Positions 1-64,000 of a DNA stretch of 64,000 nucleotides are shown in pieces. Position 1 is the first letter of the stretch; each line of letters starts with the position of its first letter. Under the pieces are notes generated by a model. The model was given only the letters and a program-made list of their open reading frames with translations. It did not search any database and was not told where the DNA came from. A program made the position numbers and the translations under genes. The stretch comes from ANME-2 cluster archaeon (GTDB lineage: Archaea > Halobacteriota > Methanosarcinia > Methanosarcinales > Methanocomedenaceae), in assembly GCA_019429385.1 (NCBI GenBank), contig JAHYIS010000006.1:1-64000 (forward strand). Direction: 5' to 3'.

Positions 1-173
1 ATAATGCTGAGGCAAACGGCGTTGTTGCCGGACTGGTCAGGGATATCAAAAATCTCAGGCCCCTGATGGCCGGTCCTCTCGAAGTATCATCTATGGTGGA
101 AAGTATCACTCCCCTGCTGGTCAATCTCGCTATGTACAATAAGATGAAACACCTGGGCATAAAGTGTGTATAG
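1..173 (+). CDS. 3' end of an unrecognised protein gene (partial)
   Basis: The frame starting at base 3 stays open to a TAG at 171-173 and gives 56 residues ending in KMKHLGIKCV. The composition is that of a normal soluble protein: mixed charged and hydrophobic residues, with two Pro-Leu turns. Codon use matches the GC-balanced genes downstream. The gene starts outside the window, so its size and domains cannot be seen, and I do not recognise the C-terminal sequence as a known family. The next gene, on the same strand, begins 115 bases further on with its own SD sequence, so the two are probably separate transcription units. Confidence 0.55.
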   Translation, partial: NAEANGVVAGLVRDIKNLRPLMAGPLEVSSMVESITPLLVNLAMYNKMKHLGIKCV

Positions 174-288
174 TTGGACACATTTTATCCTTTTTTTGAT
201 ATTCCATCGATTACGAGATGTCTGGGTAATATTAATAACACCTCGCCACCGATGTTTAAAGTACTAACACTCAAGGGGTCAGTTCATT

Positions 289-1281
289 ATGTTCAATTTT
301 GACGAGACAGTCACATCAGCAGTAGATAAAGTAATACCCAGCGTGGTCAACATCAGCGAAGTGAAATTGATAAAAGACGCTCATCTGCACATTCATCCTG
401 TGCCGGGCGTGGGTTCGGGTTTCATAATAGACGAGGCCGGGTGTATCCTGACCAATGCGCATGTGGTACTTGGCTCGTCTGAAATAAATGTAACACTGGA
501 CGACGGCAGGACCCTGCCCGGTGTACTCAAAGGTATTGATACCATGATGGACCTGGCAGTCATCAATATTGATGCCGACGGCCTGCCTGTGCCTGAGATG
601 GCAAAGAACAACAAGCTCAAGATAGGACAGATGGCCATAGCTATCGGAAGCCCGCTGGGTCTGGTCGGCGGCCCCACGGTCACTGCCGGGGTCATCAGTG
701 CATTGAATCGCTCCATCCAGACCGAGATGTCATACATGGAAGGACTCATCCAGACCGATGCAGCTATCAATCCAGGCAACAGCGGAGGACCCCTCATCAA
801 CAGCCAGGGCGTGGTGGTAGGCGTTAACAGCGCCATCATACCCTTTGCCCAGGGCATCGGGTTCGCCATACCCATTGCTTCCGCCCTGTGGGTCGCAGAA
901 CAGTTGAGGGAGCACGGGGTCATCGTGAGACCCTGGATCAGTATCAATGCAGTGGACGTGAACCCGAAACTTATGGCATATTACAGTCTGCCGGTTGACA
1001 AAGGCGTGGTGGTCACCAGAATAGTGCCACAGAGCGAAGCCGATAAATCCGGTCTGGAAATGGCAGATATCATAATCAGGATAGATGATATCCAGATAAA
1101 CACCGTGCAGGACATGATAAAGGTCATCAATAAACACAAGGTGGGAGATAACGTGGAAGTAGAGATATTCCGTGGCCAGGAGAAGATGCTTCTTGAGACC
1201 GTGCTGGAGAAGGCACCCACGCCACAGCTTCCCCCCTTCCCGCCGGCTGAGTCGGGTCAGCAAGGAGCGGTCCTGCCCTGA
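289..1281 (+). CDS. HtrA/DegP-type serine protease with one PDZ domain
   Basis: A 330-residue trypsin-like serine protease of the HtrA family. The catalytic triad is readable: His58 in LTNAHVV, Asp88 in MMDLAVI and Ser165 in the signature GNSGGP. A single PDZ domain follows at roughly residues 225-315. HtrA proteins degrade or refold damaged proteins, and the PDZ domain binds exposed C-termini or regulates the protease. There is no signal peptide or N-terminal membrane segment, so unlike most bacterial HtrAs this one should act in the cytoplasm. The ATG at 289 is preceded by AAGGGG about 10 bases upstream. It is convergent with the transporter gene that follows, only 10 bases away. The family call is secure; the substrates are unknown. 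Confidence 0.9.
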   Translation: MFNFDETVTSAVDKVIPSVVNISEVKLIKDAHLHIHPVPGVGSGFIIDEAGCILTNAHVVLGSSEINVTLDDGRTLPGVLKGIDTMMDLAVINIDADGLPVPEMAKNNKLKIGQMAIAIGSPLGLVGGPTVTAGVISALNRSIQTEMSYMEGLIQTDAAINPGNSGGPLINSQGVVVGVNSAIIPFAQGIGFAIPIASALWVAEQLREHGVIVRPWISINAVDVNPKLMAYYSLPVDKGVVVTRIVPQSEADKSGLEMADIIIRIDDIQINTVQDMIKVINKHKVGDNVEVEIFRGQEKMLLETVLEKAPTPQLPPFPPAESGQQGAVLP

Positions 1282-1291
1282 AAAAGGCAGG

Positions 1292-2179
1292 TCATTTTTG
1301 GACGCACTCCACACCCCGCTCCCTGCTCACCAGCATCGCACCCACTAATATCAGCCCGCCGCCCATTATTGTAGTGAAAGTGACCGGTTCGCTAAGGATG
1401 AGAAAGGCAAAGACCACAGCACTGACCGGTTCCAGCAATGCAATGATACTGGCGCTTTGTGCCCTGACATGCTTGAGAGCGCTGAGGTAAAGAATGAGAG
1501 CGGCGGCCGTTGGCAGCAGCCCGAACAGGATGAGCAGATACAGGTTATCCAGCAATACCTTGCCTGGTACGGCGATAGAATATGGCAAGAAGAGCACCAT
1601 GGTTATGAACAACGCCCAGGTAGCCTGCGTCGTGCCTGTATAAGAATCCCTGAGCTGCCTGGATGTCATGATTATCGAAGCATAACACAGTCCCGATACC
1701 AGCCCCGCGGCCAACCCCATGACATACAGGGTATCCACATTCCCAAACAGGGTAGCTGGCTGAATGACCATGATAACCCCTGCGATAGAGATACCAAGAG
1801 CAAGAAGGCTGCTGCGGGAGATATATTCTTTTAGAATTATGGGCGAAAGCAGGGTAACATAGACCGGTGCCGTATAAAGCAGCAGGACAGCTATGGAAAC
1901 CGACGTGTATTTTACCGAAATGAAATAAGAAAGCATAGTGCCTGCCTGGAATATTCCCAGCAGCAGGACAGAGAGCTTTTTATCCACCAGACGAAGTTCA
2001 CTCAGCCGGCCACAGCATCCGAAAAAGAGCGTGATGGCAACCAGGCCGAACAGCAGCCGGTAGAAGATAATGGAACCCAGGGGCATCTGAGTTGTGAGCT
2101 TTATGAAAATACCAATAAGGCCGAACAGTGTAGCTGCCGAAGCTATCTGTATCTGGCCTTTGAAAAGCGGGGGGTGCAT
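1292..2179 (-). CDS. EamA/DMT-family transporter
   Basis: A 295-residue integral membrane protein with about ten hydrophobic segments and the internal two-fold repeat of the drug/metabolite transporter (DMT, EamA) superfamily. The first repeat begins near residue 10 (ATLFGLIGIFIKLTT). The second contains the typical Glu-Pro turn (ALLEPVSAVVFAFLILSE) near residues 245-262. DMT proteins export or import small metabolites, amino acids or nucleotide sugars; the substrate cannot be inferred here. It follows the oxidoreductase genes on the same strand after 47 bases and may be co-transcribed with them. No SD is evident before the ATG. Confidence 0.82.
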   Translation of the reverse strand: MHPPLFKGQIQIASAATLFGLIGIFIKLTTQMPLGSIIFYRLLFGLVAITLFFGCCGRLSELRLVDKKLSVLLLGIFQAGTMLSYFISVKYTSVSIAVLLLYTAPVYVTLLSPIILKEYISRSSLLALGISIAGVIMVIQPATLFGNVDTLYVMGLAAGLVSGLCYASIIMTSRQLRDSYTGTTQATWALFITMVLFLPYSIAVPGKVLLDNLYLLILFGLLPTAAALILYLSALKHVRAQSASIIALLEPVSAVVFAFLILSEPVTFTTIMGGGLILVGAMLVSRERGVECVQK

Positions 2180-2226
2180 GGGTGATATATTGGGAATGAT
2201 AGTATTTAGGAGATGGGAACGATGAA

Positions 2227-3087
2227 CTACAAGAACTGCTCCATGGTCTTTGTAATATCCACACCTTCAACCGGCCTCTTCACCAGCGGCATATCACGAA
2301 TGGTAACCACCTCATCCTCATACGTGGGCCTGCTTTCCCGATAGAACAACCCGATGGGTATCTTTTCACCCCATTCCAAAGCCCGCTCATAGGCTGCCAT
2401 TTTATCAGCGGTATCGTAATTCCCGTCCTCATCCAGTTTGTACACCCTCTCCTTGTAGAATGTGTTGGTGTTCACATGATTGAAGGTAACACAGGGCTGC
2501 AGTACATCAACCAGCGCAAATCCCTTGTGAGCAATGGCATCGGCGATAAGTTTTCGCAGGTGTGGGGGGTCACCGGCAAAGCCCCTGGATATGTACGTGG
2601 CTCCTGATGACAGGGCAAGGGTCAGCGGGTTCACCGGTATCTCAATAACCCCGAAGGGGGTGGATTTGGTTGGGCGGCCCTTATCAGTGGTGGGAGAGGT
2701 CTGGCCCGTGGTCAGGCTGTACAGTTTATTGTTATGCACGATATGTGCCATGTCCATGTTACGCCTCATGGCATGTATGAAATGGCCCATGCCTATACCG
2801 TAGCCATCACCATCTCCCGCCATTGCCAGGACGCTCAGTTCATGGTTGGCAAGGTGGATACCTGTAGCAACAGGAAGTGTCCTCCCATGGATTGAGTGGA
2901 AACCATTCGCATTGACGTACTGGGTAACTGCACCATGGCACCCGATACCTGAAACTATCATCACCTGGTGAGGTTCATACCCCGAATCCGCCAGAGCGCC
3001 ACGCAATGCGGTAAGTATCCCGAAATTACCGCATCCCGGACACCAGACTGGTTTTTTATCCATCCTGAAATCCTGTATCTCAGCCAT
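2227..3087 (-). CDS. korB: 2-oxoacid:ferredoxin oxidoreductase, beta (TPP-binding) subunit
   Basis: The 286-residue beta subunit of a two-subunit 2-oxoacid:ferredoxin oxidoreductase, which oxidatively decarboxylates a 2-oxoacid to an acyl-CoA and reduces ferredoxin. WCPGCGNFG near residues 15-23 supplies cysteines for the catalytic [4Fe-4S] cluster. GDGDG at about 91-95, followed by an Asn-rich strand, is the TPP/Mg-binding motif. I place the start at the ATG at 3087 (MAEIQDF), seven bases behind GAGGTGG; a longer reading begins 30 bases earlier without an SD. The start overlaps the alpha-subunit stop by 8 bases, so the two are translationally coupled. No ferredoxin-like domain is fused. The substrate could be 2-oxoglutarate or another 2-oxoacid, so the symbol is provisional. 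Confidence 0.87.
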   Translation of the reverse strand: MAEIQDFRMDKKPVWCPGCGNFGILTALRGALADSGYEPHQVMIVSGIGCHGAVTQYVNANGFHSIHGRTLPVATGIHLANHELSVLAMAGDGDGYGIGMGHFIHAMRRNMDMAHIVHNNKLYSLTTGQTSPTTDKGRPTKSTPFGVIEIPVNPLTLALSSGATYISRGFAGDPPHLRKLIADAIAHKGFALVDVLQPCVTFNHVNTNTFYKERVYKLDEDGNYDTADKMAAYERALEWGEKIPIGLFYRESRPTYEDEVVTIRDMPLVKRPVEGVDITKTMEQFL

Positions 3088-4810
3088 GTCTAACCACCTC
3101 AGCCACACGGTTTGCAATCTCCTCTGGCGTGAAGGGTCTCCCGTTATATTTGAGTATTTTCTCGTCCACCTTCATTCCTGTATATTCCCGGATCATCCCG
3201 GCAAGCTGGGCAGTCTGGTTATTCTCCACGTCAATGGTCAGTCTGGCACTTTTGATTATCCTGGTCACTTTTTCCCTGGGGAACGGGTACAGGTTCAGTA
3301 TCTGCAGGAAATTTACCGTTATATCACTGTTCTTGAGCAGCATCATTGCCTCAAGAATGGGACCCTTGGTTGAACCCCAGCTCAGCAGCGTAAGATCGGC
3401 CGTCTTTGGCCCGTACAGGTGTGGTTCTTCCAGTTCGGCTGCAAGATGTTCCAGTTTTTTCATCCGCTTGTCCATCATGGCAGTCCTGTTGAGGGGGTCT
3501 TCAAGGTAGCGCCCGTGCTCGTCGTGCTCATTGCTATTGGCTATGAAGACCCCCTTTCTATGGCCGGGTATGATCCTTGGTGAAATTCCTGAATCGGTCA
3601 TTTCATATCGCTTATAATCTGTAATATTGTCCAGGTGGGCATGGTCCAGCAGCTCTCCTCTGTCCACGGGCACGGGTTCAAAACCATCTACCGTTTTATG
3701 GCTTTCTGTCAGGAACTTGTCAGTAAGAATTATCACCGGTACCTGGTATTTTTCAGCCAGGTTGAATGCATGACCTGCTGCCTGGAAACATTCCTCCGCG
3801 TCCCCTGGTGCCATGACCACCCTGGGAAAATCTCCCTGGGAAGCATGCATCACGAATCTCAGGTCTCCTGCTTCGGTACGGGTGGCCAGTCCGGTACTGG
3901 GTCCGGGACGCTGGGCTTCCATTACCACCAGCGGGGTCTCGGTCATGGCTGCAAGACCCAGGGCCTCTACCATAAGCGAGAAACCTCCTCCAGACGAAGC
4001 TGTCATTGCTCTTACCCCGGCATGGGAAGCGCCGATCGCCATGAGTATGGCAGCCAGTTCATCCTCGGTATGTTTGACAACAAGGTTATGGTTCCTTTCC
4101 TCGGCAGCAAGAAAGTGCAAAAGACCTGATGCGGGTGTCATTGGATATGCAGAATAGAACCTGCAGCCTGCTGCAAGGGCACCAAGACCTACCGCCTCAT
4201 TCCCACTCACTACCATCCTTCGGAGACCATCAGCAGGTTTCACGATAATTCCCGAACCTCCTGGATGGTTGTTCATCATAAAATCATACCCGGCCCTGGC
4301 AACATGGATATTGTCCCGGACCACATCTTCGCTTTTATGTTTGAACATGTCGGCAAGCAGGTTCTCAAATAGGGACAGGTCATATCCTATAAGAGCAATG
4401 GTGGCACCAATGGCTGCCGTATTTCGCATGATAGGTTGTCCGCCCAGGTCCTTCACAATGTCGCCAAGGGGTATGGGAAACAGGCTGATATCTGCATGGA
4501 CCCCGAACCGGTCTTCCGGTTCATGCATACCGTCAAAGAGTATGCATCCGGTTGGGGCCATTTCTTCTTTATGCAGGTGGATGGTCTCTTCGTTCAATGC
4601 CACCAGCATATCAATATATCCGGTATGGGAATGGACTTCCCTGCTGGCAGTACGTACCATATAGGTGTTATGGCCTCCCCTGATAAGGGAGGGGTATTCT
4701 ATGGCATCGAATACATGAAGCCCTCCGCGCGCAAAAGTTTTAGAAAGTGTGAGACCCGAGGCCATTATCCCAAAACCTGCTTCCCCACCTATCATCCATG
4801 AAAATTCCAA
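3080..4810 (-). CDS. korA: 2-oxoacid:ferredoxin oxidoreductase, fused gamma-alpha subunit
   Basis: A 576-residue fusion of the gamma domain (about residues 1-185, with GGEAGFGI at 8-15 and a conserved GGHN near 45) and the alpha, pyrimidine-binding domain (about 200-576). The substrate loop motif YPMTPAS lies at 222-228, a variant of the YPITPSS typical of the family. It pairs with the beta subunit immediately downstream to form the two-subunit KorAB type seen in several archaea and actinobacteria. In methanogen-like archaea the likely role is making or consuming 2-oxoglutarate in the partial citric-acid cycle, but specificity is inferred. The TTG start at 4810 is supported by GGAGGAA seven bases upstream. 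Confidence 0.87.
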   Translation of the reverse strand: MEFSWMIGGEAGFGIMASGLTLSKTFARGGLHVFDAIEYPSLIRGGHNTYMVRTASREVHSHTGYIDMLVALNEETIHLHKEEMAPTGCILFDGMHEPEDRFGVHADISLFPIPLGDIVKDLGGQPIMRNTAAIGATIALIGYDLSLFENLLADMFKHKSEDVVRDNIHVARAGYDFMMNNHPGGSGIIVKPADGLRRMVVSGNEAVGLGALAAGCRFYSAYPMTPASGLLHFLAAEERNHNLVVKHTEDELAAILMAIGASHAGVRAMTASSGGGFSLMVEALGLAAMTETPLVVMEAQRPGPSTGLATRTEAGDLRFVMHASQGDFPRVVMAPGDAEECFQAAGHAFNLAEKYQVPVIILTDKFLTESHKTVDGFEPVPVDRGELLDHAHLDNITDYKRYEMTDSGISPRIIPGHRKGVFIANSNEHDEHGRYLEDPLNRTAMMDKRMKKLEHLAAELEEPHLYGPKTADLTLLSWGSTKGPILEAMMLLKNSDITVNFLQILNLYPFPREKVTRIIKSARLTIDVENNQTAQLAGMIREYTGMKVDEKILKYNGRPFTPEEIANRVAEVVRHG

Positions 4811-5002
4811 GTATTATTCCTCCATTTTATGAATGGACTCTATCCCGATGTCCCCGGTACCCCAGTCCCGTAATTTGATACTGGATTATTCCCAACTTCC
4901 CCGGTTGGTCACGTGTGCATTAATGGAACAATGTCCCAAAGATTAATTAAATGATAAAGGTAATATGACGTTAAATAATTTTTCAATGGAAATTAAGGGA
5001 AA

Positions 5003-5560
5003 GTGGTACTTTTGGAAATTGCAGATGCAATTAAACAGCGACGTGTGATCAGGGAATTCAAGCAGGACCCTGTACCTGATGATATTCTGTACCGTATCAT
5101 AGATTCGGCACGCTGGGCTCCCAGCCCGTTCAATACCCAACCGTGGGAGTTCATAATAATCAGAAATAGTAAAACGCTCAAGAAATTAGCTAAATGCGCT
5201 CCCACGATCGAATGCAATGCGCCTATGGCCATCGCGGTGGTCATTCTTCCCATCACAGCCAGATACCCGTTCCACCAGCAGGTAGGTGAACCCGGGCATG
5301 CGGGGGCCATGGCTGTCCAGAATATCATGCTGACGGCATGGGAGCTGGGCATAGGTACGGCGTGGACCACTATTGAGAAGGACAAGGTCAAGCAGATACT
5401 GAACATACCAGAGGAATTCGATGTGCTGACGGTCATACCCATGGGCTATCCCATGGAAGAACCGCCGATGCATAAAGAAACTGACCGACTGCCGGTGGAA
5501 GACCTGATGAACTTCGAGAAATTCACCGGATTATCTGAAGGCAGGATAATGGTATATTAG
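5003..5560 (+). CDS. Nitroreductase-family flavoprotein
   Basis: A 185-residue FMN-dependent nitroreductase-fold protein. The N-terminal phosphate-binding arginines appear in KQRRVIREF (about 12-20), followed by the family motif ARWAPSPFNTQPW near residues 35-47. A central GAMAVQNIMLTAWELGIGT helix pairs with a C-terminal strand containing PMGYP. These enzymes transfer hydride from NAD(P)H to quinones, nitro compounds or other flavin-accessible substrates; the physiological substrate is unknown. The GTG at 5003 has AAGGGA only two bases away. A TTG at 5012, preceded by GTGGTAC, is an alternative start that removes three residues. It is divergent from the korA operon. Confidence 0.83.
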   Translation: MVLLEIADAIKQRRVIREFKQDPVPDDILYRIIDSARWAPSPFNTQPWEFIIIRNSKTLKKLAKCAPTIECNAPMAIAVVILPITARYPFHQQVGEPGHAGAMAVQNIMLTAWELGIGTAWTTIEKDKVKQILNIPEEFDVLTVIPMGYPMEEPPMHKETDRLPVEDLMNFEKFTGLSEGRIMVY

Positions 5561-5725
5561 TACGGTTGATTGGTGTGAAGAGGAGGAAAAACACCAGGGA
5601 CATTCATAATAGTCTTTGAGGATAGGATGTTCATCTCCGCAACATACTAAAAAAACACGCTTCTGCCGATAACATTATTAGGCAAAAATATAATTATCAA
5701 CTTAATAAATAGGAGTGATGAGAAT

Positions 5726-6202
5726 ATGGTTAGAACAGTTTTGATTTCATTGTTGATTATCTTATTAGTATCAATGTCCTGTGTTCCGGTGGCTTCAGCA
5801 ATAACTGAAGATGAGGCAATGCATTTTTTCCTGAATATCTATAATCCTCTTCTGGATAAAATAGTCAAGGATATTCCACTTATTGATACGGTATTCGGAG
5901 GACAGGTCATCCATATAGTGGTCGAAAAACCTGAAGGGAATATCGAGCTGGGAGCAGTGACCAATTCGGATGGATATATCACTGAATTGACCAGCGGTAA
6001 ACCGGATAATCCAACCCTTCGGTTGATTTCGACCGAAGCTGTCGTAGAAAAGGTCAGAGCATCTGATGACCCGGTTGCAGAAACGAACAAAGCGCTAAAG
6101 AATGGAGATATTTATTACGAAGGAATCGGCGTCAAACAGGAGATAGGGGTTACCATTGTAAAAGTAGTATTCTTCTTTGCAGACCTGTTTGGTATCATTT
6201 GA
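5726..6202 (+). CDS. Small exported protein, possibly SCP2-like
   Basis: 158 residues with a clear signal peptide: MVRTVLIS, then a hydrophobic core, and a likely cleavage after PVASA near residue 25. The mature part is soluble. Its spacing of GAVTNSDG, a strand, DNPTLRL and a C-terminal amphipathic stretch (NGDIYYEGIGV) recalls sterol-carrier-protein (SCP2) domains, which bind lipids in a hydrophobic groove. That resemblance is weak and only a suggestion. The start is secure: AGGAGTGATG lies just upstream of the ATG. The gene stands alone; a 16-base palindrome 82 bases past its stop may end the transcript. Confidence 0.6.
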   Translation: MVRTVLISLLIILLVSMSCVPVASAITEDEAMHFFLNIYNPLLDKIVKDIPLIDTVFGGQVIHIVVEKPEGNIELGAVTNSDGYITELTSGKPDNPTLRLISTEAVVEKVRASDDPVAETNKALKNGDIYYEGIGVKQEIGVTIVKVVFFFADLFGII

Positions 6203-6283
6203 TTATGGGTGAATATTAAGGGATGGACATACTATTTACCATCTCATCTTTTTTATACGCCTGTTCTCCAGTAAGAACATCAA

Positions 6284-6299
6284 ATACCTATATAGGTAT
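6284..6299. promoter_or_regulatory. Perfect 16-bp palindrome, operator or terminator
   Basis: ATACCTATATAGGTAT reads identically on both strands. It lies in the 437-base AT-rich gap between the exported-protein gene (stop 6202) and the RNase III gene (start 6640). On the plus strand it is followed by GATTTTCTTATTC, so it could fold into a short hairpin ending the upstream transcript. Perfect symmetry without a loop fits a dimeric repressor site better. Nothing else in the gap was recognisable as a gene or RNA. Confidence 0.4.
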
Positions 6300-6639
6300 G
6301 ATTTTCTTATTCAATTCAAGAGAGGATTTCGATAAAACTCACAAGAACGTTTACTCTTAAATGACATGCAGTATCGGCAGTTTTGTATCGGATTAGTAGA
6401 TTATTATTTTGAATTGAAAATATATTGCGGGCATAGACCAAATATATATACTATTAATAAAATGAATAATTACTAAAAATAGAATTAATAACCATAAAAG
6501 TAAGTTATTAAAACAGGCCTCTTGTAAATAATAATTAGAATAAAATATTATTTGCCAGATGTTTGTTTTAATATCTCATTTTTATTATTACTGGTTCTTT
6601 TTGTTTTTTGATTTATTTCAAAATACACGAGGAAAATAT

Positions 6640-7398
6640 ATGATATTGAATAATGACTTAACGGTAAGAGATGAAGATTTAGAAAAATTTCAAAATATAA
6701 TTGGTATCAAGTTTAATAATCCAAAATATTTGATACACGCTTTGCTGCACGGATCAACATTTAGTGGAGACAAAACGCGATTAGAACATTTTAAAAATAT
6801 AAATAATCTCGATGCTGACAATTATGAAAAACTGGAATACCTTGGGGATTCAGTTTTGGGTTTGATTGTAGCTGAATATTCGTATAATCAAAATGAAATT
6901 GAAGAATACGCAAACATAAACAACAAAACAATAGAGGGCGTTTTAACTGAGGTTAAGAAAGTACTGGTATCCAATGATAGTCTAAAATCTCTGGCAGACA
7001 CAATACAACTTGATAAATATATAATATATGGCAGCGGCCTGGTAAATATTGATACTATATATCCAAATGTAATAGAAGCGCTTATTGGTGGTATTTATCT
7101 TGATCAGGGGTATCCTGAAGCGAAGAAATTTGTCTACAAATATTTTGACATAAAAGGCGCTTTAGGTAAAATAGGTGACTCAAATCCCATCGGAAAATTT
7201 CAAGAGGAAGCAGTTAAAAGAGGTTATAATAACCCGATATACAGAGAAATAGAACAATGGGGCCCTGACCATGACAAACATTTCAAACAAGGGTTATATT
7301 TGGATGGCAATAAAGTAACTGAAGGGGAAGGAAGTACTAAAAAAGAGGCAAATAAAAAAGCTGCTGAAATTGGACTGATAAAAATGGGATTTTCATAA
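6640..7398 (+). CDS. rnc: Ribonuclease III (bacterial type)
   Basis: 252 residues when started at the ATG at 6640, which follows GAGGAAAATAT. An upstream in-frame extension of 27 residues is hydrophobic and lacks an SD. The nuclease domain (about 10-165) carries the signature EKLEYLGDSVL, giving Glu63, Glu66 and Asp70 as the metal and catalytic residues; Glu146 lies in NVIEALIGGIYLD. The position matching E. coli Asp114 is Asn143. A double-stranded RNA-binding domain occupies about 181-252 and ends in KKEANKKAAEIGLIKMG. RNase III cleaves double-stranded RNA in rRNA, mRNA or antisense duplexes, and it is uncommon in archaea, which process rRNA by other endonucleases. The gene is markedly AT-rich compared with its neighbours and is followed by a T-run (7399-7405). 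Horizontal acquisition is likely. Confidence 0.9.
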   Translation: MILNNDLTVRDEDLEKFQNIIGIKFNNPKYLIHALLHGSTFSGDKTRLEHFKNINNLDADNYEKLEYLGDSVLGLIVAEYSYNQNEIEEYANINNKTIEGVLTEVKKVLVSNDSLKSLADTIQLDKYIIYGSGLVNIDTIYPNVIEALIGGIYLDQGYPEAKKFVYKYFDIKGALGKIGDSNPIGKFQEEAVKRGYNNPIYREIEQWGPDHDKHFKQGLYLDGNKVTEGEGSTKKEANKKAAEIGLIKMGFS

Positions 7399-7405
7399 TT
7401 TTTTC

Positions 7406-7576
7406 TCATTCCTTGCCCGAGCAGAATCTTTTCATCCCGCAGGGTCCGACCCCGTCATGTAACAGGCGGGGCATCGGGATGATTGACGGGTCACCGGTAT
7501 ATTTAGACAAACTGTCCAGGGCCTGTATAGCCATTTCAGGATCATATCCCGTTATTCCCAAAAATGAAGTAAGATT
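7406..7576 (-). pseudogene. Coding-like vestige next to tRNA-Leu
   Basis: Just beyond the 3' end of tRNA-Leu, the minus strand has 56 open codons ending at TGA (7406-7408). It reads like real protein: Gly-Tyr-Asp-Pro-Glu, a helix-like AIQALDSLSKYTG, and a Cys-containing end (GPCGMKRFCSGKE). There is no ATG, GTG or SD at its beginning, and the tRNA occupies the space where the rest of a gene would lie. The base composition matches the GC-balanced core rather than the adjacent AT-rich RNase III gene. I read it as a leftover 3' gene fragment of unknown identity; chance openness cannot be excluded. Confidence 0.25.
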
Positions 7577-7577
7577 A

Positions 7578-7662
7578 TGCGGGGGAAGGGATTCGAACCC
7601 TCGAACTCCTACGAGACTAGGCCCTGAACCTAGCGCCTTTGACCTGTCTGGGCGACCCCCGC
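7578..7662 (-). tRNA. tRNA-Leu (anticodon CAG)
   Basis: An 85-nt class II tRNA. The acceptor stem pairs GCGGGGG with CCCCCGC and leaves discriminator A. The anticodon stem CTAGG/CCTAG closes the loop TTCAGGG, giving anticodon CAG (plus-strand CTG at 7624-7626). There is a long variable arm, and the T arm reads GAGGGTTCGAATCCCTT. No CCA is encoded. An AT-rich box-A-like stretch (ATACATAAACATAATAAG) lies about 15-35 bases upstream of the 5' end at 7662. Confidence 0.96.
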
Positions 7663-7772
7663 ATTTTGTTTACTTATTATGTTTATGTATTTGTCCATAC
7701 TGTGCGCTTGAGCGCAAGCACCAAGCTGTCAATGGATACGGAGTCTGAATATCGCTAATTAGATTTAAGCCT

Positions 7773-8699
7773 TTATGTTGAACCCATCAATTTTATCAAC
7801 AAAGCTTTCTGTGCATGCAACCTGTTCTCAGCCTCATCCAGTATAGCAGAATGGGGGCTGGTAAGCACCTCACTGGTAATCTCCTCGCCACGGTGTGCGG
7901 GCAGGCAGTGCAGCACAATAACATCATCCTTTGCCACATCCAGCAATGCATCATTGATCTGGTACGGCCCCAGGTCGCGCATCCTCTGTTCCCGCTCATC
8001 CTCATCGCCCATGGAGACCCACACATCAGTGTACAGGATGTCGGCATTCAGGGCAGCAACCTTCGGGTCCGATACTATCTCGACCGAGCCGCCCAGCTCC
8101 CGGGCACGTTCCACACTACCATGGTCAGGCTCGTACCCTTCAGGACAGGCCACGCTCATCTGCATTCCGGTAATGGCTGCAGCGAGTATCGCAGAATTGC
8201 ACACATTGTTCCCATCCCCTATCCAGGCGAACTTCAAACCTTCCAGCTTTCCCTTATATTCCCGGATGGTCATAAGGTCCGCCAGCAACTGGCACGGGTG
8301 TTCCAGGTCTGACAGGGCATTGATAACAGGCACACTCGCATAGTGGCCCAGTTCAACGAGAGTATTGTGACTGTTCACCCTTGCCATAATCCCGTGCACA
8401 TACCTTGACATCACCTGGGCCGTGTCACCGATGGTCTCTCCTCTTCCAAGCTGAAGGTCACGGTAGTTCAGATACAGGGGGTGCCCCCCCAGTTCATTCA
8501 TTGCCACTTCAAAGGAAATGCGGGTCCTGGTCGAGGATTTTTCGAAGATCATGGCAAGGCTCTTGTTCTTGAGCTTTTCCACCACCAAACCACCGGCTCG
8601 TTTGGCTTTCAGTTCGTCTGCCATATCCAGCAGCTCAATAATCTCAACACGCGACAGGTCACTCATGGATAATAAATGGGACAAAATATCACCTTTCAT
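7773..8699 (-). CDS. argF: Ornithine carbamoyltransferase
   Basis: 308 residues. It catalyses carbamoyl phosphate + ornithine to citrulline, the sixth step of arginine synthesis, in the cytoplasm. The carbamoyl-phosphate loop SSTRTR is at 55-60 and is followed by SFEVA. The helix motif with HPCQLLAD comes mid-protein, and the ornithine-site Cys-Leu-Pro is in [10 protein letters not shown] near the C-terminus. Length and order are typical of anabolic OTCases rather than aspartate carbamoyltransferase, which lacks the HCLP motif. The ATG at 8699 is the natural start. It lies downstream of purD on the same strand after 35 bases, so a shared transcript is plausible. The tRNA-Leu gene follows. Confidence 0.95.
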
Positions 8700-8734
8700 T
8701 TAGTAAATCACAGTGTCAACAAGTCTATTTATTA

Positions 8735-10045
8735 TTATCCCCTCAGGCTCTTCATGTGGTCCACACGCTTTTGTATCAATGCCTGGGTACCGATATCATG
8801 CCTGCTTTCCAGCTGACCTCGCAGGCTGTTGAGAGCCTGCTCGGCAATCTGCTCGGCTTTTTCAATGGTATCGGCAATGCCCACAACAGCAGCAGCCCTT
8901 GACCCGGTCGTATACACCACGCCGTCCTTTTCATAGACACTGGAATAGAACAACAATGCATCTCCGGTATCGCCTACCTGAATGGGAGCATCTTTTACGG
9001 GATTCTCAGGATAACCAGCAGGTACCGCATATTTGCATACACTGGCCTTAGTGGCAAATTGCACATCAATGGTGTCAAGAGTACCGGTGGTCATGGCCTG
9101 TATAATATCGATAAAATCAGTCTCCAGCAGCGGAAGCACATTCATAGCCTCCGGGTCTCCGAAACGGGCATTGAACTCTATCACCCTGATACCACTGGCA
9201 GTAAGTATGAACTGGCCATACAGGATACCGCGGTACTCCACCCCGGTCTCTTCTCTGACCCTGACCACAACATCATTCATGATCTGCTTTGCCTCTTCGT
9301 AATCCCTCTCGTTCATAAAGGGTAACAGAGGTCCTGCATCATTATATGACCCCATACCACCGGTATTGGGGCCAAGGTCACCCTCATACGCCCGCTTGTG
9401 GTCCTGTACTGACGGCGCAAACGCGAGATGGCTGCCGTCCACAAAGGCATGGACCGTTACTTCCTCTCCCTTCAGGTTCTCCTCAATGACCACAACGTCC
9501 CTGGCCAATAGTTCACAAACATACGCCCTGGCAGCATCCCTGTCTGGCAGCTGGTCCCCCATGACCTTTACCCCTTTACCACCGGTCAAACCTGCCGGTT
9601 TCACGGCTACATCACCAAGTTCATCCACATACCTGAGTGCTGCATCCTCCTGGGTCTTGTTAAATATCCGAAACTCGGGAAGCCCGCAGATGCCGTATTT
9701 TTTCATGAAACTGCGCGTCCATGCCTTATCGAATTCCAGTTTGGCAGCCGCGCGTTTTGGTCCGACAGAAGGGATACCTGCAACGTCAAGAGCATCTGCA
9801 AGTCCCGCTGCCAGCGGGCCCTCAGGGCCGATAACAGCAATGTCTATGCCGTTCTTTATAGCGTATTCGGTTACTTTTTCCACTTCGGTTTCCGCATTGA
9901 TGAGGAAATCCTCACAGAGCCCTGCAATTCCCGGATTCTTTTTCGACATCACTGCATACAGTTGATAATCGTGCTTACTTCCGGAGATGGCATGTGCAAT
10001 AGCATGTTCACGCCCTCCTCCGCCAACTAATAGTATTTTTATCAT
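8735..10045 (-). CDS. purD: Phosphoribosylamine-glycine ligase (GAR synthetase)
   Basis: A 436-residue ATP-grasp enzyme that joins phosphoribosylamine and glycine in the second step of purine synthesis. The N-terminal Rossmann-like motif is [13 protein letters not shown] (about 6-18). The ATP-grasp loop [13 protein letters not shown] is near residue 165, and the PurD signature [11 protein letters not shown] is near 295. Length is normal. The ATG at 10045 opens directly into the conserved [15 protein letters not shown], so the start is secure. It probably heads a two-gene unit with argF. Confidence 0.95.
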
Positions 10046-10292
10046 TCCAAGTCCTCGATATGAATCCGTTCAAAAATTGTATAGACACTGATTCAATAAT
10101 ATCCATTAATAAGGTTGTGGTTTTTTGTTCTCAATGCCCAAATGACCGGATAGAACTGTCAGAACTGTATGAACATCCGGGAATAACGGGCAGCCATTGA
10201 ACGTCTTATTCTATCATTTATCGTATTTTTTGTAAAGGTTTATTACCTGTTACGTAACATAAGCGTATAATGCTTAGCGGAGGTGATGGTTA

Positions 10293-10622
10293 ATGGAAGC
10301 AAGAGATATTATTTTTTCAGTAGGTATGATCGTGTCAGCCTTTGTATTGACCACAAAATGGATGAGCAGGTTCTCTTCATCAAATTATGCTGCAGATGCG
10401 ATAGTGGTGCTTGCGGCAATGGTCTTGATCGGTTCCCTGGCAGCCATGATTCTTTCCGTAGATATGAGGATGAGACGGATTGAAGCTATGTTAGAAGCGA
10501 AAGAGCGCTCATTAAGGATCAATATCCAGAGTGTTGAAGATAATCTTGATAGAAAACTGAATTCAGTGCTCAACAAAACCAACAGTTCAATGGAAGAAAT
10601 GTCACGAAGGTTGTACCGATAA
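10293..10622 (+). CDS. Small membrane protein with C-terminal coiled coil
   Basis: 109 residues, not assigned to a family. Two hydrophobic segments (about 5-22 and 32-51) form an N-terminal hairpin in the membrane. They are followed by a highly charged helix from about 52 to the end (MRMRRIEAMLEAKERSLR, then VEDNLDRKLNSVLNK), probably a coiled coil on the cytoplasmic side. An almost perfect SD, GGAGGTGAT, ends five bases before the ATG and fixes the start. It is convergent with the following gene (15 bases). The form suggests a membrane anchor or scaffold, but no function can be claimed. Confidence 0.65.
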   Translation: MEARDIIFSVGMIVSAFVLTTKWMSRFSSSNYAADAIVVLAAMVLIGSLAAMILSVDMRMRRIEAMLEAKERSLRINIQSVEDNLDRKLNSVLNKTNSSMEEMSRRLYR

Positions 10623-10637
10623 GACACGTGACATTAC

Positions 10638-10943
10638 CTAATCCAGAAAAGCCAAACTGACTATCGACTCGACACGGTTCATGGCATCGGCAGCATTATC
10701 CACATTGGTCACCCTCCTCACATCTATCCGTCCTTTGCGGTATACCATGACCTGCCAGTCTTCAAGCCTGAACCTTGCAACCCCCAAACGAATGGAACAG
10801 CGTCTCTCCGGTATATCCAGCTCATCCAGTATCCTGCAAACTATCTCCATATCCAGGCTACGGCCGAAATGTGATTCTGCTATGAAAAGGCTGGGGTCTT
10901 CTACACAGGGCCTGGCAAGTACTATATCTCTTGCTGCACACAT
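10638..10943 (-). CDS. Small conserved protein with a TBP-like strand motif
   Basis: 101 residues. The N-terminal half contains two Cys residues (CAARD, ARPCVED) and a helix-rich middle (MEIVCRILDELDIPE). The C-terminal part has the strand pattern WQVMVYRKGRIDVRRV followed by a helix (AADAMNRVESIVSLAF). The same pattern occurs in the protein at 59944-60195. It resembles a half-repeat of the TATA-binding-protein fold (strand, Gly-Lys/Arg turn, strand, helix). That is structural inference; no DNA-binding role is shown. It is transcribed alone, convergent with the small membrane protein gene. Confidence 0.55.
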   Translation of the reverse strand: MCAARDIVLARPCVEDPSLFIAESHFGRSLDMEIVCRILDELDIPERRCSIRLGVARFRLEDWQVMVYRKGRIDVRRVTNVDNAADAMNRVESIVSLAFLD

Positions 10944-11042
10944 ACCTGTCTACTATATCTCAAGGAAGGTATATTATTATAGGGGATAAGGACTAAATAA
11001 TATTATTTTGATAAACTAAAAAGTGTAAGGAGGACAAAAACC

Positions 11043-11330
11043 ATGCCTTTGGATTTTATAACAATCAACGGATTGGCAATCCTTATTGTTGCCATTGCAG
11101 CATTCATAGCTGTGTTCTACGTGCTTAAAGTAATTAAATACCTGATCGTAAATTCCGTTGTGGGGCTGATATTACTTTTTGCATCAAATGTTGCGATCAA
11201 AATGTTCGACCTGGGATTTTCAGTCGATATCAACTGGGTTTCTGTCATGATATGTGCCCTGGCTGGAATACCAGGGGTTCTCATCGTCATATTACTGGGA
11301 GTTTTCAATATCCCACTGGTACCGGCATAA
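11043..11330 (+). CDS. BofA-family membrane protein
   Basis: A 95-residue, almost wholly hydrophobic protein with three membrane segments (about 8-30, 33-52 and 68-90) and the pattern VLKVIKYLIVNSVVGLILLF typical of the pro-sigma-K processing inhibitor BofA family. In Bacillus, BofA holds an intramembrane protease complex in check during sporulation. Archaea lack sigma-K, so the archaeal homologues must do something else and are uncharacterised. The start follows AAGGAGGAC, a strong SD. A hairpin at 11354-11375 closes the transcript. Confidence 0.75.
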   Translation: MPLDFITINGLAILIVAIAAFIAVFYVLKVIKYLIVNSVVGLILLFASNVAIKMFDLGFSVDINWVSVMICALAGIPGVLIVILLGVFNIPLVPA

Positions 11331-11353
11331 ATTCCCAAAGAGAAAAAGAACTG

Positions 11354-11375
11354 GCAGGGGACGATGTGCCCCTGC
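11354..11375. terminator. Bidirectional hairpin between convergent genes
   Basis: GCAGGGG (11354-11360) pairs with CCCCTGC (11369-11375) around an 8-base loop. It sits between the stop of the BofA-like gene (11330) and the stop of the zinc-ribbon gene (11381). On the minus strand it is followed by TTCTTTTTCTC, a good U-rich release site. On the plus strand ATAATTTATAC follows, which is weaker. Confidence 0.6.
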
Positions 11376-11380
11376 ATAAT

Positions 11381-11878
11381 TTATACAAGTTTGGGGGAGT
11401 AATATTTCTTTATCACCGTACTGCACTGGTCACATGATATCATGAGCCAGTCACCCACGTTCTCTGTCTGGAAATGATAGAATATGGACGATTTGCAGCC
11501 CGGGCATACATAGTATTCCTTGAAATAGTAGTTATAGAACTCAGGAGTGTTCTTTAACCATTCCAGCGTCTGCAGCATCAGTTCAAGGTACCGCTGTTTC
11601 GGTCCCCCCGATTCCAGTTCGCTACGCAACCGGTCACCGACCTCCTGTATCTGGTGTTTTGAATCACGCTGGATCTTCTTGTAATCTGATACATACTTGC
11701 TGCTGGATTCAAGGTATCTCTGGTATCCTTTGTGGACGTCAGTTCCCTTTTGCTCTATGGTCCTGAGGAAATATTCGCTCATCAGGTCTTCAAGCAGGTC
11801 ATGGCAGGTTGTGCAGATATTATATTTTGGAAAATATTTTGTATCCTGCAACTCACCGCATATCTCACACGTTTCCAT
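11381..11878 (-). CDS. Zinc-ribbon protein of unknown function
   Basis: 165 residues. Two Cys pairs at the N-terminus (CEICG and CTTCH) and two near the C-terminus (CPGC and CDQC) should each bind a metal, most likely zinc. Between them lies a long charged helical region (about 40-115), perhaps a coiled coil that brings the two metal sites together. I place the start at the ATG at 11878: GGAGATGG sits six bases upstream, while an ATG at 11887 lies inside that SD and is unusable. It begins 12 bases after the DUF22 gene stop, so the pair is co-transcribed. A nucleic-acid or protein-binding role is possible but not shown. Confidence 0.65.
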   Translation of the reverse strand: METCEICGELQDTKYFPKYNICTTCHDLLEDLMSEYFLRTIEQKGTDVHKGYQRYLESSSKYVSDYKKIQRDSKHQIQEVGDRLRSELESGGPKQRYLELMLQTLEWLKNTPEFYNYYFKEYYVCPGCKSSIFYHFQTENVGDWLMISCDQCSTVIKKYYSPKLV

Positions 11879-11890
11879 ATGTTCCATCTC

Positions 11891-12310
11891 CTACTTGACC
11901 TTCACGGGAACTGAAGCGTCCCGGGTGAACATTATCGGGAATACGTTGATAACCGCAAGCAAATCACCTTTCCTGACCTCACCTGAATCAATCCCCAGGA
12001 CGTAGGCTGAATCTACCATACGGTCGAATTCCACAGGCGCAGAACAACCCCCTTCACCCCCTATTTTCACCACTGACACCAGTGCGTGGTGATTAAATGC
12101 ACAGGGCAGAGCAAGGGTATCCTTTTGCATATGGATTTTCTTGATCTTGATCTTTTCAAATTTTCCCTTTCCGATAGTCATGTTCTCATCGGCGACCACC
12201 ATCTCCCATTTAGCCCGTGTGGCCATAGTAAATTCGTATGGCGATGCCTGGATCTTCATGGACAGTATTTCACTATCTTTCTTTGATACTATGTTTACGA
12301 TTTCTGCCAT
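11891..12310 (-). CDS. DUF22-family archaeal protein
   Basis: 139 residues that I recognise as the archaea-specific DUF22 family by MKIQASPYEFTMATRAKWEM, PCAFNHHALVSVVKIG and the C-terminal KGDLLAVINVFPI. The fold appears to be all-beta. The function is unknown; the conserved His-His and Cys could bind metal. The start is the ATG at 12310, preceded by GAGGTGAT; a GTG nine bases earlier lies within that SD. It is the first gene of a pair with the zinc-ribbon protein. Confidence 0.75.
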   Translation of the reverse strand: MAEIVNIVSKKDSEILSMKIQASPYEFTMATRAKWEMVVADENMTIGKGKFEKIKIKKIHMQKDTLALPCAFNHHALVSVVKIGGEGGCSAPVEFDRMVDSAYVLGIDSGEVRKGDLLAVINVFPIMFTRDASVPVKVK

Positions 12311-12375
12311 ATTTATCACCTCTGAACGATATGATTTTAAGTTATTTAAAGTATATCATGTTTAATCATTATAAT

Positions 12376-13425
12376 TTACTGCCGATCACGTATCCCTTCG
12401 AGTATTACCAAACTGGCAGAACATTTCGCACTACAATGATGCCCGTTAGATTCCAGAAGGTATAGATAGAAATCGGTTAATCGCCTTATGGCGTCTTCAT
12501 CTTTGTAACCATGGTATATTTTTATGGTTTCCATATCTGAATATTCTATTTTTTCCACGAGTCCCATGTTTTCGTGAAGCAATTTTATTGTCCCAAGAAA
12601 TTCCTGAAAAGGGATATCAAATATGTGTTTCTCTACAAATGATTCAATTGTGCTGGTGTTTTTGAAGGGTTTATTTGCCAGGATGTCTGCGAAATTATCG
12701 CGACCCATAGACACGATATTATAATTTGTTACCATGTGGACCCTAATCAGTGTTCGCCAGAATGTTGGCTTCCTTAATAGCTCATTTACAACCTGGTTGT
12801 TATAGCCAAAATAGTTCTCCAATCCCCTGAATCTGGTATTTAATTCTATTTTTCTAAAATCTACCCGCATGGAAGTGGCCCGAAGGTGTACGTTCTCAAC
12901 ATCAAGGTTCAACTTATATGCAAAAAACTGGGCAATGTGCAGGGCTACAAACTCACGCAATGCTTCTGAGCCGTCGCTGACCATAAGAGTTACGGACTCA
13001 GGTTCAAGATTATCCATTGAGAACAATGAAACTTTTATCTGCCAGCCGAATTCCTGGCAGAGTTCATTCATTTTCTGGTCAAGTTCTGATATTGTCTCAA
13101 TATTCAGCGGGTCCAATACTTCTTCCAGTATTGCCCTGTCCATCAAAATGCCCCGGGAGTATTTCAGGAACCATAGCAGGGTCGGATAACTGATTACCAC
13201 ATTTCGACCTGACTGAATGGTTTCTTCCAGGCGAGATAATTCACGTTTGGTCTCAGTAAGGTGTGTTTTTGCCTCTTTCAGTGTCCCGAACTGGTTGATC
13301 GCCGAATCAGCAAAATCAATGGCATCCCTTACGGCAGCACTGAGATTATTGTCATTTTTCTGCAGGAGTGGTTTGAGTTTATTCAGATGTTGAGGTTCAA
13401 GTGCTATGTTCTTTCTTATTACCAT
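12376..13425 (-). CDS. Putative regulator with N-terminal ribbon-helix-helix
   Basis: 349 residues. The first 45 look like a ribbon-helix-helix DNA-binding unit: a strand MVIRKNIALEPQHL followed by helices NNLSAAVRDAIDFADSAI. A coiled coil (about 48-70) leads to a large alpha/beta C-terminal region of about 270 residues with no motif I can name. It ends in a Cys/His cluster (HHCSAKCSAS) that could bind metal. The arrangement, a small DNA-binding head with a large sensor or output body, suggests a transcriptional regulator. It stands alone with a 430-base AT-rich gap upstream, divergent from the DUF116 pair, so those genes are a possible target. Confidence 0.5.
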   Translation of the reverse strand: MVIRKNIALEPQHLNKLKPLLQKNDNNLSAAVRDAIDFADSAINQFGTLKEAKTHLTETKRELSRLEETIQSGRNVVISYPTLLWFLKYSRGILMDRAILEEVLDPLNIETISELDQKMNELCQEFGWQIKVSLFSMDNLEPESVTLMVSDGSEALREFVALHIAQFFAYKLNLDVENVHLRATSMRVDFRKIELNTRFRGLENYFGYNNQVVNELLRKPTFWRTLIRVHMVTNYNIVSMGRDNFADILANKPFKNTSTIESFVEKHIFDIPFQEFLGTIKLLHENMGLVEKIEYSDMETIKIYHGYKDEDAIRRLTDFYLYLLESNGHHCSAKCSASLVILEGIRDRQ

Positions 13426-13751
13426 ATTCTTTCCTATAATCGTATACCGATTAATACTTAGTGCTACTCAATACTGCAAGAGGATATTTTATCCGGCAAA
13501 GGTTCAAGTATGTACACGATTTGTCAAGTATTTTTAATTTAAAAGTTAAATTATTACTAAATAATGCATATATATTAAAAAAAATCAGATATATACTATA
13601 AAAAACGATTTAAAATTAAATTTAATAGCCATTCCTATTACTACTATCTTCACATCTGGAGATTTCAAGTGCTACTATCAATGAATTGTTGTTCAAGTAT
13701 TTTGACCATACCATTAGCAGGAAAATCCCCCTATCAGTCAGATTTACCTGC

Positions 13752-13776
13752 GTATTTAACGTCATACGTTAGATAC
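13752..13776. promoter_or_regulatory. Long imperfect palindrome upstream of the DUF116 genes
   Basis: GTATTTAACGT (13752-13762) and ACGTTAGATAC (13766-13776) are inverted copies separated by CAT, with one T/G mismatch in eleven pairs. It lies 80 bases upstream of the first DUF116 gene, in the 430-base gap divergent from the RHH-like regulator gene. No U-run follows on either strand, which favours an operator over a terminator. The rest of the gap is very AT-rich and shows no gene. Confidence 0.45.
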
Positions 13777-13825
13777 AATAAAAAGGTACCATAGATTCCA
13801 TCAAAACCGCTCAACCCGCGACAGT

Positions 13826-13856
13826 CTTAAATACCGATATAACTGTTTTCATTTGA
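13826..13856 (+). promoter_or_regulatory. Leaderless promoter of the DUF116 pair
   Basis: TTAAATA (13828-13834), inside CTTAAATACCGATATAAC, is an archaeal TATA-like box centred about 25 bases before the ATG at 13856. No SD precedes that ATG, so the transcript probably starts at or next to the start codon. Confidence 0.45.
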
Positions 13857-14494
13857 TGCTTTTCTCCTATGAACTTCTTGGCAAACTGTTCGTATTCTTT
13901 GTATTCACAGCTGCAATAGTGACTGGTGCCGCATTACTGCTTGGTGCATATAGTATCAGGAGACACAGGATAATATTTCCAAATTTTATCTTATTTATGC
14001 TCTACCTCTTTTATTCGCCTTCAAAATGGATGTGCAGGATTTTTTCCATAAAAGAAGAAATTGTTGACGAAATATTAATTGAGGTCAGGAACGCGGTGAT
14101 GCTTGAAAAGTTCATAAAAAAAGCCGACAGACGCGCTCTTATCCTCCCCCAGTGTATGAGGCATCCTCAATGCAGGGCACGTTGCGATCCCATAATGGGC
14201 TACGAGTGCACTAAATGCGGTAAGTGTGACATTAAAGATATTGCCGAGGCGGCAGAGAAGCATGATTTCAAAGTTTTTATTGTTCCGGGTGACAGCTTTG
14301 TCAGGAAGATAATAAAGTCATATAATCCGGATGCATGTCTTGGAGTCGCATGTTATGTGGAGTTGACCGAATCTATGCAATCAGTTTCAAAATTCATGCC
14401 TGTTCAAGGCGTTTGCCTGATAAGGGATGGATGTTTTGATACAAAAGTAGATGTAGCAGAAGTAATTCACAAGATGGAGATATGCGATGTATAG
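13856..14494 (+). CDS. DUF116 protein, first of a tandem pair
   Basis: 212 residues. One or two N-terminal membrane segments (about 5-30 and 40-55) are followed by the cytoplasmic DUF116 domain. Its Cys set is clear: LPQCMRHPQCRARCD, then CTKCGKCD, then a later Cys in ACLGVACYVE and one in RDGCFDT. This arrangement suggests an Fe-S cluster or zinc site. DUF116 proteins are found in archaea and some bacteria, and their role is unknown. The stop overlaps the start of the next gene by 8 bases. The start is the ATG at 13856; an adjacent TTG would add one residue. Confidence 0.75.
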   Translation: MLFSYELLGKLFVFFVFTAAIVTGAALLLGAYSIRRHRIIFPNFILFMLYLFYSPSKWMCRIFSIKEEIVDEILIEVRNAVMLEKFIKKADRRALILPQCMRHPQCRARCDPIMGYECTKCGKCDIKDIAEAAEKHDFKVFIVPGDSFVRKIIKSYNPDACLGVACYVELTESMQSVSKFMPVQGVCLIRDGCFDTKVDVAEVIHKMEICDV

Positions 14495-15107
14495 ATTGAT
14501 CGGGATTGCACTGCTCACCATTGTGGTTATATCCGTCTTCCTGGCCCTTTTTGCTTTGTGGATGAGCCGGGCCAGCCTGTGCAGGAATATCTGGCTTGCA
14601 GGTTTTTTTACGGATGTTCTTGACTTTTTCTATCTTCCGATAAAATTTTTCTTCCACAAGTATTCTGATACTGAAAAACTGGAACGATGGATGGTCTCCC
14701 TCAAGAATATGGCACACATATCTGCCTTTAAAAAGACCACACACCGTTTGCTGCTGGCCCCTCATTGCATGCGTGCACTTGATTGTCCTGCAGCGTCAAC
14801 AAAGTTCGGGATCGAATGCATATCATGCGGGAAGTGCATCTTCTCAAAGATAAAAACAGACGCTAAACGGTTTAACTACACCCTGTATATTGTTGCGGGG
14901 TCATCATATGTCAGGCATATCATCAAAAAAGAATCAGCTGACGGCGCACTTCTATTAGCATGCAATTACGAGCTTAACAAGGTCATGCGCTCTTTAAAAA
15001 ATAAGAACATAAAGACGTATGGCATTCCTCTTTCAAACGATGGTTGTTATGCTACTGAGATCGATTACAATAAACTGCTGGAAGAGATGGGAAATTTCAG
15101 CAAATAG
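14487..15107 (+). CDS. DUF116 protein, second of a tandem pair
   Basis: 206 residues with the same plan as the preceding protein: an N-terminal membrane segment (about 5-25), a second hydrophobic stretch (about 36-55) and a DUF116 domain. Cysteines are in APHCMRALDCPA, CISCGKCIF, LLACNYE and NDGCYAT. The two proteins align over their whole length but are clearly diverged, so the duplication is old. The 8-base overlap implies coupled translation and a likely 1:1 complex. Function unknown. Confidence 0.75.
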   Translation: MYRLIGIALLTIVVISVFLALFALWMSRASLCRNIWLAGFFTDVLDFFYLPIKFFFHKYSDTEKLERWMVSLKNMAHISAFKKTTHRLLLAPHCMRALDCPAASTKFGIECISCGKCIFSKIKTDAKRFNYTLYIVAGSSYVRHIIKKESADGALLLACNYELNKVMRSLKNKNIKTYGIPLSNDGCYATEIDYNKLLEEMGNFSK

Positions 15108-15232
15108 GATATTATCTCCCTCATTATTATGGATGGTATGGCATGAATAACATTATATCAGTTTCACCTCAATTTGACAGAAACGTTAATATCCACTGAT
15201 AAATATTGTAACCCAAAACCTGAGGATTTATT

Positions 15233-16108
15233 ATGATAGATATAGTTATACCAAAAGGTAGTCTGGAAGAACAGACATTGCTGCTGTTCAAACAGGCAGA
15301 CCTTCCTATAAAGAAAACAGACAGGGAATACAACCCAAAGATAAACGACCCCCGAATAAGCAGGGTGAAGATATTGCGGCCACAGGAAATAGCCAAATAT
15401 GTGGAACAGGGATATTTTGACCTTGGTATCACCGGCCGGGACTGGATACTGGAATCCAACAGTGACGTCGTAGAGGTTGCTGACCTCCCGTACAGCAAAC
15501 AGGGTGCCGGTAATGTGAAGATCGTTATCGCAGTTCCCCAGCAGGACGATTCCATTAAAAGTGCTTCAGATATCAAACCGAACAGCCGGGTATCCACAGA
15601 ATATCCCAACATGACGAAAGAATTCTTCGATAAACTGGGGATACCTGTGGAGATATTCTTTTCCTATGGTGCGACCGAAGCAAAGGTACCAGAACTGGTT
15701 GATGTAGTGGTTGACCTCACCGAGACCGGGTCCACGCTCAGGAAGAACAATCTTAAGATAGTGGATGTGATCGCCGAGTCCTCTACCAAGCTCATTGCTA
15801 ACAAAAAGGCATGGAAAGACCCAAAAAAGCGAAAGGCTATTGAGGAGATCAAGACCCTGCTCCTTGCCGTAATAGAAGCAAGGGGGAAAGTGCTCATCGA
15901 CCTGAACGTGCATGAGGATAATCTTGACGCTGTTGTTAAAGCCCTTCCTTCCATGAAGAACCCGACCGTGAGCAAACTCTATAAGTCAGATTTCTATGCA
16001 GTTGAAACTGTGGTCGATAAAAGTGAAATAAATATCCTTATACCAAAACTGAAAAGCCTGGGTGCTGAGGATATACTTGAACTGGACATATCGAAGATAG
16101 TCCATTAG
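15233..16108 (+). CDS. hisG: ATP phosphoribosyltransferase, long form
   Basis: 291 residues. It catalyses the first, committed step of histidine synthesis: ATP + PRPP to phosphoribosyl-ATP. The catalytic part (about 1-215) holds IPKGSLEEQTL near the N-terminus, GYFDLGITGRDW near 62 and the PRPP loop DLTETGSTLR near 162. The C-terminal 75 residues form the ferredoxin-like regulatory domain that binds histidine for feedback inhibition. This is therefore the HisG-long type, which needs no HisZ. It is separated from hisA and hisB elsewhere in the window, so histidine genes are dispersed here. Confidence 0.95.
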   Translation: MIDIVIPKGSLEEQTLLLFKQADLPIKKTDREYNPKINDPRISRVKILRPQEIAKYVEQGYFDLGITGRDWILESNSDVVEVADLPYSKQGAGNVKIVIAVPQQDDSIKSASDIKPNSRVSTEYPNMTKEFFDKLGIPVEIFFSYGATEAKVPELVDVVVDLTETGSTLRKNNLKIVDVIAESSTKLIANKKAWKDPKKRKAIEEIKTLLLAVIEARGKVLIDLNVHEDNLDAVVKALPSMKNPTVSKLYKSDFYAVETVVDKSEINILIPKLKSLGAEDILELDISKIVH

Positions 16109-16145
16109 ATCCACACGTAAACTGATACAACTGATAAACGGGCAT

Positions 16146-16853
<708 letters not shown>

Positions 16854-17044
16854 TTATAAGGTTCTTATCATTTTTGGTTATGTTGCGAGAAATACCAATA
16901 TTGAGTGCGAATATTTAGAGATATGTTTACAAGATATTCTTTGTATATGGCACTTTTAAAAATTTCAATGTTGCCATTATTATCTGCGAATCGACCAATG
17001 ACTCTGACTTTTTGATCCATACCTCGCATAAATTGGGCTTCATA

Positions 17045-17500
17045 TTATTCTGAAGGATAAATAAATCCCTTTTTAACAAGTCTCCGGACTTCTTCCACTG
17101 GAAGAAGAGTGCCATTTATAGTATCTAATTTTGGGTTTGCAGGGTCAACACCATATTTCTGAATATATGTCGCACGTGCCTCTTGTTCAATTGTCATCAT
17201 CTCATCCATTGTTATTACAGCATCATAATCCACCCCTTCTACTGACCCTTCAGGTGGTTCTCCAGTTTCAGTGACTATGACTCTTGTTTTTCCATCTAAA
17301 ACCGTTCCATCCTTGTAGTGAGGCAACTCACCGTTTGCAAACTTGATATCATTCTCAGTTATGTTATATTTCAGGTATAGTTCATTTAACTCATTTGGTG
17401 TATAGTGAGGGAATTGAGACGTTTTATCCACACTAATTGAGTATGCAATTGTGCTTAAAAGTAATAATACAATAATTATCAAGGCAATTTTTATCTTCAT
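17045..17500 (-). CDS. Small membrane-anchored or exported protein
   Basis: 151 residues. An N-terminal hydrophobic segment (about 5-22, with TIAYSIS after it) acts as a signal or anchor. The outside part is acidic and contains GKTRVIVTETGEPPEGS and two short helices. No Cys follows the hydrophobic stretch, so it is not a lipoprotein. The body matches no family I know. Its AT content is higher than the core genes, and it is followed downstream by 230 bases with no gene. It sits upstream of tpiA but is probably not part of that unit. Confidence 0.5.
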   Translation of the reverse strand: MKIKIALIIIVLLLLSTIAYSISVDKTSQFPHYTPNELNELYLKYNITENDIKFANGELPHYKDGTVLDGKTRVIVTETGEPPEGSVEGVDYDAVITMDEMMTIEQEARATYIQKYGVDPANPKLDTINGTLLPVEEVRRLVKKGFIYPSE

Positions 17501-17704
17501 TTGACTTTCACCTGCGATTCCATCTTCTTAATCCTTAAGTACTTGTGTAATATGTTCACTCGCGTCATAATTTTTCACTTCGAAATTCAAAGGTTCCGTC
17601 AGAGAATAATTTATATTATAAAAGTCCACTTTTTTTTATTATTTCCACTAATAAGCTTTGAGGTATGATTGATTTATTCCAGGACACGGTCGCCAATTTT
17701 GTGG

Positions 17705-18115
17705 TTAATTAGTAAATTGTAATATCCGTATGGGAACATTTTTTCCGCCCTCAGATCCGCATATTTTTCCGTCCTCATATCCACATAAAAATATACTAAC
17801 CCTCCCGAATTCCTTTTTTGATATAATTGTGTCAGTAATATTATCATCTAAACGAACTTTAAATAAATAGTCTCCTCTTTTGTCAACGATTTTTTTAGAA
17901 TTTATCGGAATTCCGGGGCTTGACATGTACGTTTCATTGAATATCAATTTCCCATCAGTATCAAATATTACTACAGTTACCTCATGGTTCTCAACATCAT
18001 AATTAGTAATAGCAAATTCCAATGGTTTATACATAAGTAAAGGAGTATAAATTATAATCATCAATCCAATAACTACAATTCCTGCACATATGATTATTTT
18101 TTTGTTTCTTTTCAT
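17705..18115 (-). CDS. Small membrane-anchored protein
   Basis: 136 residues: a short basic N-terminus (MKRNKKI), a single membrane segment (about 7-29), and an extracellular beta-rich domain with the alternating pattern HEVTVVIFDTDGKLIFNETY near residue 45. The pattern resembles an immunoglobulin-like or carboxypeptidase-regulatory fold, but this is only a pattern impression. Two Cys residues (FLCGYEDGKICG) could form a disulfide. Function unknown. It shares its AT-rich character and strand with the preceding exported protein, but 204 bases separate them. Confidence 0.5.
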   Translation of the reverse strand: MKRNKKIIICAGIVVIGLMIIIYTPLLMYKPLEFAITNYDVENHEVTVVIFDTDGKLIFNETYMSSPGIPINSKKIVDKRGDYLFKVRLDDNITDTIISKKEFGRVSIFLCGYEDGKICGSEGGKNVPIRILQFTN

Positions 18116-18392
18116 ATTATCATTTCCTCTTTATTCTTTTACTCCGGAAGCATAACCAGCAATCTTTAAAAACCTTCAAATCACACCAATGCTATGCCTT
18201 CGGGTACAGTGGGATTACGGCCCGATAGATTGTCACAACGTGTCGAAACTCCCACATCCAATTTATTTGCACTGAATTGTAATATTTGTGCAATGACAAC
18301 AATAATACGGAACTGTATATAAAACTATCGAGATTCATATAATATCTGTGGTATGGATATATATAAATATTAACATTTATCAATACATCGTA

Positions 18393-18504
18393 AAGTATAA
18401 ATGTGATCTAATTATACTGATTAATAGTGAGCATATCAGCGAATTAAGACCTATGGGCTACAATGCCTGGAGTGGGCCAAATGGGGGATTAAATATCCCC
18501 CTTT
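18393..18504 (+). ncRNA. Candidate small RNA ending in an intrinsic terminator
   Basis: In the 451-base gap 18116-18566, AAAGTATAAATG (18393-18404) is a good TATA-like box. About 80-90 bases on, GGGGGAT (18483-18489) pairs with ATCCCCC (18495-18501) around TAAAT, followed by TTTC. The only downstream gene, at 18567, has its own leaderless promoter after the hairpin (CCTTAAATATTACC at 18533-18545), and the upstream gene runs away on the other strand. The hairpin would therefore end a short transcript of roughly 80 nt (about 18424-18504) with no ORF. The rest of the gap is AT-rich and shows nothing else. Confidence 0.35.
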
Positions 18505-18566
18505 CATATAATCAATGAAGTCTTTTTGACTATCCTTAAATATTACCAGCAATAAATAAACGCACG

Positions 18567-20054
18567 ATGTCAAACTCATGTACAGGGGCCCAGGCCCTTG
18601 TGTTCGGTATCCTTGACTCGGGAGTAAGCCTTGCCACCGGTGTCCCCGGATTCCCTATTTCAGGAATAATGGAACTTCTGAAGGATTCCGGTATAGAAGC
18701 GCGCTGGTCGATAAATGAAAAAGTAGCACTCGAGGCAGCACTTGGCGCTTCAGCAGTAGGACGCAGAGCAGTGGTTATTGTAAAACATGTCGGTATGAAC
18801 GTGCTTGCGGACCCGCTGGTCACATCAGTCACCCACACTATAGGAGCCGGGCTGGTAATTATTGCAGGTGACGACCCCGGAATACAGCAGAGCCAGAACG
18901 AACAGGATTCCCGGTACTATGGGTTGCTTGCGGAAGTGCCGGTCTTTGACCCGCGCGACCCTGCTATCGTTTATAGCAGCATGTGCCAGGCGTTCAAGCT
19001 CTCTGAAGAGGTGCACACACCGGTGATAATCCGCATCACTGACAGATTGAACAATGAGACTGGTTTTGTAGAAAGAACCAAGCCAGAAGTAGTGGAACTC
19101 CCAACATTTGATAGGAATGTATGGTCGTATACTATGAAAGGAAAACATCAGTTGTTCCACACCTCATCATATCCCCGGATGCAACATGTTTCTGCAGAAT
19201 CTGAATTGAAAGTACGTTCTGAACGTGGTAAGAAACGTGGCATAATATCGTCCGGGTATCTTTCCACTCTGGTCGAGCAGATAATATCGGATGGAAAAGA
19301 AGATATTTCACATCTGGCACTTACGATTGTTAATCCGCTGCCGATAAAGGGAATCAATTGTTTTATCAACCGGCATGAAAGGACCTTGGTAGTGGAAGAG
19401 AGCGAAAGTGTCATAGAAAATCAATTATCCTGCAGAGGAGTGCTGGGAAAATTAACCGGACACATAGGATATGGAAAGGTAGAGGCTTCTGACATCATTC
19501 AGGCACTAAACAAGATTGACTGGGATACTATCACTCCATCGATTTCTCCTGAGACCATCGAAAGCAGGGGTTTCTCCCGGAATATATGTGATGACTGCCC
19601 CTATCATGTCCTGTACCGGGTGCTTGGAACAATAGATATACCTGTTGCAGGAGATCTGGGTTGCTCGGTCAGGACCGCCCCCCCGCCCATGGGAGTGGTG
19701 GACCTGGCATATTCACTGGGGTCATCCATTGCCACTGCTACAGGATTTGATAAAAAAGGTATAGCCCTCATAGGCGATTACGGACTGGTACATACCGGAT
19801 TGCAGGGACTTATCGAAGCCGTTCATCACCATAAGGACGTACTGGTGGTGGTGCTCCAGAATACTATTGCTGCCCTTACAGGCGGGCAGGAAGTACCTGA
19901 CATGACAGACGTGGTGCGGACACTGGTACCCGATACTACCCTGCTTGATATTGAGAATATTTCAGAACCGGAACTTGCCACGCTCCTTACTGCTGAACTT
20001 GAAAAGAGCGGTGTATCAGTACTCCTGGTACGCGGCAAGTGTACCATGTATTGA
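18567..20054 (+). CDS. IorA-like TPP enzyme lacking the ferredoxin domain
   Basis: 495 residues resembling the alpha subunit of indolepyruvate ferredoxin oxidoreductase (IorA). The N-terminal pyrimidine domain contains NEKVALEAALGASAVGRRA (about 50-68) with the Glu that activates TPP. The C-terminal PP domain has GDYGLVHTGLQGLIEAV near 400, where IorA normally has GDS-type residues. True IorA is about 600 residues and ends in two [4Fe-4S] ferredoxin motifs. This protein stops at CTMY, with no such cysteines, and no iorB is near. It may thus be a non-oxidative 2-oxoacid decarboxylase or need another electron carrier. The neighbours are coenzyme B genes aksA (convergent) and hacA. TPP binding is likely; the reaction is unknown. 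Confidence 0.75.
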   Translation: MSNSCTGAQALVFGILDSGVSLATGVPGFPISGIMELLKDSGIEARWSINEKVALEAALGASAVGRRAVVIVKHVGMNVLADPLVTSVTHTIGAGLVIIAGDDPGIQQSQNEQDSRYYGLLAEVPVFDPRDPAIVYSSMCQAFKLSEEVHTPVIIRITDRLNNETGFVERTKPEVVELPTFDRNVWSYTMKGKHQLFHTSSYPRMQHVSAESELKVRSERGKKRGIISSGYLSTLVEQIISDGKEDISHLALTIVNPLPIKGINCFINRHERTLVVEESESVIENQLSCRGVLGKLTGHIGYGKVEASDIIQALNKIDWDTITPSISPETIESRGFSRNICDDCPYHVLYRVLGTIDIPVAGDLGCSVRTAPPPMGVVDLAYSLGSSIATATGFDKKGIALIGDYGLVHTGLQGLIEAVHHHKDVLVVVLQNTIAALTGGQEVPDMTDVVRTLVPDTTLLDIENISEPELATLLTAELEKSGVSVLLVRGKCTMY

Positions 20055-20090
20055 CATGGTATGTTGCGGTATGGCTCCGGAGCCATAACC

Positions 20091-21254
20091 TTAATCCGGC
20101 ATCAGGATCTCCTTGATAAACTCGTCCAGGCGTTTGCAGGGTATGCCTCGCTTGGCCTGGGTGCAGTCCTTCACTTTCGCAAGCAGTTCGCATAACTGGT
20201 CATGGTTCAGGTTGTACCCCATGCTCAACACAATGCCTTTAAGTGCCTTGGTGCCGGTGTGTTTCCCGATTATCAGGCTACGTTTACCGCCTACGATCTC
20301 AGGTGAAAATAGTTCATAGGTACTGGGTTCTTCCATAATGGCAGCCACGTGGATACCACTCTCGTGCGCAAAAGCAAAATCACCGACAACCGGTTTGTTC
20401 TTTGCCAGTTTCACTCCTGAGTATTCCACGACCAGCTTTGAAAGTTTGGCCAGGTTCTGGGTATTGTACCGTTCAATGCCATACTGTACCATCAGTGACA
20501 TCAGTACCTCTTCCAGCGCAGCATTGCCTGCCCTTTCCCCGATACCGTTTACAGTAGTGTGGAGTTGCTTTGCGCCGGCTTCTGCTGCGGCCAGGGTATT
20601 TGCAGTCGCCATGCCCAGGTCGTTATGGCAGTGTATGCAGATGTCGGTCTTGATATCTTTCTTGATCTCACTGACAAGGTAATACGCTGTGGCAGGGTTG
20701 AGTATTCCCACTGTATCGGCAATGCTCACGTAATCGGCACCGCGCTCCTCTGCCATTTTGAATATGCTCTTCAGGGTGCCGACATCCGTGCGCGTGGCAT
20801 CCTCTGCAGCGAACCGCACCGTTAACCCGTGGTCCTTGGCATATTCCAGGGCATCCATAGCACAGGTTGTGGCTTCGGCGCATGTCTTGTGATATTTATA
20901 TTTCAGGTGCAGATCAGATGTGGCAATAAACATGCTCAAGATATCCACTTCACAACCAATGGCAACATCGATGTCGCTGATTATTGAGCGTGACAGGCAG
21001 CAAACCTTTGCGTTCAGGCCCATTTTTGCAATTTCCCTGACCGTATCCCGCTCGGTTTGGGAAACAATGGGGAAGCCGGCTTCGATGACTTCGACGCCGA
21101 TGCTGTCAAGTTCCTGTGCCATACGTTTCTTTTCGTCAGACGTGAAGGCGGTTCCGGGGGTCTGTTCTCCGTCCCTGAGTGTGACATCACATATTTCGAA
21201 GTCACCGGGTTTTCTTCCAACAAGTTCGACCAGTTTGTTTCTGGAATACTGCAT
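20091..21254 (-). CDS. aksA: Homocitrate synthase-family enzyme (AksA)
   Basis: 387 residues. It condenses acetyl-CoA with 2-oxoglutarate and then longer 2-oxo-diacids, extending the chain towards 2-oxosuberate, the precursor of coenzyme B. The DRE-TIM metallolyase barrel opens with CDVTLRDGEQTPG near residue 22, holds the metal-site HCHNDLGMA near 203 and the signature NGIGERAGNAALEE near 235. HESGIHV (about 295) and a shorter communication domain follow. No full-length leucine-binding C-terminal domain is present, which separates it from 2-isopropylmalate synthase (about 510 residues); citramalate synthase is longer too. Divergent from hacA, the next enzyme of the same pathway. Confidence 0.88.
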   Translation of the reverse strand: MQYSRNKLVELVGRKPGDFEICDVTLRDGEQTPGTAFTSDEKKRMAQELDSIGVEVIEAGFPIVSQTERDTVREIAKMGLNAKVCCLSRSIISDIDVAIGCEVDILSMFIATSDLHLKYKYHKTCAEATTCAMDALEYAKDHGLTVRFAAEDATRTDVGTLKSIFKMAEERGADYVSIADTVGILNPATAYYLVSEIKKDIKTDICIHCHNDLGMATANTLAAAEAGAKQLHTTVNGIGERAGNAALEEVLMSLMVQYGIERYNTQNLAKLSKLVVEYSGVKLAKNKPVVGDFAFAHESGIHVAAIMEEPSTYELFSPEIVGGKRSLIIGKHTGTKALKGIVLSMGYNLNHDQLCELLAKVKDCTQAKRGIPCKRLDEFIKEILMPD

Positions 21255-21360
21255 GTTATCACCTATTTATGGGTCATTAGTTATCCACATCATAAGTAAG
21301 GTTTTCTGCCAAAACGTTAATATTAATAATTATAGATATATCATTCACCTTAAAGTATTG

Positions 21361-21393
21361 CAGGTAACTTTCTGCTGATTCGTGCAGTTACCC
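21361..21393. promoter_or_regulatory. Inverted repeat between aksA and hacA
   Basis: In the 190-base divergent spacer, GGTAA (21363-21367) plus CTGC (21372-21375) can pair with GCAG (21384-21387) plus TTACC (21388-21392), leaving a 4-base bulge and an 8-base loop. It lies about 50 bases upstream of hacA. It could be an operator shared by the two pathway genes or a leader hairpin. No matching copy was noticed elsewhere in the window. Confidence 0.3.
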
Positions 21394-21444
21394 TTATCGC
21401 AATATAAATAAAAACTTACCCATAAGTAACAAGGAGTAACGGTT

Positions 21445-22686
21445 TTGGCGACTATCAGTGAAAAGATATTTGGCAGGGCATCGAATTCCGATGTCCGTGC
21501 AGGTGATTTCGTGATTGCCGATGTGGATTGTGCCATGGCGCATGATGGTACAAGTGTACTGGCAGTGAAAGCATTTCGGGAAATGGAGGTCCCGAATGTC
21601 TGGGACCCGGCACGGATAGTCATCCCGTTTGACCATATTGTGCCTGCAAGCACTGATGTGGCTGCCAACCTGCAGTACGACATCCGGCAATGGATACGGC
21701 AGCAAGGTATCCCGAACATGTATGATGTGGGTGAGGGAATATGCCACCAGGTACTCCCAGAGCAGGGGTTTGCCCTTCCTGGCAGGCTGATAGTGGGCGC
21801 AGATTCCCATTCATGTACCTATGGTGCCTTTGGTGCCTTTGGTACCGGTGTTGGCGCCACTGACATGGCCGAGATATTTGCATCAGGCAAGCTGTGGTTC
21901 CGGGTGCCCCAGACCATGAGGGTCACTGTTGAGGGAAAACTGGGGGACCGGGTATCTGCGAAGGACCTGACGCTTAACGTGATAAAGCATATCGGTGCTG
22001 ACGGCGCTACCTATAAGGCCATGGAATATTACGGTTCGGCCATTGAAGAGTTGAGCATCGCGGGCAGGATGACGCTGTGCAACATGGCCATTGAGATGGG
22101 CGGGAAGGCAGGGATCGTGCCGCCTGACACCAAGACCGATGAGTTCCTGAAAGGCCGGGCTGTGGATTCGTATACGCCGGTCTTTGCTGATGAGGATTCC
22201 GGATATTGCGAGGAGATACATATTGATGTGGGTGACCTTCCTCCGCAGGTGGCCAGACCCCACAATGTGGACAATGTATGTGATGTGGATGAGGTAGCGG
22301 GAACGGCTGTTGACCAGGTGTTCATCGGTTCGTGTACGAACGGCAGGCTGGAAGACCTGGAGGCTGCGGCACGTATCCTGAAAGGGCGCAGTGTAGCGGT
22401 ACGCACCATCGTGATACCGGCATCAAGAACAGTCCTGCTTGAGGCTATCGAATTGGGATATATCACTTCCCTCATTGAGGCAGGGGCAACCCTTGGACCA
22501 CCGGGCTGCGGGCCGTGCCTGGGTGCTCACCTGGGCGTGCTGGCCGAGGGAGAGGTGTGTGTGTCGACGTCAAACCGTAACTTCAAGGGCAGGATGGGCA
22601 GGGGCGGACTACTGTACCTGGCATCACCCGAGACTGCCGCTGCATCGGCGTTGAAGGGCGAGATCGCCGATCCCAGGCTGGTCTGA
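21445..22686 (+). CDS. hacA: Homoaconitase / isopropylmalate dehydratase large subunit
   Basis: 413 residues of the LeuC/HacA aconitase family, the length of the archaeal two-subunit type. The [4Fe-4S] cluster cysteines are in [13 protein letters not shown] (about 294-306) and [14 protein letters not shown] (about 351-364). [18 protein letters not shown] (about 118-135) is the substrate-binding motif. Given aksA next door, the likely reaction is isomerisation of homocitrate and its longer homologues in coenzyme B synthesis. Leucine synthesis (leuC) is the alternative and cannot be separated without the small subunit, which is not in the window. The TTG start is supported by AAGGAG eight bases upstream. 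Confidence 0.87.
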
Positions 22687-22729
22687 AAGGAACAGTTCTG
22701 TCTTTGCGGTGTAAAAACGTTCATGTTGT

Positions 22730-23038
22730 ATGAATGATATAACTGGAGTTATGCTCCGCGACAGGGATAAGTATGTGATATGGCCCGCCTATATCGATAA
22801 AGGCAACAGCAGAAGCGGAGGGCGCATCATTTCAAGGAAGCGCTCTGTGACATCACCCGAGTTGAAGGAGATTGACCGGGCCGCAAAGGAACTGGGCCTG
22901 AATCCGGTGGTTGAGAAGGATAAGGCATATCCCAAATACTGGTGGGAGGTCAGCGGGCGGGTGCTGGTGGATAAAAAGGGTGGGAAGTCAAGGATTGCAC
23001 GGGATATTGCGGGCAAGATAGGGGAGATGCGCGGGTAG
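22730..23038 (+). CDS. srp19: Signal recognition particle 19 kDa protein
   Basis: 102 residues. SRP19 binds the tips of helices 6 and 8 of 7S RNA and prepares the RNA for SRP54, an archaeal and eukaryotic feature of protein targeting. The family pattern is clear: YVIWPAYIDKGNSRSGGRII near residues 15-34, LGLNPVVEKDKAYPKYWWE near 55-73 and a basic C-terminus. Two starts are possible: ATG at 22730 (no SD) and ATG at 22751 (GGAG only two bases away, but nearer the conserved core). It is followed by T-rich DNA at 23145-23152 that may end the transcript. Confidence 0.92.
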   Translation: MNDITGVMLRDRDKYVIWPAYIDKGNSRSGGRIISRKRSVTSPELKEIDRAAKELGLNPVVEKDKAYPKYWWEVSGRVLVDKKGGKSRIARDIAGKIGEMRG

Positions 23039-23152
23039 CTATAAACAAGAAAATCCTCCCTGTGGTCGGATAAACTTGAGTACAAAAAGTTATACTTTAT
23101 GTACTATTAAAAGGAGATAATATTTACAATTTTTCCATCTACCATTGTTTTT

Positions 23153-23785
23153 TTACTTCCTCCCCCACACCAGAGCCACCAGCCCGAACATATCCAGCTG
23201 AATATTGAACCCATCAACCGCCCTGAAAGCATCCTTTAACAGCGCTATATCCACATAGTTCGCAGTCCGCATCTCCACACATGTATGGAATATCTCAAGC
23301 AGTATCTTCTTTGAAAACCTGGTCTGCTGCACCACGTCCATCACAGCAATCTCACCACCAGGCCGTAATACCCTGAACATTTCACCCAATACTTCTCCGG
23401 GCCTCCCCACCTCATGCATAGCAAAACTTGAAACAGTACCATGGAACACCCCATCCTTGAATGGCAGCCTGTGCGCATCAGCCAGCACAAAATCCCCTTT
23501 CGCCTTGGCTCTGGCCCGTTTTAACATATGCACTGAAATATCGGTGCATACCAGGTCGACAGCACCCATCCTTTCAGCCAGGTAACCAGTGCCGGACGCC
23601 ATATCTAATATGCGCCTGCCTTTCTTGAGCTCGACCTTACCAAGTAACTGCTGCCTTAAACGTTCATACTGGCCGAACATGGCCACCCTGGCACCAAAAT
23701 CATAGACCGGCGCCAGAAATTTGAAAAAACTGTGACTTTTTACCTCAACCATTTTTCTCATCCCGTTGAGATAATTATACTGCAT
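23153..23785 (-). CDS. Class I SAM-dependent methyltransferase (UbiE/MenG-like)
   Basis: 210 residues with a Rossmann-type methyltransferase fold. Motif I is ILDMASGTGYLAERM near residue 60, the acidic end of strand 2 is CTDIS, motif II is DAHRLPFKDGVF and motif III is VLRPGGEIAVMD near 140. The N-terminal FFKFLAPVYDFG resembles the quinone methyltransferases UbiE/MenG, but that motif is also seen in methyltransferases of unrelated substrates, so no reaction is assigned. Methanosarcinia do methylate the phenazine or quinone tail of membrane carriers, an attractive but untested role. Alternative in-frame starts lie at residues 9 and 12. Confidence 0.8.
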   Translation of the reverse strand: MQYNYLNGMRKMVEVKSHSFFKFLAPVYDFGARVAMFGQYERLRQQLLGKVELKKGRRILDMASGTGYLAERMGAVDLVCTDISVHMLKRARAKAKGDFVLADAHRLPFKDGVFHGTVSSFAMHEVGRPGEVLGEMFRVLRPGGEIAVMDVVQQTRFSKKILLEIFHTCVEMRTANYVDIALLKDAFRAVDGFNIQLDMFGLVALVWGRK

Positions 23786-23829
23786 AAATATAAATACATT
23801 TCATACCGTAGATATTCCGGGTCGTTGAA

Positions 23830-24174
23830 ATGAAAAAAAGCAAAAAGATGTATTACCTTATTCTCCTTGGTCTCGTGTTCCTGCTGGGAGGCATAGTGAT
23901 GAAGAGTGAAACCGGCGAACCATCACCATACATTTCTTTCGGCGTCGGAACACTGGTTGCCACCGCTCTTTACTACGGTATTGTAGAAAAACGCCCCCAG
24001 ATCGCAGCATTCATCATCGGTTTGATCGTACTGCATTCCGGTATCCTGCTCATAATAAAAGGTGAGTTGACATACCCTCTTGAATTCGGACTGGTCACCT
24101 TCATAAGCGGCATCCTGGTATTGCTCAATTCAGGTTTCTCGGAATATATGCGGGACCGCAAAAAGAACAGCTAA
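23830..24174 (+). CDS. Four-helix small membrane protein
   Basis: 114 residues with four hydrophobic segments (about 8-23, 33-50, 57-75 and 84-102) and basic ends (MKKSKKM, RDRKKNS). No recognisable family motif. Convergent with the phytoene-desaturase-like gene, with only two bases between the stops, and divergent from the methyltransferase gene 44 bases away. The shape is that of a small uncharacterised integral membrane protein. Confidence 0.55.
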   Translation: MKKSKKMYYLILLGLVFLLGGIVMKSETGEPSPYISFGVGTLVATALYYGIVEKRPQIAAFIIGLIVLHSGILLIIKGELTYPLEFGLVTFISGILVLLNSGFSEYMRDRKKNS

Positions 24175-24176
24175 AT

Positions 24177-25586
24177 TCACTTGATGTGCTGCTCATCCCT
24201 CATGACCTTCAAGAGTTCCAGTACTGAATACCCTGCCCTGGTTATTCCCATACTGCGCGGGTCAGTATCAGTACCTGCCAGATACAGGTTTTTTATCGGT
24301 GTCCTGGGCTGTGCAAAATAACCGTTGATGGTCACTGCCGCCTTCTCCGGAATGGTGGTCTGGGAATGTTTCATCTCAATATGGTCCTCGATTCCTGGTA
24401 ATGCCCCGAGAATGGTATTGTACATCCGCTTCTTGTCCTCATCAATGGGTACGGATCCGTCTGCAATGAAAGTAAATCCTACCAGCTGCTTCCCTGGCGG
24501 TGCCAGTTGTGCATCATAATTGCTGATGGGCATGGCCCAATAAGCTCTTGGTTTGAACCATATCTCAGAACCTTTATAATCAAACTCAGGTAACCTGGAA
24601 TCAAGACCAAGCCAGATAGTAACACTACGGGTCTGAACAACCCCTTCAAGTTCATGGATATATGATGCCGGCAGGTTATCAACCACATCAGGCATATCCT
24701 TTATAAAACCAGTATACACCACCGCATCAGCAGTATATGTGTCCTGATCCGTCATCACCCCTTTCGCCACACCTTCCCTTGAAAATATCTGTGTCACTTT
24801 TGATGAAGTCTTTATTTCCACTGCATTTGATAGGGAATACAATACAGCATTGAGGAAACTTTTCAGTCCACCACGAGGGTATGCCTGTGAATATCCGATA
24901 TTATTCACTGCAAGTCGCGTGAGTACTGACAGATGTTCCTTTAGTTGTCCTCCGGACAGGTGGTTCATGAGCAGGGCCCTGTACGAGTAAGCAATTTCCT
25001 CATCCTCCCAGAAGTTCTCAGGAACACTATCCCGCATAAAACTGCTGCCAGTCATTACTCTATGCACCGAGGTCTCCTTCATGGACCTGCCTGACAATGA
25101 ATAACAGATAGCATCGATAAAGTCCAGGGCATCCTGCGATAGACCTTTTGGCAGGTAATCATACATTGATTGGTGAGTCAATTCAGTACCCAGGGTAGTC
25201 TGGGTAATTGCCTTTGTAATCGTCTGGCTCAGTAATAACCGATCCATTTTTGGAAGCACGTCAAAAGTAGCGAATTCCTTTAGCGTGGATGGTATCTTAG
25301 AAATACCTTTATGGGTTCGGACATGATAGGTCCCGTGGTCCAGTAATACAGGAGTGTAATTAAAATACGTATCTATAAGCCTGCGCAGCGGTCCTTCCCT
25401 GAGGTGTGTGATAGCGTGCACTCCGGTATCTACCTGGAACCCGTCAACCATATAACTGTTGCAGTTACCTCCAACATTTTTACGTTTTTCCAGGACAAGC
25501 ACTTTTTTTCCGTGTTTGGATAGTGTCATGGCAGCCATCAGGCCACTGATGCCGCCACCAACAACTATTACATCATAATCTGCCAT
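24177..25586 (-). CDS. Phytoene desaturase-like FAD-dependent oxidoreductase
   Basis: A 469-residue flavoprotein of the amine oxidase / phytoene desaturase (CrtI) / retinol saturase group. The N-terminal dinucleotide fold reads VVGGGISGLMAAMTLSKHG (about 7-25) and is followed by VLEKRKNVGGN, the family's second FAD contact. The C-terminal FAD motif is NLYLAGTDTDPRSMGITRAG near 440. The enzymes add or remove double bonds in polyprenyl or carotenoid chains. In an archaeon without other carotenoid genes nearby, it may act on an isoprenoid lipid or quinone. The ATG at 25586 opens into the FAD fold, so the start is secure. Confidence 0.82.
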   Translation of the reverse strand: MADYDVIVVGGGISGLMAAMTLSKHGKKVLVLEKRKNVGGNCNSYMVDGFQVDTGVHAITHLREGPLRRLIDTYFNYTPVLLDHGTYHVRTHKGISKIPSTLKEFATFDVLPKMDRLLLSQTITKAITQTTLGTELTHQSMYDYLPKGLSQDALDFIDAICYSLSGRSMKETSVHRVMTGSSFMRDSVPENFWEDEEIAYSYRALLMNHLSGGQLKEHLSVLTRLAVNNIGYSQAYPRGGLKSFLNAVLYSLSNAVEIKTSSKVTQIFSREGVAKGVMTDQDTYTADAVVYTGFIKDMPDVVDNLPASYIHELEGVVQTRSVTIWLGLDSRLPEFDYKGSEIWFKPRAYWAMPISNYDAQLAPPGKQLVGFTFIADGSVPIDEDKKRMYNTILGALPGIEDHIEMKHSQTTIPEKAAVTINGYFAQPRTPIKNLYLAGTDTDPRSMGITRAGYSVLELLKVMRDEQHIK

Positions 25587-25609
25587 ATTCTATTGATAAC
25601 TTATATCTA

Positions 25610-26722
25610 TCAGAGTTTAAATTCCTTTGCAGCAATACCGTTGAGTATTGCCTCATACCGCTGGCATACACGCTCCACGATATCATCGGAAGCGTTCCTG
25701 TGTGTGGGTACCAGTATATCGGCATCTCTGGATACATCCACTCCATCCGAGGAAAGCCCGTAATCGGGCGCCACCAGCATTCCCTTAGCGGACACGTTGA
25801 GCTTCATATCGGAAACAAGCCGTGAAACCATATCAGTACCTGGTTTTACCCTGGCAGACACGCCCATGGCCCGGGAAAGGTATTGACTTTTCAATATCTT
25901 GATTTTTTCAACAGCTGCATTGACCTTATCCTTTGTACCCAGATTAGACAGCTTGTCTATGGTAGTTAGCAGGTCATCAAAAGTGACGGCCTGAATCTCA
26001 ATGATCTCACCATTGAAATACTCTGCAGCCTTTTCACCATATCCTTTTGCGATTACCAGTCTGCTCAGGGAATTCATTCGTTCGATTTCACTTTGAGTGG
26101 GATGGTAAGGTTCAACAACTTTAAAGTCCTCGATACCAAGCAAGAACATCAGGGATAGGTATCCCCTGGTCACGCCGATGGGCCTTTTCACACCCAGCCA
26201 TTTGTCCAGCCCGACCTGGCTGTCATGTGATACCATTTCAATTATCTTCTGCTTGACATATTCAGGTTCACTGGACTCAAGTCCGAAATATTCGGCAAAT
26301 CCATGTGTGGTAGAAAGCATCATACTCCTGCCTTGTGGAGTGCGTTTTATCAGCCCCCGCTCTTCCAGTTCCCTTACATGGTCGTACGTGGCATTACCCC
26401 GCTTCTCAACCAGGTCACTCTGGAGCAAAGGCTGGTGATACGCTATCATGGAAAGTGTACGGAGTATAGGAGATGGCAGTTCCCTGGGTGCAACGCTGCG
26501 GACATGTTCGGCATATTCAGGTTTGACCTGCATCACGTACTTGCCTTCCAGTTCAATTATTTCAAGCCCGGTCTGGCGTTGCCGGTACTCCTCTACCAGC
26601 GACTCTATAATAGCAGGAACCTTATTGCGCTTGCTTACCAGTTCCTTTAACGCACCCGATTCTACCGGTCCACCGGCAGCAAACAAAGCTGCTTCGATTA
26701 TTTCGCGGTCCCCTATGAACAT
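25610..26722 (-). CDS. scpB: Segregation and condensation protein B with C-terminal extension
   Basis: 370 residues. The first about 180 are ScpB, two winged-helix domains (IIEAALFAAGGPVESGALKEL at the N-terminus, TYDHVRELEERGLIKRTPQG in the second). ScpB dimers bind ScpA and control the SMC ATPase that compacts chromosomes. Ordinary ScpB is about 170-200 residues, so this one carries some 180 extra residues. The extension contains a hydrophobic LSLMFLLGIEDF near 195, a helical middle and a C-terminal alpha/beta part with SSDGVDVSRDADILVPTHR. I do not recognise the extension. It overlaps the end of scpA by 10 bases. Confidence 0.85.
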   Translation of the reverse strand: MFIGDREIIEAALFAAGGPVESGALKELVSKRNKVPAIIESLVEEYRQRQTGLEIIELEGKYVMQVKPEYAEHVRSVAPRELPSPILRTLSMIAYHQPLLQSDLVEKRGNATYDHVRELEERGLIKRTPQGRSMMLSTTHGFAEYFGLESSEPEYVKQKIIEMVSHDSQVGLDKWLGVKRPIGVTRGYLSLMFLLGIEDFKVVEPYHPTQSEIERMNSLSRLVIAKGYGEKAAEYFNGEIIEIQAVTFDDLLTTIDKLSNLGTKDKVNAAVEKIKILKSQYLSRAMGVSARVKPGTDMVSRLVSDMKLNVSAKGMLVAPDYGLSSDGVDVSRDADILVPTHRNASDDIVERVCQRYEAILNGIAAKEFKL

Positions 26723-27453
26723 ACCCCCGAATCTTCGGGGTACCGGATATATAATTCACCAAAGAGCTCTTCCTGTTCAAGCCATACTTCCTTCATGTTT
26801 GCCAGGAATAACAGCGAGATGTAGGTCATAAGTTTATTTGAACGGTCACCCGTTAATATTTCACCAAGTAAAATGTAATTTCTATCATAAAGCAACTCTG
26901 CTATTAGAGTCCGCAGGTCTTTCACTCTGCCCTCGATATCCTCTTCGTGGGCTATCCCCAGTACCTGTTCAGTAGTATGACGGGTAAGTTGCAGATGTTC
27001 CTTTGTCTGGTGGCGCATACTTCTGCGTCTTTCCACTACTTCGGCTTTTTCCAGTTCCATAATGAGTTCGTTCAGAGTGACCGACCTGTGGGAATGGCGG
27101 CGCACAGGTGGTCTGGGAATCGGATACTCATCCACTTCAAAGAAATCATACTCATCGACCCATGAATCGTCCTCTATCACCGGTACTTCCACCAGGGCAT
27201 TGGACTTCATGCGAAGCAGGATAGCAGCGTAATGCAGCGTCCTGCCAGATATCCGCAGGTCCATGCGTTCCATTTTCTCAACGTGCCTGAAAAACTTGTC
27301 AGTAACGTCAACTATATCGATATTCCAGGGATCTATCTCCCCATCCAGTGCCAGTTTTACCAGTATCTCCACCGGTTCCTCAAACTCACCAGGGTCCATC
27401 TGGCCCGATAAGATGTTTCCATTCAAAGTCGGCATTGCGACTAATTCTTGCAT
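26713..27453 (-). CDS. scpA: Segregation and condensation protein A
   Basis: 246 residues of the kleisin ScpA, which bridges the heads of an SMC dimer and recruits ScpB. The N-terminal SMC-binding helix region is EEPVEILVKLALDGEIDPWN, and the middle has ISGRTLHYAAILLRMKS, both typical. The C-terminal winged helix is shown by SNKLMTYISLLFLANMKEVW and the following QEELFGELYI. GAGGGG lies upstream of the ATG at 27453. The next genes upstream on the same strand are gyrA and gyrB, only 65 bases away. No smc gene lies in the window. Confidence 0.92.
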   Translation of the reverse strand: MQELVAMPTLNGNILSGQMDPGEFEEPVEILVKLALDGEIDPWNIDIVDVTDKFFRHVEKMERMDLRISGRTLHYAAILLRMKSNALVEVPVIEDDSWVDEYDFFEVDEYPIPRPPVRRHSHRSVTLNELIMELEKAEVVERRRSMRHQTKEHLQLTRHTTEQVLGIAHEEDIEGRVKDLRTLIAELLYDRNYILLGEILTGDRSNKLMTYISLLFLANMKEVWLEQEELFGELYIRYPEDSGVCS

Positions 27454-27518
27454 ATCAGCATCATCCCCTCTAATTTCAAGAATTCTTAAATATATTCATG
27501 CTTTAATAATATATTATC

Positions 27519-33281
<5,763 letters not shown>

Positions 33282-33289
<8 letters not shown>

Positions 33290-35153
33290 CTACATACCCT
33301 CTTACGGCTTTGGCGCCATTGACCATTGCTTCATCCGCACCTTCAACTATCAGGCCGGGCAAGGCGTTTGCTTCTTCTTCAGATACAAAAGGCAGGTGGT
33401 ATCTGATGGTCTCTCTTTCACCAGCTTTCAGGTTCAGTTTCCAGGTATGGTCACTATCCCTGCCCATGGAAATGGTTTTTGGTTCAGGATGGGCATCTCT
33501 TACCGGGTACTGGTGGGTATCATGCAATTTGATTGCAAAAGCTGCATCACCGTAGTTACGGATATCAATCTCTACCTGGTAACCGTCACCATTTTTGGAA
33601 ACTCTGCGCTGTACGAGCAGATTACCCATAACCTTGGCCACGATAGGTGTGATGTCAGGTGTGGGTTTGTCAAGCACCTGTGAGACCTTCGCTGCTATTC
33701 TTGGCAGTAACTTCTTGATGATCTCTTCTTTCTCCCGTCGCCTGGACAGATGCTGTTGCTTTGAGAGGAATATCTTGAGCTTGCGCCCCACATCCTTCAG
33801 GGCAAGTTCGACCTCGGCCATGATCTCGGGAACGTCTGCCACAGCATCCTTGCTCTCAGAAGTGAATGGTATATGGGTGGAAGCCACGTGAACTATTATG
33901 ACGGCTGGACCTGCAGGTATACTGCCACCAGGCTGGTTCAGGGAATAGTTCTTCCACCTGATATTCTCAATTGCATGGGTGATACCGCACCCACCCTGCT
34001 GGTACAGCAGAGGGACACGGTTTGCAAACCTTAAGATATTGACCCTGTCCTCCTTACCCAGGCTGCCGCCATACGCAATACCTGCTTCCACCAGGAAAGG
34101 ATGACCTGAGTGCACAGAAGCCGCGCGGCTGACCGTGGCAATAAAATCTACACTGTATTCTTTTTCCAATCCCTTGTAGATAAGGGATTCAGTGATGGGG
34201 GAGAGGCAGTCGGTAGGAGGTGCCGATATCTTCACTTTTTTAAAGACATCAATGATTTTTTTTGCATCTGCCAGTTGAAGGTTGTGCGGGTCACTTTCGG
34301 GGTCAAGGTGTGCAACTTTGCATATTTCCTCTGCGGTCTGCAACCCGATACGGGAGAAACTGTATCGCAGGAACGGGGCCAGTTTCTGCCTGTCAGTGTA
34401 GCGCAGCATCTTGATGAGCGTACCCAGTTCAATACCCTCGGGATGGGGTAATATTTCCTGTGCAGGTTCGGGGATGATGTCCACGGCCCTTTCAAATACA
34501 ATGGTATTGCCGTCCGGTTCTACCAGGGTGAGCCTCGCATGGGTGTTGACAATAGCAGTGCTCTTCAAGTATTCAAGCACGCTCTGGCGCCGCCCCTTGA
34601 CATAGGACGCTTTCATCTCCAGTTCTACCCGGGTACCTCTGGAGCGGTCCCAGTCCACTATCTTTTCCTCAAGTATCTCGGGTTCATTGGTACTGGTGTT
34701 GATTATCAGTTCATAGTAATAGGCCGGTTTGTCCCTTGCTATCTTGGATATGATACGCGTGGCCCTGCCCGTGGTCAGCTGGCTGTACAGCACGGCAGCT
34801 GATATACCGATACCCTGCTGGCCGCGGCTTTGCTTAATGGCATGGAAACGTGAGCCGTACAGGAGTTTGGCAAATATCTTGGGTATCTGTTCCTTGACTA
34901 TGCCGGGACCATTATCCTCGATGACAAGGCCAACATTCTCCCCACCGGCATCCTCGATACTGACCATGATATCAGGTAGTATCCCTGCTTCTTCACAGGC
35001 GTCCAGCGAATTGTCCACACCTTCCTTCACTGCGGTGAGCAGGCTGCGGGGTGCAGAGTCGAAACCCAGTATCTGCCGGTTCTTTTCAAAGAATTCGGCG
35101 ATACTTATGGCACGCTGTTTTTTTGCAAGCTCTTCTGCTATTGGTTGTGCCAC
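33282..35153 (-). CDS. top6B: DNA topoisomerase VI subunit B
   Basis: 623 residues. This GHKL ATPase subunit dimerises on ATP binding and passes one DNA duplex through the break made by the A subunit. Motifs seen: [17 protein letters not shown] near 44-60 (Glu general base and Asn), EDNGPGI near 79, the [19 protein letters not shown] lid near 109-124, and a following helix-two-turn-helix and transducer domain. The C-terminal extension of about 100 residues is beta-rich, as in Methanosarcina Topo VI. It is the first gene of the six-gene topology run. The gene starts at ATG or GTG near 35153 after GGGGAAAT. Confidence 0.95.
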
Positions 35154-35269
35154 TAAATTTCCCCTTCTCTTTTTTTAGAAATTACTATCCGTTTTTACGA
35201 CATGGAGTATGTCACTTATCAAATATGAGATTTTTGATTTAATCTGCCGCAGATGAAAACAGGAAGTGT

Positions 35270-35500
35270 TCAGAGTTCTGCCCCTACTACCGTTTGAGTG
35301 GCGGTGACGTTCTCACTTTCGCGTATTGTGTCGACCAGTTTGTTCAGGGTACTCAGGCCCTCCACTTCACTGATAACGACAAAATCAAATTCTCCAAACA
35401 CATGATACATATCCTTGATACCATCAATCTTCTGGAGTTCGTTGTATGCGGTCTTCTCCTGACCCGGCACCACATTGACCATTATCACACCTATTACCAT
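35270..35500 (-). CDS. Stand-alone Lrp/AsnC ligand-binding (RAM) domain
   Basis: 76 residues that form only the C-terminal effector domain of Lrp/AsnC regulators, with no helix-turn-helix. The family pattern is VNVVPGQEKTAYNELQKIDG at about 8-27, then YHVFGEFDFVVISEV and LVDTIRESENVTATQTVV. RAM domains form dimers and octamers and bind amino acids. Stand-alone versions probably modulate full-length Lrp proteins by mixed assembly, or sense amino acids in other ways. It is a single-gene unit 116 bases past the start of top6B. Confidence 0.82.
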   Translation of the reverse strand: MVIGVIMVNVVPGQEKTAYNELQKIDGIKDMYHVFGEFDFVVISEVEGLSTLNKLVDTIRESENVTATQTVVGAEL

Positions 35501-36146
35501 AAATTATCACCGTTCCGATTTGTGATGTTTCATGCTCGTATAGAACATGACTCTCTATGCTCAAGTCCATCCCGCCAATAGCGAGGATTTGCCTGTGCTT
35601 TTGATGGTCCTTCTATTGGTTTTAATCAGCATTAAAGGTATGGATTTATTCAGTTTCACGCACGTAAACCGAAGAATATCATGATTACCAAAGAGAGACA
35701 AAATAGGAATTATCATTCAGAACAGTATGCAACAAAAGAAATGAATAAACCGGAACCACATCCAGTGCGTCCCCTCAAAAACGCATGTTTTGAATGTGGT
35801 CCCGTTTTTCTTACTGGAGGATATTTTTCATCGTTACGTTATTACTGCTTTTTAGAGCGTTTCCTGAGCAGCACCATTACCACCGTGTTTTACAATGTTC
35901 CATCAACTTTATCCATTGCTATAATTATTATAATAATGATGATGTACAAGGTACATCGGATTACATTATATATATATTTTCCGGTAATTCACCAATATTG
36001 GAACGAAATCATTGTAGAATAACAACTCACAGGAGTTATTATTACAGTCTGGCTGGAAAAAAAAACACGTTAGTTACTATCGAACCCAACGATAGAAGTA
36101 AAGGTGAGATCTTCCAGGGAACAGAAAATCCCACATTCAAATAGTA
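35501..36146. other. 646-base gap without a supported gene
   Basis: AT-rich sequence between the RAM-domain gene and hisB. Two overlapping plus-strand reading frames exist (35681-36022 and 35794-36144), but their translations are low-complexity (runs of Ile, Tyr, His) with no SD or family resemblance, so I do not call them. A hairpin CTATCG/CGATAG (36076-36094) lies near the hisB stop but has no U-run on the hisB-coding strand. Nothing else was recognised. Confidence 0.5.
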
Positions 36147-36722
36147 TTACAGTACACCTTTTGTGCTGGGAACACTATCCCCGCCCACAACCAAAGCTCG
36201 CCGCAGTGCTACCGCAAATGCCTTGAACAGTGCCTCGACCTTATGATGGTCGTTCTCACCCTGCACCTTCATATGTACATTGATACCCGCGTTGCTAACC
36301 AGTGACTCGAAAAAATGCCGGGTCATCTGGGTCCCGAAATCTCCCACCTTAGGGCTCATGAACCTGGCATCGAAGGTCAGGTAACTCCTCCCTCCCAGGT
36401 CAAGCGCTACTTCAGCCAGTGCTTCGTCCATGGGCACCCGTGCCTCGCCGAATCTGGCAATACCCTTCTTATTCCCCAGCGCTTTGTCCAGTGCCGTACC
36501 CAACACTATACCTACATCCTCGATGGTATGGTGCTCATCAACGTGGACATCACCCCGGGCCTGTACTGTGAGGTCAAGTCCACCGTGCCGTGTCATGGAA
36601 GTTAGCATGTGGTCAAAAAAAGCCACACCAGTATCTATATCTGCCAAACCACTCCCATCCAGATTGAGTTTTAGTTCAATGGACGTTTCCCTGGTCTTCC
36701 GTTTCTCTTTTGCAGTTCTCAT
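36147..36722 (-). CDS. hisB: Imidazoleglycerol-phosphate dehydratase
   Basis: 191 residues, the monofunctional dehydratase that makes imidazole acetol phosphate in histidine synthesis. The two manganese sites are in the repeated pattern: [14 protein letters not shown] (about 35-48) with [11 protein letters not shown] (about 62-72), and later [14 protein letters not shown] with [12 protein letters not shown] near 160. Length is normal, with no phosphatase domain fused. hisA lies 84 bases upstream on the same strand, so a hisA-hisB unit is likely. Confidence 0.95.
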
Positions 36723-36806
36723 ATCCCGACTTCCGGATGATTATATTGATTGAATAGAATATATAGGAATGTCATATCACTGATGCAGTATAAACTGGTA
36801 GGTTTC

Positions 36807-37532
36807 CTACCTCTTGGCAGCCTGAATGGCCTCGGACAGGCTCAGCCGTCCCGTATATAACGCACTTCCAACAACAACCGCAACAGCACCCGTATCCTTT
36901 ATTATCCTCACATCATCGGCAGTGGTAATGCCGCCTGATGCCACTACCGGGATGTTCACTGCTTCGACCAGGTTACGGGTGGGTTCGGGGTCCACACCTT
37001 TTAGCAGTCCTTCACTATCGATATTGGTGAACAGGATACTGCCCGCACCCATATCTTCAAGTCTGCGGCCCAGTTCAGGCGGGGTAAAGTCAGATGTCCT
37101 GGCCCACCCGTGAGTGGTCACTTTGCCGTTCCTGGCATCCAGGGAGACCATGATATGTTCTTTTCCGTATCTATCAGACATCTGCTGCACAAAACCCGGG
37201 TCGTTCACGGCAGCCGTACCGATGATCACCCTGTCCACGCCAAGCCCCAGCAACGCCTCCACATCACCTGCAGTCCTTATGCCTCCGCCCACTTCAATAG
37301 TGACATCAGTGGCGGCTACAATTTTTTCGATAGTAAGAGCGTTTATCCTTTCGCCCTGGATGGCGCCGTCCAGGTCGATGAGATGCAGCGTTTGTGCTCC
37401 TTCATCCACCCATCTAAGTGCCTGAGCAATAGGGTCATCCAGCGAAACCATCTCAGTCCCGGGCACACCCTGCACCAGTTGCACACATTTTCCACTTTTC
37501 AGGTCCACAGCAGGTATCACTTCAAAACTCAT
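36807..37532 (-). CDS. hisA: Phosphoribosylformimino-AICAR-P isomerase
   Basis: A 241-residue beta/alpha barrel catalysing the Amadori isomerisation of ProFAR in histidine synthesis. The first catalytic Asp lies in VIPAVDLKSGKCVQLVQG near 5-22, and phosphate-binding loops are VGGGIRT and VVASGGITT. The second catalytic Asp is in VSLDARNGKVTTHGW near 128. A TATA-like AATTATACA lies about 26-30 bases before the ATG at 37532 with no SD, so the gene is probably leaderless. Confidence 0.95.
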   Translation of the reverse strand: MSFEVIPAVDLKSGKCVQLVQGVPGTEMVSLDDPIAQALRWVDEGAQTLHLIDLDGAIQGERINALTIEKIVAATDVTIEVGGGIRTAGDVEALLGLGVDRVIIGTAAVNDPGFVQQMSDRYGKEHIMVSLDARNGKVTTHGWARTSDFTPPELGRRLEDMGAGSILFTNIDSEGLLKGVDPEPTRNLVEAVNIPVVASGGITTADDVRIIKDTGAVAVVVGSALYTGRLSLSEAIQAAKR

Positions 37533-37584
37533 GGTGCTATATTCCAGCCGCTGTAATGTATAATTTTCGGAAAATTCCGGGAGA

Positions 37585-37735
37585 ACAATGCCATTGCCTC
37601 ATCTACAAGGGCGGCGCGGCGGTCGGGGTAATTCCACGCTGGTTATCGGTAAAGTTAGGGGACCCGGGACCCAGATACTGTACGGGGTATACCGTGATTG
37701 CGGAATGGGGGATTTTTGCTCCCTTTTTAGATTTG
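37585..37735 (+). ncRNA. GC-rich element: candidate structured RNA
   Basis: A GC-rich block between hisA and the AT-rich DUF1828 gene. Read on the plus strand it can form nested pairing: ATTCC (37631-37635) with GGAAT (37702-37706), GGTA with TACC, and a local ACGG/CCGT hairpin near 37682-37695. It ends in GGGGG...CTCCC followed by TTTTT (37724-37728), a fair intrinsic terminator. An upstream TATA-like TGTATAATTTT (37557-37567) could serve it or the divergent hisA. The pairing was made by eye, and the opposite strand has a small ORF over the same bases, so either reading may be right. Confidence 0.3.
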
Positions 37736-37761
37736 GCATGAGCAAAATTTGCAATTCCCAT
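37603..37761 (-). CDS. Possible 52-residue small protein
   Basis: An ATG at 37761, seven bases after the stop of the DUF1828 gene, opens 52 codons: a basic start (NFAHAKSKKGAKIPHSA) and a Pro/Gly/Tyr-rich second half (VYPVQYLGPGSPNF, later RGITPTAAPP). The composition is not that of random AT-rich DNA. There is no SD before the ATG. The same bases could instead encode a plus-strand RNA. No family recognised. Confidence 0.25.
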   Translation of the reverse strand: MGIANFAHAKSKKGAKIPHSAITVYPVQYLGPGSPNFTDNQRGITPTAAPPL

Positions 37762-37767
37762 GAGTAT

Positions 37768-38535
37768 TTAAGATAACATATGAATCTTACTAAGATAATC
37801 GGGTAACCGTTCTTTGGATGAGCTCAAACTTGAATATTGTTTTTCAATTATATCGCTAAATCTCGCAAGTACTTTCTTATTAATGTCTTCTTGATTCTCG
37901 AATATACCTATAGAAGTAAAAGAAGATCCCCACCTTTCAAATGTTAGGCAGGTAATCATTGCATCACGACATTTATCATTATTATATATACCAAAAATAA
38001 ATAATGGCATCTCATTTTCAACATAACAGTCTACAGGATACTTTCCACTAGAGTCTTTACTAGATTCTTTGTAGTCAAAATTACATTTATCTCCAAAAAG
38101 CCCCACTAAATATTCTTGGAATTCTTCGTAAAATAATGATCTAATACGTTCTCTTTTAGTAAAGGCAATGTCTGTTACTTTAATTAGTCCCTGGATAAAA
38201 GTGTAAAATCCATCACTGAAATAATTATCTTCAACAAAACATTTTAATTCCCCACTATCATTTTCAAGATCATGAGTCTTGAGGACCGAATTGATTATTT
38301 CTTTCCTTTTACCTCTCTCGAAATCTAAATCATCATAAGATAGATGCATGAAAGTATGTCCTTCATCAGTAAAATACCATCCGTTCCCATTCTTTTTAAG
38401 AACTATATTTAAAAAATCTCCATCTTCAAAGGTAAATGGAGCTGAAATTATAAACCTATCTTTACCTTCAGGGAACATTTCAATTTCATCACAAACTTTT
38501 TTTCTGAATTCTTTTTCAAGTGATTCGATGTCCAT
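37768..38535 (-). CDS. DUF1828-domain protein
   Basis: 255 residues. The N-terminal 90 match DUF1828: APFTFEDGDFLNIVLKK, then WYFTDEGHTFMHLSYDD near 52-68. The remainder, containing KYPVDCYVENEMPLFIFGIY near 165, resembles the DUF1829-type partner domain. DUF1828 proteins occur in mobile or defence-associated loci; their activity is not established. The gene is AT-rich relative to the core genome. Nine bases separate it from the gene upstream (38544-39008), indicating a two-gene unit, inserted next to a truncated restriction-modification gene. Confidence 0.65.
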   Translation of the reverse strand: MDIESLEKEFRKKVCDEIEMFPEGKDRFIISAPFTFEDGDFLNIVLKKNGNGWYFTDEGHTFMHLSYDDLDFERGKRKEIINSVLKTHDLENDSGELKCFVEDNYFSDGFYTFIQGLIKVTDIAFTKRERIRSLFYEEFQEYLVGLFGDKCNFDYKESSKDSSGKYPVDCYVENEMPLFIFGIYNNDKCRDAMITCLTFERWGSSFTSIGIFENQEDINKKVLARFSDIIEKQYSSLSSSKERLPDYLSKIHMLS

Positions 38536-38543
38536 ATTACCAC

Positions 38544-39008
38544 CTAATTAAAATTATTTAAGAAAGAAATATCTCCCTTAAAATTGCAATCAATTAGCAT
38601 TTTTGTGAGAGCATCTTTCCAATTGTTGTATGCATCTGTTACTTCAGCATATCCATCAATTCTGAACCCAGCCTCTGGGTATCTCTGGGTTGCTTTATGT
38701 ATATGGAAATCTCTGAATTTGTTCTTTTCAATTTGATTCTTATGAATATGCTTTCCATTATATCTTCTCAATATGTGATATTTTCTTTTTTCATCTACAT
38801 AAATCAATATCACGGAAAAGTCAAAGACGTTTAATGTATTTTCTCTTATTCTTAGCCTAAAATTTTTACCAGAATTTGACCTTACATCCAAATCATATTC
38901 TCTATATGCGCGATTTTCTTTGTTTTTGAGTCGTATTTCATTCAAGTTTTTTGAAGAGAAAAGTTTAACATCATTAATTAAGACTTGAATTTCGGAATCT
39001 GAAAGCAT
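38544..39008 (-). CDS. AT-rich partner of the DUF1828 protein
   Basis: 154 residues of basic and aromatic-rich sequence. The middle reads FRLRIRENTLNVFDFSVILI then HILRRYNGKHIHKNQIEKN, followed by FRDFHIHKATQRYPEAG. This recalls the small DUF6978-type proteins I have seen beside DUF1828 genes, but the identification is from memory and tentative. Conserved His and Arg residues could be catalytic. Toxin-antitoxin or defence roles are guesses from context. It is the first gene of the pair; the AT-rich 159-base gap before it shows nothing else. Confidence 0.5.
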   Translation of the reverse strand: MLSDSEIQVLINDVKLFSSKNLNEIRLKNKENRAYREYDLDVRSNSGKNFRLRIRENTLNVFDFSVILIYVDEKRKYHILRRYNGKHIHKNQIEKNKFRDFHIHKATQRYPEAGFRIDGYAEVTDAYNNWKDALTKMLIDCNFKGDISFLNNFN

Positions 39009-39167
39009 AGGTCATCACAATAAGTCGATTACATTTTGTTTATTAGTGTATATATAATATTCTAAAATTATTTAATTTATCTAACATTGATTTGAACTAA
39101 ATATTTTACATATTTAAATTCCATTCTAATGATAGAATTCCTTTATAATATCATTTATGCTAAATAG

Positions 39168-40853
39168 TCAAATCCTTTTGGTAAGCAGACTGAAAGTAAT
39201 CAAATTGAGCCCCATTGGAAATAAATCGAGCATCAACTTAGATGCCTCAACCAGGAAATGACCGCTGCCCATAGCCGGGTCCAGTACCTTGATATCCAAT
39301 ATGTCATGCAAGAACGGACGCTCACCCAGACCCTTTTCAGACCAGGCTTTCCGCTTCTCCTCAAGTACAGGGCCAAGGGTATTGCGCACAATGTACTTCA
39401 CAATATAATCAGGTGTATAATACGAACCAGTAGCCTTGCGCTCACCTTTGTCAGTGCCGAGACATATAGAACCTGCCGTAACTTCATCAAAGGTCTTCTT
39501 ACCCTGGGCATCCTTTTTGGCTATCCATTTCTCCTTCCCCTTCTCCTTAATAGCCACAAGGTCTTCTTCAGCCACCTTCAGTTTATATTCAAGCAGCCCC
39601 TCGTAAATAGAGCCAAGCTGCCTTGTCCCAAGTGTGGAATAATCTATAAAATCGCCATCATCCCTTGCCATCAGGTTAATTGCTCTGGCAAGATAATCAT
39701 CACCGACTTTGTGGGTGTGCAGGAAAGGATTTTTATCAGGGTCGAACAGGCCGCCATTGTAAGCTGGAATATAAAGGGTTTCTTTTGGAAGCCCGAACCT
39801 TTTTGATTCGCTGCCTTCATTGATCAATGCAAAAAGAGTATCCAGTTTATTCCAGTAATCTGTAGTGACAGGTAAGATAAGTTCCCTGTCATCAATTTTC
39901 CCGGCAACATCATTTTTAACAGATTCGAGACTGAGGGCACTATATGCCTGGTTACCAATATCAAGAAGTTTCCCGCTTTCAGCATAGAAAATAAATAACA
40001 ATCTATAAAGCAGTCTCAACGTGTTTTCCTGGACTTCCTTTAACATATGTTCATCAGGAACAAGGTTATTCTCAGACCGGGCAAAAAACCCCTCAGAGAT
40101 AACCTTCATGGCTTCATAAACATTCCTCTGGAGACTGTCTCCCAATTCCTTTGCATACTTAACGCTGTCATCATATACCCGGTCCAGGAAATTCTTGCCG
40201 TCAAGCTCTTTTACAAAAGCATCCCGCCTGAAAAACAGGTAGAAATACTTGAATCCCTCTACATCACCTATCTCGAAGATCGTAACAAGGTCAACATCGT
40301 AATAACTATCCAGCTTATAACTGGTCTCATTATAGTATATCCTCCAGTGATGCCCGTTGGTAAGAATGCCCCACTGAACCTGGGTCTTATGCAGATACTG
40401 GTCGATCTGGTAACTCGGGTTCTGGTATTTAAATTCACTACTGCCCCATTTATCATTTTTATCCAACGATACTTTCCATCTTTTTGCATCGCCCACCGCA
40501 ATGGCTTTACGATAAAGGTCATCACTCCCTTTACGTTCCAGCGCCTCGCTTAAGGCAGTATCGTTTTCAAAGAACGCATAATCCGGCCTCCTTGAACCTT
40601 TTTCGACCCTGGCCTGTGGAATATAATGATGCCCGAGAACTTGCTCCAAAATCGGTTTAATTAAGAATTGCTCAAGCATTGATTCATCCAGATTTTTCCA
40701 GCTATCCTTCCGGCTGCGGTAAATCTCCTTTGCTCGATTGAACGTCTCTGTAATATCTTCCTGCCATACAGGTTCATCTACTATTAGCGACTCAAGATAA
40801 TGATTGGAAAAAAGATTCCGGTTTTGTAAATAATTGAGTGTTGTTTGTGTCAA
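39168..40853 (-). pseudogene. Truncated type IIG restriction-modification gene
   Basis: 561 residues open from ATG 40853. The N-terminal nuclease region shows a PD-(D/E)XK-like set, RRPDYAFF near 108 with AVGDAKRW near 138. A long helical linker (about 200-440) precedes the Eco57I-type methyltransferase part, which begins at KATGSYYTPDYIVKYIVRNT near 478 and reaches motif I, LDPAMGSGHFLVEA (about 523-536). The frame then ends within some 20 residues. Motif IV (NPP-Y/F) and the target-recognition domain are absent, where intact relatives continue for 500 or more residues. No continuation was seen in other frames before the AT-rich module, so a deletion removed the 3' half. No active methylation is expected. 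Confidence 0.82.
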
Positions 40854-40938
40854 TTTCGGTCCTTTGAATTTATTTAATAATTTATCAGGCGAGACAAAAT
40901 ATAATTTGTGATTTTTTTTAGGCTTACAACTATTGATA

Positions 40939-42189
40939 TTACACCATATTCGTCATCATAAGTACAGCCACAAGACAAACAGAACCAGATGCATCAACAA
41001 TACTGGACATCATGGGTATGCTATGGTTATCAGGGTCCAGCCTGAACCGGTAAGCTGCAACAGCAACATAATACCCCACAAGGTTTACAATAGTTACAGC
41101 CATCAGGCCTGCAGCCGTGCTGATAAATACAAGAGTCCATACATCCGAGGTAGCAATCCCAATAAACATGCTTGCAACGAAAGCCGATATCCCGACAAGC
41201 GGGAACACCACCAGCGAGTAAAGATATATCAGCAGGAAATTTGGCAATATCTGTTTTCCGGGCAACAGGTTTGGTTTGAACATACCGGTGTGAAGCATTG
41301 AGGACAACCTTGATGTAAGAATGCCTCCCAGTGCATTGTTATCTTCCAGGAAGAGTGGAACCATAACAAGCAGTGCAGGCAATAACAGGAAACCATCCAT
41401 TTTTGAGTTGATTATCAGGCCGGCAATGGTGCTCATAAAACCTGCAATCAACAGAATGGGGATGCTCTCATACACGATCCGCTTCATAATATCCGGCCCT
41501 GAACGAACGGTAAGCCAGATTATTGCCAGTACTATTACGCTAAACAGGATGAACAGAATAGTATGAAAACTCGCCCCAACCCAGCTCATCACTATAACAG
41601 CAAAGAAAAGGGCAGGCAAGGTAACCATATCACCGGCAGCCGTGATAATGGGCGCACTCATATTATCAATATCCCATCCCCGGTTATGCCCGGTAACTGC
41701 AACGCCCACAGTAATGAACAGGACGAAAACACTTGAAATAATTCCCCCTATCATTGATATTAATACAAACTCAATCAGACCGATACTGTTTATACCCAGT
41801 AGTAACGCCAGCACCCTTGCCATCACACCCAGGGCAAAGGAAACAAAAAATGTGTTGACCATAGACGCAAAGATGTTCTGGCTAAGTATGCTGTTGGACT
41901 TTAATGACGTGGAGAAAATACCGGTATGAAGGGCTGTACCTAACCGGGAACCCATAGCCCCGAAGATGTTACCCCTCATACCGATAGCAGGGGTGATAAG
42001 GAGTATCAATCCTGGCATGGTTTCAAGCACGTCTGTCATCATACCAAGAACCATTCCAGCTCCCAGACTCATGATGCTCATTAATAAAAGACCTGAGAAC
42101 CCTTCCTTCAGGGTAGAACGGGTGATTTGATATTGCAGGGATATCCAGAATGACATATCAGTGAAAGTATCATCTTCAAAATCTGTCAT
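40939..42189 (-). CDS. MgtE/SLC41-type cation transporter
   Basis: 416 residues with ten membrane segments arranged as two five-helix repeats, the MgtE integral-membrane (SLC41) domain duplicated. The first repeat contains TPAIGMRGNIFGAMGSRLGTALHTG (conserved Pro, Gly-Asn and Arg near 66-90). The second contains VPLFLEDNNALGGILTSRLSSMLHTG with matching NxxGG. These transporters move Mg2+ or other divalent cations. The cytoplasmic N and CBS domains of bacterial MgtE are missing; control may come from the divergently encoded PhoU/TrkA_C protein 67 bases away. Confidence 0.85.
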   Translation of the reverse strand: MTDFEDDTFTDMSFWISLQYQITRSTLKEGFSGLLLMSIMSLGAGMVLGMMTDVLETMPGLILLITPAIGMRGNIFGAMGSRLGTALHTGIFSTSLKSNSILSQNIFASMVNTFFVSFALGVMARVLALLLGINSIGLIEFVLISMIGGIISSVFVLFITVGVAVTGHNRGWDIDNMSAPIITAAGDMVTLPALFFAVIVMSWVGASFHTILFILFSVIVLAIIWLTVRSGPDIMKRIVYESIPILLIAGFMSTIAGLIINSKMDGFLLLPALLVMVPLFLEDNNALGGILTSRLSSMLHTGMFKPNLLPGKQILPNFLLIYLYSLVVFPLVGISAFVASMFIGIATSDVWTLVFISTAAGLMAVTIVNLVGYYVAVAAYRFRLDPDNHSIPMMSSIVDASGSVCLVAVLMMTNMV

Positions 42190-42256
42190 TTCAATCCCTC
42201 ATCGGTGGTTTTATGTATCGTTAACATAAATAGACTGCTATTCAGGTAGATTTATT

Positions 42257-43462
42257 ATGCCACGAAAAATTGAACATTGTTCAAAGAATATGAAAGAGCT
42301 CCTTGTAGGGATGAAAGATACTTCTGAACTTATGCTTGACCTGGCATATTCTGCTGTTATCTATGACGATGAAGACATAGCAGAAGAAGTACTTCGCCTG
42401 GAAGAAAAAGTGGATACTCTTGAATATTACATGAAGATAACGGCTATGCAGGCTGCCCGCAGTATCGACGATGCCCACCAGTTATCCGGAGTCCTGAAAG
42501 CAGCATCAGCAGCAGAGAATATTGCCAATGCTGCAGGTGATATTGCAAATATCGTGTGGCTCAAGATGGGCATCCCGCCTGAACTCAAGGCAGATATTCG
42601 CGAAGCCGAAGAAACAGTTACGCGGGTAACAATAGAACCAGATAGCCCCATTATCGGTAAGACACTGGGTGAACTAAAACTTGAAACCGAAACCGGTATG
42701 GGTGTCATAGCCATACGGCAGGGTTCGTCCTGGATATATGACCCTGAATGGGATACATCTGTTCTGGCAGGGGATATCCTGTTCGCACGAGGTCATGATG
42801 AAGGACTACCCCTTTTTACGGAATTGGTCACAGGAAAGCCTTTTGTAAAACGTGAGTTCAAATCCACCGGGACCATTGATGACCTGGAAAAAGCTGTGGA
42901 TATCGTAATAGAGATGAAGAACAAATCAGAACTTTCGGTAGGTCTGGCCTATTCCGCTGTACTGTTCTATAACAAGGAAATCGCAGATGAGGTCCGGATA
43001 CTGGAAGAAGAGATGGACCAGATGAAGTACGACCTCCAGCACTGGGTGCTTGAGAGTGCCAAGCATATGGATGATGTTGACCAATTAAGGGGTCTGTTAC
43101 ATCTTGCAAACGCTTCGGAATATATTTCTGACGCCGCTTATGAGATTGCTGAGATTGTACTCCGAGAGATAGAACTGCATCCTATCTTCATGATGGCAGT
43201 CCGAGAATCGGATGAAGTGATATCAATGATCAATGTATATGACTGTTCGCCCATTGTTGGCAAGACCCTGGGTGAACTGGAACTTACTACCGAGACCGGT
43301 ATGTATATCATGGCGGTGAAACGAGGCAGCCGATGGATATACCGACCCAGTGCAAGGACCAGGATTATGGGCAACGATGTGCTCATTGCAAGAGGTTCCC
43401 ATGAAGGTGAAGCCCATCTCCTTGAAATGACAGCCTGTCCGGTAGAGTTGAAGAATAACTGA
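42257..43462 (+). CDS. Duplicated PhoU-TrkA_C regulatory protein
   Basis: A 401-residue protein built of two halves with the same order. Each half has a PhoU-like helical bundle (about 1-105 and 205-305) followed by a TrkA_C (RCK_C) domain (about 125-198 and 320-392). The matching motifs are SPIIGKTLGELKLETETGMG and SPIVGKTLGELELTTETGMY, with IAIRQGSSWIY and MAVKRGSRWIY. TrkA_C domains bind small ligands and gate cation channels and transporters. The divergent MgtE-like gene suggests it senses or gates that transporter. The start is the ATG at 42257, and no membrane segment is present. Confidence 0.8.
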   Translation: MPRKIEHCSKNMKELLVGMKDTSELMLDLAYSAVIYDDEDIAEEVLRLEEKVDTLEYYMKITAMQAARSIDDAHQLSGVLKAASAAENIANAAGDIANIVWLKMGIPPELKADIREAEETVTRVTIEPDSPIIGKTLGELKLETETGMGVIAIRQGSSWIYDPEWDTSVLAGDILFARGHDEGLPLFTELVTGKPFVKREFKSTGTIDDLEKAVDIVIEMKNKSELSVGLAYSAVLFYNKEIADEVRILEEEMDQMKYDLQHWVLESAKHMDDVDQLRGLLHLANASEYISDAAYEIAEIVLREIELHPIFMMAVRESDEVISMINVYDCSPIVGKTLGELELTTETGMYIMAVKRGSRWIYRPSARTRIMGNDVLIARGSHEGEAHLLEMTACPVELKNN

Positions 43463-43572
43463 CATTGGATCAATTATTTTACACAAAGGGTAACTGTATA
43501 CATAACCAATAGATGATTGTACAGGGAACGAATGGTTCTTGTATAAATGCCGAAAACTAATTCTGCAGGTCA

Positions 43573-43612
43573 CTAAAAATAAGTAGTAGGGCTGGAACGT
43601 TCAACCCAGCCC
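43573..43612 (-). terminator. Intrinsic terminator of the ribosomal stalk operon
   Basis: On the minus strand, GGGCTGG/CCAGCCC (43589-43595 with 43606-43612) forms a 7-bp hairpin with a 10-base loop, and TTATTTTTAG follows about ten bases on. It lies 27 bases past the rpl12 stop, the end of the L11-L1-L10-L12 group. Confidence 0.65.
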
Positions 43613-43638
43613 GTAAAGTTTGAACTATGGTATTATAT

Positions 43639-43947
43639 TTAACCGAACAGTGCGCCAAGTCCTTCCATTCCGCTCTCTTCTGCCTCTTCAGCAGTTTCCT
43701 CAGCTGTTGCTTCTTCTACTGCTGCCGGAGCTGCGACTGAAGCGGTGGGTGCTGCTGCAGCTGGTGCTGCGAACGCGGCTTTCTCGATAGCTTCTGTAAT
43801 ATCAATATCTTCTAACGATGCTGTCAGGGCTTTTACCCTTACTACATTGACTTCTACACCTGCAGACTCAAGTACGGCTGTGATTGCTTCTTCCGTGACT
43901 TCTTTCCCTGCATTGTGCAGTAATAGTGCTGCATAAACATATTCCAT
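43639..43947 (-). CDS. rpl12: Ribosomal protein P1 (L12-type stalk)
   Basis: 102 residues of the acidic archaeal P1 protein. The N-terminal helical dimerisation domain begins [14 protein letters not shown]. An Ala-rich hinge of about 20 residues ([16 protein letters not shown]) leads to an acidic tail ending GLGALFG, the same end as P0 upstream. P1 dimers bind the P0 helical spine and recruit translation factors. It follows rpl10 after 45 bases, with its own SD (AGGTGAT). Confidence 0.96.
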
Positions 43948-43992
43948 TTCTTATCACCTTTTATCAATTGTTGACTGTAATTTATTCAAATT

Positions 43993-45012
43993 CTATCCGA
44001 ACAGTGCACCAAGCCCTTCGGCGGCATCCTCTTCGGTTACTTCTTTCGCTGATTCTTCTGCGACCTCATCTGTTGGCTCTGCTTTTTCTTCGGCTTGTGG
44101 CTGCCTTGCCGTGGCTTGTGCACCCAGCAGACCTTTCAAATCATCGTCCAGTGCTTCATCTGACAATACAATCGCCAGAGCTAACATCTCACTTTGGGCT
44201 TTGTACATCAATATATCCATCACATCAGGACTATATATTACTCCATTGACCGCCAGGTTCCTTGACTCTGAAACTGCCTTCGCTATCAGGGCCTTTATTG
44301 TAGTACTGGTCGGATATGCCGCATTGACTGACAGGTTGAATGCCTGTCTGGCAGCAGATATAAAGTTCTGTGTGTATAATGCCTCATCAATTGCAAGTTC
44401 AGATCCTTCAAACAATGTACCTTCCTCGAACGTTGCCCTCAGGTCCAGTCCCAGCTCAAGAGGAAATATCTCCAGACGGTTTAACATTGCCGCCAGTTTT
44501 TGAGAAACCACTTCTCCCTGTTTTGCTACAACCTTTGTTTCCCTGATAACAACCTTTCCCCCTTCAATACCGGCAGGTATTCCAGCCGTTTGCAGGTCAC
44601 CGACAATCGGGCCAGGAGGGAAAGAGGTCGGACCTTTCTCAACAACAATATCTTTTGGTGACACCATGCCGCCCTTTATTGGTGATGGGGTCTTGCTTGA
44701 ATTGAGGAGTTTGAATATTCTGAACGAGTTCGTATTGGAAAATATCAGACCGGTTTCCTGGTCAATATACTTTTCCAGGGATTTGATCCCATCAGAGGAC
44801 TCTTCCATTGCCCTTTGTATCAGAGTGTTCTTGCATACCTTGATATGCACCGAATCTCTCAGGCTTGAGCGCATCTGCTGGAACTGTTTTGAAGGTAGTC
44901 CGTGGATTCCTATCAGTCCGACAACAGGATACTCATTAATCTTAGCCTTGATTTCCTCGATCTCGTCCTTCTTCCACCTGGGTATATGTTCGCTGTGGTG
45001 TATTTCATCCAT
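43993..45012 (-). CDS. rpl10: Ribosomal protein P0 (L10)
   Basis: 339 residues, the usual archaeal P0 length. The N-terminal rRNA-binding globular domain (about 1-110, PVVGLIGIHGLPSKQFQQMR), an inserted domain (about 111-185), and the long helical spine that carries three P1 dimers precede an acidic Glu-Ala tail with the stalk end GLGALFG. It starts only one base after the end of the L1 gene upstream, so translation is coupled. An L1-type leader probably regulates the whole L1-L10-L12 unit. Confidence 0.96.
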   Translation of the reverse strand: MDEIHHSEHIPRWKKDEIEEIKAKINEYPVVGLIGIHGLPSKQFQQMRSSLRDSVHIKVCKNTLIQRAMEESSDGIKSLEKYIDQETGLIFSNTNSFRIFKLLNSSKTPSPIKGGMVSPKDIVVEKGPTSFPPGPIVGDLQTAGIPAGIEGGKVVIRETKVVAKQGEVVSQKLAAMLNRLEIFPLELGLDLRATFEEGTLFEGSELAIDEALYTQNFISAARQAFNLSVNAAYPTSTTIKALIAKAVSESRNLAVNGVIYSPDVMDILMYKAQSEMLALAIVLSDEALDDDLKGLLGAQATARQPQAEEKAEPTDEVAEESAKEVTEEDAAEGLGALFG

Positions 45013-45013
45013 A

Positions 45014-45655
45014 TTACATCACCTTCACTGCGGGTCCCATAGTGGTCTTGACATAAACAGACCTGATATTATGTTTGCCCTTCTCAAGTTTATGTTCGAT
45101 CCTGTCAATGACCGACTGCACATTTTGGGCAAGTTTTTCAGGGTCCATATCCATGCGTCCAACGGGAAGATGGAACGTGAGCCTGTCCTTGCTCCGTACC
45201 CTGATAGAGTTCTTTGCCTTTTTGATGATATCCTCTATATTTTTATCAGGGGTCAGTGGTTCTGGCATTTTACCCCGGGGACCAAGAACAGGTCCGAGAG
45301 ATTTGGCAATGATAGGCATATACGCCACATCCGATATGAAGAAATCGATATCATTTGCCAGCTCGCGTGCTTTATTCTTGTTATCCTTAAGACTTTCTAT
45401 CTCTTCAGGGTCCAATATCATATCTGCGCCGGCTTTGGTTGCCCTATGGGCAATATCGCCCTTTGCAAAAACAGCAATCTTAATTGATTTACCCAGCCCG
45501 TTTGGAAGGATGATCTCTTCATCCACACGGTTTGCGGGCTGACTCATATCAATATTCTTAAGATTAAATGCAATGTCAACGCTTTCAGTGAATTTGCGCT
45601 CGGGCGCTGCTTCAAGCGCCTGTTTTACTGCTTGTATTGTATCATTTAACGTCAT
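45014..45655 (-). CDS. rpl1: Ribosomal protein L1
   Basis: 213 residues, the normal archaeal length. L1 forms the mobile L1 stalk of the large subunit and is a translational repressor of its own operon in methanogens. The conserved rRNA-binding strand LGPRGKMPEPLTPD and VRSKDRLTFHLPVG are present. The ATG at 45655 is preceded by GGAGGTATGT, giving a strong SD that lies at the base of a predicted folded leader (see 45656-45710). Confidence 0.96.
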   Translation of the reverse strand: MTLNDTIQAVKQALEAAPERKFTESVDIAFNLKNIDMSQPANRVDEEIILPNGLGKSIKIAVFAKGDIAHRATKAGADMILDPEEIESLKDNKNKARELANDIDFFISDVAYMPIIAKSLGPVLGPRGKMPEPLTPDKNIEDIIKKAKNSIRVRSKDRLTFHLPVGRMDMDPEKLAQNVQSVIDRIEHKLEKGKHNIRSVYVKTTMGPAVKVM

Positions 45656-45752
45656 ACATACCTCCGTAGTATTTGCGACATGTGCAACCGACCGTCAGGT
45701 CTGCTACGGTTGTTTAGGGAGTACCTTTTACTGCACGATAAGTACTTTAAAC
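45656..45752 (-). promoter_or_regulatory. rpl1 promoter and folded leader covering its SD
   Basis: A TATA-like TTTAAAGTACTTATCG (minus strand, about 45737-45752) implies a start near 45720 and a leader of about 65 nt. The leader can fold as a three-way junction: CCGTAG (45709-45704) with CTACGG (45669-45664), enclosing GACC/GGTC (45701-45698 with 45693-45690) and TTGC/GCAA (45687-45684 with 45676-45673). The CTACGG strand overlaps the first bases of the SD GGAGG, so the fold or an L1-bound form would hide the ribosome-binding site. This matches the known autogenous control by L1 in methanogens, although the precise L1 motif was not identified. Confidence 0.5.
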
Positions 45753-45767
45753 TATCGGTCGAATCGC

Positions 45768-46250
45768 TTATGATTCGAGCCTGTCGTTGAAATCCCCGTT
45801 CTTTACTGCTTTTTGTGCTTCCCGGGGGTCCATACCTTCCACGGTAACACCCATAGGTACACAGCTGCCGATAATTTCATTTACTGCAGATTTAAAATTC
45901 GTAGCCAGCAAACTATCACGTTTCATCCGTGCCACTTTTGCAGCCTGTTCAATGCTCAGATTGCCTACCATATCGGTTCCAGAATGTCCTGAACCCTTCT
46001 CAATGCCCAGTTCTTTCAATATCAGCGCGGATGTGGGAGGTGTCCCAATCTCGATAGTATAATTCTTTTTAGCATCAAAGATAATCTTCACAGGAACCTG
46101 CATACCGTTAAAGTCTGCAGTTTTCTCATTAATGCTATCCACGATTTCCTTAATATTAACGCCCAGAGGACCAAGGGCCGGACCCAGAGGGGGACCGGGA
46201 TTGGCTTTTCCACCAGGGACTAATGCTTCAACAACTTGACCCATCTTCAA
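45768..46250 (-). CDS. rpl11: Ribosomal protein L11
   Basis: 160 residues. The conserved N-terminal motif KANPGPPLGPALGPLGVNIK and the C-terminal rRNA-binding domain (GTDMVGNLSIEQAAKVARMK) are clear. L11 helps build the GTPase-associated centre with the P0/P1 stalk encoded downstream. The gene is separated from spt5 by about 36 bases and from rpl1 by 112 bases that contain the rpl1 promoter. Confidence 0.96.
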   Translation of the reverse strand: MKMGQVVEALVPGGKANPGPPLGPALGPLGVNIKEIVDSINEKTADFNGMQVPVKIIFDAKKNYTIEIGTPPTSALILKELGIEKGSGHSGTDMVGNLSIEQAAKVARMKRDSLLATNFKSAVNEIIGSCVPMGVTVEGMDPREAQKAVKNGDFNDRLES

Positions 46251-46286
46251 TACCTCTTATTATAATACAAAATACTGGACATAATC

Positions 46287-46757
46287 CTAATCTTCTTCAC
46301 GTTTTAGCACCCTCACATTATCACCACGTACCGTGATGGGTATGGGTACCATTGCCTCGAACAGTTCAACAGTGATTTCTTCGTGGGTCTCATCAACTCG
46401 CTTGACCCTGGCCTTCTCTCCTTTAAAGGGACCCGAGATAAGTTCTACAATACTACCTTCAGTGATGCCGACCACTGCAGTCTTTGGTGTCAGGAAATGT
46501 TCCACTTCAGTAAATGTGGATGCTCCTTTGATAAGACTTCTGGCATGGGGTAGTGTCTGTATGGCATGTTCCACCTGTTCGGGTGAAGGGGCCTCAACCA
46601 ATATGTAGCCTTTCAACTCATCAGGTGCAAGAACTGCCCGGACATCAAGATGCTCTTTTTCTGCCATCTTGGCAATGAGACCTGCAACCGAACGCTCCTG
46701 GTTGGCCGTAGTCTTTACCACATATATCTCAGTATCTTCAATTACATCCTCATTCAT
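46287..46757 (-). CDS. spt5: Transcription elongation factor Spt5 (NusG family)
   Basis: 156 residues when started at ATG 46757 ([12 protein letters not shown]). The N-terminal NGN domain ([18 protein letters not shown]) binds RNA polymerase clamp and, with Spt4, closes it for processive elongation. The C-terminal KOW domain is [20 protein letters not shown] near residue 97. Longer frames starting at 46793 add 12 residues without an SD. Placement between secE and rpl11 is the classic archaeal arrangement. Confidence 0.93.
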
Positions 46758-46812
46758 GTGACTGCTCACTTCCCCCCATAAGGTCTGGTTCATATAATAA
46801 TCTTTGGTTGAA

Positions 46813-47010
46813 TCATACCAATTTTGGAACTTCGGTCAGGAAGAAATATATTATAAACCCGATCAACCCAATTATCAGAATACCTGCACCTGATACCTTG
46901 GCTATCATTGTAAACTCCTCTCGTGTGGGTTTGCGGGTCAGTTTCAATATCCGCGTATATTCACTGAGTTTTAACGGTATTGTAGGTGTAGATTTTATTT
47001 CCTTTACCAA
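46813..47010 (-). CDS. secE: Preprotein translocase subunit SecE (Sec61 gamma)
   Basis: 65 residues with an N-terminal amphipathic helix ([19 protein letters not shown]) and one membrane segment (about 42-59, ending FLTEVPKLV), as in Sec61 gamma. It clamps the SecY/Sec61 alpha channel. It precedes spt5 by about 55 bases on the same strand and is separated from ftsZ by a strong terminator, so the secE-spt5-rpl unit starts here. Confidence 0.93.
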
Positions 47011-47086
47011 TTGGTTTCACTTCCTGTATATATGATCAATAATCAGTCCTGTTGAGATGAAGTTTCCTCTTATCAGGCCCGGTACT

Positions 47087-47125
47087 AAAAAAACCTTTCG
47101 ATTGACAGGAGATTACCTGTCAATC
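47087..47125 (-). terminator. Strong intrinsic terminator after ftsZ
   Basis: GATTGACAGG (47125-47116 on the minus strand) pairs perfectly with CCTGTCAATC (47109-47100) around a 6-base loop, and after GAAAGG a run of seven T follows (47093-47087). It starts 13 bases beyond the ftsZ stop. It separates ftsZ (with dtdA) from the secE-spt5-ribosomal unit. Confidence 0.88.
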
Positions 47126-47137
47126 AAGATGATACTT

Positions 47138-48253
47138 TCATTTTACGAAATCAATACCAAAGCGACTGGTAATGTTCTTGCCACTGCCTTTACCATAGAT
47201 CTGAGCAGATTTCACACCTGTCACTACCAGCATGGTACGGATTGAATTCTCCAGTGCGGGATCTACCTGTGCACCCCAGATGAGACGTGCTTCGGGATCG
47301 ATCTTATTGTAGACCTCCTGAACCACACTCTCTGCTTCTGAAATGGTCATATCAGGTCCGCCCACCACATTGACAAGTGCTGAAGTTGCTCCTGAAATGT
47401 CCACATCAAGCAGGGGACTCCGCAGTGCCTTTTGTACAGATTCGACAGCTTTATCCTCACCATCGGCTTCACCAAGGCCTATCATCGCGACACCACCCTT
47501 TTGCATGACGGTCCTTACATCAGCAAAGTCCAGATTGACCAAACCGGGTTTCGTGATGAGTTCAGTAATACCCTTCACTGCCCGCATCAACACTTCATCC
47601 GAAACCTTAAATGCCGCTTGCAGAGGCAATCTTGGTACTACTTCCAATAATCTGTCATTAGGTACAACAATGACCGTATCGGCCACATCCCTGAGACGCT
47701 CCAGGCCGGCTTCTGCATTCGTGCGCCTGACTGAACCCTCCACGGAAAATGGCAAGGTGACCACGGCAATGGTCAATGCACCTACCGCGCGTGCATGCTC
47801 GGCAACTACCGGCGCTGAGCCAGTACCTGTACCCCCGCCAAGGCCGCAAGTAATAAATACCATATCTGCTCCCTCGACCGAGGATTTGATATCATCCTCA
47901 CTCTCTTTTGCAGCTTCTTCACCAATCTGAGGCAAACTGCCGGCACCCAATCCCCGGGTCTTTTTCTGGCCTATCAGTATCTTTCTGCTGGCATTGATAT
48001 GTAAAAGATGCTGTGCATCCGTGTTGAGTGCATAAAGTTCTGCACCCGATATACCTTCTTCGGTCATTCTCTGGATGGTATTCGAACCGCCACCACCGCA
48101 ACCGACCACGCGGATGTTTGTTTTCAATTGTTGAAGAACCGCTTCCAGCTCTGCATCGGTCTGCCCCACATCCTTACGTGTTTTTAGTAACGCTTCCTGG
48201 TTCCTGCCTTCCAAATTTGCCCTGGTGATGGCTTCTTTAATAATGGATTCCAT
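47138..48253 (-). CDS. ftsZ: Cell division protein FtsZ
   Basis: 371 residues when started at the ATG at 48253, which sits about nine bases behind GAGGGATG; a TTG five codons earlier is possible. FtsZ is the tubulin-like GTPase that forms the division ring. [13 protein letters not shown] begins the nucleotide fold, [14 protein letters not shown] is the tubulin signature, and a T7-loop NLDFADV contacts the next subunit. The archaeal N-terminal extension (about 45 residues) is helical and charged. It lies directly after dtdA (15 bases) and ends at a strong terminator. Confidence 0.95.
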
Positions 48254-48282
48254 CCTTTCATCCCTCAAACATTTAAAACCTT

Positions 48283-49566
48283 TTAGTTTATATTAATGGT
48301 CCGAACTTTTATTGGTCTTTGATTCGTTTCATGAACCATTTCTGGACTTATCGTCCTTTTGTCTACTGTTACGGTCTCTCCTCTTGCCAGCGCACCGAAC
48401 ATGAGCCCGGAAGTTATTCCAAGTTCCCTGGCAAGTTCCGGATTGAACTTTTCAGTAATGAGGTATAGCATACCCTCATCTCGGTCGTACCGTATATCGT
48501 AGTGTTCTTTTAGTATATTAATGCATTCATTTGTCAAATCATCAGCCACAAGACGGGCGCAGTCGTCATCGATTCCTATGAGTACATGTGAGAATTTGCC
48601 ATTCTTGTGTTCAAGGTATGCTATGCTATGGGCTGCGAGGAACTCCTCAAGCCTCGACCGGCCCAGTTTTTCAGCTTCCTGCAAGAGTTCCGGACTGATT
48701 TTTGTTACTTTTACTTTTGGACACGCGCATCCATGGCAGGCATTCTTGAACTCGCATTTTATTCCTTCCGTTATATGTGCACGACCTGATGGACAAATAT
48801 CATTCATCCTCCTGCGCAGTTCCTTGCACAATTGCCATGGCACCCCGTCCATTTCCCTGATGTCACTTTCCCTCAGCACTTCAAACCCAAGCCCCTCAAT
48901 AATAGAGATCAGTCGGTTACGTTGTTTTGCACTCATTGATTTACGGTCCAGATAGGCGAAATCCGCACATGAACGCTCAAACGCCTGCCTGATGATTACT
49001 TCATCCAGTTCATCCAGTTTATAGGTAGGAAATATGTGCCCGAATGTTATCTCTGTGTCTTCCATCAGTTTGGTCTGGCGCGGAGCATAATGGTTACCTC
49101 CAAAGCCAATAGCTACAGGCACGTCATCACTGTCAAGCATAAGTATTGCATTTGCCACAATACGTCCTGCAAGCAAGTCCACCCATTCCTTTTCTGAACT
49201 TCCTATCTCCACGAACAGGGATGGCGTTTTGAGATCGCTGGGACCGTGATGTGTACTCTCGATGGACACTTCAAAATCCTCATTTTTACTCAATGTCCTG
49301 AGATTCATGTATAGGGAACGCATTGCCTGGGGTGCAGCCGAAGCCAGTTCCATTGGACTTCCACCCAATTTCGCTTCTTTTGTATTCCCTGTATGATGGA
49401 CCGTGAGTATCCTTCGCCCATCTTTACTGCGATGCCTTGACGCAAATATAATAATATCAGAATCAAGCCCGCATTCTTCCAGTCGCCTGTCCAGCCCATC
49501 CTGGAAGATATGTAACCCATCTATCTCAACCATCGTGAATTTCTTGAACTCGAATGAGGTAATCAC
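48283..49566 (-). CDS. dtdA: D-aminoacyl-tRNA deacylase, start unclear
   Basis: 427 residues from GTG 49566. DtdA (DTD2/GEK1 type) hydrolyses D-aminoacyl-tRNAs. Conserved parts: [38 protein letters not shown] and [14 protein letters not shown]. However, the conserved first strand (KINIIISKEDLASQNIK) lies upstream of this GTG, at about 49620-49671, in frame and open, with no ATG, GTG or TTG until a stop. The real protein therefore seems longer, begun at a non-standard codon, or its start was lost. The C-terminal extension beyond the about 280-residue core has five cysteines ([19 protein letters not shown]) that could hold a metal. Co-transcribed with ftsZ. Confidence 0.85.
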
Positions 49567-49981
49567 GGAAGGACAATCAACATTTATAGGTGACCAATCT
49601 CTGATATCCAGCAGGATATTCTTAATGTTCTGGCTGGCAAGATCTTCTTTTGAGATGATTATGTTTATTTTACCGGTTGAAACCTGGTTCGATCCTATGC
49701 TAAATACACCACCTGCTACAATGAAAATACTACCTGATAGTAGATATAAGTATAATCTATCATCGATATAAATTGATGTAAGTAAATCCTCCCTTGAGGT
49801 TGGAACAACTTGAGTATATTATCTCATAGATGATATACAACACGACACCACATACTGAAGTATAGATGTTATAGTATGACATCCATACACTGTAAATAAT
49901 ATCTCAAGAGAATCACCATCAATTATATATGTTATCATTTTAATAGTAATATTAGTTCGTCAAAAAATGAGGTAGGTACTT

Positions 49982-50353
49982 TTGGTTAGTTCAGAATTGG
50001 ATTATGTGAATATTTTTATATGGCTATACAATATAGGTGCTGCATTTATAATTCTGTTTTTAATATTCCAGATACTGCTTATAACCAGGAAATTAGATAC
50101 TGACATCATCCGCGCCCGTTTATTCTTAAACATGGATATCCTGAACGAAACCTGGAAATACATATCCATCGCCTCTGCTTGCTTTGCAGTGAATGCTGTT
50201 ACAGGTTTTCTCAGATTCAATGTTGAAAAAAAAGTATTCTATCTCTGGGAGATTTCGGAGATAATTTTCCTGGCTGCTTTTATAGCAATGATATACCAGT
50301 GGTACCAGTTCGTCGGTGGAATGATAATTAGGAACAAAAAGGCAGAAAAATAG
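49982..50353 (+). CDS. Small membrane protein, paralogue of 54838-55212
   Basis: 123 residues with three or four membrane segments (about 10-32, 56-74, 88-108). The loop DTDIIRARLFLNMDILNET corresponds to NDPDIIKSKLFLRSDEFKN in the protein at 54838, and the following hydrophobic stretches align. TTG at 49982 follows GAGGTAGGTAC, a fair SD. Function unknown. It is convergent with the RecA/KaiC-like gene. The 280 bases upstream, beyond the dtdA 5' region, are AT-rich and show no gene. Confidence 0.55.
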   Translation: MVSSELDYVNIFIWLYNIGAAFIILFLIFQILLITRKLDTDIIRARLFLNMDILNETWKYISIASACFAVNAVTGFLRFNVEKKVFYLWEISEIIFLAAFIAMIYQWYQFVGGMIIRNKKAEK

Positions 50354-50389
50354 CTCATTATTACCATTCCTGTAACAAGAAAATCCTTT

Positions 50390-51148
50390 TTAATAGCGGT
50401 TTATTTCAATGCCATCAGATGTGAAGATATAATTGTACCTGCCCATTGCCTTCCCAGTGTACAGCAGATAATGAATAATAATCTTCCTTTCAGGTATATC
50501 GGCATCAAGGTTCGCCTTGAATTCAATAAAACCATCCATTATGAACTTTAACCTTTCAATTGTCCGCGCATCTATGCTTGGGTCAAGTGTGAAGAGCGCA
50601 ACGTGTTTTTGCAGCCTGACGCGTCGCGTCATGGTCTCGATAAGGTTATTGAGTTCCTTAATTCCCTCGTCCGAAGTGTTCAATATCAAACCAGTGAGGG
50701 AATCAAAAACGATGCGTATCTCTTTTTTGGTAAGTTTCCGCTTTGCCTGATTTATCAGACTCGCAATGGTGGAAATGTTATGTTCAACCTCTATGAACCG
50801 CGTTGCATGCATTTTTTCATCTACATCGATACCACTTATTTCCATTGTTAATGGATTGACCAAAACCAGATTCTCCTGGGATTCATATTTCCGGGCATCA
50901 AGCCCGTTCTGTCCCATCTTGGCCCTCATATCATACAGGGGCAGCTGGGTGGATATATACAGTACCTGTTCTCCCTCTATAAGTCCGGCTCTTGCGAACT
51001 GGATACACATCGAGGCTTTACCGGACCCTTTTTGACCGTATAGAAGTATGTTGGTCTTTTTAGGGAAACCACCCTCAATGATCTGGTCCATCCCAGGTAC
51101 ACCGCTGGGGATTCTTTCGATATCAGTTAATCCTTGTATAATAACCAC
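50390..51148 (-). CDS. RecA/KaiC-family protein with altered Walker A
   Basis: 252 residues of the KaiC/RadA-paralogue type. The P-loop reads GQKGSGKAS (38-46): the Thr or Ser that normally follows Lys44 is Ala45. Walker B is RIVFDSLTGL near 146. KaiC-type motifs VPGMDQIIEGGFPK (17-30) and the C-terminal strand pair are present. Loss of the Mg-coordinating residue suggests weak or absent ATP hydrolysis and a nucleotide-sensing or regulatory role. It stands alone between the small membrane protein and hemB. Function unknown. Confidence 0.72.
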   Translation of the reverse strand: MVIIQGLTDIERIPSGVPGMDQIIEGGFPKKTNILLYGQKGSGKASMCIQFARAGLIEGEQVLYISTQLPLYDMRAKMGQNGLDARKYESQENLVLVNPLTMEISGIDVDEKMHATRFIEVEHNISTIASLINQAKRKLTKKEIRIVFDSLTGLILNTSDEGIKELNNLIETMTRRVRLQKHVALFTLDPSIDARTIERLKFIMDGFIEFKANLDADIPERKIIIHYLLYTGKAMGRYNYIFTSDGIEINRY

Positions 51149-51283
51149 CTGTAAGAAGTATCCTGCATTAAAGTATAAATTTATTGTCTAATAGATATAA
51201 TCATAGATATATATGGATAACAGGAGAAAGTTCCATGGAGTGGACTATACATATTCAGACTGAATGGTGTGTAGAATGCATAT

Positions 51284-52276
51284 CTATTTTTTGAGTTTTG
51301 TCGCCACGTCCTTTGCAAAATAGGTGAGGATCATATCCGCTCCGGCCCGTTTAATGGAAATAAGTGATTCCATGATGGCCTTCTCATCCAGCCAGCCCTT
51401 ATCCACGGCACCCCTTACCATGGAATACTCACCGCTCACATTATAGGCAGCCGTAGGCATTCTGAACTCGTGCTTTACCCGGTAAATGATATCCAGGTAT
51501 GGCAGGGCGGGCTTTACCATAACAATGTCGGCCCCTTCCAGGATGTCCTGTTCCACTTCCCTCAGGGCTTCATCACTATTCCCGGGGTCCATCTGGTACG
51601 TTGAACGGTCCCCGAAACTGTATCCCGATTCAGCTGCCTCCCTGAACGGTCCGTAGAACGATGAGGAATACTTGGCTGCATATGACATGATAGGTGTATT
51701 GGAAAGACCACTCTCATCAAGAGCACTGCGGATAGCGGCCACCATGCCATCCATCATTCCCGAAGGTGCCACAATATCTGCGCCGGCCCGGGCCTGGCTC
51801 ACAGCGGTCCTACCCAGGATGGGCAGGGTCGGGTCGTTCAAAACCTCTTCGGTCTCATAATCCACCATACCGCAGTGTCCATGGGTGGTATACTCGCAAA
51901 GGCACAGGTCGGTGATGACCACCATATCATCCCCCAGTTCAGCTTTGATATCACGGGTCGCATTCTGGACAACATCATTGTCACCGTGGGCGTGTGACCC
52001 TGTCTCGTCCTTCTCTTTGGGCAGCCCGAATAAGACCACTGCCGGAACTCCCAGGTCTGCCAGTGTTTTGGCTTCATCCGCCACACTAGAAGGGGTCTCC
52101 CGTCTGAACCCCGGCATGGACAGGATAGGCTTGGGAGCTTCCAGGTTCTCGTCTATGAACAGGGGTGCTATCAGGTCATCCACTGACAGGGTCGTGGCTT
52201 TGACCATGCGCCGTATTGCCGGTGTCCTGAGTCGTCTCAATCTTGTTGTGGGGAACCTGGTAGTATTTGTAAACAT
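51284..52276 (-). CDS. hemB: Porphobilinogen synthase (ALA dehydratase)
   Basis: 330 residues. It condenses two 5-aminolevulinate molecules to porphobilinogen. The zinc-binding loop [14 protein letters not shown] (about 119-132) marks a zinc-dependent enzyme. Both active-site lysines are present, in [14 protein letters not shown] (near 200) and [11 protein letters not shown] (near 252). It follows hemA after 16 bases and ends a four-gene tetrapyrrole unit. Confidence 0.95.
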
Positions 52277-52291
52277 AATATCCCGTGCCTG

Positions 52292-53560
52292 TTAGTTGTT
52301 CTTATTATTCCTGTTACCATTAAGCCTGAACAGTTCGGCCACTGTGTCCAGGAACAATTCATTATCATGTTCAGCTGCATTACGCAAGATCTTTGTAGGC
52401 TCTGCCAGTATTTTGTTAGCGACTGAATGGGTCAGGTCGTTCAATACTTCAGTTTCAATCTCACCGATGGTATGGTAAGCTTTCAACTTGTTAATGGCCG
52501 CATCCCGCTCATGACACCGGATTTCGTTTATCATGCTATAAAGTGCCGAAATGATCCTGTCAGCCTGCTGGCGCTTGTATTGAATCCTTAACAGTCTTAA
52601 CTCTTCATCAATGATATTTTCGACCTTTGATATCTCACTCTTGCGCCGCACAAGGTTCTTTTCACTGATACTTTTCAAGCTGTCAATGTTGAACAGCCTG
52701 ACACCATCTATTTCTTTTGTTGACTCATCAATGTCCCTTGGATTTGCAATATCAATCAGCAGAATGTCTCTTTTGTGCTCTTTCATGACTCCTTCCATCA
52801 TCTCTTTGGTGATGACCATGTGGGGTGCTGCAGTTGCACTGATAACAACATCAGATTCCCTGATATATTCATGTATCAGGTCATATTTAATGGCTTTTCC
52901 ATTAAGTTCACAGGCCAGGGTCTCGGCCCGCTCAAAAGTACGGTTGGCTACATAAATAACCTTAATATTCTTATTCGCAAGTGCCCGTGCAACCAGTGAC
53001 CCCATTTCTCCTGCCCCGATTATCATCACGGTCTTTCCGTCAAGATTTCCAAGGACATCGTCTGCTAATTCCACAGCAGCAGAACCTATCGACACAGAAC
53101 CCCTGTTAATATCGGTCTCGTTGCGTACCCGCTTGCCCACCTGAATGGACTTGCTAAACACTGTATCCAGCATCTTGCCCGTGGTCCCGGTCTGCTTTGC
53201 GAGATTGTACAGGTCCTTTACCTGTCCCAGTATCTGGTCCTCACCCACTATCATGGACTCCAGACCGGATGTCAACCGCATGAGATGGCGCATCGACTCT
53301 TCGTGGTCAAGGAAGTCAACAATGAGGTTCGGGACTTTCATCATCCTGGCAAAATGAAAGAGTACTTTGCTGCCTTTGGGCGAAACTACATAGACCTCAA
53401 CCCTGTTACAGGTCATAAGCACGGCACATTCTTCCACCAGTTCATGGGAATATAATCTTTCCAGTATTTTGTCAACGCCGCCATGCCAGGCATGAAGTTT
53501 TTCAATATCTTCCACATTGGCCTTTACGTGGGTAATAAGCATGCTTGAAATTTCAGTCAT
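52292..53560 (-). CDS. hemA: Glutamyl-tRNA reductase
   Basis: 422 residues. It reduces glutamyl-tRNA-Glu to glutamate semialdehyde, the entry to heme synthesis by the C5 route. Catalytic Cys51 lies in LMTCNRVEVY. The substrate domain motif SGLESMIVGEDQILGQVK and the NADPH fold VMIIGAGEMGSLVARAL are present. The C-terminal dimerisation helix is complete. The ATG at 53560 is favoured: AAAGGAGA lies six bases upstream, whereas a TTG one codon earlier is closer than ideal. hemL, the next enzyme, is not in the window. Confidence 0.95.
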   Translation of the reverse strand: MTEISSMLITHVKANVEDIEKLHAWHGGVDKILERLYSHELVEECAVLMTCNRVEVYVVSPKGSKVLFHFARMMKVPNLIVDFLDHEESMRHLMRLTSGLESMIVGEDQILGQVKDLYNLAKQTGTTGKMLDTVFSKSIQVGKRVRNETDINRGSVSIGSAAVELADDVLGNLDGKTVMIIGAGEMGSLVARALANKNIKVIYVANRTFERAETLACELNGKAIKYDLIHEYIRESDVVISATAAPHMVITKEMMEGVMKEHKRDILLIDIANPRDIDESTKEIDGVRLFNIDSLKSISEKNLVRRKSEISKVENIIDEELRLLRIQYKRQQADRIISALYSMINEIRCHERDAAINKLKAYHTIGEIETEVLNDLTHSVANKILAEPTKILRNAAEHDNELFLDTVAELFRLNGNRNNKNN

Positions 53561-53598
53561 CAAAATCTCCTTTTTTTACCCCTGGTTTTTATATAAAT

Positions 53599-54285
53599 TT
53601 AATTATTTCCATTTGATATATGTATTAGGGCGATTTCCAATGCCTGTTCATATGAATGTGTCAGTGCATTCCATACATCTTCATCTTCAAGAATTGCCCA
53701 CAATATGCCTGCCCGTTCTCTCTGGTCGGGAATACTCGCTTTGAGTCGAACTCTCATCTCTTTTTGCAGTTGTGCCATGGTCTCGAACTCGGCAGGTATC
53801 ACGGTTTCGATCTTTTTCCTCATATATTTTGAAAGGGCAGGACTGGCCCCCCTCGTTGAAATGGCAATGGTAATGTTGCCTCTTTCGACAATAGACGGTA
53901 TTGCACAATCATCCAGTCCATCTACTGAATTTACCAGGCAGCTCCGTCCATGTGCAATGTTTGCGACCCTGATATTAAATTCCCTGTCGTTCGTAGTCGG
54001 TATGACCAGGAATGCGCCGTCGATGTAATCCAGTATCTCATCATCGGATAAGGTACCTGTGGTTTCAATGAGTTTTAACTCCTCTCCAGCCAGGTCTTGA
54101 AGCAAGGGGGTAAAATCGCGGCTGAGTACCGTGGTTGGAGCATATCTTACAAACAAAGCCGCTTTTCGCTCACCCACCTTTCCGCCTCCGAATATGACCA
54201 CCTTCCGGTCATTCATATCTATCATCAACGGAAAGAGGTTAGGTTCACTATCCTGCAATAATTTGTTACCGGGTTTGTCAGTCAA
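53599..54285 (-). CDS. Precorrin-2 dehydrogenase (Met8/CysG N-terminal type)
   Basis: 228 residues. The NAD-binding fold VVIFGGGKVGERKAALF (about 28-44) and the loop SVDGLDDCAIPSIVERG with ISTRGASPALSKYMR match siroheme synthase dehydrogenases. It oxidises precorrin-2 to sirohydrochlorin; whether the ferrochelatase activity is also here is uncertain, because this fold can do both. It starts inside the last codons of ahb (4-base overlap). Product: sirohydrochlorin for siroheme and, by the archaeal route, heme. Confidence 0.88.
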   Translation of the reverse strand: MTDKPGNKLLQDSEPNLFPLMIDMNDRKVVIFGGGKVGERKAALFVRYAPTTVLSRDFTPLLQDLAGEELKLIETTGTLSDDEILDYIDGAFLVIPTTNDREFNIRVANIAHGRSCLVNSVDGLDDCAIPSIVERGNITIAISTRGASPALSKYMRKKIETVIPAEFETMAQLQKEMRVRLKASIPDQRERAGILWAILEDEDVWNALTHSYEQALEIALIHISNGNN

Positions 54286-54740
54286 AGCCTGACTCCTGTC
54301 TTTTTAAATTCCTTCTCACTGAATAAAATATTATAATCTTCGATACCAGTGGCATTGGATATCTGTTTTGCTACTTTCCTGCATTCATCCCTGGTATATG
54401 CATGAACCATGGTGAACAGGTTATAGGGCCATCCGTCTCGTCTAGGTCGTTCATAGCAATGAGTTACCTCTGAAAATCCAGCCATAATTGCACCCACATC
54501 TTCTACCCGGGAATCAGGTACATTCCAGGTACACATGGCATTTGCAGTAAAGCCAATGGCCCTGTGTCCAACTGATGCACCAAACCGCCTGATGATCCCG
54601 TCATGATGCAATTTACCTATCCTTTCCAGTACCTGGATCTCTGAAATCCCTAATTGTCTTGCGACTTTTTTGAATGGCCTGGAAGTTATCGGGATACCGT
54701 CCTGAATGGTCTTTAATAGTTGAGTATCAATTTCGTCCAT
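54282..54740 (-). CDS. ahbB: Siroheme decarboxylase subunit (AhbA/AhbB family)
   Basis: 152 residues of the Lrp/AsnC-like siroheme decarboxylase group. An N-terminal winged helix (RPFKKVARQLGISEIQVLE) precedes a RAM-type domain with RRFGASVGHRAIGFTANAM and HCYERPRRDGWPYNLFTMVH, the heme-pathway signature of AhbA and AhbB. The enzyme removes two acetate carboxyls from siroheme, giving didecarboxysiroheme in the alternative archaeal heme pathway. The active enzyme needs both subunits; only one is here, and A versus B is not certain from sequence. It is the first gene of the unit ahb, met8-like, hemA, hemB. Confidence 0.82.
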   Translation of the reverse strand: MDEIDTQLLKTIQDGIPITSRPFKKVARQLGISEIQVLERIGKLHHDGIIRRFGASVGHRAIGFTANAMCTWNVPDSRVEDVGAIMAGFSEVTHCYERPRRDGWPYNLFTMVHAYTRDECRKVAKQISNATGIEDYNILFSEKEFKKTGVRL

Positions 54741-54837
54741 AAAACCAACTTTCCTTTTTGAAGTTACGTAGATTGTTACATATTATTATATATAAATCCG
54801 ATAGGTTTATGTATATTAATTTAACATTAGAAATAAT

Positions 54838-55212
54838 ATGTCAGGTCCAACATTCACGTTGATTGTCGATACGGTTGAATTCATAAATCATTATGCTATA
54901 ATACCCCTGACAATTTTAACATTTTCCATGCTTATGTATTTCGTGATATACATAAGAATGAATGACCCTGATATCATCAAATCAAAACTGTTCCTGAGGT
55001 CCGATGAATTTAAAAATGCCTTCACGATACTTGCTTTTGCTGCATTTGTCCTGATATTCCATGTATTGTTCATCTACCTGCATAATTTAATTGATATGTC
55101 ATCAATGCTCGATTTGCTGGTTATTCTTTCAAAAATACAGCAATTACTTGGATTGATACTTACAATCCTGCTTCTCTTTTTCGCCTCACGGTTATTCAAG
55201 TTAGTGAAATAA
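54838..55212 (+). CDS. Small membrane protein, paralogue of 49982-50353
   Basis: 124 residues with four membrane segments (about 15-38, 60-82, 92-104, 104-120). A central NDPDIIKSKLFLRSDEFKN matches DTDIIRARLFLNMDILNET in the protein at 49982. It is divergent from the heme unit; the ATG has no SD, and a TATA-like GTATATTAATTTAAC lies about 22-30 bases upstream, so it is probably leaderless. It is convergent with the dCMP deaminase. Function unknown. Confidence 0.55.
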   Translation: MSGPTFTLIVDTVEFINHYAIIPLTILTFSMLMYFVIYIRMNDPDIIKSKLFLRSDEFKNAFTILAFAAFVLIFHVLFIYLHNLIDMSSMLDLLVILSKIQQLLGLILTILLLFFASRLFKLVK

Positions 55213-55225
55213 AGCATTATCCGGG

Positions 55226-55684
55226 TCAGTCCGAAGATACAGGAAAACTTACGATCTCCACACCTGCCTTGTCAAAAAATCTTATTGCCTCTTCATCAGG
55301 GTAATTGTTAGAGAATACGACTTTTTTAATATTTGAATTAATTATCATCTTGGCACATAATATGCATGGCTGGTGGGTACAATATAATGTGGCGCTCCCG
55401 ATACTGACGCCATGTAAAGCAGACTGGATAATGGCGTTTTGTTCAGCATGTACTGCCCTGCACAATTCGTGCCTGGTACCTGATGCAATGTTCTGTTGCT
55501 GGCGTATGCAACCTATATCAAGACAGTGCTGCAGATTGCGGGGTGCGCCGTTATATCCTGTGGAAAGTATGCGCTTATCAAGAACAATGACTGCGCCTAC
55601 CTGGTTTCTTAAACAGGTGGAACGCTTGGCCACTACCCGGGCTATTTCCATGAAATACTCATCTATTGTGGGTCTTTGAACCAT
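55226..55684 (-). CDS. dCMP deaminase-family protein
   Basis: 152 residues. The zinc-site motifs are HAEQNAI near 80 (His zinc ligand, catalytic Glu) and CTHQPCILCAKM near 100 (two Cys ligands), with the deoxycytidylate-deaminase start CLRNQVGAVIVLDKRILSTGYN. It converts dCMP to dUMP, feeding dTMP synthesis; related ComEB proteins deaminate other cytidine nucleotides. Length is typical. A 67-base gap separates it from the divergent start of secF. Confidence 0.88.
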   Translation of the reverse strand: MVQRPTIDEYFMEIARVVAKRSTCLRNQVGAVIVLDKRILSTGYNGAPRNLQHCLDIGCIRQQQNIASGTRHELCRAVHAEQNAIIQSALHGVSIGSATLYCTHQPCILCAKMIINSNIKKVVFSNNYPDEEAIRFFDKAGVEIVSFPVSSD

Positions 55685-55799
55685 GTTTTTTACCTTTCCT
55701 TTTGTGATGGTCTGTTAGTTAGGGGAGCAAAAGGTAAATATATTGTGATATATGGTATTCGCACGTGACCAATGTGTTACCTTTAATGCGGTGCTGCTT

Positions 55800-56735
55800 A
55801 TGGAGACTAAAGACATAGATAGTTATATTGATTCATATCTGGGACGGTTCTCAACCAACCAGATGATAGGGATCCCACTGGTGATATTCTTCATATCACT
55901 ACTGATACTGGGCTGGTCAGTTTATGCCCATGGAAGTCCTGTGGAGCTGGGCGTGGAATTTACCGGAGGAACTGTGCTCACCGTTGTTTCGGAATCGTCC
56001 TATAAAGAGGTTCAGGAGGAATTCACGTCCAGGTTCCCGGAAACACCACCATACAGTGCAAGGGATGCGGGCGGCGGACGTGTTATGTTGCAGTTCGGTC
56101 CAATGAACGAAGCCCAGCAGACGCAGTTGAACAATTATATCTCATCCACGTATGGCAAAGATGTTGCCCTGAAACATATGAGTGCAGTATATGGCGAAAA
56201 TCTGCAACGCAGTGCTGTCAAGGCCGTATTATATGCATTTTTGGGAATGGCTGTGATAGTGTATTTAATATTCAAGTCTCCAGTACCCTCAGCAGCAGTG
56301 GTATTGTCTGCCGGGTCTGATATTATCATTGCCGCAACACTCATGGACCTGTTCGGTATTGCCCTGTCCCTTGGCACGGTGGCAGCATTGCTCATGTTGA
56401 TAGGTTATTCAGTAGACAGTGACATCCTGCTTACTACAAGGTTACTCAAACGGAGGGGTGATACTGATGAAAAGATACGGGCTGCAATGAAGACCGGCCT
56501 TACTATGACCTTGACCACAATAGCAGCTGTTCTCGTACTTTTCGTGGTAAGCACTTTTGCCGGTCTAATTTCATCCTATTCCAGGATAGACATCATCAGT
56601 GAGATTTCAATCGTATTGATTTTCGGCCTGATCACTGACCTGATGAACACGTGGATGCTGAATACTGGCATCCTCAAATGGTATCTTGCACGAGGTACAC
56701 CTGACAAAAAGGGCAAGAGGGGGCGAAAACGATGA
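55800..56735 (+). CDS. secF: Protein-export membrane protein SecF
   Basis: 311 residues from ATG 55800 (METKDIDSYID). Six membrane segments: one near 20-40, then, after a large extracytoplasmic loop, five between about 145 and 295. The family motifs GVEFTGGTVLTVV (after segment 1) and SDIIIAATLMDLFGIALSLGTVAALL are present. SecF works with SecD to help release translocated protein using ion-gradient energy. The 16 residues before this ATG are open but lack an SD. It overlaps secD by 4 bases (ATGA). Confidence 0.92.
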   Translation: METKDIDSYIDSYLGRFSTNQMIGIPLVIFFISLLILGWSVYAHGSPVELGVEFTGGTVLTVVSESSYKEVQEEFTSRFPETPPYSARDAGGGRVMLQFGPMNEAQQTQLNNYISSTYGKDVALKHMSAVYGENLQRSAVKAVLYAFLGMAVIVYLIFKSPVPSAAVVLSAGSDIIIAATLMDLFGIALSLGTVAALLMLIGYSVDSDILLTTRLLKRRGDTDEKIRAAMKTGLTMTLTTIAAVLVLFVVSTFAGLISSYSRIDIISEISIVLIFGLITDLMNTWMLNTGILKWYLARGTPDKKGKRGRKR

Positions 56736-58378
56736 ATGGCGAAGACGTGGAGAGAGGATTGAGCAGCGACCCCAGGGTCATGTTGATGGTAGGTGCACTA
56801 TTGATCTCATTGATCTTGTTGTTCCTGCCTGCTGTGTTTCCTGAACTTGGTGTCGGCGGGCTCAAGTACGGCCTTGACCTGGACGGAGGTTCGTGGCTCC
56901 ACCTGAAACCTGAAGGCGCCATGGTGCAGGTGGATGCTGATATGGGGAATATCATCGCACATGATTATGGGATATTCCTGAATGAAACCGTGACAATCAC
57001 CCAGCAGACCACATCTTCGGTGACCTTTGAAACCCACCGGTCCGTTACTGCCAAAGGGATAGAATCCCTGGGTTTCGGACAGGCAGCTGTATCCAGCAGG
57101 GGCGGTGTTTATTCTATTTTACTCCAGACTGATAAAAAAACAGCGATCACCAAATACCTGGAAAACCAGTACAAAACAGAAGTAGTGGTCTTTGATGACG
57201 GGGAGGGTATCAGGTATGAGATAAGAAAGAAAACCTCTCCGGAGGAACTTGCTGCCATACTGCAGCCGGTTGGGGGTTCAGTGACAGCATATGAAGACGG
57301 TGTATCAATAACTACCTTAACTGAGACCAAGGAGATCCTTGAGGATAAATTGAACCTGTTCGGGTTGAGCGATATTAAACCTGTCATCGTAGGGCGGGAA
57401 TATATCCTCATTGACCTGGCAGGAATTGATATTGATACGGCAATGAAACTGGCCGCCACACCTGGTAAGTTCGAAATACGCGTACAGATAGCGAATAACG
57501 AGAGCGTGCATGCCGTATATGGCGAGGATGTACAGTCTGTTGGTTTCCATAAGATGGAAGACAATGTCTGGGGTGTGCCGTTCAAACTTACACAGCAGGG
57601 TGCTGATGCACTGAGACAGGTGGCAATTGAGACCAACGCGGTCGGTGACCCGGATAATCACGAGATCACCATGTACCTGGATAAAAAAGTAATATACAGC
57701 GCTCCCCTGTCGTATTCGCTTGCACAGAGCATGAGAGTTGTGCCTATACAGGATCTGGTGGCGTCATTTGGTAGCGATACTGGCAGCGAGGATAATGCAA
57801 GGGAACTTGAATCCCATTTGAAGGCAGGAGCTCTTCCTGTTAACGTAGAGGTCATAGGTTCAGGTCAGGTGCCTGCATCCCTTGGTAGCGAGTTCAAGGA
57901 ACTCACTGCAATAGCTGGCCTGCTTGCCATTATCACTGTATCGTTCATGGTCTTTTTGAGATATCGCAGAAAGGAGATCATGCTGCCGATGATAATCACT
58001 TCGCTCAGTGAAGTGGTGATGATTCTGGGGTTTGCATCAGCAGTGAAATGGCAGCTTGACCTGCCAGCAATAACAGGTATCATTGCGGTCATAGGTACCG
58101 GTATTGACCATCTTGTGGTCATCACCGATGAAGTACTGTATGAGGGAAAATTGCCGCCGACCAAGGTATACAATTCCAGGATAAACAGGGCGTTCGGCAT
58201 TATTTTTGCAGCAGCTTCCACCACCATTATCGCCATGATATGGCTGGTATGGATGGGATTCGGTGCACTGAAAGGATTTGCATTGACCACTATCGTGGGC
58301 GTGCTGATAGGCGTGCTCATAGCCAGGCCGGTCTATGCCAGGATAATCAAACATGTGCTGGAAGAAGGCCAGGAATGA
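56732..58378 (+). CDS. secD: Protein-export membrane protein SecD
   Basis: 548 residues. One N-terminal membrane segment (about 17-36), the motif KYGLDLDGGSWLHLKPEG, a large extracellular region (about 60-375) and a C-terminal five-segment membrane bundle (about 385-540) containing LPAITGIIAVIGTGIDHLVV. It partners SecF encoded just upstream. The ATGA overlaps at both ends, with secF and with thiI, make a tightly coupled three-gene unit, although thiI is functionally unrelated. Confidence 0.94.
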   Translation: MNGEDVERGLSSDPRVMLMVGALLISLILLFLPAVFPELGVGGLKYGLDLDGGSWLHLKPEGAMVQVDADMGNIIAHDYGIFLNETVTITQQTTSSVTFETHRSVTAKGIESLGFGQAAVSSRGGVYSILLQTDKKTAITKYLENQYKTEVVVFDDGEGIRYEIRKKTSPEELAAILQPVGGSVTAYEDGVSITTLTETKEILEDKLNLFGLSDIKPVIVGREYILIDLAGIDIDTAMKLAATPGKFEIRVQIANNESVHAVYGEDVQSVGFHKMEDNVWGVPFKLTQQGADALRQVAIETNAVGDPDNHEITMYLDKKVIYSAPLSYSLAQSMRVVPIQDLVASFGSDTGSEDNARELESHLKAGALPVNVEVIGSGQVPASLGSEFKELTAIAGLLAIITVSFMVFLRYRRKEIMLPMIITSLSEVVMILGFASAVKWQLDLPAITGIIAVIGTGIDHLVVITDEVLYEGKLPPTKVYNSRINRAFGIIFAAASTTIIAMIWLVWMGFGALKGFALTTIVGVLIGVLIARPVYARIIKHVLEEGQE

Positions 58379-59568
58379 ACATGAGCCGCCCCCCCGATGA
58401 TGTGGTATTAATACGGTATGGCGAGATTGCCCTCAAGAGCAGGAATGTGAGAGACCGCTACGAGAAGACATTGATATCCAATATTACCTCAATGCTCGAT
58501 GCCACGGGCACATCCTACGATTCCGTATCCAGGGATTGGGGGCGTATTTACATCCATACTGCCGACCCTGCAGCTCCCCAGGCAGCAGCAAGGGTGTTCG
58601 GTGTGGTCTCGGTGAGCCCGGCTATAACCTGTGAACCTACACTGGAATCTGTTTCATCACTGGCTGCCGATGTAGGACAGGATATCATCGGTGAAGGACA
58701 GTCATTTGGCATCAGGCCCAGGCGTACCGGGAATCATGATTTTTCCAGCCGGGATGTCGGGATTGCCTGTGGAGATGCTGTCTGGCAGAGGATAGAGCAA
58801 CAGGGTCCGAGCGTGGATTTGACCAATCCTGACGTGGAGATATTTGTGGAGGTCAGGCAGAACCACGCTTTCGTGTATACCGATGTGGTCAAAGGAGTGG
58901 GCGGACTGCCCCTTGGCACCCAGGGTAAAATGGTAGCTCTGGTATCAGGAGGTATCGACTCGCCAGTTGCAGCATGGCTCTTGATGAAACGTGGCTGTGA
59001 GATCATTCCGGTCTATGTCAACAATGATCCCTTCTCAGACGAGACCACCAGGCAAAGAGCACTGGAATGTATCAGGGTGCTGCAGACATGGGCTCCCGGC
59101 CATTCCCTCAAGGTCTATGAAGTACCGGGTGGTGAAAGCCAGGTATCGTTTTTATCAGACTGCCAGCGCCGCTATACCTGTGTGCTCTGCAGAAGGATGA
59201 TGTACAGGATTGCCGCCGGTATCATGGAAAAGGAACATGCCCACGGTATAATCACCGGTGCATCCCTGGGTCAGGTAGCCAGCCAGACCTCACAGAACAT
59301 GCTGGCTGAAACCTGCGGGATCCATGTACCTATCTACCATCCCCTCATAGGTCTTGACAAGACTGAGATTGTTGATATTGCACGGAATATTGGCAGTTAT
59401 GATGCCTCTACCAGACCTGCCACCTGTTGTACAGCAGTACCCGAAAAACCTGCCACGTCTGCAAAATGTGGTGATGTATGCGGTGAAGAGGCAAAAATAG
59501 ATGTTGAAGAACTGCTCAGAGCTGCCCTTTCTGGCTCAAAAATCGTTGACCTCTCCGAGTACAGTTAG
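58375..59568 (+). CDS. thiI: tRNA 4-thiouridine synthetase ThiI
   Basis: 397 residues from ATG 58375, which overlaps the secD TGA. An alternative ATG lies two codons on. Domains in order: N-terminal ferredoxin-like domain (VLIRYGEIALKSRNVRDRYE), THUMP domain (about 65-160) and PP-loop AANH-type synthetase (VALVSGGIDSPVAAWLLMKR near 185). It lacks the rhodanese domain that carries the persulfide in E. coli, the usual archaeal state. CVLCRRMMY and CCTAV are candidate cysteines for sulfur handling. It makes s4U in tRNA and may supply sulfur for thiamine. Confidence 0.92.
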   Translation: MNMSRPPDDVVLIRYGEIALKSRNVRDRYEKTLISNITSMLDATGTSYDSVSRDWGRIYIHTADPAAPQAAARVFGVVSVSPAITCEPTLESVSSLAADVGQDIIGEGQSFGIRPRRTGNHDFSSRDVGIACGDAVWQRIEQQGPSVDLTNPDVEIFVEVRQNHAFVYTDVVKGVGGLPLGTQGKMVALVSGGIDSPVAAWLLMKRGCEIIPVYVNNDPFSDETTRQRALECIRVLQTWAPGHSLKVYEVPGGESQVSFLSDCQRRYTCVLCRRMMYRIAAGIMEKEHAHGIITGASLGQVASQTSQNMLAETCGIHVPIYHPLIGLDKTEIVDIARNIGSYDASTRPATCCTAVPEKPATSAKCGDVCGEEAKIDVEELLRAALSGSKIVDLSEYS

Positions 59569-59569
59569 T

Positions 59570-59800
59570 TCAATCACTCTGGATGGTCTCTATCTTGAAC
59601 AGAACACCCAGTCCACTAAGGGTCAACTGGATGCGGTCGCCAAAATTGAGTATCTCGTCCAGGTCGGTTTTTGAACCCCAGTCATATACATAATCATGGA
59701 CTCCCTGCATGGGTTTAAATCCAAGGGACGTCAATCTCCGGTTTACCTCAGATGGCCTGCCACCTTCACTGTTGAACCAGACTAATAGATATGACTTCAT
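59570..59800 (-). CDS. Small conserved protein
   Basis: 76 residues from ATG 59800 (MKSYLLVWFNSEGG), preceded by TTGAGGATC. Sequence: a beta strand, then RPSEVNRRLTSLGFKPMQG, VHDYVYDW and DRIQLTLSGLGVLFKIET, an alternating alpha-beta pattern suggestive of a ferredoxin-like fold. I do not recognise the family. A 49-residue upstream extension is open to 59947, but it is low-complexity and AT-rich, so I exclude it despite its 4-base overlap with the next gene. It is convergent with thiI, with a one-base gap. Confidence 0.5.
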   Translation of the reverse strand: MKSYLLVWFNSEGGRPSEVNRRLTSLGFKPMQGVHDYVYDWGSKTDLDEILNFGDRIQLTLSGLGVLFKIETIQSD

Positions 59801-59943
59801 GATCCTCAACTTCAAAATGGGTTGTACATTATTATGCTTTTTGGTTGTTTGTAAAGTGTGACTTTGTGTTTGTCCGATTCTGTCGACAGCCTGGGCATAG
59901 TCCATGGTCTCGGGTAAATCAGACCGCAAAGAGGATTTTCTCG

Positions 59944-60195
59944 TCATTTAATCTTATTAAGAAGAGATTCTGCAGCCTTCAAGGCTTCCTCTTCGGTCCT
60001 GACACGTTTGACCAGCATTCTGCCGGTGGGATACAGCGATATCTCGACCCCGTCAATGTCCACAATCAGAATATGAGGTGTAGCCACCCTGGTATTGAGG
60101 ATTTGAGCCACCTGCAGCAGGTCTATTCTTGTAAAAGCATTCACCTCAAAGGCTGTTTTACCTGAACACAGGCTTACCGTCATTTTCCTGGACAT
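59944..60195 (-). CDS. Small protein with a TBP-like strand motif
   Basis: 83 residues. An N-terminal strand (MTVSLCSGKTAFEV), a helix (RIDLLQVAQILNTR), strands (HILIVDIDGVEISLYPTGRMLVKRV) and a final helix (EEALKAAESLLNKI). The motif VEISLYPTGRMLVKRV matches WQVMVYRKGRIDVRRV in the protein at 10638-10943, with the same following helix. The pattern resembles one half of the TBP fold. Function unknown. The short protein at 59570-59800 follows in the same direction. Confidence 0.55.
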   Translation of the reverse strand: MSRKMTVSLCSGKTAFEVNAFTRIDLLQVAQILNTRVATPHILIVDIDGVEISLYPTGRMLVKRVRTEEEALKAAESLLNKIK

Positions 60196-60314
60196 TGAGC
60201 GAATGTAAGTAACTATAAATAGATAAGTATGTGGCTAAAAGGAGAATTCAAAGGATATATTATAAGCATAGTGATTAACAATTTACAGACAAATGACACA
60301 TTTTGGGTAATAGT

Positions 60315-60902
60315 ATGAAGATATGGAGTCTGGGTAAAATAATATTAATTGCTGGGATACTTCTCCTGGGAGCATTCCACCCGGCTTTGGCCCTGTTGAG
60401 GACTGAACCGCTGGTCAATGGCACAAGTCTTTATCTCACAACAGGCCAGTCATGGCCATTCTATCAGGGGTATTCCTTTAACCTGATGAGCGTAAGCAAA
60501 AGTGGAAACAAAGCATGGGTGCAGTTGAAACTGAATGATACGGTTGTAAAGTCAGCCGTACTTTCCCGTGATGAAGTGTTTTATTATAACTCTACTACTC
60601 ACTATAATTTATCGAATTATTCTCTTGAGACCTTGCAGTTAAGCCTCAGGGTATCCGGCTTATATACAGGGGAAGTAGCCGATATTGTGACTTTTTCGCA
60701 GGTATACCAATATTACGACCCTGCCCTGCCAGAACCAACCCCTACACCTACACCATACCCTGGTAATTCCAATAATTCCAGCGTGACACCTACAACTACG
60801 AGCACGGACGGCTCAGGCATACCGGGGTTCAATATCCTTTTAACAACAATCATACTGGGCATTTGGAGTATTTTCCTGCGCAGGTCACACGAAGGATTTT
60901 AA
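60315..60902 (+). CDS. Surface protein with PGF-CTERM-like C-terminus
   Basis: 195 residues from ATG 60315; a TTG four codons earlier is possible. A signal peptide (hydrophobic about 8-28, ending PALA) precedes a beta-rich S-layer-like domain of about 110 residues. The domain has several N-glycosylation sequons (NGT, NDT, NST, NLS, NYS). A Pro-Thr linker (PTPTPTPYPG, VTPTTTST) leads to IPGFNILL, a membrane helix and RRSHEGF, the order of PGF-CTERM proteins that archaeosortase cuts and lipid-anchors in archaea. No archaeosortase gene lies here. Confidence 0.68.
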   Translation: MKIWSLGKIILIAGILLLGAFHPALALLRTEPLVNGTSLYLTTGQSWPFYQGYSFNLMSVSKSGNKAWVQLKLNDTVVKSAVLSRDEVFYYNSTTHYNLSNYSLETLQLSLRVSGLYTGEVADIVTFSQVYQYYDPALPEPTPTPTPYPGNSNNSSVTPTTTSTDGSGIPGFNILLTTIILGIWSIFLRRSHEGF

Positions 60903-60964
60903 GAAATGTAATATATCATAACAGGAATTTGTCATGAAGATACAGAACAGGGTTCTCGAATAAT

Positions 60965-61930
60965 GTGATGCCTATGAAAACTTTGAATAAACAAGGGTAT
61001 TTGGATAAAATAAGGCCATACATCGAGATGTTGCGGCCTGAGATAGCTGATATGGACCTTGCGCTCCCGGCAGCAAGTGCGCTGCTGGCAACCTATTACC
61101 TAAGCGGAGGACTTCCCGACATTTTTCTCTTCATGGTGGCAGTGGCAGGTGCATATTTTGCCATTACCAGTTCGTATGTCCTCAATGATTACTGTGATGT
61201 GGATATTGATCAGATAAACCTTCCCAAGCGCCCGCTCCCGTCATCACGCATAAAACAAAAAAGTGCACTTCTCTATGCCGTAGTGCTGGCAATAGTGGCA
61301 GGAACCGTTGCCGCATTCCTGAACCTGGAGTCACTGGTGGTCTTTATCATCGCAGCCGGTATCATCACATTCTACTCGGCCATAGCAAAGCGTTCAACAT
61401 TCCTGAGCTTTGTGCCGGTGGGAATATCGTATGGATTAGTACCTATCGGTGTATGGCTGGCATTTGATCCGGCCGGCATCCTTAAACCTGATATTGATAA
61501 CCAGGTACTGCCACTGCCTGCAATATTCCTGGGTATTATGATGTGCGTGACCGACTGGGGTTTTACGTTAAGCGGCGTGGCACGCGATGTGGAAGGTGAC
61601 CGGGCAAAAGGCGCCCCGACAACCCCGGTAACCTTTGGCGTGCCTCTTACTTCAAAATTCGTGTTCGTTTGCTGGGTACTCGGTGTTATCGCTTCACTCG
61701 TTATTGGATACACTGCCCGTCTGGGTCCGGTTTATTTTACAGGCGCCCTGCTTGGCGGAGGCTGGATATTATGGCAATCAATGGATTTTATCAGGAATCC
61801 GGAACCGAAACGAGGCGGAGAATTGTTCCTGCAGGGTTCCAGGTACCGGGGTGTCATGTTCGGTTCTTTGATAGTGGATGTGCTGCTCCTGATATTCATA
61901 AAGTCTACAGGCTATCCTTTCATATGGTAA
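60965..61930 (+). CDS. UbiA-family prenyltransferase
   Basis: 321 residues with eight or nine membrane segments. The two Asp-rich metal/prenyl-diphosphate motifs are NDYCDVDIDQINLPKRPLPS near 77 (NDxxDxxxD) and SGVARDVEGDRAKGAPTTP near 206 (DxxxD). The family adds polyprenyl chains; in archaea members include digeranylgeranylglyceryl-phosphate synthase and menaquinone or heme-a enzymes. The neighbour downstream is a geranylgeranyl reductase, so ether-lipid synthesis is the favoured role. The start may be GTG 60965 or ATG 60968 or 60974. Confidence 0.82.
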   Translation: MMPMKTLNKQGYLDKIRPYIEMLRPEIADMDLALPAASALLATYYLSGGLPDIFLFMVAVAGAYFAITSSYVLNDYCDVDIDQINLPKRPLPSSRIKQKSALLYAVVLAIVAGTVAAFLNLESLVVFIIAAGIITFYSAIAKRSTFLSFVPVGISYGLVPIGVWLAFDPAGILKPDIDNQVLPLPAIFLGIMMCVTDWGFTLSGVARDVEGDRAKGAPTTPVTFGVPLTSKFVFVCWVLGVIASLVIGYTARLGPVYFTGALLGGGWILWQSMDFIRNPEPKRGGELFLQGSRYRGVMFGSLIVDVLLLIFIKSTGYPFIW

Positions 61931-61945
61931 TACGGAGTTGTTCAG

Positions 61946-63121
61946 GTGAATAGACATACCGATGCCGATATAGTGGTAATCGGTGCCAGCCCTGCCGGGA
62001 TAATGGCAGCCAGGGAGGCAGCACGAAGAGGCGCATCGGTCATCCTGGTGGATGCTAAAGAGGATATGGGAATACCACCCCATCCTGCAAATACTTTTTT
62101 CAGGTTCATGATGGAGCGTAGCAGTGAACCGATCCTGGATGAGTATGTGGTGAACAGGTTAAAGGGTATGAAGATCATCTCACCCTCCGGTATTGCTGTG
62201 GATATTGAGACTCCTGGATATTTTATTGACAGGGGGTTATTTGACCGTCATTACCAGGAAGAACTGGCAGGAACGGGTGTGGATATGAGGATGGGAGTTG
62301 AGGTACTGGCCGTGATACCTTCAGGCGGAGTGTTTACATTAAGCACGTCTGGTGGCCTCCTGGTAACCAGGCTGGTGATTGCGGCCGATGGCATTGAGTC
62401 AAAGACCGCGGCGCGGATGGGCCTTAATACCACCCGCTATCCTGGCGATATTGCCTGGGCCATGGAAGCCGAGGTCCGGGCGCCCGGAATCGGTGAACCT
62501 GACATGTTCGAATATTATATCGGGAGGCATTCACCGGGCTGGAAATCCACCTACTCCCCTGCCGGTGGCGACCGGGCCACGCTGGGTGTGTATGTGAGGC
62601 GACAGGGAAGGGATGTATCTGCTTTTTTTGACAGATGGCTTAAACGGTTTGCAACAATGAAAGGATATAGTGTTGGTGACATCGAGATAAAATCCAGGTT
62701 CACGGGCGGCGACCCAATAGCTACAGTGCCAAAACAGCTTGTTGCTGACGGGTTCATGGTAACAGGGGGCGCAGCGGGCCAGAGCGGTATCGGTTATGGT
62801 ATGCGTGCCGGGCAGATATGCGGTGAGGTGGCTGCCGCAGCAGTGAATGAGAATGATCTTTCGAAACAGAGATTGAAGGAATACCAGAAACGCTGGAAAG
62901 GTGAGTTTGCCAGTGAGTACTGGATGGGAAGGATGGGCCTTGAACTGGTTCGCAAGATGACCGATAAGGAGATCGATACCATGGTGTCGGTGTTCGCCGG
63001 GCGCGACCTGTCATCGCTAAGCGGTACACCAATGGTGCAGGGTGTGAAGACCGGGTTGTTCGTGGCGCGTCATAAACCGGCGGCGCTGTGGGCATACAGG
63101 GCACTGTTGAGGCGGAAATAA
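61946..63121 (+). CDS. Geranylgeranyl reductase-family protein
   Basis: 391 residues. The FAD-binding fold VVIGASPAGIMAAREAARRG (about 10-29) is followed by the GGR-type VDAKEDMGIPPHPANTFF, then a substrate region, then FMVTGGAAGQSGIGYGMRAG near 271, the second FAD motif. The family saturates the double bonds of geranylgeranyl chains in archaeal ether lipids or of quinone side chains. It follows the UbiA-type prenyltransferase after 15 bases, so the two act in one pathway. The GTG start is at 61946. Confidence 0.85.
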   Translation: MNRHTDADIVVIGASPAGIMAAREAARRGASVILVDAKEDMGIPPHPANTFFRFMMERSSEPILDEYVVNRLKGMKIISPSGIAVDIETPGYFIDRGLFDRHYQEELAGTGVDMRMGVEVLAVIPSGGVFTLSTSGGLLVTRLVIAADGIESKTAARMGLNTTRYPGDIAWAMEAEVRAPGIGEPDMFEYYIGRHSPGWKSTYSPAGGDRATLGVYVRRQGRDVSAFFDRWLKRFATMKGYSVGDIEIKSRFTGGDPIATVPKQLVADGFMVTGGAAGQSGIGYGMRAGQICGEVAAAAVNENDLSKQRLKEYQKRWKGEFASEYWMGRMGLELVRKMTDKEIDTMVSVFAGRDLSSLSGTPMVQGVKTGLFVARHKPAALWAYRALLRRK

Positions 63122-63302
63122 ACGGGCCTGTTTCGATTAGCAATAAAACAAACATGCAAAATGCCTTTAAAAACCACAATGATGAACGTATGTATATCCC
63201 AACGGTAAAACTCAAGAATTACTAATTCCTCATTGCCCTACAACCAGGTTTAAGTATCATGGTATTTCAATCAGGTATACCCATATCAGGATCGTGATAT
63301 CA

Positions 63303-63797
63303 ATGAACCTGCGTGAAATCCTGCACAAACACAAGGAATCTTTTCAAGACAAACTGCTGGAATCCCTTTCCCAGAAACATTCCATACCAACTGAAGAGGT
63401 CATGAAGCAGTTCGGTGATAACATTAACATCCTGGTCAACTCAAAGTACGCTCCGCTTGAGCAGGTAGCAGACGATATTTGTGCCGTCAAAAACCCTGTT
63501 GTGCTAAACATCAGGCGTGCCAGGCAGCGCGAAGATACATGCAAGATATGCGAGTCCAACGAGCCAAACATCCGGGCCCTTGACCAGATGCACGGTACTA
63601 CCATATCCATATTTGAGATAAGCGAAGATAGTGCCGCAGGTTCTCTGTACCATGTGCTGTTCAAAGGTGCACCCGACGAGGACAAGAAACTGCCCCTGAC
63701 CGCGATCATACACAACGGTGACGTTAAACGGGTCTGGGCCGGCAAGTCTGTGGAACCTTCTGTCTATTCAGGACTGATACGAAAAGCTCTGGCCTGA
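63303..63797 (+). CDS. Conserved protein with CxxC motif
   Basis: 164 residues from ATG 63303; an upstream GTG at 63294 would add three residues and lies in the GTGAT that serves as SD. The N-terminal half is helical and charged; the middle has a strand VVLNIRR, then TCKICESNE with a CxxC pair, and the end carries IHNGDVKRVWAGKSVEPSVY. The CxxC plus a beta-rich tail could be redox-active or zinc-binding. I do not recognise the family. It is followed by the probable NrpR gene on the other strand (52 bases). Confidence 0.6.
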   Translation: MNLREILHKHKESFQDKLLESLSQKHSIPTEEVMKQFGDNINILVNSKYAPLEQVADDICAVKNPVVLNIRRARQREDTCKICESNEPNIRALDQMHGTTISIFEISEDSAAGSLYHVLFKGAPDEDKKLPLTAIIHNGDVKRVWAGKSVEPSVYSGLIRKALA

Positions 63798-63849
63798 AAA
63801 CCACAATCAGGACGTCTTTCATCCTTTATTTTGTTATTTCTGCCCTAGC

Positions 63850-64000
63850 CTATATTCGGGTCATATCCTTGAAATTCGTAATTGTTGAAATCGGATGTAT
63901 GGATATATCTATTCCATTCTCGTCCACTGCTACCAGGCTATTTACCCCTGCATACAGGGAAATTCCTATCTTACCCGTATTTATGGGACCCCCAAGAACT
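63850..64000 (-). CDS. C-terminal end of a probable NrpR/DUF128 regulator (partial)
   Basis: The minus strand is open from the right edge to TAG (63852-63850): about 50 residues, VLGGPINTGKIGISLYAG, then VNSLVAVDENGIDISIH and ISTITNFKDM. The Gly-Gly-Pro followed by Gly-Lys-x-Gly and the VAVDENGI pattern are typical of DUF128 domains, as in NrpR, the repressor of nitrogen-fixation and nitrogen-assimilation genes in methanogens. The N-terminal winged helix lies outside the window, so NrpR rather than another DUF128 protein is an inference. Confidence 0.6.
   Translation of the reverse strand, partial: VLGGPINTGKIGISLYAGVNSLVAVDENGIDISIHPISTITNFKDMTRI

What the first reader, a model, noticed from the sequence alone, without database searches (positions are those of the whole stretch)
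6203..7405. Bacterial-type RNase III in an AT-rich island
RNase III with a complete double-stranded RNA-binding domain is rare in archaea. The gene and its flanks are far more AT-rich than the neighbours, it has its own T-run terminator, and it lies next to a tRNA gene. Acquired RNase III could add antisense-RNA or dsRNA control not normally available.
Basis: partly seen in the sequence, partly recalled or inferred. Interest (0 to 1): 0.58.

Follow-up and report, generated by a model that had tools for sequence, protein, structure and literature searches.

The report
Archaeal RNase III with self-target hairpin
An archaeon carries a bacterial-style enzyme that cuts double-stranded RNA, and its gene's own messenger begins with a long conserved hairpin of just the kind that enzyme cuts, which suggests that the enzyme switches off its own production.

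Summary
The gene is real: an RNase III with a complete dsRNA-binding domain, 6640-7398 (+), 252 aa, the only RNase III in its genome. It is AT-rich (GC3 0.26 against a window mean of 0.49) and lies 178 nt from tRNA-Leu(CAG). It is not rare: 93 of 185 genomes of the order carry an RNase III domain. Its closest kin outside the genus is in another family of the same order, and identities suggest archaeon-to-archaeon transfer, not direct capture from bacteria. The new finding lies upstream: the "AT-rich flank" holds a ~48-bp hairpin (6479-6609) just before the Shine-Dalgarno sequence. A covariance model of it (32 pairs, 15 with compensatory changes) hits 9 of 185 genomes of the order, 11 elements, every one directly upstream of this RNase III type and nowhere else. 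The hairpin's 3' foot doubles as an anti-Shine-Dalgarno sequence in 8 of 9 leaders; folding predicts that losing its 5' arm closes the ribosome site. Best reading: negative autoregulation by self-cleavage, known for bacterial RNase III but not found described for archaea. All of this is computed; there are no cleavage or expression data. The hairpin is absent from the nearest relative (G017).

The parts
6640..7398 (+). RNase III gene, class I architecture (RNase III domain + dsRBD), 252 aa
   Evidence: AlphaFold2 model, mean pLDDT 85.9; best PDB match A. aeolicus RNase III 2ez6, E 1.4e-13
6479..6609 (+). leader hairpin I, ~48 bp imperfect duplex; arms 6477-6536 and 6543-6602; predicted RNase III substrate
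   Evidence: z -5.65, 0/200 shuffles; covariation; 94 bits, the only hit in the genome apart from its own mirror on the other strand
6595..6634 (+). alternative hairpin II: anti-SD (overlapping the 3' foot of hairpin I) pairs with the SD
6629..6633 (+). Shine-Dalgarno sequence GAGGA
   Evidence: sequence
6440..6450 (+). TATA-like box about 34 nt before hairpin I (home-made consensus score)
   Evidence: similar spacing (-34 to -40) in 7 of 9 leaders among the two best-scoring sites
7399..7404 (+). T-run after the stop codon (terminator-like)
   Evidence: sequence
7577..7663 (-). tRNA-Leu(CAG); linkage to argF conserved in the family; an insertion has probably happened at it in G017
5726..6202 (+). 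158-aa protein without a Pfam family; the same upstream neighbour in G017
7773..8699 (-). ornithine carbamoyltransferase-like gene (argF; name from recall), ancestral neighbour of the tRNA

Best explanation
This is an active-looking archaeal RNase III whose mRNA leader is its own target. Transcription starts just before hairpin I, which folds first. While hairpin I is intact, its 3' foot is tied up and the Shine-Dalgarno sequence is open, so the enzyme is made. When enough RNase III is present it cuts the ~45-bp duplex, the 5' arm is lost, and the freed foot (an anti-SD) pairs with the Shine-Dalgarno sequence and shuts translation. This is a negative feedback loop on a potentially harmful nuclease. 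Gene and leader are an old unit of this RNase III clade and probably reached the window's lineage from a member of another family of the same order. SHOWN BY COMPUTATION: the gene, the hairpin, its covariation, its exclusive linkage to RNase III, and the overlap of foot and anti-SD. INFERRED: transcription start, cleavage, translational shut-off, direction of transfer.
For: Hairpin: sequence conserved across 2 families and 5 genera. 32 pairs, 91.5% of cells paired (shuffled 82.5, 0/500), 15 pairs with changes on both sides (shuffled 8.5, 0/500), all measures far above slid controls. 10 of 10 copies fold as near-full-length hairpins, z -3.0 to -10.2 (the G079 copy was trimmed there). Linkage: model R1 hits 9 of 185 order genomes, 11 sense elements, all directly upstream of this RNase III type, including G082, which was not in the model (gene positions); in 392 phylum genomes only 7, all already known. 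z below -4 in 5 of 40 RNase III leaders against 1 of 180 control leaders. Strand: the mRNA-sense RNA is the more stable in 9 of 11 copies, with 78 G-U pairs against 25 on the other strand. Switch: most partners of the SD lie inside hairpin I in 8 of 9 leaders. SD openness is 0.27-0.80 with hairpin I held and 0.00-0.21 after loss of the 5' arm, 8 of 8 leaders. SD openness of leader tails is 0.002-0.29 in 8 hairpin leaders against 0.30-1.00 in 20 hairpin-less ones. Enzyme: E41, D45 and E117 equivalents intact. Precedent: rnc autoregulation in E. coli, S. aureus and S. coelicolor (PMC3386247, PMC10126417, PMC3997798, passages).
Against: No RNA or biochemical data. The closest relative G017 (86% identical over 215 columns) and all five g27 genes lack the hairpin, as do 25 of 33 clade rows, so the loop is dispensable. 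At equilibrium hairpin II usually wins even when the leader is whole: SD openness in the free fold is only 0.02-0.31 in 7 of 8 leaders, so the switch would have to be kinetic, and holding hairpin I raises openness partly by construction. G120's anti-SD is outside hairpin I. The single-leader shuffles are weak for G000 (20/200), G120 (83/200) and G158 (73/200). The D114 equivalent is Asn here. For G158's proximal copy the antisense strand is the more stable.
Confidence: 0.62

Rival explanations
1. The enzyme cuts the hairpin, but cleavage triggers mRNA decay, as reported for bacterial rnc, and hairpin II is incidental.
For: Feedback through rnc mRNA decay is the bacterial precedent. SD shuffles are weak in three leaders, and G120 lacks the overlap.
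Against: The anti-SD overlap recurs in 8 of 9 leaders, and tail SD openness separates hairpin from hairpin-less leaders.
Confidence: 0.2
2. The hairpin is a precursor of small RNAs processed by the linked RNase III, with targets elsewhere.
For: Pre-miRNA-like size with a variable inner stem; tandem copies in G118 and G158; a sub-threshold hit to a microRNA precursor family (27.3 of 85 bits).
Against: The most conserved part is the outer stem next to the gene, and the element never occurs away from this gene. The Rfam hit is probably compositional.
Confidence: 0.07
3. Ordinary acquired RNase III; the hairpin is a DNA palindrome or mobile-element remnant without function.
For: AT-rich inverted repeats are common near insertions (recall); the hairpin is missing in the closest relatives.
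Against: Compensatory changes, excess of G-U pairs on the mRNA strand, no other copy in G000 by sequence or model, fixed place before the gene in five genera.
Confidence: 0.08
4. RNase III here took over pre-rRNA processing.
For: That is its classical bacterial role (PMC8708148, passages).
Against: G000's 16S processing stem keeps a perfect bulge-helix-bulge motif, 12+4+16 bp, as does G009.
Confidence: 0.03

Closest known systems
Bacterial class I RNase III (rnc)
   Same: RNase III domain + dsRBD, E41/D45/E117 equivalents, fold
   Different: 24-29% identity to the best-matching bacterial structures; Asn at the D114 place; below the TIGR02191 cut-off (150 of 166 bits); archaeal host
Autoregulated rnc mRNAs (E. 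coli rncO leader; S. aureus stem-loop in the coding region; S. coelicolor)
   Same: Feedback by cleavage of a duplex in the enzyme's own mRNA (passages)
   Different: Unrelated hairpin (no Rfam match over threshold) in an archaeon, with its 3' foot acting as a predicted anti-SD; the reported bacterial outcome is mRNA decay
RNase III reported as acquired by some mesophilic Euryarchaeota (PMC4571572, passage)
   Same: Same enzyme group in the same broad lineage
   Different: That passage names no leader element; [quoted passage not shown]

Membership tests
RNase III superfamily, class I | RNase III domain and C-terminal dsRBD over curated cut-offs | tested here: met
RNase III superfamily, class I | Acidic residues E41, D45, E117 (E. 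coli numbering from PMC8708148) | tested here: met
   E66, D70, E146
RNase III superfamily, class I | D114 equivalent acidic (highly conserved in bacteria, not a family-defining invariant) | tested here: not met
   N143; N in 7 of 33 clade-A rows and 1 of 12 bacterial/viral rows. Weakens the claim of full activity, not of family membership
NCBIfam TIGR02191 equivalog (ribonuclease III) | score at least 166.25 bits | tested here: not met
   150.2 bits; not filed under this equivalog
RNase III superfamily, class I | Cleaves dsRNA as a dimer | not testable with these tools
   needs biochemistry
Autoregulated rnc leaders | Stable hairpin in the enzyme's own mRNA | tested here: met
   (that the leader is transcribed is inferred)
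Autoregulated rnc leaders | Hairpin cut by RNase III; expression rises in catalytic mutants | not testable with these tools
   no experiment possible
Element integrated at a tRNA gene | Duplicated tRNA end at the far border, or integrase | tested here: not met
   No second tRNA-Leu stretch over 10 nt in the window; no integrase recognised among the adjacent proteins scanned

The most novel reading that the evidence does not exclude
The conserved hairpins, single or in tandem, are diced by the linked archaeal RNase III into discrete small RNAs, so that gene plus hairpin is a self-contained, transferable small-RNA-producing module as well as its own brake, a simple archaeal counterpart of a Dicer and its precursor.
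Probability: 0.07. Interest if true: 0.85.

Novelty: new variant of a known kind. Interest (0 to 1): 0.6.

Why it matters
Archaea are often said to lack RNase III, and what the enzyme does in those that have it is not described in the papers I found. A conserved leader that looks like the enzyme's own substrate gives a concrete, testable target: it would show that the archaeal enzyme is active and dose-controlled, and that RNase III feedback, found in several bacteria, also exists in archaea with a different RNA and possibly a different mechanism (translation rather than decay).

Tried and rejected
Direct bacterial origin: no bacterial, plasmid or phage relative over 36% identity in the rows listed; the tree puts the gene with 31 sequences of family f5. 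Mobile element or virus carriage: no close viral relative, no att-like repeat in the window. rRNA-processing role: disfavoured by the bulge-helix-bulge stem. Conserved operon partner: none seen for the window gene; clade A sits at different stable loci in g23 and g27. The region between RNase III and the tRNA as structured RNA: z -1.24, dropped. Transfer inside the order: supported by identities (RNase III window-g27 60%, g27-g23 53%; purD, same groups, 65% and 78%) but holding the f5 rows together is not rejected (AU p 0.28 and 0.31), and paralogy in f5 is a caveat. In one search my group label 'f1other' wrongly swept in families f11 and f17; only the branch listing was used. In one search two of the nine RNase III regions with 40 bp or more are doubtful (L093 start misplaced, L090 z 0.08). 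In one search I gave 20 of the 25 hairpin-less clade-A rows; the rest were left out because their called start looked extended beyond the conserved start. In one search G082's start was set about 2 nt off; its SD is unaffected.

Full report
THE OBSERVATION. The window is bases 1-64000 of contig 6 of a 2.4-Mb archaeal genome (G000). ORF 6559-7398 encodes an RNase III domain and a dsRBD. Homologues begin at the equivalent of ATG 6640, and GAGGA starts 11 nt before that start, so the protein is 252 aa. An AlphaFold2 model from 11 sequences has mean pLDDT 85.9, with helices for the nuclease domain and a helix-strand-strand-strand-helix dsRBD. Foldseek's best match is Aquifex aeolicus RNase III (2ez6). 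E41, D45 and E117 equivalents are present in all 33 clade rows; the D114 equivalent is Asn in the window and in 7 of 33 clade rows in all. I recall, without a call, that yeast Rnt1p also has Asn there and is active.

COMPOSITION AND SITE. RNase III has GC3 0.258 against 0.491 +/- 0.097 for 54 window ORFs. The related genes in genus g27 have GC3 0.23-0.26 in loci of 42-47% GC, so low GC belongs to this gene line and does not date its arrival. tRNA-Leu(CAG) next to argF is seen through the family. Homology to relatives without the gene ends at about 6333 on the left (G016) and begins at about 7490 on the right (G019), which bounds the acquired stretch. Only G000 and G017 show the two sides together, so no empty site could be shown.

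DISTRIBUTION AND ORIGIN. PF14622 matches in 93 of 185 genomes of the order, 86 over the cut-off. A model of RNase III + dsRBD matches 139 of 392 genomes of the phylum at E <= 1e-8. In the window's genus, of 8 genomes, G000 and G017 carry clade A, G015, G016 and G018 carry a different RNase III-dsRBD (clade B), and G014, G019 and G020 show none (completeness 65, 57 and 83%). In an 87-row tree the window gene joins 31 family-f5 sequences (SH-aLRT 97-99), nearest to g27. Identity supports a transfer inside the order: window-g27 60% against g27-g23 53% for RNase III, but 65% and 78% for purD. The AU test does not reject keeping f5 together (p 0.28, 0.31).

THE LEADER HAIRPIN. Folding 6287-6660 gave z -2.66 and a long hairpin. 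The inverted repeat is 6477-6536 / 6543-6602, 60 nt, 75% complementary. Of 40 RNase III upstream regions, 9 have a single hairpin of 40 bp or more, against 21 of 396 other genes' upstream regions from the same loci; z is below -4 in 5 of 40 against 1 of 180 sampled controls. Hairpins in G000, G079, G094, G097, G118, G120, G132 and G158 proved homologous: they share a UUUUAAUA-CUUAUUUUU-like stretch in the 3' arm, 68-86 nt before the start where the called start is right. The ten copies (tandem in G118 and G158) each fold as near-full-length hairpins, z -3.0 to -10.2. On the alignment, 91.5% of cells pair (shuffled 82.5), 15 of 32 pairs change on both sides (shuffled 8.5) and the covariation score is 0.451 (0.260), none reached in 500 shuffles; slid structures pair 40-50%. 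The structure was derived from the same sequences, which favours it over the slid versions, and related rows can exceed shuffles for that reason.

EXCLUSIVE LINKAGE. Model R1 over 185 order genomes hits 9 genomes, 11 sense elements, each immediately upstream of a clade-A RNase III gene; every other listed match is the mirror of one of these on the other strand. G082 was not in the model; its RNase III gene is fragmentary. The stricter filter used on more than 40 genomes may lose weak matches. In 392 phylum genomes the model finds 7, all among the nine. In G000 it is single copy. No Rfam family reaches its threshold there. In the 37-row tree hairpin leaders sit on the deep branches of clade A, so the leader looks ancestral and often lost, including in G017 and g27; I name this as the main weakness for a strong functional need.

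HOW IT MAY WORK. After loss of the 5' arm the 3' foot pairs with the SD: the SD's partners lie mostly inside hairpin I in 8 of 9 leaders, not in G120. With hairpin I held, SD openness is 0.27-0.80; after arm loss 0.00-0.21; in the freely folded whole leader 0.02-0.68, and over 0.31 only in G079. Leader tails of hairpin genes have SD openness 0.002-0.29 (8 of 8), hairpin-less ones 0.30-1.00 (20 of 20 given). Shuffling the tails: as closed or more so in 20, 3, 1, 83, 14, 10, 14 and 73 of 200 for G000, G079, G118, G120, G094, G097, G132 and G158. The RNA of the gene's own strand is the more stable in 9 of 11 copies, with 78 G-U pairs against 25, which points to the mRNA as what selection sees. 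TATA-like boxes lie 34-40 nt before the hairpin in 7 of 9 (home-made score, among the two best sites, no shuffled control), so transcripts would start just before it.

ALTERNATIVES TESTED. rRNA: G000's 16S stem has a perfect bulge-helix-bulge motif (score 25.5, shuffled maximum 14). Of the five other genomes re-searched to 1,000 nt because no clear motif showed within 300 nt, two have clade A (G119, G132) and three do not (G006, G153, G155); none gave a convincing motif, so there is no visible link to RNase III.

LITERATURE (passages found by term, not whole texts). [quoted passage not shown] PMC4571572 says some mesophilic Euryarchaeota apparently acquired it; PMC3432209 and PMC3510493 treat archaea as lacking it or it as undescribed; PMC8339473 gives bulge-helix-bulge processing in most archaea. 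Bacterial rnc autoregulation: PMC3386247, PMC10126417, PMC3997798. Searches whose listings showed no paper on an archaeal RNase III leader or autoregulation; only an open-access library was searched and only the listed part was seen.

VERDICT. The leader is the surprise: a conserved, RNase III-exclusive RNA hairpin with a built-in anti-SD, best explained as self-targeted feedback.

Noticed in passing
L161 355-4788 and L063 1-3060 (G017): In the close relative G017 a polyhydroxyalkanoate synthesis locus (PhaE- and PhaC-like, thiolase, short-chain reductases) lies between RNase III and tRNA-Leu, with a 52-nt tRNA-Leu 3' fragment on the RNase III side and the intact tRNA on the argF side: a probable integration at this tRNA.
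   Followed up: partly
window 37768-39008 and 17045-18115: Two other AT-rich gene pairs (GC3 0.23-0.29); one gene matches DUF1828, the other three match no Pfam family.
   Followed up: partly
L099, L100, L101, L102: A second, distant RNase III-dsRBD (clade B, ~28% identical) in other members of the family that lack the window's type; in G015, G016 and G018 it sits at a conserved locus.
   Followed up: partly
order genomes, e.g. G116: Several genomes carry multiple RNase III-domain genes, including ~150-aa forms without dsRBD and ~390-410-aa forms.
   Followed up: no
window 7490-7576: A stretch downstream of the tRNA-Leu 3' end is conserved in relatives without this RNase III gene (G019, G008, G009), so it belongs to the tRNA locus.
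   Followed up: no
L098 7491-8106 (G082): Hairpin leader intact in front of a fragmentary RNase III gene, perhaps a recent pseudogene.
   Followed up: no
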